A DNA stretch of 39,987 nucleotides, from the NCBI GenBank assembly GCA_017856205.1, contig JAFMFL010000004.1, forward strand, positions 1 through 39,987, given 5' to 3'. Below the pieces are notes generated by a model. That model saw nothing but the letters and a program-made list of their open reading frames with translations. It was not told the origin of the DNA and searched no databases. Both the position numbers and the translations under genes were made by a program. Origin of the DNA: Flavobacteriaceae bacterium (GTDB taxonomy: Bacteria; Bacteroidota; Bacteroidia; Flavobacteriales; Flavobacteriaceae). Positions 1 to 39,987 of the stretch are shown here, piece by piece (the first letter of the stretch is position 1; every line of letters begins with the position of its first letter).

Positions 1-155
1 CATAGAGTTTACCTGATTTCACTACAGCCGAACTGTACTTGCTTTCTGTTGCACTAGTCCTGTCCGTCAAAGACGGACGACGGGTGTTACCCGCTATGCT
101 GCGCTATGGTGTCCGGACTTTCCTCTCCGCAAGCGGAGCGATAAGGTGGCCTGCG
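1..155 (-). ncRNA. rnpB: RNase P RNA, 5' portion (3' end outside window)
   Basis: This is the catalytic RNA of ribonuclease P, which removes 5' leaders from tRNA precursors. Read on the minus strand it shows the universally conserved bacterial block GAGGAAAGTCCGG (complement of 113-125), a GC-rich hairpin just before it (CTCCGC/GCGGAG, about 125-138), the GGGTAACACCC loop element (about 80-90), and the conserved GTGCAACAGAAAG element (complement of 42-54). GGTAAACTC follows close to base 1. The molecule runs off the left edge, so its 3' half is not visible. The 5' end near 150-156 is inferred from the upstream promoter box and is uncertain by several bases. The gene is divergent from dnaX, and any dnaX reading frame upstream of 234 in this area is only antisense to the RNA. 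Confidence 0.93.
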
Positions 156-158
156 CTG

Positions 159-166
159 CAAAAATA
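159..166 (-). promoter_or_regulatory. -7 promoter box of rnpB
   Basis: The minus strand reads TATTTTTG, an exact match to the Bacteroidota -7 consensus TAnnTTTG, a few bases before the inferred 5' end of RNase P RNA. No clear TTG -33 element lies at the usual 17-23 base spacing. The box sits in the short dnaX/rnpB divergent region. Confidence 0.6.
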
Positions 167-233
167 CACTATTCCTGCATTAACCTCTATTTTTTACATA
201 GGTCAAAAAGATGAGTTTATGTATCTTTACCTC

Positions 234-1958
234 ATGGGTGAATTTGTTGTATCGGCCTTAAAATACAGACCGCAAACTTTTGCGGATGTTGTGGGTCAAC
301 AAGCCATAACGCAAACATTGCAAAATGCCATTGATTTAGGAAAAATTGCCAAAGCCATGCTTTTTTGCGGTCCCAGAGGTGTTGGTAAAACTACTTGTGC
401 ACGCATTTTTGCCAAAAAAATAAACAGTGGCTCAGCACCCATTGACCCAAACGAAGATTTTGCCTTTAATGTTTTTGAGCTGGATGCAGCTTCTAACAAT
501 TCGGTGGCAGATATTCGTAGCTTGATTGAACAAGTTCGTATTCCTCCTCAAAAAGGGAATTACAAGGTGTATATCATTGATGAGGTGCACATGCTTAGTT
601 CTGCGGCGTTTAATGCCTTTTTAAAAACGCTGGAAGAACCCCCTCAGCACGCTATTTTTATTTTAGCTACTACCGAAAAGCAAAAAATCATACCAACTAT
701 TTTATCAAGATGTCAAATTTTTGATTTTAGACGTATTAGCATCAAAGACGCACAAGCGTATTTAAAAACCATCGCTGAACGCGAGGGCATCACTGCCGAA
801 GACGATGCGCTCCATTTGATTGCTCAAAAAGCAGATGGTGCTATGCGCGATGCACTCTCTATTTTTGACCGCATGGTAAGTTACTCTGGCGATACGCTAA
901 CCGCCAAGCACGTATCCTTGAATCTAAATATTCTTGATCACGACAGCTATTTAGTCTTGACTGATTTACTCAAAAAAGGAGATTTGCACGGAAGTATCTT
1001 GCAATTTAATTCGCTTATAGATTTAGGTTTTGATGGTTATCATATTATCAATGGACTGTCAAAACATTTTCGTGATTTGTTGATGTGTCAAAATGATGGG
1101 ACAACAAAATTGTTAGAAGTTGGTGCCGAGACAGAAGCCAAATTTCACGCTCAGGCGAAAGAGATTTCTGCAACGTTTTTACTTCAAGCATTGGAACTTA
1201 CCAATACTTATGCGCTACAATACAAAAGCAGCTTACATCCGCATTTGCAAGTAGAGCTTTGCTTGATGCAAATTGCCTCACTTACCGAAGGCGAAAAAAA
1301 AAAGCATAGCCCTTATATAAAACCAAAAGAACAGGTAGGTTCGACAACCCTGCCTGCCGAAACGGTTACTGAGCCTACCCTATTGGCAGACAAGCCTGAA
1401 CTATCGGCAGACAAGCCTGCCGAAAATAAGGTTGATGAGCCTGCACTATTGGCAGACGAGCCTGTTGAAGCAACTCCCATTCAATTAGACTTATCAGCAC
1501 AAGGGGTATCTGGGTTTTCTTTATCAAGCTTACGCCTACAAAAAGAGCATCAAACGAAGATGGTTGACGCTGCTGAGGAGGAAAAAATCAACAATCATGA
1601 AATACAACAAGAGGCGTTAACCGAACAATGGCAAAGCTACACCAATCAAATGACTGAAAAAGGAGAGCGCAACATGGTGGCATTGCTTCAATTGGATACA
1701 CCAAGACTTAAAAACAAAACTGAAATACACCTCAGTGTACCCAACGAAACTAACAAGTTAGAATTGGAAAAAAACAGCACACTATTGTTGCAATTTTTAA
1801 GAAAACAGTTGATTAACGATCATCTAAGTTTAGAGGTTCATGTTGACGTTAAAGAAGAAAAAAAGTTTGTTTACGCGGCAGAGGATAAATACCAAGAACT
1901 AATAAAGAAAAACCCGATGATTGAAACGTTCAAAAAGAATTTTAATCTGGAGTATTAA
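234..1958 (+). CDS. dnaX: DNA polymerase III subunit gamma/tau
   Basis: This is the AAA+ subunit of the clamp loader, which opens the beta clamp and loads it on primed DNA; tau also links the core polymerases. From the ATG at 234 the product is 574 residues. Family features are the KYRPQTFADVVGQ start, Walker A GPRGVGKTT (about 46-54), Walker B DEVH (116-119), the SRC sensor motif (158-160) and the collar helices to about residue 350. A charged linker then leads to a C-terminal tau domain. The 234 start matches where family members begin; in-frame codons before it lie antisense to rnpB. The zinc module usual between Walker A and DAASNN is reduced, with no CxxC cluster. An A10 run at 1294-1303 could produce a short gamma form of about 358 residues. 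The stop overlaps that of convergent ppx by 3 bases. Confidence 0.97.
   Translation: MGEFVVSALKYRPQTFADVVGQQAITQTLQNAIDLGKIAKAMLFCGPRGVGKTTCARIFAKKINSGSAPIDPNEDFAFNVFELDAASNNSVADIRSLIEQVRIPPQKGNYKVYIIDEVHMLSSAAFNAFLKTLEEPPQHAIFILATTEKQKIIPTILSRCQIFDFRRISIKDAQAYLKTIAEREGITAEDDALHLIAQKADGAMRDALSIFDRMVSYSGDTLTAKHVSLNLNILDHDSYLVLTDLLKKGDLHGSILQFNSLIDLGFDGYHIINGLSKHFRDLLMCQNDGTTKLLEVGAETEAKFHAQAKEISATFLLQALELTNTYALQYKSSLHPHLQVELCLMQIASLTEGEKKKHSPYIKPKEQVGSTTLPAETVTEPTLLADKPELSADKPAENKVDEPALLADEPVEATPIQLDLSAQGVSGFSLSSLRLQKEHQTKMVDAAEEEKINNHEIQQEALTEQWQSYTNQMTEKGERNMVALLQLDTPRLKNKTEIHLSVPNETNKLELEKNSTLLLQFLRKQLINDHLSLEVHVDVKEEKKFVYAAEDKYQELIKKNPMIETFKKNFNLEY
1294..1309 (+). other. Candidate slippage/frameshift site in dnaX (A10 then TAG)
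   Basis: Ten consecutive A residues (1294-1303) encode part of Glu-Lys-Lys-Lys at codons 354-357, just after the collar domain. In the -1 frame the ribosome meets GCA then TAG at 1307-1309. In the +1 frame it meets TAA at 1318-1320. In E. coli dnaX, ribosomal slippage on an A-rich heptamer makes gamma, and in Thermus transcriptional slippage on an A run does so. The position and immediate stops fit the same role here; this is inference from sequence only. Confidence 0.55.
1380..1464 (+). repeat. Three imperfect 19-bp repeats in the dnaX linker
   Basis: The unit CTATTGGCAGACAAGCCTG occurs at 1380-1398, again with one change at 1401-1419, and with one change at 1446-1464. Each encodes a Leu-(Leu/Ser)-Ala-Asp-(Lys/Glu)-Pro unit in the disordered linker between the collar and the tau C-terminal domain. 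They look like local duplications in a tolerant, low-complexity part of the protein. Confidence 0.8.
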
Positions 1959-2842
1959 TGTAATTCTTTGTAGAGCAATTTTATCATGCCGTCTGCAAGC
2001 CCAACTTTTGGTACATAAATTTTATTTGAACCACTATATTTCATAGCCGTAAGGTATATTTGAACAGCTGGAACAATCACGTCTGCTCTATCAGGATTCA
2101 GCTGTAAATCGATTATAAGCTCTTTTTGAGTACGCTTTTTTAAGTATTCATGTTGTTCAGATAGGAGCATAAACGAAAGAGGTTTACCAATTTTTCTCCC
2201 TGTCATTTTAAATACTTTATTAATAGTTCCGCCCGAGCCAACAACGGAAACACGACTAAGTGACTTGGTGTGTGTGGAAATCCAGTTTTTATAGTTTTCC
2301 AATTCGTTGTCATGCACCATTTTATTTAGTAAACGAACGGTTCCAATTTTAAATGACTTTGACGCAACGGTTTCCCCTTGGCTAATAAGTGTAAGCTCTG
2401 TACTTCCCCCTCCAACATCAACAAAAAGATACGACTTGTGTGGTTTTACAACGTTGTATAAATCTGTCATAGCAATAATCTCCGCTTCCCGATTTCCATC
2501 AATAAGCTCTACTGAAACTTCTGTTTCTTTACGAATACGTTCAATAAGTTCTTTTCCATTTTTGGCTTCCCGCAATGCCGAAGTGGCACACGCCATATAG
2601 TGCGAAACACCATGAACACCCATCAACAATTTAAACGAATGCATTGCGTCTATCATGCGCTGCTGATTTGGCATGCCAATTGAGCCGTGACCAAATGTAT
2701 CTTGACCCAATCGAATAGGCACTCGTACCATAGCATTCTTAGTAAAAATGGTAGGTTTATTTTTTCGTTCAATTACATTGCTCACAAGAAGTCTAATTGC
2801 ATTAGAACCAATATCTATTGCGGCGTATTTGGATATTCTCAT
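1955..2842 (-). CDS. ppx: Ppx/GppA-family exopolyphosphatase
   Basis: This ASKHA-fold phosphatase is predicted to remove terminal phosphate from polyphosphate, or to hydrolyse pppGpp. At 295 residues it is the short form, with the two-lobed Ppx/GppA domain and no C-terminal HD-type extension. Visible motifs are AAIDIGSNAIRLLV near the start (phosphate loop 1), the ATSALREAKN segment, DGNREAE with the likely catalytic Glu, FVDVGGGSTEL (phosphate loop 2) and VVGSGGT. It overlaps the end of ppk1 by four bases (ATGA type), so the two are translationally coupled, and polyphosphate synthesis and breakdown enzymes are made from one message. It is the last gene of the long minus-strand unit starting at pyrR. 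Which substrate it prefers cannot be told from sequence. Confidence 0.93.
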   Translation of the reverse strand: MRISKYAAIDIGSNAIRLLVSNVIERKNKPTIFTKNAMVRVPIRLGQDTFGHGSIGMPNQQRMIDAMHSFKLLMGVHGVSHYMACATSALREAKNGKELIERIRKETEVSVELIDGNREAEIIAMTDLYNVVKPHKSYLFVDVGGGSTELTLISQGETVASKSFKIGTVRLLNKMVHDNELENYKNWISTHTKSLSRVSVVGSGGTINKVFKMTGRKIGKPLSFMLLSEQHEYLKKRTQKELIIDLQLNPDRADVIVPAVQIYLTAMKYSGSNKIYVPKVGLADGMIKLLYKELH

Positions 2843-4887
2843 GGAGCTTCGATTTTATTATGATAATACGCGTACGTTGCTTCCTGAGAACGCAGAGGAG
2901 TTGCGCCATTAGTACGGTATGTTATAGTTTCGCTACTGTTTACCCAACGAGATTTTACATTGTCATTCCAACTTAATTCAAATGTATCTATCATTTCTTG
3001 TTGAATGTCTTTGTCGTAAATAGGGCAAGAAACCTCTACGCGGTTGTCCAAATTTCGTGTCATCCAATCGGATGATGATATAAAAATATCGCGGTTACCT
3101 CCATTTTCGAAAATGACCATTCTAGGATGCTCCAAAAATCGATCAACCACACTTACCACTTCAATATTTTCGCTAAAGCCTTTAATACCAGGAACCAAAC
3201 AGCATATCCCTCGAACAATCATACGAATTTGCACACCCGCCTGACTTGCCTTGTACAAAGCTTCGACCATTTCGTAATTTGTTAGATTATTGATTTTAAT
3301 ACGAATAAGCGCATTCTTTCCATCTTTGGCGAAAGCAATTTCTCTTTCAATGCGTTCCTTTAATCCACTTGATGTTGTAAAAGGTGAAATGAGCAAGTGT
3401 TTGTGTGCTGGCACTTTATAGCTTTTCTCCAAAAAAGTAAATACCCGATTTACCTCTTTTAGAATGGATTGGTCTGCCGTAAAAAGGGTATAATCGGTAT
3501 AGATTCGAGCTGTGGATTCGTTAAAATTTCCTGTGCTTATAAATCCATAGCGCATAAGCTTGTCATCCTCTTGACGTTGAATCAAGCAAATTTTAGAGTG
3601 TACTTTTAAACTTGGGATTCCAAAAACCAGTCGGACACCTTCATTTTTGAGCATCTCGGCATAACGAATATTAGACTCCTCATCAAATCTGGCTTGAAGC
3701 TCAATTTGTACTGTTACCCGTTTTCCGTTTCGCGCTGCTTGAATTAGGGCATTAGCTACTTGAGAGTCGTTAGACAAGCGGTAAATAGTTATGAAAACAC
3801 TTTTGACTTTTGGGTCTAAAGCTGCCTCGCGCAAAAACTTAATCACATATGCAAAAGAGTGGTAAGGCGTATATTGCAAGTAGTCGCGCTGGGCAATTTG
3901 AGTAAGGATACTATGATCTAAAGAAAAATCTTTTATAGGAAGTGGTGGCTTTTTGTCATAAATCAAATCTGTGCGACCAAGACTAGGAAATTTAATGTAA
4001 TCACGGCGGTTGTGGTAGCGTCCACTAGGTATAATACTATCACGGGAACCTATTTGAAATTTTTCTAAAAGGAGTTCTAATGTATCGGGAGCTATATTTT
4101 TATCGTAAACAAAACGGACGGGGTCTCCATCAACTCGTTCTCTAACACTTGAAGCAATTTTATCTACATAGCTTTTATTGATGTCATCATCAAAATCCAA
4201 TTCTGCATCACGGGTAAACTTAACCATATGCGCCGAAAAGGATGTAGGTGAAAATATGGAAAAAATATACTGCATTTGATGCCTAATCAGGTCATCCAAA
4301 AGCATAATGTATTTTTTGTCGCCACGTGCTGGAAGCACTACAATTCGGTCTAAATGTGTTGGAATTTGAATTAAGGCATACAAGGGTTTTTCAGTATCTG
4401 CTTGCGTCATTTTAACACCAAGAAACACATCGCTCCCTTTGGTATTTGGTATTCGAGTTTCCTCGCTAATGATGACCGTGATAAGTGAGGGACTGACTTT
4501 TTCATCAAAATAATTGTGAACAAACGACGCATGTTCTGCATCTAACACATGCTCGTCCAAAACATAGATTTGCTCACTCTTAAGTTCTTCAGTTAATTGC
4601 TTTATAGTAGTAAAACTTTCGTCTTGTAATGCTCTAGTTTTTTGGGTGATTTGTTGCAGTAACTGCTCTGCTTTTTGTATTTCTACTGGGGGTAGCTCCG
4701 CTTCCATTTGCGCAATACGCTTAACCGTAGCATAGCGGACCTTATAAAACTCATCCAGGTTATTTGAGAAAATTCCAATAAAACGAATCCGCTCAATTAA
4801 GGGGACGCTGACATCTTGTGCTTCTTGTAAAACACGACGGTTGAAATCTAACCAACTCAATTCACGATTTACAAATGGAATTTCCAA
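2839..4887 (-). CDS. ppk1: Polyphosphate kinase 1
   Basis: The enzyme reversibly transfers the gamma phosphate of ATP to a growing polyphosphate chain. The 682-residue length is normal for PPK1. The N-terminal domain opens with NRELSWLDFN, and the tail carries two phospholipase-D-like catalytic domains. The autophosphorylated His is in SLKVHSKICLI (His430), followed by STGNFNESTARIYTDY; the second conserved His lies in RFLEHPRM near the C-terminus. The start is a TTG at 4885-4887, one base after the sixA stop; no ATG offers a complete N-terminus. It overlaps ppx by four bases. The sixA-ppk1-ppx order makes a polyphosphate module inside a larger transcription unit. Confidence 0.96.
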   Translation of the reverse strand: MEIPFVNRELSWLDFNRRVLQEAQDVSVPLIERIRFIGIFSNNLDEFYKVRYATVKRIAQMEAELPPVEIQKAEQLLQQITQKTRALQDESFTTIKQLTEELKSEQIYVLDEHVLDAEHASFVHNYFDEKVSPSLITVIISEETRIPNTKGSDVFLGVKMTQADTEKPLYALIQIPTHLDRIVVLPARGDKKYIMLLDDLIRHQMQYIFSIFSPTSFSAHMVKFTRDAELDFDDDINKSYVDKIASSVRERVDGDPVRFVYDKNIAPDTLELLLEKFQIGSRDSIIPSGRYHNRRDYIKFPSLGRTDLIYDKKPPLPIKDFSLDHSILTQIAQRDYLQYTPYHSFAYVIKFLREAALDPKVKSVFITIYRLSNDSQVANALIQAARNGKRVTVQIELQARFDEESNIRYAEMLKNEGVRLVFGIPSLKVHSKICLIQRQEDDKLMRYGFISTGNFNESTARIYTDYTLFTADQSILKEVNRVFTFLEKSYKVPAHKHLLISPFTTSSGLKERIEREIAFAKDGKNALIRIKINNLTNYEMVEALYKASQAGVQIRMIVRGICCLVPGIKGFSENIEVVSVVDRFLEHPRMVIFENGGNRDIFISSSDWMTRNLDNRVEVSCPIYDKDIQQEMIDTFELSWNDNVKSRWVNSSETITYRTNGATPLRSQEATYAYYHNKIEAP

Positions 4888-4888
4888 T

Positions 4889-5371
4889 TTATGCTAACAT
4901 TTTAGGGGGAAAGCACTCGGCTGTTCCGGTTTTTATTGATGCCCATAAAGATACGTCAAAGCGAAAAAGTACGGCACTTGCCGTAGGAATGTTGTTTCCT
5001 TGAAATCCACCCAATGAATGTGCCAGCGCTGTGCATGCATGATTGTGTCCAAAAGTCATTATGGCGTTTTGCTCATCTGGAAGACAACGCACAAACTCCA
5101 GTACATCTTCACCGCTAAAATCATACAACATAGTACTCACCGAAAGTTTATGAAGTGGCACATCTAATTCTTTTAAAACTATGAGTGCCGTGTGCGCTGC
5201 TCTATTGGCAGGACTGGTGTAAGCTGCATCTACTTTTATGTTTTTAGTTGCCAAAAAAGCACCCATACGGTGTGCATCGTTAATACCGCGTTCGTTTAGC
5301 GGACGATCGGCATCAGAAACCTGCAGTTCCCAAGACGATTTACCGTGACGCATCATAATCCAAGTTTTCAT
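4889..5371 (-). CDS. sixA: SixA-type histidine phosphatase
   Basis: This is a small phosphoglycerate-mutase-fold phosphatase with the catalytic RHG motif at the very N-terminus (MKTWIMMRHGKSSW), the LNERG segment, and a later FGHNHACT segment carrying the second catalytic His. From the ATG at 5369-5371 it has 160 residues; a TTG three codons upstream is possible but would be non-standard. E. coli SixA dephosphorylates phosphohistidine proteins. The substrate here is unknown, and location next to ppk1 only suggests phosphate metabolism. It lies 12 bases after pdxH and ends one base before the ppk1 start. Family assignment is firm; exact function is not. Confidence 0.88.
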   Translation of the reverse strand: MKTWIMMRHGKSSWELQVSDADRPLNERGINDAHRMGAFLATKNIKVDAAYTSPANRAAHTALIVLKELDVPLHKLSVSTMLYDFSGEDVLEFVRCLPDEQNAIMTFGHNHACTALAHSLGGFQGNNIPTASAVLFRFDVSLWASIKTGTAECFPPKMLA

Positions 5372-5383
5372 AAATAGCAAAGA

Positions 5384-6028
5384 TTAAGGTGCTAAACGTT
5401 CTCGTGTCCATGAATCATTAGATTTGGTGTAAACAATGCGGTCGTGAAGGCGGTTTGGTCTTCCTTGCCAAAACTCGATGCGTTGCGGATGAACAATAAT
5501 TCCTCCCCAGTGCTTGGGTCTGGGTACATTTTTGCCTTCAAATTTTTTAGTTAGAATTTCAAGTCGTTCTTCCAAAACGTCTCTTGATGCTATCGGCTGA
5601 CTTTGAGGCGAAACGTGCGCACCCAATTGGCTTCCACGAGGGCGAGAAGAAAAATAAGCGTCAGAGACGGCATCAGAAGTCTTTTTTGCTACCCCAGAAA
5701 TAATAACTTGACGTTCCAAATTAGACCAAAAAAAAGACAAACTCACCTTTGGATGCGTAAATAAGGCTTCACATTTGTCGCTTTGGTAATTGGAGTAAAA
5801 CACAAAGCCATCATCTAAAATATCTTTTAATAGCACTACCCTACCTCGCAAATCGCCAATTGCATCAACCGTGCTTAGGGTCATGGCGTTGGGTTCTTCT
5901 GTGCCTCCTGCTTGGGTTACTTCGTCAAACCATTGTGTGAATAACTCAAGAGGTGTATTTGGGGTGTTCACTTCGTCCAGAGTGTTTGCGGTGTAATTTT
6001 TACGTAGGTGTCCTAACTCTTTTTTCAT
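5384..6028 (-). CDS. pdxH: Pyridoxamine 5'-phosphate oxidase
   Basis: This FMN-dependent enzyme oxidises pyridoxine or pyridoxamine 5'-phosphate to pyridoxal 5'-phosphate, the last step of PLP synthesis and salvage. The 214 residues match the family. Hallmarks include RVVLLKD and FYSNYQSDK (FMN contacts), SFFWSNLERQV, SSRPRGSQLGAHVSPQS, and the C-terminal signature PKHWGGIIVHP...EFWQGRPNRLHDR, ending in W-(T)-RERLAP. The gene lies 22 bases downstream of rnz and 12 upstream of sixA in the same operon. PLP is the cofactor of two enzymes encoded a few kilobases away (10238-12607), but they are in another unit. Confidence 0.97.
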   Translation of the reverse strand: MKKELGHLRKNYTANTLDEVNTPNTPLELFTQWFDEVTQAGGTEEPNAMTLSTVDAIGDLRGRVVLLKDILDDGFVFYSNYQSDKCEALFTHPKVSLSFFWSNLERQVIISGVAKKTSDAVSDAYFSSRPRGSQLGAHVSPQSQPIASRDVLEERLEILTKKFEGKNVPRPKHWGGIIVHPQRIEFWQGRPNRLHDRIVYTKSNDSWTRERLAP

Positions 6029-6050
6029 TTTCTAAAAATACGAATAAAGC

Positions 6051-6950
6051 TTAGGAAATCACAGCACCATCTGCTGCAAGTATCACGTTTGGGAAGATTG
6101 CTTTGGCTTCTTGAGTAAAAAGGTCGAGATTTTTATATCGTGCGGAGTAATGCCCCAAAATCAAACGTCCCACATCTGCGTCACGTGCGATGGTTGCCGC
6201 TTCCTGTGCGGTGCTATGCTGCGTTTGTTGGGCAAGGTCGGCGTGTTGCTGCAAAAATGTTGACTCATGATATAGCCAATCTGCGCCTTGAATAATGGGA
6301 ACAATTGACGGAAGAAAGGCGGTATCGCTGCAATAGGCATATTTTTTTGGTGGATGAGGATTGAGGGTCACCGAATCGTTTTTTACCAAAGCACCATCAA
6401 CCAAAACATCCTGCCCGAGTTGCAACAATCGGAATTGGCTTTTATCAATTCCTGCTGCGTGTGCTGCATCTGCATTTATACGCCGAAAGCCTTCTTTCTC
6501 AGCAAACAAAAAACCATTGGTAAATACACGGTGTTTGAGCGGAATAGTGTGAACAGTAACGCTGTCATCATCAAAAATACATTCAGAATTACTGCTTTCG
6601 AGTTCATGAAAATGCAGCGGGAAATTTGTCCATGAATTGGCAAGTTTTAACAAAAGTGTCAAGGCTTCTTTGATGCCTTTTGGACCATAAATATGTAGCG
6701 GTGCCTCACGACCCAACAACCGAAAGGAAGAAATCAATCCTGGTAATCCATAAAAGTGATCGCCGTGAAGGTGTGAGATAAAAATGTGTTTAATGTGAAC
6801 AAAAGATACTTTTGCCTTGCGCAGTTGCACTTGAGTACCCTCACCGCAATCGATTAAAAAACGATGCCCTTTTATATCTAATAGTTGAGCCGTAGGATTT
6901 TTGTTTTCGTGCGGACTTGCAGAGTGGCAACCTAAAATTGTGAGTTTCAT
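6051..6950 (-). CDS. rnz: Ribonuclease Z (tRNA 3' endonuclease)
   Basis: This metallo-beta-lactamase-fold nuclease cleaves tRNA precursors after the discriminator base to make the 3' end. The 299 residues are the usual short RNase Z. Zinc ligands are visible in SHLHGDH (His60, His62, Asp64, His65), in YCSDT with the bridging Asp, and in the late LGHYSARYK segment; HESTF is the further conserved block. Its start overlaps the stop of the upstream 113-residue protein by one base, which suggests coupling. It stands in a pyrimidine/polyphosphate operon, an arrangement whose logic is not evident from sequence. It complements rnpB at the window's left end, which processes the other end of tRNAs. Confidence 0.96.
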   Translation of the reverse strand: MKLTILGCHSASPHENKNPTAQLLDIKGHRFLIDCGEGTQVQLRKAKVSFVHIKHIFISHLHGDHFYGLPGLISSFRLLGREAPLHIYGPKGIKEALTLLLKLANSWTNFPLHFHELESSNSECIFDDDSVTVHTIPLKHRVFTNGFLFAEKEGFRRINADAAHAAGIDKSQFRLLQLGQDVLVDGALVKNDSVTLNPHPPKKYAYCSDTAFLPSIVPIIQGADWLYHESTFLQQHADLAQQTQHSTAQEAATIARDADVGRLILGHYSARYKNLDLFTQEAKAIFPNVILAADGAVIS

Positions 6951-7291
6951 CAGTAGCCTAAATCGCGTTCTATCTCTTCCATGTCAATCAAATCTAGGGC
7001 TTCTTGAAGAGTTGGCGCCACTGAAATATCATCTGGAAGTGCTTTAATTTCCATAATGCCAATTACCACAACAAATGACTTATTGACTTGATCTTTGTTA
7101 TATATACTAAGTTCAGAAAACTCCAAAATATGGTTAGACTGCAATTTTTCAAAAGGTGACAAATCCACCACAATGTTTTGGTCTTGCATATTCTTGTAAT
7201 GGGCTTTTACAAGGTTTCGAAAATCTACTCCGATGGGGTCAGTAGTTTCCCATGAAAATATGGTTGTATTTTCCTGTTGTGTAATCTGCAT
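6950..7291 (-). CDS. Small STAS-like protein of unknown function
   Basis: A 113-residue soluble protein with no signal peptide or membrane segment. The alternating strands and helices, with IVVDLSPFEKLQSN in the middle, followed by a hydrophobic strand (SFVVVIG) and a C-terminal helix (TLQEALDLIDMEEIE), resemble the STAS/anti-sigma-antagonist fold. I do not see the phosphorylatable Ser/Thr in a DxSG/DTSG context, so it may not be a classical partner-switch protein. It sits 3 bases after pyrB and overlaps rnz by one base, so expression is tied to these genes. The fold assignment is tentative; function is unknown. Confidence 0.85.
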   Translation of the reverse strand: MQITQQENTTIFSWETTDPIGVDFRNLVKAHYKNMQDQNIVVDLSPFEKLQSNHILEFSELSIYNKDQVNKSFVVVIGIMEIKALPDDISVAPTLQEALDLIDMEEIERDLGY

Positions 7292-7294
7292 AAC

Positions 7295-8218
7295 TTACTT
7301 TTTTGCTGCCAAAAGATACAACACTGCCATACGAATGGCAACACCGTTTTCTACTTGATCTAAGATAATGGCTTGATTAGAATCTACTACTTCGCTGGAA
7401 AGCTCCACGCCTCTGTTGATAGGTCCTGGGTGCATAATGACAATTTCCTTGTCTAGTGTTTTAAGCATGGGCTTTGTAATGCCATAAAAGGCTGCGTATT
7501 CTCTGTTGGAAGGGAAGTAGCTCGCCGACATACGCTCAAACTGCACACGTAGTACATTTGCTACATCACACCATGCTAATGCCTTTTTTACATCCGTTTC
7601 TACGGTCACGCCCAAACTTGTAATGTGCTTAGGAATCAACGTTGATGGTCCGCAAACCTTAACCTCTGCGCCCAATTTTTGTAGTGCAAAAATGTTTGAC
7701 AGTGCCACACGAGAGTGCAAAATATCACCGATAATCACCACTTTTTTTCCTGTCACATTTCCGAGGCGTTCGGCTATAGAAAACGTATCAAGCAGGGCTT
7801 GTGTTGGGTGTTCGTGTGCACCGTCTCCAGCGTTGATTATGGTAGCGTTAACGTGTTGTGCCAAAAAGCTGGCTGCCCCTGCACTAGAATGGCGCATCAC
7901 CACCATATCTACCTTCATGGACAAAATGTTATTTACCGTATCGATGAGTGTTTCGCCTTTTTTCAGAGAAGACATAGACGCCGCGAAATTAATCACATCG
8001 GCAGAGAGGCGTTTTTGCGCCAATTCAAACGAAAGTTTGGTACGTGTACTGTTTTCAAAAAACAGATTGGCTATGGTTATGTCACGCAGCGAAGGCACTT
8101 TTTTTATGGGGCGGTTAATAACCTCCTTAAACTGGGTAGCAGTTTCAAAAATCAACCGAATATCTGCCTCGTTGAGGTATTTGATTCCCAGTAAATGCTT
8201 TACACTCAGTTCACTCAT
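7295..8218 (-). CDS. pyrB: Aspartate carbamoyltransferase catalytic subunit
   Basis: The enzyme condenses carbamoyl phosphate with aspartate to carbamoyl aspartate, the second step of UMP synthesis. It is 307 residues, the usual length of the catalytic chain. The carbamoyl-phosphate site FFENSTRTKLSFE, the LKKGET loop with the conserved Lys that reaches the neighbouring active site, the HPTQALLD motif and the late MHPGPINRG block identify it clearly and separate it from ornithine carbamoyltransferase. It follows pyrR with a one-base gap. No pyrI regulatory chain is present in the window, so allosteric control by nucleotides through PyrI is not indicated here. Confidence 0.98.
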   Translation of the reverse strand: MSELSVKHLLGIKYLNEADIRLIFETATQFKEVINRPIKKVPSLRDITIANLFFENSTRTKLSFELAQKRLSADVINFAASMSSLKKGETLIDTVNNILSMKVDMVVMRHSSAGAASFLAQHVNATIINAGDGAHEHPTQALLDTFSIAERLGNVTGKKVVIIGDILHSRVALSNIFALQKLGAEVKVCGPSTLIPKHITSLGVTVETDVKKALAWCDVANVLRVQFERMSASYFPSNREYAAFYGITKPMLKTLDKEIVIMHPGPINRGVELSSEVVDSNQAIILDQVENGVAIRMAVLYLLAAKK

Positions 8219-8219
8219 A

Positions 8220-8759
8220 TTATTTATTTACCAGATAAACTGCATCTTCATTATCATCTTCTTTCCAACATACTACCACACGCTCATTTTGGATAGCATC
8301 TACTTGATGTCCGCAAAAATCGGGTTGTATGGGCAGGTGTCTTGAAAACCTGCGATCAATTAGATTGAGCAGCTGGATTTCTGCCGGACGTCCATAAGAG
8401 TCTATGGCAGTAAGTGCAGCACGAATACTGCGCCCTGTGTATAACACATCGTCAATTAGTACAATACGTTTGTTTTCTACTCCGAATTCCATGCTGTTAT
8501 TGTTTGCATTTAGCACTTTATCGCTACGTCGGAAATCGTCTCTAAAAAAGGTAATATCAAGTTTGCTTAGCTGTACATTCGGAACTTTGTAGTGTTGTGT
8601 TAGAATATGCAACAGGCGTTCGGCAAGGCGTACACCTCGTGGTTGCAGCCCCACCAACAGCGTATTTTCAAAATTTCCGTGGGTTTCTTTAAGTTGACAA
8701 GCTAAACGAAAAAGGATGATGTGGAGGTCTTCGGCACTAAGTAGTAGCTTTTGGGTCAT
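8220..8759 (-). CDS. pyrR: PyrR bifunctional regulator / uracil phosphoribosyltransferase
   Basis: A 179-residue PRT-fold protein with the PRPP-binding loop IVLIDDVLYTGRSIRAAL and the early VGLQPRGVRLAERL segment. In Firmicutes PyrR binds attenuator RNA of pyr operons in response to UMP and also has UPRT activity. It is the first gene of the long minus-strand unit and lies directly before pyrB. The likely promoter box is at 8773-8780, so only about 6-13 bases of leader precede the ATG; that is too short for an attenuator in front of this operon. PyrR here may therefore act mainly as a salvage enzyme or on other transcripts. Family call is firm; the regulatory role is open. Confidence 0.93.
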   Translation of the reverse strand: MTQKLLLSAEDLHIILFRLACQLKETHGNFENTLLVGLQPRGVRLAERLLHILTQHYKVPNVQLSKLDITFFRDDFRRSDKVLNANNNSMEFGVENKRIVLIDDVLYTGRSIRAALTAIDSYGRPAEIQLLNLIDRRFSRHLPIQPDFCGHQVDAIQNERVVVCWKEDDNEDAVYLVNK

Positions 8760-8772
8760 CCAATAATTTTTA

Positions 8773-8780
8773 CAAAAGTA
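8773..8780 (-). promoter_or_regulatory. -7 promoter box of the pyrR operon
   Basis: The minus strand reads TACTTTTG, an exact TAnnTTTG match, 13 bases before the pyrR ATG. No TTG is present at the usual distance upstream. It is the only good promoter-like site for the eight-gene unit that ends at ppx. Confidence 0.6.
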
Positions 8781-8805
8781 AAAAAAATTGATGGTTTATA
8801 ACGAT

Positions 8806-8837
8806 TTGCCATAATTTCAAAAAAATTCCTACTTTTG
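8806..8837 (+). promoter_or_regulatory. Promoter of the disrupted small membrane-protein gene
   Basis: TTG (8806-8808), 21 bases, then TACTTTTG (8830-8837) fit the Bacteroidota -33/-7 promoter well. The site lies 23 bases before the ATG at 8861 and is divergent to the pyrR box, the two boxes being about 50 bases apart. The signal is intact even though the gene behind it is broken. Confidence 0.6.
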
Positions 8838-8860
8838 AGTGAACCTTAAATCTTACTAAT

Positions 8861-9138
8861 ATGCTTTCAAAAGCCTACCGTTATTTTGCTGGGAGTTATT
8901 TCCAACTTATTCCACTAACTATTATTATTCAAGCGTGCATTGGTTCAATTGTGGTGTACTTTTTATTGTAAAGAGTGCCTACTGTTGGGGATATGATTCA
9001 ACTGCTTATTTGCGTGGCTGCCACCACAGCGTATTTGGGTGCCATTTTGGGACAAATTCATGTTAAAAAAGTATTTGCGCTTTTATTATTGGCTTGGTTG
9101 TAAATATCTTATTGTTAGCCATACAACTTGCTGGTTAG
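8861..9138 (+). pseudogene. Small membrane protein gene broken by a stop and a frameshift
   Basis: From the ATG at 8861 a hydrophobic reading frame (start MLSKAYRYFAGSYFQLIPLT) runs 36 codons to TAA at 8969-8971, then continues in the same frame with more membrane-like sequence (DMIQLLICVAATTAYLGA) up to TAA at 9101. If the frame is shifted near 9095, it goes on as VVNILLLAIQLAG to TAG at 9136, still membrane-like. The simplest reading is one protein of roughly 90 residues with three or four membrane segments, disabled by a nonsense change and a one-base loss or two-base gain. Sequencing error or separate tiny genes are alternatives. The promoter in front looks intact. I do not recognise the family. 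Confidence 0.6.
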
Positions 9139-9254
9139 CAGAGTTGTTACTGATGTTTAAACCAATAGTTAAAACCTCTTGGTGCGTGTCTACGGGCAAA
9201 ATAAGTCTTAGCAACGATTTGGTAAAATATAGTACATTAGATAAAAATTAAGCG
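9139..9254. other. Intergenic stretch without a supported gene
   Basis: Together with 8760-8860 and the pseudogene this makes up the largest gene-poor gap of the window. A 70-codon open frame at 9039-9251 crosses it but has an unbalanced, shadow-like composition and overlaps the pseudogene out of frame. A weak TACATTAG box stands before the asparaginase gene. I see no RNA gene or terminator hairpin. Confidence 0.5.
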
Positions 9255-10241
9255 ATGTTTTTACGCCCGTTAATCCTTTTAATCTGTGTTTTGCTTATGA
9301 GTTGTACCCCTTCATCATCAGAAAAAACGCCAAAAGCCGTGTTGGTTATTCACGGTGGTGCCGGTTGGATTTCACGCGGAAGCGTTTCCGACAGCATGGA
9401 ACAGGCATATGTCAATACCCTAAAAGAATCTTTGCTTAAAGGCAGAGCACTTATAAAAAGTGGCGGTTCAAGCTTAGATGCGGTGCAAATTGCCATTGAG
9501 CATTTAGAAGATTCGCCCTTGTTTAATGCAGGAAAAGGCTCTGTGTTTACCTACAACGAAACCAACGAAATGGACAGTGCCATTATGGACGGCGCAACAG
9601 GCAACGCAGGTGCTGCCACGGGAATTGCTACCATCAAAAATCCTATTCAAGTGGCGCGAGCGGTACTTGACCATTCCGTGCACGTGTTTTTAAGCGGTGC
9701 TGGAGCCGAAGAATTTGCCCTTGAGCAAGGACTTACACAAGTAGATTCTTCCTACTTTTTTACACAGAATAACTTTGATAAACTCTTAGAGGCAAAAGCC
9801 TCCATGAAAGAAGTTAAGCAAGACAAATTAGGTACGGTGGGTGCTGTGGCATTAGACCAAAACGGAAATCTTGCCGCAGGCACTTCTACTGGGGGCATGA
9901 CCAACAAACGTTATGGGCGAATTGGTGATGTTCCTGTAATTGGTGCAGGCACTTATGCCGAAAACGGCGTTTGTGGTATTTCTGCTACTGGACACGGAGA
10001 GTATTTTATCCGTTATGTGGTGGCACACGACATCGCTGCACGTATAAAATATGCCAATCAAAGCATTGAAAAAGCCTCCTCAGAAGTGATTGAAAACTTA
10101 AAAACCAACGGCGGTTTGGGCGGTGTTATCGGGTTAGATGCCACAGGAACTGTGGTGATGCCTTTTAACACCAAAGGCATGTTTAGGGGGTATATTTCGT
10201 TAGATGGCGAACCAGTGGTAGCGTTATACTCAGACGATTAA
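9255..10241 (+). CDS. iaaA: Isoaspartyl peptidase / L-asparaginase (type III), lipoprotein
   Basis: An N-terminal-nucleophile hydrolase that removes isoaspartyl residues from small peptides and hydrolyses asparagine. The 328-residue precursor has a lipoprotein signal with lipobox LMSC (Cys17), so the mature enzyme should be anchored outside the cytoplasm. The HGGAG motif follows (about 33-37), then NAGKGSVFT, and the autocleavage/nucleophile Thr in KLGTVGAVALD (Thr194), with downstream STGG and GRIGDVPVIGAGTYA. Autocleavage would give alpha and beta chains before Thr194. Its stop overlaps the stop of the convergent alpha-oxoamine synthase gene by four bases. The family is firm, while the balance between peptidase and asparaginase activity is unknown. 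Confidence 0.94.
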   Translation: MFLRPLILLICVLLMSCTPSSSEKTPKAVLVIHGGAGWISRGSVSDSMEQAYVNTLKESLLKGRALIKSGGSSLDAVQIAIEHLEDSPLFNAGKGSVFTYNETNEMDSAIMDGATGNAGAATGIATIKNPIQVARAVLDHSVHVFLSGAGAEEFALEQGLTQVDSSYFFTQNNFDKLLEAKASMKEVKQDKLGTVGAVALDQNGNLAAGTSTGGMTNKRYGRIGDVPVIGAGTYAENGVCGISATGHGEYFIRYVVAHDIAARIKYANQSIEKASSEVIENLKTNGGLGGVIGLDATGTVVMPFNTKGMFRGYISLDGEPVVALYSDD

Positions 10242-11500
10242 GCATCTACACCCACTGCCACATTTTGCGACAAGCGTTCATAAACTCCCGAAGTGAGTTT
10301 CCCACGAATAGCAGAAAAAGCAGCTAAGGTTTCTTCAACGTCTTCTAAAGTATGTGATGCAGTAGGAATAAGACGAAGTAAAATCAACCCTTTTGGAATA
10401 ACAGGATAAACCACAATAGAGCAAAAAATGCCGTAATTCTCACGAAGATCTTTCACTAAAACCATGGCTTCTGGAATACTACCTTTAAGGTAAACTGGCG
10501 TTACACAACTTTGGGTTGTACCAATGTCAAAGCCACGTTTTCTAAGCCCGTTTTGAAGCGCATCTACATTTTTCCACAACTTCGACTTTAACTCGGGCAT
10601 GGTTCGCAGCATGTCCAAACGCTTGAGGGCACCTTTGACAAGTACCATTTGTAGCGATTTGGCAAAAACTTGCGAACGCATGTTGTACTTCATGTAGTCC
10701 ATGATTTCTTTATCACCAGCGATGAATGCACCTGTGCTTGCCATAGATTTAGCAAATGTGGCAAAATACACATCAATATCGTCCATAACACCTTGCTCCT
10801 CGCCAGCTCCTGCACCCGTTGCACCAAGCGTTCCAAATCCGTGCGCATCGTCTACCAAAAAGCGGAAACCGTATTTTTCTTTAAGCGCAGCAATTTCACG
10901 CAAACGACCTTGCTCGCCTCGCATTCCAAAAACACCTTCAGAAATTACTAAAATACCACCGCCTGTTTCTTGCGCAACTTTAGTGGCGCGAACTAAATTT
11001 TTCTCTAAACTTTCAATATCATTATGACGAAATGTAAAGCGTTTTCCCATGTGCAAACGCACACCGTCAACAATACAGGCATGTGAATCTACATCATAAA
11101 CAATGACATCGTTTTTAGAAACCAAGGTATCAATGGTAGATAAAATTCCCTGATAACCGAAGTTAAGCACATAAGCAGCCTCCTTGCCTACAAATGCGGC
11201 TAATTCATCTTGCAACTGCTCGTGAAAAGTGGTGTGCCCCGACATCAGTCGTGCGCCCATTGGATATGCAGAACCGTGCTCAGCGGCAGCTTCAGCATCT
11301 ACCTTACGCACTTCTGGGTGATTGGCAAGACCCAAATAATCGTTTACGCTCCACGTAATCACTTCCTTTCCTTGAAACGTCATGCGGTTTCCAATTGGTC
11401 CTTCAAGTTTAGGGAATGCAAAATATCCTTCCGCTACTGAAGCCCACTTTCCAAGCGGTCCTTTATTTTCACGGATTTTAGCAAACAAATCAGTTGTCAA
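10238..11500 (-). CDS. Alpha-oxoamine synthase (serine palmitoyltransferase-like)
   Basis: A fold-type I PLP enzyme that condenses an amino acid with an acyl-CoA or acyl-ACP, with decarboxylation. It has 420 residues. The active-site Lys is in TFAKSMASTG (Lys251), the cofactor-stacking His is His140 (VDSHACI), and VDDAHGFG (217-224) holds the cofactor Asp and His. Relatives include glycine C-acetyltransferase, BioF, serine palmitoyltransferase and the cysteate acyltransferase of sulfonolipid synthesis. The TFAKSMAS lysine motif and 420-residue length favour a sphingolipid/sulfonolipid type enzyme, but sequence alone does not settle the substrate. The start is TTG at 11498-11500; the first internal Met (40) is within the conserved core. 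A promoter box stands at 11523-11530. Confidence 0.85.
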   Translation of the reverse strand: MTTDLFAKIRENKGPLGKWASVAEGYFAFPKLEGPIGNRMTFQGKEVITWSVNDYLGLANHPEVRKVDAEAAAEHGSAYPMGARLMSGHTTFHEQLQDELAAFVGKEAAYVLNFGYQGILSTIDTLVSKNDVIVYDVDSHACIVDGVRLHMGKRFTFRHNDIESLEKNLVRATKVAQETGGGILVISEGVFGMRGEQGRLREIAALKEKYGFRFLVDDAHGFGTLGATGAGAGEEQGVMDDIDVYFATFAKSMASTGAFIAGDKEIMDYMKYNMRSQVFAKSLQMVLVKGALKRLDMLRTMPELKSKLWKNVDALQNGLRKRGFDIGTTQSCVTPVYLKGSIPEAMVLVKDLRENYGIFCSIVVYPVIPKGLILLRLIPTASHTLEDVEETLAAFSAIRGKLTSGVYERLSQNVAVGVDA

Positions 11501-11522
11501 TGTATTGGTTTTAAAGTTGTTG

Positions 11523-11530
11523 CAAATATA
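11523..11530 (-). promoter_or_regulatory. -7 promoter box before the alpha-oxoamine synthase gene
   Basis: The minus strand reads TATATTTG, matching TAnnTTTG, 22 bases before the TTG start, in the 60-base gap after the beta-synthase gene. It suggests the synthase can be expressed on its own. No -33 TTG at standard spacing. Confidence 0.5.
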
Positions 11531-11560
11531 GTGGATTACCCACTAAAAGTGTGTTTTCTG

Positions 11561-12607
11561 TTAGCGAATGTATTCAATTGGTTTTTCTTTTTCGATGTTT
11601 TTGGCATCAAAAAACCCTTGCTCTCGCATCCATTTATCAGAATAAATTTTGCTCATGTAGCGCGAACCATGATCACAGAAAATTATTACTACGACGCTAT
11701 TTTTATCAAAAAACTTACCTGTTTTGTCCAGTTGACGAACCGCCTGAAGTGCGGCTCCTGAAGTGTAACCTACAAAAAGTCCTTCTTTTTTAGCGATATC
11801 ACGCGCTGCGTGTGCGCTGTCTTCGTCAGTAACTTTTTCAAAATGGTCGATAACGTCAAAATCTGTAGCAGTAGGAATCAAGTTTTTTCCAAGTCCTTCT
11901 ATGCGATATGGATAAATTTCGTTAGGGTCAAACTCTTGTGTTTCGTGGTATTTTTTAAGCACTGAACCATAGGCATCTACCCCTATAATTTGAATGTCTT
12001 TGTTTTGTTCTTTAAGATACCTACCAATACCCGAAATGGTACCACCCGTTCCGCTACTTGCCACTAAATGAGTAATTTGACCATTAGTTTGCTCCCAAAT
12101 TTCGGGACCTGTGGTAAGGTAGTGTGCATCGGTATTTAGTTCATTAAAGTACTGATTGATATACACAGACCCTTCGATTTCGTTATGCAAGCGTTTTGCT
12201 ACTTGATAGTACGATCTTGGGTCATCTGCGCTCACGTGACCGGGGCACACATAAACTTTTGCGCCCATAGCACGAAGCATATCTATTTTGTCTGGGGAAG
12301 ATTTTGATGTAACTGCCAAGATGCATTCATATCCTTTAATGATGCTTACCATAGCAAGACTAAAACCCGTGTTACCAGAGGTGGTTTCAATTATGGTGCT
12401 TCCAGGTTTTAAGATGCCTTTTTTTTCTGCCTGCTCAATAATATGCAAGGCAATGCGATCTTTATTGGAATGACCAGGATTAAATGCCTCAACTTTAGCA
12501 AAAAAGCTTCCTGAAAAGTCTTTGGTGGCATGATTAAGCCTCACTAGGGGTGTGTTGCCAATCAGCTCTAAAGCATTGTTGTATGCTGCTATTTTATTGG
12601 TTGTCAT
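11561..12607 (-). CDS. PLP-dependent cysteine/cystathionine beta-synthase
   Basis: A fold-type II PLP enzyme that replaces the beta substituent of O-acetylserine or serine with a sulfur nucleophile, giving cysteine or cystathionine. It has 348 residues and the catalytic domain only, without CBS-pair domains. Key features are IGNTPLVRL, the Schiff-base Lys in GHSNKDRIA (Lys49), the substrate loop TTSGNTG (76-81), the phosphate cup [10 protein letters not shown] and a late YTSGAAL. The tail after about 310 is slightly longer than in CysK. The gene lies 77 bases after the S9 peptidase and 60 before the alpha-oxoamine synthase, same strand. Cysteine synthase and cystathionine beta-synthase cannot be separated by eye. 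Confidence 0.9.
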
Positions 12608-12684
12608 ATCTTAACACACAAGGTGCGGATAATTTGTTTGCGAATTTACAAAAATTCATCAAACTAGGTGTTTGTAGGTGTTAC

Positions 12685-14793
12685 TTAGTTTCGTTCTAGG
12701 TGCAGTAAAAAAGCATATTCCATCGCAATTTCTTTGAGTGCCTCAAAACGTCCAGAGGCGCCCCCATGACCCGCATCCATGTTAGTATGAAGTAAAATTA
12801 AATTACTCCCTTGGTGCATGTCACGCAGCTTTGCCGTCCATTTGGCAGGCTCCCAATACTGCACTTGAGAGTCGTGTAAGCCAGTAGTTATCAATGTGTT
12901 AGGATACGATACCTCACGGACATTATCATAGGGTGAATACGATTTTATGTAATCGTAGTATTCTTTTTCGTTTGGATTTCCCCACTCGTCATATTCGCCT
13001 GTAGTAAGCGGAATACTATCATCGAGCATAGTTGTAACCACATCTACAAACGGTACTGCAGCTACTACTCCCTTATAAAGTTCAGGCGCCATGTTCATTA
13101 CGGCACCCATAAGTAATCCGCCTGCAGAACCACCCATGGCGTATAAATGTTCCGAAGACGTGTATCCCTTTTCAATTAAAAATTTAGAACAATCTATAAA
13201 ATCTGTAAAGGTGTTTTTCTTTGACAGCATACGTCCGTTCTCATACCATGGTCGCCCAAGATATTCACCACCTCTTACATGCGCAATCGCAAACACAAAA
13301 CCGCGGTCAAGCAAGCTCAGTCTAACAGATGAAAAATAAGGGTCAATGGTGTTACCGTAAGAGCCATACCCATATTGCAACAATGGAGTGTCTGGACTTA
13401 ATTCGGTATTTACATGGCGTACAAGCGAAATAGGAACTTTTGTACCATCCTCTGCGGTTGCCCAAAGGCGTTCAGCAGTGTAATTCTCTTTATCGAATGT
13501 GCCTCCTAAAACCTCTTGTTCTTTTTTGACTTTTTTGGTTTTGGTCTTTGTATCATAGTCAATAACACTTGATGGAGTAGTTAGAGACGAAAAATTATAG
13601 CGAAATACATGTGCATCAAAATCGAGGTTTGTACTCATTGATGCGGTATAGGTTTCGCTATCAAAATCAAGATAATAATCTTCAGTGCCGTCCCAACGCA
13701 TGACACGAAGTTTTAACAATCCATTTTGACGCTCTCCCACTACCATAAAATCTCGAAAAAGCTCTACGTCTTCCAATAATACATCTTTACGGTGAGGCAA
13801 TACATCTACCCAGTTTTTCTTACTTGGGGCAGAAGTCGGCGCTTTTACCAATTTGAAATTAGTGCTACTGTCTGCATTCGTTGAGATGTAAAAATAGTCT
13901 CCAAAATGCGCAACATTATATTCCAACCCCCGTTCGCGTTTTTGAATGGTCTTAAATGCTCCTGTTGGCGTATCACTAGGTAAAAATTGATACTCTGAAG
14001 TCATGGTGCTGGTGGAGCCTATCATGATGTATTTTCTGGATTTCGAAGGATAAACGAACGTATAAAATGTTTCGTCTTTTTCCTCAAAAACCATAGTGTC
14101 AGCCTCTTGGTTTTGCCCCAACTTGTGTCTAAAAATACGGTCGGTGCGAAGTGTTTCTTCATCTTTGGCAGTATAGAACATAGTATTACTATCAGCAGCC
14201 CACGCAGCATAGGAACTCACGCCTTTAATCTCATCATCAAACATTTTACCTGTGGTCAAGTCTTTGACTTTAATGGTGTAAATCCTTCTTGAAAGCGTAT
14301 CAATTCCGTAAGCAAGTTTGGTGTTGTCTGGGCTAACACTCAATCCGGAAACTTGACAGTACGCCAAATCCTTAGCTAATTCGTTTACATCAAGAAGAAC
14401 CTCCTCTTCGGCATCTAAAGTCTTGTGTTTTCGGGTGTAAATAGGATAGTCTTTTCCTTTTTCATATTTACGGATATACCAATACTCATTCAAAAAATAG
14501 GGCACCGAGCTATCGTCTTCCTTAATGCGTCCTTTCATCTCTGCAAAAAGGTCTTTTTGAAGTTTTTCCGTTGGTTTAAGGATTGCTTTTGTGTAGGCGT
14601 TTTCATCCTCTAGATATTGAATCACTTCAGAATTTTCACGGTCATTAAGCCAATAATAAGGGTCAATGCGGGTATCGCCGTGTATGGATAATTCCTTTTC
14701 CTTAACAGAAGCATCGGGCGGGGTGTGAGTCATATGGGTACAGCTAAAAAATAAGCAGCAAAAATAAGCAGCGAAAAGAACTTTTGAGGGCAT
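12685..14793 (-). CDS. S9 family peptidase (oligopeptidase B-like), lipoprotein
   Basis: A prolyl-oligopeptidase-family serine peptidase of 702 residues from the ATG at 14791-14793. An N-terminal beta-propeller (from IDPYYWLND) is followed by a C-terminal alpha/beta-hydrolase domain with YGSYG, the nucleophile elbow GGSAGGLL, HVRGGEYLGR, and the catalytic His in MDAGHGG close to the end. Oligopeptidase B cleaves short peptides after basic residues. Unlike the cytoplasmic enterobacterial enzyme, this one has a lipoprotein signal with lipobox FFSC (Cys18), so it should act in the periplasm or at the outer membrane. A start 14 codons upstream would put extra residues before the signal peptide and overlap the prfB start, so it was not chosen. 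Only 35 bases separate it from divergent prfB. Confidence 0.91.
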   Translation of the reverse strand: MPSKVLFAAYFCCLFFSCTHMTHTPPDASVKEKELSIHGDTRIDPYYWLNDRENSEVIQYLEDENAYTKAILKPTEKLQKDLFAEMKGRIKEDDSSVPYFLNEYWYIRKYEKGKDYPIYTRKHKTLDAEEEVLLDVNELAKDLAYCQVSGLSVSPDNTKLAYGIDTLSRRIYTIKVKDLTTGKMFDDEIKGVSSYAAWAADSNTMFYTAKDEETLRTDRIFRHKLGQNQEADTMVFEEKDETFYTFVYPSKSRKYIMIGSTSTMTSEYQFLPSDTPTGAFKTIQKRERGLEYNVAHFGDYFYISTNADSSTNFKLVKAPTSAPSKKNWVDVLPHRKDVLLEDVELFRDFMVVGERQNGLLKLRVMRWDGTEDYYLDFDSETYTASMSTNLDFDAHVFRYNFSSLTTPSSVIDYDTKTKTKKVKKEQEVLGGTFDKENYTAERLWATAEDGTKVPISLVRHVNTELSPDTPLLQYGYGSYGNTIDPYFSSVRLSLLDRGFVFAIAHVRGGEYLGRPWYENGRMLSKKNTFTDFIDCSKFLIEKGYTSSEHLYAMGGSAGGLLMGAVMNMAPELYKGVVAAVPFVDVVTTMLDDSIPLTTGEYDEWGNPNEKEYYDYIKSYSPYDNVREVSYPNTLITTGLHDSQVQYWEPAKWTAKLRDMHQGSNLILLHTNMDAGHGGASGRFEALKEIAMEYAFLLHLERN

Positions 14794-14800
14794 AATAATG

Positions 14801-14808
14801 TATTTTTG
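14801..14808 (+). promoter_or_regulatory. -7 promoter box of prfB
   Basis: TATTTTTG matches TAnnTTTG and ends 20 bases before the TTG start of prfB. It lies in the 35-base divergent space with the S9 peptidase gene. A TTG at 14784-14786 is only 14 bases upstream, too close to be a normal -33 element. Confidence 0.5.
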
Positions 14809-14828
14809 AACAATAAATATATTAAAAA

Positions 14829-15939
14829 TTGACACAAGACCAACTTAAAAGTCTTATTGAGCGCCTAGGTGCGCTAAGGAGGTATCTTTGACGTAGATGC
14901 CAAACGCATTGAAGTATCGAATAAGGAAGAAAAAACTTTAGACCCAAACTTTTGGAACGATTCCAAAGCTGCCGAGCAATATATGCGCGAGTTGCGCAGC
15001 ATAAAACAATGGGTAATTGATTACGAAAAAGCGGAGCAGTTTGTTGAGGAACTCGAAGTGCTCTATGAATTTCACAAGGCAGGAGAAGTGAAAGAAGCCG
15101 AACTTCAATCGCAATGGGAAACCGCCGTTACTCATTTTGAGGATTTGGAGTTCAAAAACATGCTTTCCGACGAAGGAGATGGGCTAAGTGCGGTATTGCA
15201 AATCACTGCAGGTGCTGGTGGAACTGAAAGTTGCGACTGGGCTGCCATGCTGATGCGCATGTATCAAATGTGGGCAGACAAAAGGGGTTTTAAAGTAAGA
15301 GAACTCAATCATCAAGAAGGTGATGTTGCGGGAATCAAAACCGTAACTCTAGAAATTGATGGCGATTTTGCTTTTGGTTGGCTAAAAGGAGAAAACGGTG
15401 TCCATCGGTTGGTGCGCATCTCCCCTTTTGATAGCAATGCCAAGCGTCACACCAGTTTTGCATCAGTCTATGTCTATCCTCTTGTAGATGATACCATTGA
15501 AATTGAAATTAATCCTGCGGATATTGAAATCACAACCGCGCGATCCAGTGGCGCTGGCGGACAAAACGTAAACAAAGTGGAAACCAAAGTACAGTTGGTG
15601 CATAAGCCCACAGGAATTCAAATTTCATGTTCCGAAACACGCTCACAGCACGATAATAGAGAACGTGCTATGCAAATGTTACGTTCGCAGCTTTACGAAA
15701 TTGAGCTCCAAAAGCGTATGGAAGCCCGTGATGACATCGAAGCGGGTAAAATGAAAATTGAGTGGGGGTCGCAAATCAGGAACTACGTTTTGCATCCGTA
15801 TAAACTTATTAAAGACGTGCGTACACAAGAAGAAACCGCCGCAGTTGATGATGTACTTAACGGCGATATAGATCGTTTTTTAAAAGCTTATTTAATGACA
15901 CAACAACCAAATACTACCGATAGCCCATGGGAAAAATAG
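14829..15939 (+). CDS. prfB: Peptide chain release factor 2 (programmed +1 frameshift)
   Basis: RF2 recognises UAA and UGA and triggers release of the finished peptide. Translation starts at TTG (14829), the only start possible, since an in-frame TAA stands at 14823. It runs 20 codons to an in-frame TGA at 14889-14891. The ribosome must skip one base after CTT (14886-14888) and resume at GAC (14890), giving 369 residues in total, normal for RF2. The catalytic GGQ is in [13 protein letters not shown] and the codon-recognition tripeptide SPF is in [13 protein letters not shown] is typical of RF2 rather than RF1. Low RF2 favours the shift, so the gene regulates itself. The end overlaps the HAD gene by 13 bases. 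Confidence 0.96.
14877..14892 (+). promoter_or_regulatory. prfB recoding signal: AGGAGG stimulator, CTT slip codon, TGA C
   Basis: AGGAGG (14877-14882), three bases, CTT TGA C (14886-14892). This is the classical RF2 autoregulatory element: the Shine-Dalgarno-like run stimulates +1 slippage of tRNA-Leu at CTT when UGA is decoded slowly, and C after the stop weakens termination. It is the only strong Shine-Dalgarno match I noticed at a decoding site in the window. Confidence 0.95.
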
Positions 15940-16541
15940 ATACTGTAATTTTTGATTTTGGCGGCGTACTTATTGACTGGAATCCAGCCTACGTATTCCT
16001 TAAAGAATTTAGAGGAGACACAAAAAAAATGAGTCACTTTTTGGAGCATATTTGTTCTTGGGAATGGAATGAAAATCAAGACGCAGGGTATTCTTTAGCA
16101 CAAGCAACTGAAGAGCGTGTTGCCATGTTTCCAGAGCATGAAAAACTAATTCGAATGTATTATGGACGATGGGAAGAGATGCTAGGCTACGAACATACCG
16201 AAACCTTAGAAATACTAAAACACCTAAAAGAAAAAGGCGAGCACAAATTGTTGGGGCTAACCAATTGGAGTCACGAAACATTTCCTGTGGCGTTGGAGCG
16301 TTTTAATTTTTTGTCTTGGTTTGATGGCATTGTCGTTTCGGGAACTGAAAAGATGAAAAAACCTGATGCCCGTATATATCAGCTTACACTTAATCGATAC
16401 AACATAACTGCTGAAAAAGCCATATTTATTGATGATAAAAAAGAGAATGTAGATGCTGCTGTTAACGAAGGAATACATGGCATTTACTTCCGCTCTGCCC
16501 TGGTACTTAAAAAGGAACTTGAACATCTTGGTGTTTTATAA
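15927..16541 (+). CDS. HAD-family hydrolase (YihX/haloacid-dehalogenase-like)
   Basis: A 204-residue HAD-superfamily subclass I enzyme with an alpha-helical cap. Motif I is FDFGGVLID with nucleophile Asp10, motif II is LGLTNWS, motif III the Lys in KKPDARIY and motif [12 protein letters not shown]. The D+2 position is Gly instead of the general acid Asp, as in YihX and haloacid-dehalogenase-like relatives. The substrate is probably a small phosphorylated sugar, but this cannot be known from sequence. The start lies inside the last 13 bases of prfB in another frame, so the gene is probably cotranscribed with it. Confidence 0.85.
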
Positions 16542-16586
16542 TGTTTTTTTTTAAATAGATAATAATCTATTTTTACAAAAAATTAC

Positions 16587-19019
16587 ATGAATAAGCACAT
16601 CTATTGCTTCACTTTTGTCATCATTACATTTTTAGGATACAGTCAAAACCAATACACCATAACTGCCACCATTGTTGATGAAGTGTCTAAAGACAAGCTT
16701 CCGTTTGCTACTGTAACACTATATGACCTCGAATCACAAGCACTTATTGGTGGAGCCGTTTCGGATGAAAATGGTTTTGTAGTTGTTAAAAGTCCACGTT
16801 CAGCGGTTCAAATACAGGTAGATTACGTTGGTTACGAAACCTTGGTTTTAAAAAAACAGAATCTTTCGCGAAAAACTGCATTGGGAACGATTTCGCTAAC
16901 ACCAAAAGAAAATCAATTGGCTGGCATTGATTTAGTGGGCAGAAGATCAGATGTGGAAATCAGACTTGATAAACGAGTGTATAATGTTGGGCAAAATCTA
17001 AATGCCAAAGGGACAAATGTAGCCGATGTGTTGGATAATATCCCCTCGCTATCAGTCGATATTGATGGAAATTTAGAACTCCGCGGAAATACAAATGTGC
17101 GTATTCTTATTGATGGTAAGCCTTCAGGTTTGGTTGGACTAAACGGCATTGATGCACTTGCTGATTTACCTGCCGAATCTATTGAGCGAGTCGAAGTTAT
17201 CACGGCACCCTCTGCACGCTATCAAGCTGAAGGAACGTCGGGGATTGTAAACATTATTTTGGCAAAAAACACCCTCGAGGGACTAAATGGTGTTTTTAAC
17301 ATTTCAGCGGGTAAATATGATAGCTATGGTGCAAATGCTAGCTTAAATTACAAAACGGGTAAGTTTAATTTCTTTACCAATTCTGGTTATCGAGATAATA
17401 CGGATATTGGAGGTGCTTATCAAAACAACAGGTATCAAAATAATATCAACTATGACCAATTTGTGGAAAGCCGAAGTTTTGACCGAAGAAGGCAGGGGAC
17501 AAACATCAATCTAGGAGTTGATTTTAATCCAACCGAAAAAACAAAGTTTACGCTTTCGTATGTACGAAATAATCGTGACGGCGACGACCAAACCATCAAC
17601 AACCAAAACCATTTTTTATCATCCAATCCTGTAACCAAATCTTTGCGTTCGGAAATTGAAGAGGATTTTGATCTGAACAAACAGCTTAGTTTATCTTTTA
17701 CCCACAAATTTAACGATCGTGGGCATAAGCTTGATGTTATCTTACAACGCGAACGAAACATCGAAGATGAGTTTGCCGACCTCAAAACACAGCAGTTATT
17801 GCCTCAAAACATTCTCGGTCGATTAGAGGAAAACAACACTGAAGAAGAACAAAAACAGTTTTTAGCTCAGGTAGATTATGTATTCCCAATTGATAAAAAC
17901 ACTCAGTTTGAAGCCGGATATCGCACCACAAACGAAGATCAAAACACGGGGTTTGTTGTGCAGCTAGAAGATATAAGCGGCAACATGATTGTTGACGAAA
18001 ACTTGACAAATTTCCTAGATTTTAATCAGGAAGTTCATGCATTGTATACACAGTTCGGAAAAAAATGGGGGAGCTTTTCATTACTTTCAGGTCTTAGGTA
18101 TGAGCATACTTCGCTGACGGTAATTCAAAAAACTACCAACGAAAACAGTGATAGTGCTTTCGGTGACTTTTTTCCTACATTAAATTTGGGGTTAGAGCTT
18201 TCTGAAACTGCAAATATTACTATTGGTTACAACCGACGCATTTCTAGACCACGTTCTCGAAGCTTAAACCCATTCCAGTCGCGTTCTAGTGAAACAAGTT
18301 TCTTTCAAGGAAATCCTTATTTAAAGCCTAGCTACAGCAATGGCATTGATATCGGATATTTAAAACAGTTCAAAAAATTTACACTCAATGGCTCGGTTTA
18401 TTTTAGAAGAACCGAAAAACCTGAGAATCGTATTTCGGTGGAATCAGGAGATTTTGCCATTGTGAATGGCGAAACTACACCTGTAATTAAGCGTTTTCCT
18501 GTAAACTTGGGTCGCAGAGATCAGCTGGGAGTTGAAGCGAGTAGCTTTATTCGGTGGTCGCCAAAATGGCGTACAAACCTTAGTTTTAACTTATTTAGAA
18601 GTGTTGAAAAAGGGGAATATGACAACCTTAATTTTGACAATGAAAATGAAAGTTGGTCTGGAAATTTTAGAAATAATCTGACCCTATTAGGAAATATTAA
18701 TACTCAGGTAAATTTATTGTTTCAAGGTCCGTCCCAATCTGCCTTTGGCAGCCGAAAAGCATTCGGAGGCTTGAACATTGGTTTAAGCAAGGATTTATTG
18801 AAAGAAAAAGCAACGCTTAATCTTAATTTCTCAGATGTGTTTAACACACAAATTTATAAGTGGGAAACTTTTACCACTAATGTTATTACAAACGGAGAAT
18901 ACCAACGGAGAAAACCTGTTTACAGGTTGACGTTTACATACAGATTTAGGCAAGAAAAAGAGCGTCAACGCAGAGGCGGAGACAGTTATGGTAGCGATGG
19001 CGAAGGATTTGAGCTTTAA
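16587..19019 (+). CDS. TonB-dependent receptor, outer membrane beta-barrel
   Basis: An 810-residue outer-membrane protein. After a signal peptide (1-20, ending near GYSQN) there is a carboxypeptidase-regulatory-like beta-sandwich (about 22-105), a plug domain (about 125-235, with VADVLDNIPSLSVD and IRVLIDGKPSG-like sequence) and a long barrel of amphipathic strands of the OMP_b-brl_3 type. A hydrophilic Arg/Gly-rich tail follows. Such receptors import ligands using TonB energy. No SusD-like partner or sigma/anti-sigma pair lies beside it, so the ligand is unknown and a polysaccharide-utilisation role is not supported. A weak -7 box (TATTTTTA, 16568-16575) precedes the ATG. The stop directly adjoins the stop of the small convergent gene. 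Confidence 0.92.
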   Translation: MNKHIYCFTFVIITFLGYSQNQYTITATIVDEVSKDKLPFATVTLYDLESQALIGGAVSDENGFVVVKSPRSAVQIQVDYVGYETLVLKKQNLSRKTALGTISLTPKENQLAGIDLVGRRSDVEIRLDKRVYNVGQNLNAKGTNVADVLDNIPSLSVDIDGNLELRGNTNVRILIDGKPSGLVGLNGIDALADLPAESIERVEVITAPSARYQAEGTSGIVNIILAKNTLEGLNGVFNISAGKYDSYGANASLNYKTGKFNFFTNSGYRDNTDIGGAYQNNRYQNNINYDQFVESRSFDRRRQGTNINLGVDFNPTEKTKFTLSYVRNNRDGDDQTINNQNHFLSSNPVTKSLRSEIEEDFDLNKQLSLSFTHKFNDRGHKLDVILQRERNIEDEFADLKTQQLLPQNILGRLEENNTEEEQKQFLAQVDYVFPIDKNTQFEAGYRTTNEDQNTGFVVQLEDISGNMIVDENLTNFLDFNQEVHALYTQFGKKWGSFSLLSGLRYEHTSLTVIQKTTNENSDSAFGDFFPTLNLGLELSETANITIGYNRRISRPRSRSLNPFQSRSSETSFFQGNPYLKPSYSNGIDIGYLKQFKKFTLNGSVYFRRTEKPENRISVESGDFAIVNGETTPVIKRFPVNLGRRDQLGVEASSFIRWSPKWRTNLSFNLFRSVEKGEYDNLNFDNENESWSGNFRNNLTLLGNINTQVNLLFQGPSQSAFGSRKAFGGLNIGLSKDLLKEKATLNLNFSDVFNTQIYKWETFTTNVITNGEYQRRKPVYRLTFTYRFRQEKERQRRGGDSYGSDGEGFEL

Positions 19020-19181
19020 TTAGCTCTTAGACTTTTCGCGTTTTTCTTTAAGCCACTGCATCAAATTTCCTGTTAACCAAAATGGTATAACAAAGGTGAT
19101 GAGAAAAATCATCAACCAAAAACCTATGGTAAGAATGGTCAAAAACGCAAGGAAGCCTAGATATTGATCAAATTCAATCAT
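19020..19181 (-). CDS. Small membrane protein, 53 residues
   Basis: An open frame of 53 residues (start MIEFDQYLGFLAFLTI) with one or two strongly hydrophobic segments (about 7-37), then a Trp-Leu-Thr-Gly turn and a highly basic, charged tail (WLKEKREKSKS). This looks like a small inner-membrane protein with a cytoplasmic tail. A near-perfect promoter (TTG, 20 bases, TACCTTTG) stands 14 bases before its ATG, the best support that it is a real gene. The stop codon directly abuts that of the TonB-dependent receptor gene on the other strand. I do not recognise a family or function. Confidence 0.7.
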   Translation of the reverse strand: MIEFDQYLGFLAFLTILTIGFWLMIFLITFVIPFWLTGNLMQWLKEKREKSKS

Positions 19182-19195
19182 GGACAAAGTTTTGA

Positions 19196-19226
19196 CAAAG
19201 GTACATATTGGTTCTAAACCCTACAA
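19196..19226 (-). promoter_or_regulatory. Promoter of the 53-residue membrane protein gene
   Basis: On the minus strand TTG (complement of 19224-19226), 20 bases, then TACCTTTG (complement of 19196-19203) fit the Bacteroidota -33/-7 pattern. The expected start of transcription is within about 10 bases of the ATG, so the leader is very short. Confidence 0.65.
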
Positions 19227-19249
19227 CAAAAGAAGTGCTTCTGCTTTTG

Positions 19250-19257
19250 TATTTTTG
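19250..19257 (+). promoter_or_regulatory. -7 promoter box of fumC
   Basis: TATTTTTG, exact TAnnTTTG, ends 14 bases before the fumC ATG. It is divergent to the promoter of the small membrane protein gene, the two -7 boxes being 46 bases apart. No standard -33 TTG is seen. Confidence 0.55.
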
Positions 19258-19271
19258 CACAAAACAACCAC

Positions 19272-20666
19272 ATGAAATTTAGAGAAGAAAAAGACACCAT
19301 GGGTGTTGTAAAGGTACCAGCAGATAAATATTGGGGTGCGCAAACCGAGCGTTCAAGGAATAATTTTAAGATTGGTCCTGCTGGATCTATGCCTTTGGAT
19401 ATTGTTTACGGCTTTGCCGTTCTTAAAAAAGCTGCTGCCTACACCAATGCCGAACTTGGCGTATTAGATGCACACAAGCGCGACTTAATTGCGCAAGTAT
19501 GTGAAGAAATTTTACGTGGTGAACTAGACGACCAATTTCCATTGGTAACTTGGCAAACGGGCTCTGGAACGCAGTCAAACATGAACGTTAACGAAGTAAT
19601 TGCTAATCGTGCGCATGTGCTTGAAGGGAACATGCTTGGCAAAGGAGAACGTACTCTAGCTCCAAACGATGATGTGAACAAATCGCAGTCATCAAACGAT
19701 ACCTTCCCTACTGGAATGCATATTGCCATATACAAAAAGCTAGTGGAAATAACACTTCCTGGTGTACGTCAACTACGCGATACGCTGGCACAAAAGGCTG
19801 CTGATTTTGATGCTATTATTAAAATTGGGCGTACGCACTTTATGGATGCCACACCTTTGAGTTTAGGACAAGAATTTTCAGGTTATGTTGCACAGCTCAA
19901 TCATGGAATCAAGGCATTGGAAAATACACTTCCACACATGTCGCAATTAGCCCTTGGCGGCACAGCAGTTGGTACAGGCATCAACACGCCAAAAGGGTAT
20001 GCCAAAAAAGTTGCTGCGTATATTGCTGAATTTACCGAACTTCCATTTGTATCGGCAGAAAATAAATTTGAAGCACTTGCCGCCCACGACGCACTTGTGG
20101 AAACGCATGGTGCGCTTCGTCAATTGGCGGTGTCGCTATTTAAAATTGGAAACGATATTCGCATGATGGCAAGTGGTCCGCGCTCTGGAATTGGAGAACT
20201 TATTATTCCTGCTAATGAGCCCGGAAGCTCTATCATGCCCGGAAAAGTAAATCCTACCCAATGTGAAGCATTGACCATGGTGTGCACTCAAGTTATGGGT
20301 AACGATGCTGCGGTAGCCTTTGCGGGTTCGCAAGGGCATTTTGAGTTGAATGTATATAAACCCGTTATGGCAGCTAACGTACTGGAATCAGCGCAGTTGA
20401 TGGGCGACGCTTGCGTAAGTTTTGATGAAAACTGCGCACAAGGCATCATGCCGAATCTAGAAACGATTAATGCGCTATTGAATAATTCGTTGATGTTAGT
20501 TACGGCACTCAATACCAAAATTGGGTATTACAAAGCTGCTGAAATTGCCAATTTGGCACACAAGAAAAAGCTAACGCTTAAAGAAGCAGCACTTGAAACT
20601 GGATACCTTACTGCTGATGAGTTTGATGCTTGGGTAAAGCCCGAAAACATGATTGGTCGTGACTAA
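19272..20666 (+). CDS. fumC: Fumarate hydratase, class II
   Basis: The iron-independent fumarase of the citric acid cycle, interconverting fumarate and L-malate in the cytoplasm. The 464 residues match the homotetrameric class II family. Features are the [10 protein letters not shown] start, [26 protein letters not shown] with the catalytic-site residues, [12 protein letters not shown], and the signature [13 protein letters not shown] with the mobile-loop Ser. An aspartase reading is less likely from these motifs. The GNAT gene begins inside its last codons, so the two are cotranscribed. Confidence 0.97.
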
Positions 20667-21123
20667 AAATCTTGCTATTGCCCCCTTTGAAAAGCGTCTA
20701 AAATCACATTTTAGAACCCTTAACGAAGAATGGCTTGAAAAATACTTTATTATAGAACCTTACGATGCAAAACTTCTTGAAAATTGCGAAGAAGAAATCA
20801 TCGATAAAGGAGGTCATATCTTTTTTGGTATGTTAGACGATTTGGTCATTGGTACTTACGCACTTCTTCCGCCTAAAAATAATGTTGTTGAGCTTTGCAA
20901 AATGGCGATAACCGCCGCTTATCAAGGAAAAGGGTATGGGCAAGAATTGCTATATCATGCGGTCAAAACCGCCAAAGAAAATGGATATGCAGAAATGCTA
21001 CTCTACTCAAACAGAAAATTGGAAAATTCCATTTATTTATACCGCAAATTTGGTTTTATTGAAGAGCCTAACAGGGATAGCCCATACGAGAGAGGAAATA
21101 TCAAGATGAGGCTTCAACTGTAG
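20659..21123 (+). CDS. GNAT-family N-acetyltransferase
   Basis: A 154-residue acetyl-CoA-dependent transferase. The acetyl-CoA pyrophosphate loop is clear in [15 protein letters not shown], preceded by the strand [10 protein letters not shown], and the C-terminal [11 protein letters not shown] is the usual motif B segment. Substrate unknown. There is no ATG near the N-terminus: GTG at 20659 or TTG at 20653, both inside the end of fumC, are the only early starts, and GTG was chosen. The 3' end overlaps the convergent CPBP protease gene by 23 bases. Confidence 0.87.
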
Positions 21124-22021
21124 GCGAACCAATTAAGTGAGCAGCAACATTTTTCCATTTATATTTTTTGGCATAAATCATAAATAAAAGGGAATATATC
21201 AACAGCGGTCCAATGATATACATCAGCACTTTGGGTTCAGACACATCTAAAAAAAGCGAATCTGTTTGAAAAACCGTCCAGTCTGATGTTAAAAACAACG
21301 ACAGAAAAAGATTATTGCCTGCGTGAAAACCCAACGCTAGTTCTAGGCCTTCATCTATTAACGTAATTGCGCCAAGGAAAAACCCTGTAGCCAAATAAGT
21401 AATTAAAATGACATCGCCCAACTTGTCAACTTCTGGATTAGCAAAGTGTAATAGTCCAAATAAGGATGAAGAAATCACAAAAGGGAGTAGTCGTTTAGGG
21501 AAAATTCTTCCCAGCCCTTGCATCAAATAGCCTCTAAAAAAGAGTTCTTCTGCGCTGGTTTGCAAGGGTACCATAAGAACGCTTATCAAGACCAATACGG
21601 CAAAGGCTTTTGGCTTAAAATTCCATTGTAAAGATTCTGGATCCATGAAATAGCTTACAGCAAACATTAGGATAAAAGATACTGCCACCGTTCCAAAACC
21701 AAAACCAATCCGTTTCCAATCCACTTTTGGACGTGAAGTGATAAGTTCACGCAGCGAAAGTTTATGAAGCACTCTGGTCAGTAACAAAATAGCGCCAAAA
21801 ACCAACGCAAAAGGAAGGAGAAGTAAAAAAAGTGTGGTGTTGGCGGGGAGAACTTGTAATTGTTCGGATAAGCTGAGTTGAGCAGCATTAATTCCACCCT
21901 CGGCAACGAGCGCAACACCAAACGGGACATTTCCAATAAAAAGTACAACCCCTAAAATCAAAACACCTACAACATACAACCAAAATGCGTTGGTATCTTT
22001 GCCTACTTGCTCAATATACAT
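21101..22021 (-). CDS. CPBP-family intramembrane metalloprotease
   Basis: A polytopic membrane protein of 306 residues with about eight hydrophobic segments. It carries the CPBP/Abi (Rce1-like) motifs: EELFFRGYLMQGL (the EExxxR motif), FGLLHFAN (FxxxH) and a late HAGNNLF. These residues form the metal-dependent active site within the membrane. Bacterial members are linked to bacteriocin immunity or protein processing, but the role here is unknown. It follows the PaaI-like thioesterase gene by 29 bases and overlaps the GNAT gene at its 3' end. Confidence 0.9.
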   Translation of the reverse strand: MYIEQVGKDTNAFWLYVVGVLILGVVLFIGNVPFGVALVAEGGINAAQLSLSEQLQVLPANTTLFLLLLPFALVFGAILLLTRVLHKLSLRELITSRPKVDWKRIGFGFGTVAVSFILMFAVSYFMDPESLQWNFKPKAFAVLVLISVLMVPLQTSAEELFFRGYLMQGLGRIFPKRLLPFVISSSLFGLLHFANPEVDKLGDVILITYLATGFFLGAITLIDEGLELALGFHAGNNLFLSLFLTSDWTVFQTDSLFLDVSEPKVLMYIIGPLLIYSLLFMIYAKKYKWKNVAAHLIGSPTVEASS

Positions 22022-22050
22022 ATCTAATAATTTTTAGAAATGTACAAAAA

Positions 22051-22470
22051 CTATTTTTTCTTTGGAAGGGTAAGTGTGGTAAGCTTACAGGAGGAAATCA
22101 GTTTGTTAGCATCATCGGTTATCTGAATAGACCAATGCTGCATGGTTTTCCCTTTGTGTGTGGCAGTTGCCTTAGCATAAATAAAACCCGAGCGAACTCC
22201 CCTGACATGATTTGCAGAAACTTCTATGCCGCGCATGATAACATCATCGGTTTTGCAAAAAATAGCACAAGCCGCACTACCTACGGTTTCTGCCAAAGCA
22301 GCTGTTGCACCACCGTGCAAAACACCATCTACTTGATGCACCGCCGAAGTCACAGGCATTTTAGCCACCAAATAATCTTCGCCTAATTCCACAAAAGTAA
22401 CACCCAGCGTATCTACCAACGTATTGGCACATCTTTCTTGCAGAAGCTTTAAAATGGTTTTGTTATCCAT
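22051..22470 (-). CDS. PaaI-like hotdog-fold thioesterase
   Basis: A 139-residue hotdog-fold acyl-CoA thioesterase. The helix segment HQVDGVLHGGATAALAETVGSAA contains the HGG and the catalytic acidic residue typical of the PaaI/YbdB group; the rest is beta-sheet. The likely substrates are aryl- or acyl-CoA compounds, possibly relating to proofreading or CoA release; not determinable here. The ATG at 22468-22470 was chosen: an earlier in-frame start would run through the dnaK terminator hairpin. The T tract of that terminator ends immediately before this ATG, so expression depends on read-through or on a promoter not recognised. Confidence 0.87.
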   Translation of the reverse strand: MDNKTILKLLQERCANTLVDTLGVTFVELGEDYLVAKMPVTSAVHQVDGVLHGGATAALAETVGSAACAIFCKTDDVIMRGIEVSANHVRGVRSGFIYAKATATHKGKTMQHWSIQITDDANKLISSCKLTTLTLPKKK

Positions 22471-22503
22471 AAAAAGTGTTGCGCCCCGCTGTGCGGGGCG
22501 CAA
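22471..22503 (-). terminator. Rho-independent terminator after dnaK
   Basis: On the minus strand an 11-bp perfect stem (TTGCGCCCCGC with GCGGGGCGCAA) and a three-base loop is followed by CACTTTTT. It begins 10 bases after the dnaK stop and its T tract touches the start codon of the thioesterase gene. Confidence 0.9.
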
Positions 22504-22513
22504 TGAATTGTAG

Positions 22514-24415
22514 TTATTTTACTTCTTCAAAATCAACATCTTCTACATCATCATCGTCGGAAGATGAAGATGCGGCAGCATCTTCTGTTGGTGGGGCTTG
22601 TCCCCCAGCCTCTTGCTGCGCTTTGTACATTTCTTCAGAAGCTTGTTTCCAGGCTTCGTTTATGTTGTCTAATGCAGGTTTAATCGCATCCAAATCTTTA
22701 GACTCATAGGCTTTTTTAAGTGCCTCAAGGGCCGTTTCGATAGGTGCTTTTTTATCTGCAGAGAGCTTGTCGCCAAATTCTTTCAATTGCTTTTCCGTTT
22801 GGAAAATCATTTGGTCGGCATTGTTTAAAACATCTGCTTCCTCTTTAGCTTTTTTATCTGCATCTGCGTTTGCTTCCGCTTCTTTGCGCATACGCTCAAT
22901 TTCCTCTTCTGTAAGTCCAGAAGACGCTTCAATACGAATGTCCTGAGACTTATTAGTGGCTTTATCGAGTGCCGTTACGTGAATCAGTCCATTGGCATCA
23001 ATATCAAAGGTAACTTCAATTTGCGGCACGCCACGCTGCGCTGGTGGAATCCCATCTAAGTGAAAACGCCCAATGGTTTTGTTATCAGTAGCCATAGAAC
23101 GCTCGCCTTGTAATACGTGAATTTCTACCGAAGGCTGGTTGTCGGCAGCCGTAGAAAACACTTGTGATTTCTTCGTAGGAATCGTGGTGTTGGATTCAAT
23201 CAATTTTGTCATCACACCGCCCATTGTTTCAATACCCAACGAAAGAGGCGTAACATCCAAAAGCAATACGTCTTTCACATCTCCTGTTAGAACACCTCCT
23301 TGAATGGCTGCTCCAATGGCAACAACCTCATCTGGATTTACTCCTTTTGAAGGCTTTTTTCCAAAGAATTTTTCTACTTCTTCTTGAATCACAGGAATGC
23401 GCGTAGAACCACCCACCAAAATAACCTCGTCAATATCGCCAGTAGAAAGTCCTGCATCGTCAAGGGCATTTTTCACTGGATTCATAGAGCGTTTTACAAG
23501 CTCGTCGGCAAGTTGCTCAAATTTTGCACGTGTAAGTGTTTTCACCAAGTGCTTTGGTCCAGATGCCGTTGCCGTTATATAAGGTAAATTGATTTCCGTT
23601 TGTGTAGAAGACGACAATTCAATTTTTGCTTTTTCGGCAGCTTCTTTTAAACGTTGAAGTGCCATTGGGTCTTTGCGAAGATCAATGTCTTCTGCCTCTT
23701 CAAATTCATATGCCAACCAATGAATAATGACATCGTCAAAATCGTCTCCACCCAAGTGTGTATCTCCGTTTGTAGCAAGTACCTCAAAAACGCCATCGCC
23801 AAGCTCAAGTACGGAAATATCAAATGTACCTCCACCAAGGTCATATACGGCAATTTTTTTGTCTGAGCCTCCTTTGTCTAAACCATAAGCCAAGGCAGCA
23901 GCCGTTGGCTCGTTAATAATACGCTGTACTTTAAGTCCGGATATTTCACCTGCTTCTTTGGTTGCTTGACGCTGTGCATCGTTAAAATAAGCAGGGACAG
24001 TAATCACCGCTTCTGTAACCGTTTGACCTAAGTAGTCCTCGGCAGTTTTCTTCATTTTTTGCAACACCATAGCAGAAAGTTCCTGCGCGGTGTACAAACG
24101 ACCATCGATATCCACACGAGGTGTGTCGTTATCGCCTTTTACTACTTTATAAGGAACACGCTCCACATCGTTTTTAGATTCTGAAAACTTATTCCCCATA
24201 AATCTTTTGATAGAAGAAATGGTTTTGGTGGGATTGGTAACCGCTTGACGCTTTGCGGGGTCGCCTACTTTTATTTCGCCGCCTTCTACAAACGCAATAA
24301 CCGAAGGAGTAGTACGCTTTCCTTCTGCGTTTGGAATTACGACGGGTTCATTACCCTCCATTACAGAAACACACGAGTTGGTTGTTCCTAAATCAATACC
24401 GATAATCTTACTCAT
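22514..24415 (-). CDS. dnaK: Molecular chaperone DnaK (Hsp70)
   Basis: The ATP-dependent Hsp70 chaperone, working with DnaJ and GrpE in folding and stress recovery. It has 633 residues. The actin-like ATPase domain begins with [12 protein letters not shown] and includes [15 protein letters not shown] and LVGGSTRIP; the linker [15 protein letters not shown] leads to the substrate-binding domain and the helical lid. The tail is Ala/Ser/Asp-rich and ends in [12 protein letters not shown], the usual acidic end. dnaJ and grpE are not adjacent. No CIRCE element is seen in the 111-base divergent region with panB. Confidence 0.98.
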
Positions 24416-24466
24416 TATTAAAATATTTTACTAACTATTGTCAATCATTATGCCAATTGAATTTAC

Positions 24467-24479
24467 TGACAGGATGTCA
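24467..24479. promoter_or_regulatory. Short inverted repeat between dnaK and panB
   Basis: TGACA, GGA, TGTCA: a 13-base inverted repeat in the dnaK/panB divergent region, three bases before the -33 TTG of the panB promoter. It could be an operator for a dimeric regulator, but five-base arms can occur by chance. Confidence 0.3.
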
Positions 24480-24481
24480 TA

Positions 24482-24514
24482 TTGCATACATATGCGCTCA
24501 ATAGTGTATTTTTG
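24482..24514 (+). promoter_or_regulatory. Promoter of panB
   Basis: TTG (24482-24484), 22 bases, TATTTTTG (24507-24514) match the Bacteroidota promoter. The -7 box ends 12 bases before the panB ATG, which supports the 24527 start over any codon upstream. Confidence 0.65.
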
Positions 24515-24526
24515 GAAAAAAGAAAT

Positions 24527-25345
24527 ATGTCAGCTGCTAAAAAAGCGTACAAGCGTGTGACCACAAACTCGCTAATTGAAATGAAACAGGCAGGAGAAAA
24601 AATTTCGATGCTTACAGCATACGATTTTTCTATGGCAAAAGCGGTGGACGCCGCAAATATCGATGTGATTTTGGTAGGAGATTCGGCGTCAAATGTGATG
24701 TCCGGGCATGAAACCACATTGCCCATTACCATCGACCAAATGCTATATCACGCCACAGCAGTAGTACGTGCTGTAAAGCGCGCTTTGGTGGTGGTAGATT
24801 TGCCTTTTGGAAGCTACCAATCCGATCCAAAAGAAGCTTTGCGCTCTTCCATTCGAATTATGAAAGAAGCAGGTGCGCATGCAGTAAAAATTGAAGGAGG
24901 CGCTGAAATTAAAGACTCCATGACCCGTATTTTAAATGCAGGAATTCCTGTTATGGGGCATCTTGGATTAACCCCACAATCTATATATAAATTTGGGACA
25001 TATACGGTGCGTGCTAGAGAAGAAGCCGAAGCCAAAAAACTTTTAGAGGACGCAAAGTTGCTTGAGCAATTAGGTTGTTTTGCGTTGGTATTAGAAAAGA
25101 TTCCCGCTGCGCTAGCTGCCAAAGTAGCCAAAGTGGTCAACATACCTGTTATTGGCATTGGCGCAGGAAATGGTGTTGACGGACAAGTATTAGTATTGCA
25201 TGACATGCTAGGACTTACAACCGAATTTAGCCCAAGGTTTTTACGCAGGTACATGAATTTGTACGACCAAATGACAGATGCTGTGCAACGCTATATTAAA
25301 GATGTAAAATCTAGCGATTTTCCCAATAAAGACGAACAGTACTAA
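24527..25345 (+). CDS. panB: 3-methyl-2-oxobutanoate hydroxymethyltransferase
   Basis: Ketopantoate hydroxymethyltransferase, the first step of pantothenate (coenzyme A precursor) synthesis: it adds a hydroxymethyl group from methylene-tetrahydrofolate to 2-oxoisovalerate. The TIM-barrel protein of 272 residues shows TAYDFSMAK, the metal/substrate loop [38 protein letters not shown], and the catalytic Glu in ALVLEKIP. The ATG at 24527 fits the family N-terminus and stands just after the promoter; codons upstream lie within the promoter. The following gene starts directly at the base after its stop codon. Confidence 0.96.
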
Positions 25346-26029
25346 TTGCTCCCTGAAATTCTTTTTGAAGACAATCACTTACTGGTCATAAACAAACCGG
25401 CAGGGATGCTTTCGCAAGGCGATAACACAAGAGATGCGTCTGTTTTGGATGTATGTAAAAACATGATCAAGCACCGCGACCAAAAGCCTGGAAATGTGTA
25501 TTTGGGCTTGCCTCACAGGTTAGACCGACCAACAAGTGGGGTTATGGTGCTGGCAAAAACCTCAAAGGCATTGACACGCCTTAACAAGCAATTTGTCGAA
25601 AAATCGACCCAAAAAATATACTGGGCAATGGTGACTGGAATCCCAAGCACTTACCCTACCCAATTGGAACATTATTTGGTAAGCAAGCCTTCACAAAACA
25701 AATCGTATGCGCACAAAAAGGAAGTACCCAATAGCAAAATTGCAAAACTCATCTACACCAAAAAACAAACACTTGACCGATACAGTTTGCTTGAAATTGA
25801 ATTACTAACAGGAAGGCACCATCAAATAAGAGCGCAATTAAGCGCAGAAGGATTAAGTATTAAAGGTGACCTAAAATACGGAGCAAAACGACCCAACAAA
25901 GATGGTAGTATTCATTTACATGCCAGAAAAATAACCATTAAGCATCCAACACAAAAAGAACCCATAACATTTACCGCACCACCTCCAAAAGATGCGCTGT
26001 GGGATGATGTGAACACGCAAAAGGTTTAA
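25346..26029 (+). CDS. RluA-family pseudouridine synthase
   Basis: The enzyme isomerises specific uridines in rRNA or tRNA to pseudouridine. The 227-residue protein has the catalytic core GLPHRLDRPTSGVMVLAKT with the nucleophilic Asp in HRLDRPTSG, LLTGRHHQIRAQL, and LHARKI later. There is no N-terminal S4 domain, so it resembles the single-domain RluC/RluD relatives. The start is TTG at 25346, the codon directly after the panB TAA, which suggests termination-reinitiation; the first internal ATG (codon 20) would cut into conserved sequence. The target uridine is unknown. Confidence 0.9.
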   Translation: MLPEILFEDNHLLVINKPAGMLSQGDNTRDASVLDVCKNMIKHRDQKPGNVYLGLPHRLDRPTSGVMVLAKTSKALTRLNKQFVEKSTQKIYWAMVTGIPSTYPTQLEHYLVSKPSQNKSYAHKKEVPNSKIAKLIYTKKQTLDRYSLLEIELLTGRHHQIRAQLSAEGLSIKGDLKYGAKRPNKDGSIHLHARKITIKHPTQKEPITFTAPPPKDALWDDVNTQKV

Positions 26030-26098
26030 TGATTTTTTACAAATCACAGTAGTATAGATTTGTACTCATTTACCATTTTCATTATAGTTAAAAATGGT

Positions 26099-26106
26099 TA
26101 CTTTTG
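26099..26106 (+). promoter_or_regulatory. -7 promoter box of the leucine operon
   Basis: TACTTTTG, exact TAnnTTTG, 18 bases before the leuA ATG. No clear -33 TTG. The expected leader of about 10-15 nt has no room for a leucine attenuator or T-box. Confidence 0.6.
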
Positions 26107-26124
26107 CCCTTAACCTTTAAATGA

Positions 26125-27282
26125 ATGGGAAAAGAACACGTTCAAATTTTTGACACCACTTTGCGCGACGGTGAACAAGTGCCTGGTTGTAAGCTAAACA
26201 AGGAACAAAAGTTGATTCTTGCTAAACGTCTAGATGTCCTTGGTGTTGATATTATTGAAGCTGGATTTCCCATTTCCTCTCCGGGTGATTTTGAAGCCGT
26301 TAGCGACGTAGCCAAAACAGTAGAAAATGCTATTGTTTGTGGACTTACACGTGCAGTTCAAAAAGATATTGAAGTAGCAGCAGAGGCATTAAAACCTGCC
26401 AAACGTGCAAGAATTCACACTGGAATTGGCACTTCAGATTCGCATATCGAACATAAATTTCGCTCTACTCGCGAAAAAATCATTGAGCGTGGTGTCGCTG
26501 CTGTAAAATATGCTAAAACGTTTGTTGAAGATATTGAGTTTTATGCCGAGGATGCGGGAAGAACAGACAACGCCTATCTAGCACAAGTATGCGAAGCCAT
26601 GATACAGGCAGGAGCTACCGTTTTAAATATCCCCGATACCACAGGATATTGCCTTCCTGAAGAATACGGAGCCAAAATAAAATACTTAATGGAGCATGTG
26701 CCTTCTATTCACAAGGCAACGCTTTCGTGTCATTGCCACAACGATTTAGGACTAGCAACCGCAAATTCCATTTCAGGGGTTATTAATGGTGCACGCCAAA
26801 TTGAATGTACCATAAATGGTATTGGTGAGCGTGCTGGAAATACTTCCTTAGAAGAAGTGGTTATGATTATGCGTCAGCACCCAGATTTAGGGCTAGACAC
26901 AAATATCCGAGCACAATTATTATCAGAAACCAGCCGTATGGTTTCCGAAGCGATGGGCATGGTAGTACAACCAAACAAAGCCATTGTGGGTGCAAATGCG
27001 TTTGCACACAGTTCGGGTATTCACCAAGATGGCGTAATCAAAAACCGTGAAACCTATGAGATTATCAACCCTCATGATGTGGGGGTAGATACGTCTTCTA
27101 TCGTACTAACGGCACGAAGCGGTCGTGCCGCACTTGCCTATCGCGCTAAGAACATCGGCATAGAGCTTACAAAAGAAGAACTCGATTTGGCATATGCTAC
27201 TTTTTTAAACTTTGCAGATAGAAAGAAAGAAATTACCGACGACGATATTCCTGAAATCGTAAAAACTGCCGGAATTAGTTAA
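26125..27282 (+). CDS. leuA: 2-isopropylmalate synthase, short form
   Basis: This catalyses the first committed step of leucine synthesis, condensing acetyl-CoA with 2-oxoisovalerate. The 385 residues cover the DmpG-like TIM barrel ([14 protein letters not shown] at about 9-22, metal-binding [12 protein letters not shown], and NGIGERAGN) and the linker subdomains with [10 protein letters not shown]. The roughly 130-residue C-terminal LeuA allosteric domain found in the long enzyme of about 520 residues is missing, so classical leucine feedback is not expected. Position before leuC, leuD and leuB supports IPMS over citramalate or homocitrate synthase, which share this fold. leuC starts six bases after it. 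Confidence 0.92.
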
Positions 27283-27288
27283 ACTTAC

Positions 27289-28665
27289 ATGAAGAAAACA
27301 CTTTTTGATAAGGTCTGGGATAGCCACGTGGTGTCATCCGTAGAAAACGGCCCAGACATCTTGTACATTGACAAGCATTTAATCCACGAAGTTACCAGTC
27401 CGCAAGCGTTTAATGTGCTGGATGAAAAAGGGATTCCGCTCTTTAGACCACAGCAAGTTGTAGCTACTGCCGACCATAACGTTCCCACTGAAAATCAGCA
27501 TTTACCCATTCAAGATGCGCTTTCGCGCAAGCAAGTGGCACAACTTTCTGAAAATTGTGAAAAACACAATGTAACACTTTACGGCTTGGGGCACCCCTAT
27601 CAAGGAATTGTTCATGTTATAGGTCCCGAATTGGGCATTACCCAACCCGGAATGACCATGGTTTGTGGCGATAGCCACACTTCTACGCACGGTGCGTTTG
27701 GCACCATTGCATTTGGTATTGGAACAAGCCAAGTAGCACAGGTATTTGCTAGTCAATGCTTGTTGGTGGCAAAGCCAAAAAGTATGCGCGTAATCGTTTC
27801 TGGTGATTTACACCCCGATGTACAGCCTAAAGACGTTATTCTTTACGTTATTTCAAAATTAGGCACCGATGCAGGAACAGGCTACTTTGTAGAGTTCGCT
27901 GGTTCTGTGTTTGAGCAAATGAGTATGGAAGGACGTATGACGGTCTGCAATATGAGTATTGAAATGGGAGCACGTGGCGGTATGATTGCTCCCGACCAAA
28001 CCACTTTTGATTACGTTTCTGGTCGTGAATTTGCACCAAAGGGTGAAGAACTGAAAAACAAAATCGCTTATTGGAAAACCCTCCCAACAGATGAAGGCGC
28101 AATTTTTGACTTAGAGCACCAATTTGATGCAGCCGATATCCGACCCATGATTACCTACGGAACTAATCCGGGCATGGGCGTGAAAATTGGAGATGCAATC
28201 CCAGAATTAGACGATGCTAGCTTTATCAAGTCGTTGAATTATATGGGGCTAAAAGCAGGAAGCAACTTACTTCATATGCCTATTAGTCATGTGTTTATTG
28301 GCAGCTGTACCAACTCTAGAATTGAGGATTTTAGAGCTGCAGCCAACTACGTGGCAGGCAAGCAAAAATCGCCAGACGTATCGGCATTAATCGTTCCGGG
28401 TTCACAACAAGTGGCGAAACAAATTGTAGCAGAAGGATTAGATCGCATCTTTGAAGATGCAGGCTTTGTATTACGTCAACCTGGTTGCTCTGCCTGTTTG
28501 GCAATGAACGATGATAAAATTCCAGCAGGCGCCTATTGCGTTTCTACTTCAAACCGAAACTTTGAAGGACGACAAGGGCAAGGCGCACGAACGCTATTGG
28601 CTAGTCCTGTAACAGCAGCAGCAGCAGCGGTAGCAGGTAAAATTGTAGATGTAACCCAACACTAA
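27289..28665 (+). CDS. leuC: 3-isopropylmalate dehydratase large subunit
   Basis: Large subunit of the [4Fe-4S] isomerase that converts 2-isopropylmalate to 3-isopropylmalate. The 458 residues match LeuC. It has the aconitase-family start [25 protein letters not shown], the cluster Cys in IGSCTNSR and the pair in PGCSACLAM, and the conserved NRNFEGRQG. The last residue's stop codon overlaps the ATG of leuD by one base, so the two subunits are made in step. Confidence 0.97.
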
Positions 28666-29252
28666 TGGAAAAATTTCAAATCTTAGAAAGCGGTATGGTT
28701 CCGCTTACGATAGAAAATGTTGATACGGATCAAATTATTCCGGCTAGGTTTTTAAAAGCTACAGACCGAAAAGGATTTGGCGAAAATCTATTTCGCGATT
28801 GGCGATATACCCCAGACGACAAACCCAAAGCAGATTTCATCCTCAATAATAGTGCTTATGCAGGGCAGATTTTAGTAGCAGGAAACAATTTTGGTTGTGG
28901 GTCTAGCCGTGAGCACGCTGCTTGGGCATTGGCAGATTATGGATTTCGTGTGGTGGTGTCTAGCTTTTTTGCAGATATTTTTAAAGGAAACGCACTAAAC
29001 AATGGCATACTTCCTATTCAGGTTTCACCTGAGCAATTGAAAGCTATATTTGCAGCAATTGATAAAAATCCTGCCACACAAGCCAAAGTTGATTTGGAAG
29101 CGCAAGAACTTTGCGTTCCTGAAGCAGGAATTGTAGTGTCCTTTGAACTTAACGCATATAAAAAAATGTGTTTGCTTAACGGCTATGATGATATTGATTA
29201 TTTGTTAAGCCAAAAGGAAGCTATCAAGGCGTTTGAACTCAATCGCTCCTAA
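28665..29252 (+). CDS. leuD: 3-isopropylmalate dehydratase small subunit
   Basis: The swivelling small subunit that completes the isopropylmalate isomerase active site with LeuC. It has 195 residues, normal length. Hallmarks are [15 protein letters not shown] near the start, [15 protein letters not shown] with substrate-binding Ser/Arg, and [12 protein letters not shown]. Translationally coupled to leuC through a one-base overlap and followed by leuB after 21 bases. Confidence 0.97.
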
Positions 29253-29273
29253 TAACCTATTGAATAAAAACCG

Positions 29274-30332
29274 ATGAAAAAACAAATTGCAGTACTTCCT
29301 GGAGACGGGATTGGACCCGAAATTGTACAAGAGGCTGTAAAAGTCTTAGATGCAGTTGCCGTAAAATTTGGACACGAGTTTACTTACACCTATGCAGACA
29401 TGGGAGCCGTTGCCATTGACAAAACGGGACAGCCACTTCCCGAAGCCACGCTAAAAGCAAGCTTAGAAAGTGATGCCGTGCTTTTTGGCGCTATTGGCGA
29501 CCCAAAATACGACAACGATCCAACCGCAAAAGTACGCCCGGAGCAAGGATTGCTTGCCATAAGAAAGGCGTTAGGGTTGTTTACTAATATTCGCCCTGTA
29601 AAGACATTTGATGCCTTGTTGCACCAATCTCCACTAAAAGAAGAGCGTGTAAAAGGAACCGATTTTGTGATGTATCGCGAGCTTACTGGCGGTATTTATT
29701 TTGGTGAAAAAACCTTATCGGAAGACCAAAATACAGCATCGGACTTATGTGAGTATACTCGAGCTGAAATTGAGCGCATTGCGCATTTGGCATTTGTTGC
29801 TGCTAGAAAAAGAAGAAATATTCTTACACTAATTGATAAAGCCAATGTATTGGAATCTTCCAGACTGTGGCGTAGGGTAGTAACCGAGTTACATCAAGCG
29901 GAATACAGTGATGTTGAGCTTCGCTTTTTATTTGTGGATAATGCTGCCATGCAAATGATTTTGGCACCTAGCCAGTTTGATGTAATTCTCACCAGCAACC
30001 TTTTTGGAGATATTATTTCTGATGAGGGAAGCGTTATTGGTGGTTCTATTGGATTATTGCCCTCGGCGTCTGTTGGGGCAACGCATGCACTTTTTGAGCC
30101 TATTCACGGATCGTTTCCGCAGGGGGCTGGAAAAGGAATTGCAAATCCTATTGCCATGATTCTTTCTGCAGCAATGATGCTCACGCATTTTGATATGGAC
30201 AAAGAGGCAAATGCCATCACCAATGCTGTTGATTTGGCACTTGCACAAGGTGTTTGTACTCCCGAAGTCTTCCCAGAGGGGAGCTATACTACAAGTGATG
30301 TAGGCGACTTTATCGCGAAAAATATTGCATAA
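29274..30332 (+). CDS. leuB: 3-isopropylmalate dehydrogenase
   Basis: The NAD-dependent decarboxylating dehydrogenase that turns 3-isopropylmalate into 4-methyl-2-oxopentanoate, the leucine precursor. It has 352 residues. The start IAVLPGDGIGPEIV, the substrate segment YRELTGGIYFGE, the metal-binding signature NLFGDIISDEGS followed by GSIGLLPSAS, and FEPIHGSFP with the nucleotide contacts are all present. Last gene of the leuACDB operon; a strong hairpin terminator begins two bases after the stop. The ilv genes of the shared branched-chain pathway are not in the window. Confidence 0.97.
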   Translation: MKKQIAVLPGDGIGPEIVQEAVKVLDAVAVKFGHEFTYTYADMGAVAIDKTGQPLPEATLKASLESDAVLFGAIGDPKYDNDPTAKVRPEQGLLAIRKALGLFTNIRPVKTFDALLHQSPLKEERVKGTDFVMYRELTGGIYFGEKTLSEDQNTASDLCEYTRAEIERIAHLAFVAARKRRNILTLIDKANVLESSRLWRRVVTELHQAEYSDVELRFLFVDNAAMQMILAPSQFDVILTSNLFGDIISDEGSVIGGSIGLLPSASVGATHALFEPIHGSFPQGAGKGIANPIAMILSAAMMLTHFDMDKEANAITNAVDLALAQGVCTPEVFPEGSYTTSDVGDFIAKNIA

Positions 30333-30333
30333 A

Positions 30334-30358
30334 AAAAGGGGCGATAAACGCCCCTTTT
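30334..30358. terminator. Bidirectional terminator between leuB and rpsA
   Basis: A 10-bp perfect stem (AAAAGGGGCG with CGCCCCTTTT) and five-base loop, flanked by A runs on the left and T-rich sequence (TTTTATTTTT) on the right. It can end leuB transcripts rightward and rpsA transcripts leftward. Confidence 0.9.
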
Positions 30359-30377
30359 ATTTTTCTATACATTTGGA

Positions 30378-32243
30378 CTAAGCATCGCCATCCATTTTGC
30401 GCTTTAGGTCTGCCAATGCGTCCAAATCTCCAAGAGTGGATTTTTCTGCATTTTCCGACATTTTGCGCTTAGCAGTTTTAACATTGTCCGCCTCAACTCC
30501 CTTATAAACAGCAGCGTGTGACATTACAACGCGCTTAAAGTCTTTGTTAAATTCAATTACTTTAAACTCAGCTGTTTCGCCTTTAGAAAGTTTTGTGCCG
30601 TCTTGCTTGTCTAGGTGACGTCCAGGAACAAATGCCGTGATGTCGTCGTTCAGCACAATGGTAGCGCCTTTGTCTACGATTTCAGTCAATGCAAGTTCAT
30701 GCACAGTACCTTCAGCATAGGTCTTGGCGTATTTTTCCCAAGGATTGTCCATAGTTTGCTTGTGACCAAGGCTTAATTTACGCCCTTCCACATCAAGTTC
30801 CAGAACAATTACATCCAACTCTTGACCAACAGTAACAACCTCAGAAGGATGCTTTACTTTCTTTGTCCATGACAGGTCAGAGATATAAATTAATCCATCG
30901 ATACCCTCTTCAAGTTCTACAAACACACCAAAGTTCGTGTAGTTGCGTACCACACCTGTGTGCTTAGACCCTAATGGGTATTTGATAGTAATATCTGTCC
31001 AAGGATCTTGTGTTAGTTGCTTGATTCCCAAAGACATTTTACGTTCCTCACGATCAAGATTTAAAATAACCGTTTCAACTTCATCGCCCACTTTCACAAA
31101 ATCTTGAGCAGAGCGCAAATGCGTACTCCAAGACATTTCAGAAACGTGAACAAGCCCCTCAACACCTGGTGCAACCTCAACAAAAGCACCATAATCCGCA
31201 ATAACGGTTACTTTACCTTTGATAGTATCACCTTCTTTCATGGTATCGCCAATAGCTTCCCATGGATGCTGTGTAAGTTGTTTTACACCTAATTGAATAC
31301 GTGACTTATCGTCATCAAAGTCAAGAATTACAACATTTAGTTGTTGCTCTACTTCCAAAATTTCGCTTGGGTGGTTGATACGGTTCCACGATAGATCTGT
31401 AATGTGAACCAACCCGTCAACGCCTCCAAGATCAATGAACACACCGTATGATGTGATGTTTTTCACCGTTCCTTCTAACACCTGGCCTTTTTCAAGCTGC
31501 GCAATGATTTCTTTCTTTTGCTCTTCGATATCCGCCTCAATAAGTGCTTTGTGCGATACCACTACGTTCTTAAATTCATGGTTGATTTTTACAATCTTAA
31601 ATTCCATGTTTTTGTTTACATACTGGTCGTAGTCACGAATAGGCTTTACATCAATTTGTGAGCCTGGTAAGAATGCCTCAATGCCAAATACGTCTACAAT
31701 CATTCCACCTTTGGTGCGGCACTTTACAAATCCTGTTACCACTTCTTGACTGTCATGGGCAGCGTTTACACGATCCCAAGCCATGATAGTGCGCGCCTTG
31801 CGGTGCGACAAAATAAGTTGTCCCGTTTTGTCTTCGCGGGTATCAATCATTACTTCCACCGTATCGCCTACTTTTAGGTCGGGGTTGTAACGAAATTCGT
31901 TAAGTGAAATTACGCCTTCAGATTTGGCGTTAATGTCAATAATCGCCTCGCGGTCTGTCATATGGATTACTTTTCCATGAACAACATCAGATCCTTGCGT
32001 ATCAACAAAATTTTCAGCAACGAGTTTTTCAAACTCTTTTAACTTACCGTCTTCAACAGCTTCAATGCCCTCTTCGTAGTTTTGCCAATCAAAATTGGCT
32101 AAAAATTCATCGGGAGAAACGGTTGGTGTATTGTCTTCTTCTTGTGGGGTTTCTATTGCTTCAGGTTGTACTTCTTCAGTAGCGGTCTGGGTAGGAACAG
32201 CGTCTTCCGTTGCTTCTTCTAGGGGTTGGTTTTCGTCAGCCAT
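30378..32243 (-). CDS. rpsA: 30S ribosomal protein S1
   Basis: The RNA-binding ribosomal protein that helps capture and unfold mRNA, probably of special weight in a lineage that rarely uses Shine-Dalgarno pairing. From the ATG at 32241-32243 it has 621 residues: an acidic Glu/Thr/Pro-rich N-terminus (1-80), then six S1 OB-fold repeats at about 85-148, 165-232, 252-321, 338-407, 425-494 and 511-577, and a charged tail. Repeats 3-5 are the best-formed, with SYGVFIDLGG/DYGAFVEVAPG-like cores. The start eight codons upstream is less like the family. A consensus promoter and about 100 nt of leader precede the gene. Confidence 0.96.
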   Translation of the reverse strand: MADENQPLEEATEDAVPTQTATEEVQPEAIETPQEEDNTPTVSPDEFLANFDWQNYEEGIEAVEDGKLKEFEKLVAENFVDTQGSDVVHGKVIHMTDREAIIDINAKSEGVISLNEFRYNPDLKVGDTVEVMIDTREDKTGQLILSHRKARTIMAWDRVNAAHDSQEVVTGFVKCRTKGGMIVDVFGIEAFLPGSQIDVKPIRDYDQYVNKNMEFKIVKINHEFKNVVVSHKALIEADIEEQKKEIIAQLEKGQVLEGTVKNITSYGVFIDLGGVDGLVHITDLSWNRINHPSEILEVEQQLNVVILDFDDDKSRIQLGVKQLTQHPWEAIGDTMKEGDTIKGKVTVIADYGAFVEVAPGVEGLVHVSEMSWSTHLRSAQDFVKVGDEVETVILNLDREERKMSLGIKQLTQDPWTDITIKYPLGSKHTGVVRNYTNFGVFVELEEGIDGLIYISDLSWTKKVKHPSEVVTVGQELDVIVLELDVEGRKLSLGHKQTMDNPWEKYAKTYAEGTVHELALTEIVDKGATIVLNDDITAFVPGRHLDKQDGTKLSKGETAEFKVIEFNKDFKRVVMSHAAVYKGVEADNVKTAKRKMSENAEKSTLGDLDALADLKRKMDGDA

Positions 32244-32345
32244 GCTGCGGTTATTTGTATTCTGCAAGCTGAGTAAAAAGCGCTGCTGTACAGAAGGGTT
32301 AATTTTTATTTTCTCTCAATATTACTCTAAGGCGCTTCTTAAGAG
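32244..32345 (-). promoter_or_regulatory. rpsA leader with complementary segments
   Basis: The expected untranslated leader is about 100 nt. It holds AGAAGCGC (complement of 32332-32339) facing GCGCTTTT (complement of 32277-32284), and GAGTA just after the first arm facing TACTC just after the second, an order that would make a pseudoknot. It could be where S1 regulates its own translation, as it does in enterobacteria; this is inference. Confidence 0.35.
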
Positions 32346-32350
32346 GTGCG

Positions 32351-32380
32351 CAAATGTACTATTTTTATATATATGGGCAA
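32351..32380 (-). promoter_or_regulatory. Promoter of rpsA
   Basis: On the minus strand TTG (complement of 32378-32380), 19 bases, TACATTTG (complement of 32351-32358): the closest match to the Bacteroidota -33/-7 consensus in the window. It lies between the cmk stop and rpsA, so rpsA is transcribed independently of cmk. Confidence 0.75.
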
Positions 32381-32396
32381 AAGGTTAGCAGAAAAA

Positions 32397-33071
32397 CTAA
32401 ATCCCCATTCGTTTTTTTACCAACGCTAGCACATGGGTTTGTAAGGTTGTAATGCTAAATTCGGCAGCGTTAATAGCAATTGCATCTGTTGCTTGCACCA
32501 ACGGAGAGTCAGCACGTGTGCTATCTAAATGGTCGCGTTGGGTAATATTTTCCAAAATAGCATCAAGCGTAACGCTTGGGTCAGTGCCTTTAAGTTCATC
32601 GTAGCGACGTTGCGCACGGATATTTGCATCAGCAGTTAAAAACAATTTTACGTCGGCATTAGGAAAAACCACCGTGCCGATGTCACGTCCGTCCATAACA
32701 ACATTATGTTGTGCGCCAATAGCGCGTTGTTGCGCCACCAAAAAAGACCGGATAGCAGAAACTGCTGCCACCTGGCTTACCCCGTTTGAAACAGTCATAG
32801 TTCTAATTTCGGTACTGACATCTATGCCATTGAGCAATAAATTGTTGTTATTAAATGTCAATTGAATATCGTCCAAATGAGTTATTAAGGTTTCCGTATC
32901 AAAATGCGTTGGGCTAAGCCAGCCATGTTGTTGCGCAAATAAGGTTACCCCACGATACATAGCACCTGAATCGACATATACAAAACCCAATGCCTGTGCC
33001 AAGGCTTTGGCTAACGTACTTTTCCCTGTAGAAGATGCGCCGTCTATGGCAATGACAAATGGTTTTTTCAT
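32397..33071 (-). CDS. cmk: Cytidylate kinase
   Basis: Phosphorylates CMP and dCMP to the diphosphates, an essential pyrimidine-nucleotide recycling step. The 224 residues match the bacterial CMP kinase family: P-loop AIDGASSTGKST at the N-terminus, YVDSGAMYRG, the inserted NMP-binding region, VVMDGRDIGTVVFP, and RAQRRYDEL in the lid. It overlaps the end of porQ by four bases (ATGA). In E. coli cmk also stands before rpsA, and the same order holds here, though rpsA has its own promoter. Confidence 0.96.
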   Translation of the reverse strand: MKKPFVIAIDGASSTGKSTLAKALAQALGFVYVDSGAMYRGVTLFAQQHGWLSPTHFDTETLITHLDDIQLTFNNNNLLLNGIDVSTEIRTMTVSNGVSQVAAVSAIRSFLVAQQRAIGAQHNVVMDGRDIGTVVFPNADVKLFLTADANIRAQRRYDELKGTDPSVTLDAILENITQRDHLDSTRADSPLVQATDAIAINAAEFSITTLQTHVLALVKKRMGI

Positions 33072-34081
33072 TGTTTTGGCTCTAAGGTTAGTCCCAAAAA
33101 GGTGCGGTTTCCAGCCACGTTATATCTGGCGTGACTTAACTGAAAACGCAATCGACGTAATTGCATGCCCACACCAAACGACAACCCCGAAAAATTCCGC
33201 ACCTCTAAAATACGTAATTCTGCAGCACGCTGTGCGTGATAACCCAAACGAATGGAAAACAAGCCCTCGGGAAACACTTCCACACCAAAAGTAGCATGGC
33301 GCAATACTTTCTTTACCAGTCCCGATTTTTGTTGTGTACTGTTTCCACTCAGGTCGGTAGTAGCTTCTTCAGGATTATCAAAAAGTAGCGGCCATTTGTT
33401 TAAGTGATGTAACGACACATGCCATCGCAGAGGCAAGTGCTCTAAGGCACTAGAAAAGCCAAGTGTTAAGTTAGCAGGAAGGGGTTCAAAAACATCTTCG
33501 TAGGCAGAAAGTTGCTTCCCCAAATGCTGATAGACCAATGCCACTCGAAACGGTTTTCCAATAGGATTATAGTACAAACCAACATCAACAGTTATGCCAG
33601 ATGAAGTGTAGGTGTCCAAATTAGACAAAATGTAGCGCACACGTGCGCCAACGTGTATATTGGGACGCAAAAAATAATGCGAAGAGGCTAATCCAATTGC
33701 TACCTCGCTACCACTAAAATCTGCAGTGGAATTCCCCAGCGCATCGGCACCCTCAAAGGTGCCATAATGGATGTAATTGACATCAAAAACTAGTGCTTTT
33801 GCGCGATTGAGCGTATACGCATACGCAGCAGCACCACGATGAATACCATCAAAGTAGGGCTCATAATTTACCATCAACTGACCCCCGTGTTCACCTCGAA
33901 TGGTTGCTGGGTTAGCAAGTGTGGCACTAATGTCTGTGTCTTGCAAGGTAACGGGATTACCCAATGCCAACTGTCTTGGCGAAGCAGAAAGTTCCAAAAA
34001 ACGGTAGGTAGCATCGCCGCCAATTTGCGCTACTGACGTAGTCAACAAAACCAAAAAACAGCAAACTAAAACCCTCTTCAT
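33068..34081 (-). CDS. porQ: Type IX secretion system protein PorQ
   Basis: An outer-membrane beta-barrel protein of the PorV/PorQ (FadL-like) family that takes part in the type IX secretion system, which exports proteins with C-terminal targeting domains and anchors them at the surface. The 337-residue precursor has a signal peptide (1-19, ending SVAQ), then GGDATYRFLELSASPRQLALGN, the typical start of mature PorQ, followed by alternating beta strands. Position between lon (18 bases upstream) and cmk (overlap of four) agrees with the call. No other T9SS genes lie in the window. Confidence 0.88.
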   Translation of the reverse strand: MKRVLVCCFLVLLTTSVAQIGGDATYRFLELSASPRQLALGNPVTLQDTDISATLANPATIRGEHGGQLMVNYEPYFDGIHRGAAAYAYTLNRAKALVFDVNYIHYGTFEGADALGNSTADFSGSEVAIGLASSHYFLRPNIHVGARVRYILSNLDTYTSSGITVDVGLYYNPIGKPFRVALVYQHLGKQLSAYEDVFEPLPANLTLGFSSALEHLPLRWHVSLHHLNKWPLLFDNPEEATTDLSGNSTQQKSGLVKKVLRHATFGVEVFPEGLFSIRLGYHAQRAAELRILEVRNFSGLSFGVGMQLRRLRFQLSHARYNVAGNRTFLGLTLEPKQ

Positions 34082-34099
34082 TCGTACTAAAAACGTAAG

Positions 34100-36550
34100 T
34101 TAACGCTTTTTCGTACCCGAAACACGTTGCTTGGTGATGGCAATTTCCAAAACTTGGTCAATTGTAGCGACATAATGAAATTGTAATCCTTTTAGGTAAC
34201 GCTCAGGAATTTCTCCTATGTCTGATTCGTTTTTCTTACTTAAAATGATTTCTTTGATATTGGCACGTTTGGCTGCCAAAATCTTTTCCTTAATCCCGCC
34301 CACAGGTAACACTTTTCCACGAAGCGTAATTTCACCTGTCATGGCAATTCGGTTTTTAACTTTGCGTTGTAAAATACTCGAAACCAAGGAAGTAATCATT
34401 GTAATCCCTGCGCTAGGTCCATCTTTAGGCGTAGCGCCTTCGGGCACATGAATATGGAAATTATGTTTTCCAAAAAAGTCATTCGCAATGCCCAAGTCAT
34501 CGGCGTGCGCCTTGATGTATTGCAACGCAATGGTAGCCGATTCTTTCATCACTTTGCCCAGATTACCTGTAATGGAAAGCGCCCCATTTCCTTTGCTAAT
34601 TGAAGACTCAATAAACAAAATATCACCACCAACCTGAGTCCACGCCAAACCTGTAACCACTCCCGCAACATTGTTATTTTCATATGAGTCACGGAGCAGT
34701 TTTGCTGGACCCAAAATAGATTCTAACTCAGCCATTTCAAGTTTGGGTTCACGTGGTGTTTCTTTTGCCTCTAACATAGCATAATGACGTACCACTTTGG
34801 CAATTTGTTTGTCCAAGCCACGTACTCCAGACTCTCGCGTATAGCCTGCAACCAAATGCTGCATGGTAGCCTTGGGAATCTTAATAGCTGCCTTTATTAA
34901 TCCGTGCTCAGCAATTTGCTTTGGCAACAAATAGCGCAATCCAATTTGCACTTTTTCTTCCAATGTATAGCCTGACACTTCAATGATTTCCATACGATCC
35001 CGAAGGGCTGGTTGAATAGTGGATAAGGAGTTTGCCGTAGCAATAAACATTACTTTTGATAAGTCATAACCTGTTTCCAAGTAATTGTCGTAAAAAGTAG
35101 TGTTTTGCTCGGGATCTAGTACTTCAAGCATGGCAGATGAAGGGTCTCCATGTGCACTCTCTGCAAGCTTATCTAACTCGTCCAATACAAAAACAGGATT
35201 CGATGTGGTTGCTTTTTTGATGTTTTGCACCACACGACCAGGCATTGCACCAATATAGGTTTTACGGTGTCCACGAATTTCTGCCTCGTCACGCATACCT
35301 CCTAAAGACATTCGTACATATTTTCTGCCTAGCGCCTCAGCGATAGATTTTCCCAATGATGTTTTTCCGACACCCGGAGGCCCTACCAAACACAAAATCG
35401 GAGATTTCATGTCGTTGCGGAGTTTTAGAACTGCTAGGTGTTCAATAATGCGCTGCTTGACTTTGTCCAATCCAAAATGGTCACGGTCTAAAATTTTTTG
35501 TGCCCTATCTAAGTCAAATGAATCTTCTGAAAAGGTGTTCCAAGGAAGATCCAAATACAAATCCAAATAATTGCGCTGTACAGAATACTCTGCCACTTGC
35601 GGATTCATGCGCTCTAATTTTGCTAACTCTTTATTAAAATGTTTGGCAACCTTGTCATCCCAAGCTTTGGTTTTAGCGCGTCCACGCATTTCTTGCACTT
35701 CCTCATCATAAGACACACCTCCCAGTTCTTCTTGAATGGTTTTCATCTGTTGATGCAAAAAATATTCGCGTTGTTGTTGATCTAAATCGTGTCGTACTTT
35801 AGTTTGAATATCATTCTTTAGCGATAACTTTTGATATTCAATATTCATTTGTTTTAAGCACATCAATGCGCGTTGTTCTAGATTATCTTGCTCCAAGATA
35901 TCTTGTTTTCCGGCAACTGTCATGTCCATATTGGACGAAACAAAATTGACCAAAAACGCACTGCTTTGAATGTTTTTTATAGCGAACGAAGCTTCTGAAG
36001 GAATTTCAGGATTTTGCGCAATAATTTTTAAAGCCAATTCTCGAATAGAGTCGATAATTGCTGAAAAATTGGGCTCGTTGTCTTCGGGACGAATTTCTTC
36101 TAAACTTGCCACTTTGGCGGTCAAATAAGGGAGTTCTGTTACATACTCCAGTGTCTCAAATCTTTTTTTACCCTGTAATATTATAGTTGTGTTGCCATCT
36201 GGCATTTTGAGCACACGTAGTACTTTTGCTAGAGTACCTTTCTGAAACAAATCATCTGGTGAGGGTGATTTGGTCTCACCCCTTTGTTGAGCAACTACAC
36301 CTAGCAATTTGTTGCCATTATTTACCGCCTTAATTAATTTAATAGACCTGTCGCGGCTTGCGGTAATTGGTATGACCACGCCTGGAAATAGCACTGTGTT
36401 TTTTAACGGAAGTATGGGCAATTCTTCTGGTACAGGCTCCTTCTGAATGGCTTCTTCATCATCGGTAGTCATAAGCGGAATTAAATCCGCCTCATCTTCC
36501 AAATCTTGTGGCAAAAGGTTTTCGAGGGATAAAATTTTTGTTTCGGACAT
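34100..36550 (-). CDS. lon: ATP-dependent protease Lon
   Basis: Hexameric AAA+ serine protease that degrades misfolded and regulatory proteins. It has 816 residues. The N-terminal LON domain (about 45-245) starts with LPILPLKNTVLFPG, then a coiled-coil (about 250-320), the AAA+ module with Walker A GPPGVGKTS (390-398) and Walker B VLDELDK (455-461), and the protease domain with catalytic Ser in DGPSAG (about 713) and Lys in GIKEKI (about 756). An acidic extension of about 40 residues precedes the LON domain. It heads the lon-porQ-cmk unit; I could not assign a clear promoter in the 152-base region before it. Confidence 0.97.
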   Translation of the reverse strand: MSETKILSLENLLPQDLEDEADLIPLMTTDDEEAIQKEPVPEELPILPLKNTVLFPGVVIPITASRDRSIKLIKAVNNGNKLLGVVAQQRGETKSPSPDDLFQKGTLAKVLRVLKMPDGNTTIILQGKKRFETLEYVTELPYLTAKVASLEEIRPEDNEPNFSAIIDSIRELALKIIAQNPEIPSEASFAIKNIQSSAFLVNFVSSNMDMTVAGKQDILEQDNLEQRALMCLKQMNIEYQKLSLKNDIQTKVRHDLDQQQREYFLHQQMKTIQEELGGVSYDEEVQEMRGRAKTKAWDDKVAKHFNKELAKLERMNPQVAEYSVQRNYLDLYLDLPWNTFSEDSFDLDRAQKILDRDHFGLDKVKQRIIEHLAVLKLRNDMKSPILCLVGPPGVGKTSLGKSIAEALGRKYVRMSLGGMRDEAEIRGHRKTYIGAMPGRVVQNIKKATTSNPVFVLDELDKLAESAHGDPSSAMLEVLDPEQNTTFYDNYLETGYDLSKVMFIATANSLSTIQPALRDRMEIIEVSGYTLEEKVQIGLRYLLPKQIAEHGLIKAAIKIPKATMQHLVAGYTRESGVRGLDKQIAKVVRHYAMLEAKETPREPKLEMAELESILGPAKLLRDSYENNNVAGVVTGLAWTQVGGDILFIESSISKGNGALSITGNLGKVMKESATIALQYIKAHADDLGIANDFFGKHNFHIHVPEGATPKDGPSAGITMITSLVSSILQRKVKNRIAMTGEITLRGKVLPVGGIKEKILAAKRANIKEIILSKKNESDIGEIPERYLKGLQFHYVATIDQVLEIAITKQRVSGTKKR

Positions 36551-36702
36551 AATCTATTGGTGTGCCATTTTGTCTGCTTTGTCTTTAAAAGCAGTTGCAA
36601 TAAAAGCAATTTTTTAAACATATAATATGTTTCAAACGCCGTGCCATTGTAACAAAACACAATTAAAATCGTTATTAAGATGTTAACCCAAAATACACAC
36701 AC

Positions 36703-37431
36703 ATGAAATTAATACACTTTTTAATTGGTACACTTTTTTTAGTTTTTTCTATACCCATGAATGCCCAATGGGGTTCTAAAATCAAAGGAAATGGAAACGT
36801 TGTAACAGAAACTCGTGATGTAGCTGCTTACGATGAAATTATCGTAAATGGCAACATTGATGTTGTTTTAGTGGATGGTAAAGAAGGGAAAATTACACTC
36901 AAAGCGGAAGAGAATTTACTTGAGTATATTGAACTTAGCGTTAAAAACGATGCACTTAAAATAAAAAGTAAAGACCGCACTGAATTGCGTCCTTCAAAAG
37001 GCAAAAGCATCTTAATTACCGTTCCTGTTCAAGACGTACATAAACTTGCACTTAATGGCTCTGGTGAGATTGAAGGAACATTTCCATTGAAGGCTAAAAA
37101 CATAAAACTACAAGTTAACGGCTCAGGTGATATAGATGTTGACCTAAAAGCAACTGACGTAAAAGCCGTAGTAAATGGTTCTGGAGATATTAACGTTTCT
37201 GGGAAAGCAGATTTTTTTGAAGCCGCTGTAAACGGCTCTGGCGATATTGACGGTGATGAACTTTTTGTTAATATCTGCGAAGGAAAGGTGGTTGGCTCTG
37301 GGGATATAAAATTCCATGCCGAACAAAAATTAGATGCCAAAATTGTAGGATCGGGGGATATTGAGGTCAATAAATCTGTAATTGAAATTGAAAAGAAAAT
37401 AATCGGCTCTGGTGATGTAACCAAAAAATAA
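36703..37431 (+). CDS. DUF2807 (head GIN domain) exported protein
   Basis: A 242-residue protein with a signal peptide (about 1-21, ending MNAQW). The rest is a repetitive beta-structure typical of DUF2807/putative auto-transporter adhesin head GIN domains: seven copies of the Gly-Ser-Gly-(Asp/Glu)-(Ile/Val) turn at roughly 17-25-residue spacing, the first four as NGSG(D/E)I. Such repeats form stacked beta strands or a helix. It is expected in the periplasm or at the cell surface; function is unknown and adhesion has only been suggested by analogy. It is divergent to lon and convergent with the MFS gene, six bases apart. Confidence 0.87.
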   Translation: MKLIHFLIGTLFLVFSIPMNAQWGSKIKGNGNVVTETRDVAAYDEIIVNGNIDVVLVDGKEGKITLKAEENLLEYIELSVKNDALKIKSKDRTELRPSKGKSILITVPVQDVHKLALNGSGEIEGTFPLKAKNIKLQVNGSGDIDVDLKATDVKAVVNGSGDINVSGKADFFEAAVNGSGDIDGDELFVNICEGKVVGSGDIKFHAEQKLDAKIVGSGDIEVNKSVIEIEKKIIGSGDVTKK

Positions 37432-37437
37432 ATGGTG

Positions 37438-38754
37438 TTACAATGCCTTTTTGTTGGTGCGCTCTAATCGAATGAGCATTACAGCTCCGGTCAAGAAAAA
37501 TAGCACAAAAAACAAAATGGCATTACGCATGCTACCGGTAATTTGATCCACGGTGGCGTACATTAGCATACCAATTACGATTCCCACCTTTTCGGCAACA
37601 TCATAAAAACTGAAATATGAAGTGGTGTCAATTGTTTTGGGAATAAGTTGGGAGTATGTAGAACGCGCCACCGATTGAATACCACCCATGCAAAGCCCTA
37701 CAAAACCCGCTACGATGTAAAACTCAATGGGTTCATAAATAAAATAGGCACTTACACATAGGCTCACCCAAATGGCGTTGAGCAGAATCAAGGTTTTAAT
37801 GTTACCCCAACGATTAGCCAATTTGGACGACAATAACGCTCCAAAAATGGCAATGATTTGAATAAGTAAAATACTAACAATCAGGCCTGTAGTTTTTTCT
37901 TCTGCCGACCAAGAAATTTCTTGCTCACCAAAATAAGCTGCCACTAGCATAACCGTTTGCAACGCCATGCTAAAAACAAAAAAAGCACCCAAATAACGCT
38001 TTAGAAAATTGAGCTTTTTTAGGCTTTTCCAAACCGATTTAAGCTCGCGATAGCCATTAAAGAAAATATCTTTAGTATATACTTTGTCTTTATTACCACG
38101 AGGCAAATGATAAAAGGCAATATGGCTAAACGAAAACCACCATACACCAACCGAAATAAACGAATAGCGCATAGCCTTAAGTGAAGCTTCACCTCCTTCA
38201 CCAGCAATGCCAAATGCCTCTGGTTTTAGCACCATAAACAGATTTACAAGAAGTAACAATACACTACCAATATAGCCAAGAGCAAAACCACGAGCACTTA
38301 TCCGATTTTGTTGTTCGGGATATGCGATATCTGGCAAATATGAGTTGTAAAAAACCAAGCTAGACCAGGCACCAATCAATGCTAAAAAATAGAATAATAA
38401 TCCCCAGTACAAGTTTTGAATGTCAAACCAATACAGCCCCACACATGCCGTTGCACCAAGATAGCAGTAGAACTGCATAAAACGCTTTTTATTACCCATA
38501 TAGTCGGCTATACCCGAAAGAATAGGTGACCACAAGGCAATAACAACAAATGCCAAAGCCGTAACGTAGCTTATCAAAGCCGTGTTTTTTACTTGCATGC
38601 CAAAAACATCCAAATAGGTTTGGTCACCACAAATGTAACCGTAGTATAAGGGAAAAATAGTTGAAGTAATAACGAGAAAATAAACTGAATTTGCCCAGTC
38701 GTAAGAGACCCAAGCACGTAACAATTTTTTATCGCCCTTTTTGTATGTTGGCAT
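37438..38754 (-). CDS. MFS transporter, UMF1 type
   Basis: A 438-residue membrane protein with about 12 hydrophobic segments in two halves. The start with RAWVSYDWANSVYFLVITST is the signature of the UMF1 (vacuole-effluxer Atg22-like) branch of the major facilitator superfamily. The first loop has GIADYMGNKKRFM, the MFS A-loop-like motif. The family may export small molecules such as amino acids, but the substrate is not predictable. It is divergent to the alpha/beta hydrolase gene, and the shared 68-base region carries two inverted repeats. Confidence 0.9.
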   Translation of the reverse strand: MPTYKKGDKKLLRAWVSYDWANSVYFLVITSTIFPLYYGYICGDQTYLDVFGMQVKNTALISYVTALAFVVIALWSPILSGIADYMGNKKRFMQFYCYLGATACVGLYWFDIQNLYWGLLFYFLALIGAWSSLVFYNSYLPDIAYPEQQNRISARGFALGYIGSVLLLLVNLFMVLKPEAFGIAGEGGEASLKAMRYSFISVGVWWFSFSHIAFYHLPRGNKDKVYTKDIFFNGYRELKSVWKSLKKLNFLKRYLGAFFVFSMALQTVMLVAAYFGEQEISWSAEEKTTGLIVSILLIQIIAIFGALLSSKLANRWGNIKTLILLNAIWVSLCVSAYFIYEPIEFYIVAGFVGLCMGGIQSVARSTYSQLIPKTIDTTSYFSFYDVAEKVGIVIGMLMYATVDQITGSMRNAILFFVLFFLTGAVMLIRLERTNKKAL

Positions 38755-38761
38755 ATCTATG

Positions 38762-38795
38762 TTTGTTCAAATAAACAAAATTGTTTTTAAACAAT
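38762..38795. promoter_or_regulatory. Two inverted repeats between the MFS and hydrolase genes
   Basis: TTTGTT-6 bases-AACAAA (38762-38779) and directly after it ATTGTTT-TT-AAACAAT (38780-38795, seven-base arms). Both share a TTGTT/AACAA core, side by side in a divergent promoter region, as would be expected of a tandem operator for a dimeric repressor. The sequence is AT-rich, so chance is not excluded. Confidence 0.4.
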
Positions 38796-38809
38796 ACATA
38801 TGAGAATGT

Positions 38810-38817
38810 TACCTTTG
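38810..38817 (+). promoter_or_regulatory. -7 promoter box of the alpha/beta hydrolase gene
   Basis: TACCTTTG, exact TAnnTTTG, ending five bases before the ATG at 38823. Transcription would start at or next to the start codon, so the mRNA may be leaderless. The nearest TTG is 26 bases upstream, longer than standard. Confidence 0.55.
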
Positions 38818-38822
38818 CCTCA

Positions 38823-39686
38823 ATGAATACGAAAAAAAAACACCAACAGGGATTCAGTGTTCCAGTTTGGTTACGCCTCATGTTCAAGAACTTAGAACGA
38901 TTATCCCCCTACTTGGCAATGCGCGCTGCAGCATATATTTTTTCAACGCCAATAAAGTTTAGCATTCCAGAAAAAGAGAAAAAAGCCCTGGCAAATTGCA
39001 TTCAAGAGCGAGTGCGTATTCCCAGTATTGATAGAGAAATTTTAACCTTCACATGGAAAAACTCAGGTAAAAAAGTGCTTCTAGCACATGGCTGGAGTGG
39101 CAGAGGAACACAACTTTATCGGATTGCAGAAACACTTCATAAAGAAGGGTATCATGTAGTCTCATACGATGCCCCTGCGCATGGTAAATCATCTGGAAAA
39201 ACAACCAACATCTTACAAATGATAGCCACGATTTCACACTTGGATGACCAATATCATGGTTTTGACTATCTCATTGGACATTCATTTGGGGGAATGGCGA
39301 TTTTCAACTATTGCAAAACACCTCGGAAAACAAAAAAAATCATAACACTTGGTGCTGCAGATAATATGCGCACGATTTTTGATAATTACATGCTGTCGTT
39401 TGGACTAAATAAAAAAACCTCAGCGCACATGATTACCTATTTTGAACGAAAATTCAAGTTAAAAATTGATGATTTTTCGCCATTTAAGGCTGTACAAAAT
39501 CTCCAAACCCCCACACTTATCCTTCATGACGAAAAAGATTATGATGTAAGTGTAGGTTCCGCCGATAACATTGCTGCGCATCACCCAAATGCTACTTTGA
39601 TTAAAACCAAAGGGCTGGGACATCGTAGAATTCTTCGCGACGAAAATGTCATGCAACACATCAAATCTTTTATTCAAACATCATGA
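38823..39686 (+). CDS. Alpha/beta hydrolase
   Basis: A 287-residue alpha/beta-hydrolase-fold enzyme without a signal peptide. The oxyanion region AHGWSGRGTQ, the YDAPAHGKSSG segment, the nucleophile elbow GHSFGG, the acidic residue in LHDEKDYDV and the catalytic His in GLGHRRIL complete a Ser-Asp-His triad. It could be an esterase or peptidase; the substrate is unknown. The ATG at 38823 was chosen because the promoter box ends five bases before it; an earlier start would lie upstream of the transcript. An A9 run (38832-38840) encodes Lys4-6. Its stop overlaps the ATG of the next gene (ATGA), so the two are coupled. Confidence 0.86.
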   Translation: MNTKKKHQQGFSVPVWLRLMFKNLERLSPYLAMRAAAYIFSTPIKFSIPEKEKKALANCIQERVRIPSIDREILTFTWKNSGKKVLLAHGWSGRGTQLYRIAETLHKEGYHVVSYDAPAHGKSSGKTTNILQMIATISHLDDQYHGFDYLIGHSFGGMAIFNYCKTPRKTKKIITLGAADNMRTIFDNYMLSFGLNKKTSAHMITYFERKFKLKIDDFSPFKAVQNLQTPTLILHDEKDYDVSVGSADNIAAHHPNATLIKTKGLGHRRILRDENVMQHIKSFIQTS

Positions 39687-39987
39687 AAACACCATTTTTT
39701 ATCCTCATATTTTGCTTCTTCACAACACTGAATGCTTGTGGGCAACAACCTGCTGAAAAAACCACAAAAACTACCGTTGATATGAAAAAGACAAACGCCT
39801 ATTGGAAAGACAAACTCAGCCCAGAGGCTTTTCGCATTTTGCGCGAAAAAGGCACAGAATATCCGCACACAGGAGAATACAATCTCCATTTTGAGAAGGG
39901 AACCTATGCCTGTACGGCATGTAAGGAACCTCTTTTTGAGAGTAGATCAAAATTTAAGAGCGATTGCGGTTGGCATGAACTTGCATT
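39683..39987 (+). CDS. msrB: Exported peptide-methionine (R)-S-oxide reductase, partial
   Basis: The first 101 codons of an MsrB-like protein cut by the window edge. MsrB reduces methionine-R-sulfoxide in oxidised proteins. It begins with a lipoprotein signal (lipobox LNAC, Cys18), so this copy should repair exported proteins. Then come YWKDKLSPEAF, REKGTEYPHTGEY, FEKGTYACTACKEPLF with the CxxC zinc ligands, and SKFKSDCGW with another. The usual GWPSF block reads GWHEL here, so it may be a divergent subgroup, or the 3' part may differ. It is translationally coupled to the alpha/beta hydrolase through a four-base overlap. The active-site Cys lies outside the window. Confidence 0.85.
   Translation, partial: MKTPFFILIFCFFTTLNACGQQPAEKTTKTTVDMKKTNAYWKDKLSPEAFRILREKGTEYPHTGEYNLHFEKGTYACTACKEPLFESRSKFKSDCGWHELA

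Follow-up and report, generated by a model that had tools for sequence, protein, structure and literature searches.

The dnaX gene of this Flavobacteriaceae bacterium contains a run of ten A residues, directly after the predicted collar of the clamp-loader subunit, which we interpret as a tau/gamma switch operating through RNA-polymerase slippage. We assign this reading a probability of about 0.84. The gene is found in the window, by which we mean the whole 39,987-nucleotide stretch of DNA that was analysed, and its relevant features are collected in Table 1. The RNA-DNA hybrid is described as 9-10 bp long in the consulted portion of PMC5009743, a length that A10 would fill. While the polymerase transcribes dnaX, a hybrid occupied by A10:T10 could realign by one or more bases, yielding A9, A11, A12 and other mRNAs besides the A10 form. 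The A10 and A13 mRNAs would give rise to tau (574 and 575 aa, respectively), whereas the others, whichever alternate frame they entered, would encounter a stop only a few codons later and direct the synthesis of a gamma-like subunit of 357-362 aa ending just past the collar. The computed lengths are 358 aa for A11, 362 aa for A12, 361 aa for A9 and 357 aa for A8. The preliminary description of this DNA had proposed a gamma-like form of about 358 residues beside the 574-residue tau, in agreement with the predicted A11 product.

Table 1. Positions of the dnaX features in the window
Feature	Position	Strand	Basis
dnaX, clamp-loader tau subunit, 574 aa	234..1958	+	translation, NCBIfam TIGR02397, Foldseek
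Predicted RNA stem-loop upstream of the run, abutting it	1274..1293	+	fold of -4.4 kcal/mol
Putative A10 slippage run, codons 354-357	1294..1303	+	the assembly's sole A10 inside a credible gene
TAG, -1-frame stop, for mRNA with one extra A	1307..1309	+	-1 frame reads GCA TAG
Ile codon ATA; its TA and the A that follows make up the +1-frame stop	1317..1319	+	ATA in 17/17 genus genes
TAA, +1-frame stop, for A9 or A12 mRNAs	1318..1320	+	sequence
Predicted gamma-like product, 358 aa (A11 mRNA)	234..1309	+	computed

The gene was identified as dnaX because its product matched TIGR02397 (dnaX_nterm) with 371 bits, against a cut-off of 250, and because Foldseek matched it to the E. coli gamma/tau clamp loader (best E 2.9e-26). 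PRK14971 was the top-scoring NCBIfam model, yet it remained below its own cut-off. The TIGR02397 match ended at residue 347. In the AlphaFold model of the protein (mean pLDDT 71.8), the final predicted collar helix comprised residues 336-353, with the A10 beginning one residue past it, and the pLDDT was below 50 over residues 353-451. Because the collar helix ends at residue 353 and is followed by this low-pLDDT stretch, the run lies at the end of the clamp-loader module. The codons at the run are GAA AAA AAA AAG CAT. These results bore out what had been noted from the first inspection of the sequence, namely an A10 run at codons 354-357 of dnaX, located right after the collar and with immediate stops in both other frames.

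Two further elements were observed around this site. Just upstream of dnaX, the minus strand of window positions 1-157 carries the 5' part of an RNase P RNA, a fragment clipped by the window end that scored 73.9 bits with RF00010, below the gathering score of 100. Within the tau linker, positions 1341-1464 harbor degenerate direct repeats (a 35-nt family present three times and a 22-nt family present twice) that resemble short repeats incorporated into the coding sequence.

The whole 1,411,971-base assembly contains two A10/T10 runs, one in dnaX and the other outside any credible gene. The second run (L342:1501-1510, minus strand, G000 C107) lies upstream of a gene that, by eye, we take to be dnaA, and is covered just by a mechanical 86-aa ORF on the opposite strand. 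In a sample of 222.5 kb of this genome, corresponding to 200 mechanical ORFs, we have counted four A runs of 9-13 within ORFs, dnaX included, against ~18 after synonymous resampling, and no T runs of 9-13, against ~10. This genome avoids A/T runs of at least 9 in coding sequence; according to the available part of PMC1088944, such avoidance can be used to find the slippage-prone run length of a genome. In the window, A9 had four matches, two of them within the A10, against 8.2 expected from shuffles. The A9 at 38832-38840 was taken as an internal control. Among 16 genus genes, the window's own included, three had A9 at this position and the other 13 had 5 to 8 As; this run is not conserved in the genus. 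The earlier caution that A runs are frequent here holds in that A9 is found elsewhere in the window, but does not extend to A10/T10, present just twice in the assembly, nor to coding runs.

We have then followed the run in relatives, defining it as the longest A run within 60 codons after residue 335 (70 codons for the phylum and further class sets). All 17 genus genomes, including that of the window, encoded tau in frame 0 and shared an A10 of identical phase. The family sample was composed of 149 genomes, one per genus, of which 144 had a dnaX match (5 of the 149 had none at 1e-60) and 143 were read, with the contig-end fragment G078 omitted. A run of A9 or longer was present in 141 of the 143 genes, the lengths being distributed as A10 in 115, A11 in 18, A9 in 5, A13 in 2, and A8, A12 and no run in one gene each. 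Hence, the prediction that the run would not be interrupted by AAG codons in relatives was upheld. Outside the family, A9 or longer was found in 41 of the 59 genes sampled elsewhere in the phylum, in other families (short or absent in 18), although the run in distant families is not always collinear with that of the window and some may be chance runs. The same was true for 27 of 30 further class loci and 69 of 80 named Bacteroidota loci (short or missing in 11); these sets overlap and are not summable, with L262/L389, L265/L408 and L266/L407 present in both the phylum and the further class set and the named loci possibly overlapping genomes of the other sets. Because the run is short or missing in these phylum and named loci, gamma produced by the slippage route would be dispensable in some lineages. 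The named relatives point to Flavobacteriaceae as the most likely family of the window.

Some of the genes without a run had distinct features. In L245, the one family gene of 143 in which the run was lost, the -1 frame and not frame 0 is open where tau is expected. This could be a broken gene, one using another recoding route, or an assembly error. Two gut Bacteroidales (L081 and L097) lack an A run and present an in-frame UAG at the dnaX junction, followed by a common IARSPQA(E/G)HG and then by an open tau frame; stop-codon readthrough would perhaps be their alternative way to gamma and tau. A third junction of this kind was searched for with an exact 20-base motif in viral contigs (0 found) and with a 28-base motif, allowing up to 3 mismatches, in class genomes (0/395). 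In five other loci with no A run (L062, L077, L087, L390 and L394, the first three being Bacteroidaceae-like records), we have noticed by eye a G+C-rich inverted repeat of the GGGC-N3/4-GCCC type near the junction, which in L077 reads GGGGC-GTA-GCTC.

The stops flanking the run were also conserved. Among the 116 single-ORF family genes, 108 had stops in both other frames within 6 codons, compared with a frequency of 0.197 at other dnaX positions. This was the outcome of the alignment check suggested in the preliminary description, which had been to look for a conserved run of A9 or more with nearby alternate-frame stops. In the genus, the -1 stop occurred within 3 codons in 17/17 genes and the Ile codon generating the +1 stop was always ATA, a codon used for Ile with a frequency of 0.28 elsewhere. 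In the family, ATA was found in 75/76 genes in which the next codon begins with A (0.25 elsewhere), and in 81/97 when all first Ile codons after the run were considered. The alternate-frame stops are thus held by synonymous codon choice. The bias toward ATA, and with it toward the +1 stop, is the strongest single argument for a realignment that could occur in either direction. Since the +1 frame is never reached by a ribosome shifting to -1, realignment in both directions would point to transcriptional slippage. Together with the unbroken run, the stops maintained by synonymous choice lend support to the tau/gamma switch as it was originally proposed, with its mechanism then left open.

Upstream of the run, a predicted RNA stem-loop, which the preliminary description had not mentioned, is present in the family and, more weakly, in the window's genus. 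The family consensus is an 8-bp stem located directly before the run, CUCUAUCA-CUUU-UGAUGGAG. In 142 family genes, the 30 nt upstream had a mean folding energy of -7.08 kcal/mol, against -3.47 kcal/mol after synonymous resampling, with 94/142 at rank <= 0.05; in 132/142, no more than 0-2 nt separated the end of the stem from the run. When the last 21-23 bases before the run were analysed, 93/142 were at rank 0.05. When the tested segment was aligned to codon boundaries, which leaves out the G preceding the run, this number was 39/141, and the stretch 30 nt further upstream also showed some excess (20/141 at rank 0.05). The upstream third positions were likewise synonymously constrained. In the genus, the stem-loop was more stable than its own controls in 13/17 genes, with 5/17 at rank 0.05, and the stem abutted the run in 10/17. 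The stem of the window gene has five pairs (1275-1292, 1276-1291, 1277-1290, 1278-1289 and 1279-1287), one bulge (A1288) and a possible G-U pair at 1274-1293. Its fold had a rank of 0.16, or 0.55 with a longer stretch; taken alone, the stem-loop of the window gene is not exceptional.

The consensus stem is common to many family genes, hence we have tested the diverged ones. Among 64 distinct sequences differing at 4 or more positions from the consensus arms, 53 were more stable than the mean of their own resampled versions, and rank <= 0.05 was reached by 16, where ~3 were expected. With at least 8 differences, the corresponding values were 24/30 and 6/30 (rank 0.05). The covariation score was 0.213, against 0.162 for shuffled alignments (0/500 reached it) and at most 0.120 when the stem was slid. 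Covariation in this fixed register was moderate: like the score, the numbers of paired cells and of doubly changed cells exceeded those of every one of 500 shuffles. The other two of the five measures failed against shuffling, namely pairs with double changes (42/500) and further pair types (77/500), and on these two some slid versions matched or surpassed the stem. Changes of Watson-Crick type on the tree numbered 11, 7 and 6 at three pairs and 0-2 at the other five. In the most diverged rows (at least 6 differences), the advantage of fixed-register pairing over shuffled arms faded (0.542 vs. 0.519, 204/2000); these rows may have changed pairing register.

The stem-loop was unsupported in a further 42 genes, comprising 41 from other families and the same-family gene L261 (-4.70 vs. 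-4.61 kcal/mol, 1/42 at rank 0.05). The named loci with a long enough run (69 of 80) gave a mixed picture, with -6.09 vs. -3.69 kcal/mol and 23/69 at rank 0.05. Hairpin strength followed no clean trend with run length (A9, n=5; A11, n=18). Overall, the comparisons supported the existence in the family of a stem-loop that would be maintained beyond protein coding and in diverged sequences. Formed in the nascent RNA 0-2 bases before the run, it would probably stimulate slippage in the family through polymerase pausing and hybrid loosening.

The frame in which tau is encoded was found to vary around the run, which among dnaX genes occurs in all three codon phases. In the family, tau was in frame 0 in 116 genes, in the -1 frame in 21 and in the +1 frame in 3, and could not be assigned for 2 of the 143 genes, whose contigs were too short. 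The split layout, with tau not in frame 0, was present in 24/143 family relatives, where gamma is the frame-0 product. We have counted 20 layout changes on a FastTree tree of 158 DnaX N-termini, a soft figure (shuffled mean of 22.6) from a tree in which 12/155 inner branches are well supported and several long branches meet; at least 5 changes are forced by the well-supported branches. The base following the run also changed. Because the run ends in AAC, and not AAG, in 6/17 genus genes, and AAG is found at its end in 30/142 family genes, A_AAA_AAG is not the conserved element. The varying phase, following base and tau frame would favor RNA-polymerase slippage over frameshifting of the E. coli type, and mixed shift directions are taken as a criterion for transcriptional realignment in the portion of PMC3711429 available to us.

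We have considered whether the run could reflect a lysine-rich tract needed by the protein alone, with no short product being made. Indeed, the KK pair is strongly conserved: in alignment A2 (26 proteins), K356 is invariant and K355 is shared by at least 90%. At the codon level, though, the 116 single-ORF family genes showed complete identity at alignment columns 354, 355 and 356, whereas Lys is encoded by AAA at 0.757 of the other positions of family dnaX genes, and their other KK tracts comprised A9 or more in 7/652 cases. Of the 568 seven-codon windows scanned, 350-356 was the most synonymously constrained, and the start codons of the top 12 all fell within 345-356. A need for lysines would account neither for the presence of the run in all three codon phases nor for the maintenance of the alternate-frame stops and stem-loop; this reading is already contradicted, and we hold it to be very improbable. 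Even less credit is given to phase variation at the DNA level, in which replication slippage would toggle tau on and off. A long mononucleotide run inside an ORF, ranging from A8 to A13 across genera, would be compatible with such a process, but the genus genomes, with proteins 70-88% identical, share exactly A10 and its phase, and dnaX is expected to be essential.

A ribosomal -1 frameshift of the E. coli dnaX type, in which tRNA-Lys slips on A_AAA_AAG and translation stops after GCA TAG, has more in its favor. The window gene has both the in-frame A_AAA_AAG and the immediate -1 stop, and tRNA-Lys UUU was the only tRNA-Lys found in the assembly (82.6% complete). Many family genes carry a Shine-Dalgarno-like GGAG 5' of the run, a sequence that is also the 3' arm of the stem and that reads GGCG in the window. 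In the genus, a mild excess of downstream folding was detected between +6 and +66 (mean of -9.32 vs. -7.48, 2/17 at rank 0.05 for this stretch; 2-3/17 in the downstream test as a whole), but a downstream stem-loop was without excess in the family (10-11/116 at rank 0.05). The replacement of AAG by AAC in part of the genus, and by a different codon in the majority of the family, also argues against this mechanism, as does tau being in the +1 frame in three relatives. Furthermore, synonymous selection acts on the +1 stop, which a -1 ribosomal shift would not need, and the 5' stem abuts the run, where a ribosome positioned on the run would be expected to cover it. We consider ribosomal frameshifting unlikely, though it may contribute in this organism, and retain slippage of the RNA polymerase as the preferred explanation. 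A G+C-rich hairpin drawn by eye ~30 bases downstream, in the linker of the window gene, was set aside for being too distant.

The sequence comparisons establish the run and its place after the collar, its conservation beyond what protein coding requires, the selection on both stops and the family stem-loop. From them we infer the occurrence and extent of slippage in dnaX, the synthesis and use of both products, and the action of the stem-loop on the process. For the family as a whole, we lean, at slightly better than even odds, toward a broader proposal. The dnaX gene would be decoded by stem-loop-stimulated slippage, which would be old in Bacteroidota; tau and gamma would have repeatedly exchanged the role of frame-0 product; and both forms would be needed, with their ratio set at transcription. 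Within this proposal, the need for both clamp-loader forms would be suggested by lineages having flipped the frame-0 product repeatedly while keeping the slippage run.

Slippage at the Thermus dnaX and its proposal for split dnaX genes are already known. Apparently new are how deeply the run is conserved, the selection on both stops, the repeated layout flips around one run and the 5' stem-loop of the family. Among open-licence PMC titles and abstract starts, we have found no report of a 5' stem-loop or of phylum-wide slippage in Bacteroidota dnaX, and likewise none of selection on both stops or of layout flips around the run. The role of gamma in E. coli was long disputed before it was settled, according to the consulted part of a review (PMC5009743). 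Selection on both-frame stops over 116 genera with single-ORF genes would indicate that there is a benefit in retaining a truncated clamp-loader subunit well beyond the model bacteria. These dnaX genes could also provide a natural set of slippage sites, some having a 5' stem-loop and others lacking one, for studying RNA-polymerase realignment. In addition, there is a warning for annotation: the split dnaX genes of this phylum, seemingly truncated or frameshifted, are probably intact.

When compared with known systems, the window dnaX shares with that of E. coli the gene, the outcome (predicted here) and an in-frame A_AAA_AAG. It differs in that its family is without a downstream stem-loop, conserves stops in both frames and does not conserve AAG. 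Stem-loop-mediated slippage was reportedly described by Penno in 2015 in a Roseiflexus insertion sequence. As presented in the accessible text of PMC5009743, the enabling feature of that site is an inverted repeat immediately 5' of the slippage motif, and the family dnaX genes similarly have an inverted repeat directly 5' of theirs. The Roseiflexus site described there is a T5C5 heteropolymer in a mobile element and leads to one-base deletion only, whereas here we have A10 in a replication gene, with realignment expected in both directions.

Split dnaX genes that need recoding to produce tau were reported by Antonov in 2013 (PMC3711429, consulted in part) in 17 genes from 12 genera, nine of them with A10, and slippage was proposed for them. 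These genes and the window dnaX are alike in carrying an A run at the gamma/tau junction. The new cases in that text consist of two ORFs, in contrast to the single ORF with tau in frame 0 found here, although their layout recurs in the split family relatives mentioned above.

The closest parallel is provided by the dnaX of Thermus thermophilus, in which transcriptional slippage takes place on A9, as stated in the available parts of PMC1088944 and PMC5009743. Both genes encode tau in a single ORF and have a homopolymeric A run with near stops in both other frames, the short product being gamma in Thermus and a predicted gamma-like form in the window dnaX. The Thermus site is located seven-eighths along the gene in the consulted portion of PMC1088944, compared with ~62% here, right past the collar. 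The available sections of PMC1088944 and PMC5009743 do not mention a 5' stem-loop for the Thermus site, unlike what we have found in the flavobacterial family. Heterogeneous mRNAs have been shown in Thermus, whereas the window dnaX is known from its sequence. In its layout, the window dnaX belongs with the slippage systems of the Thermus type, and it probably produces a gamma-like subunit.
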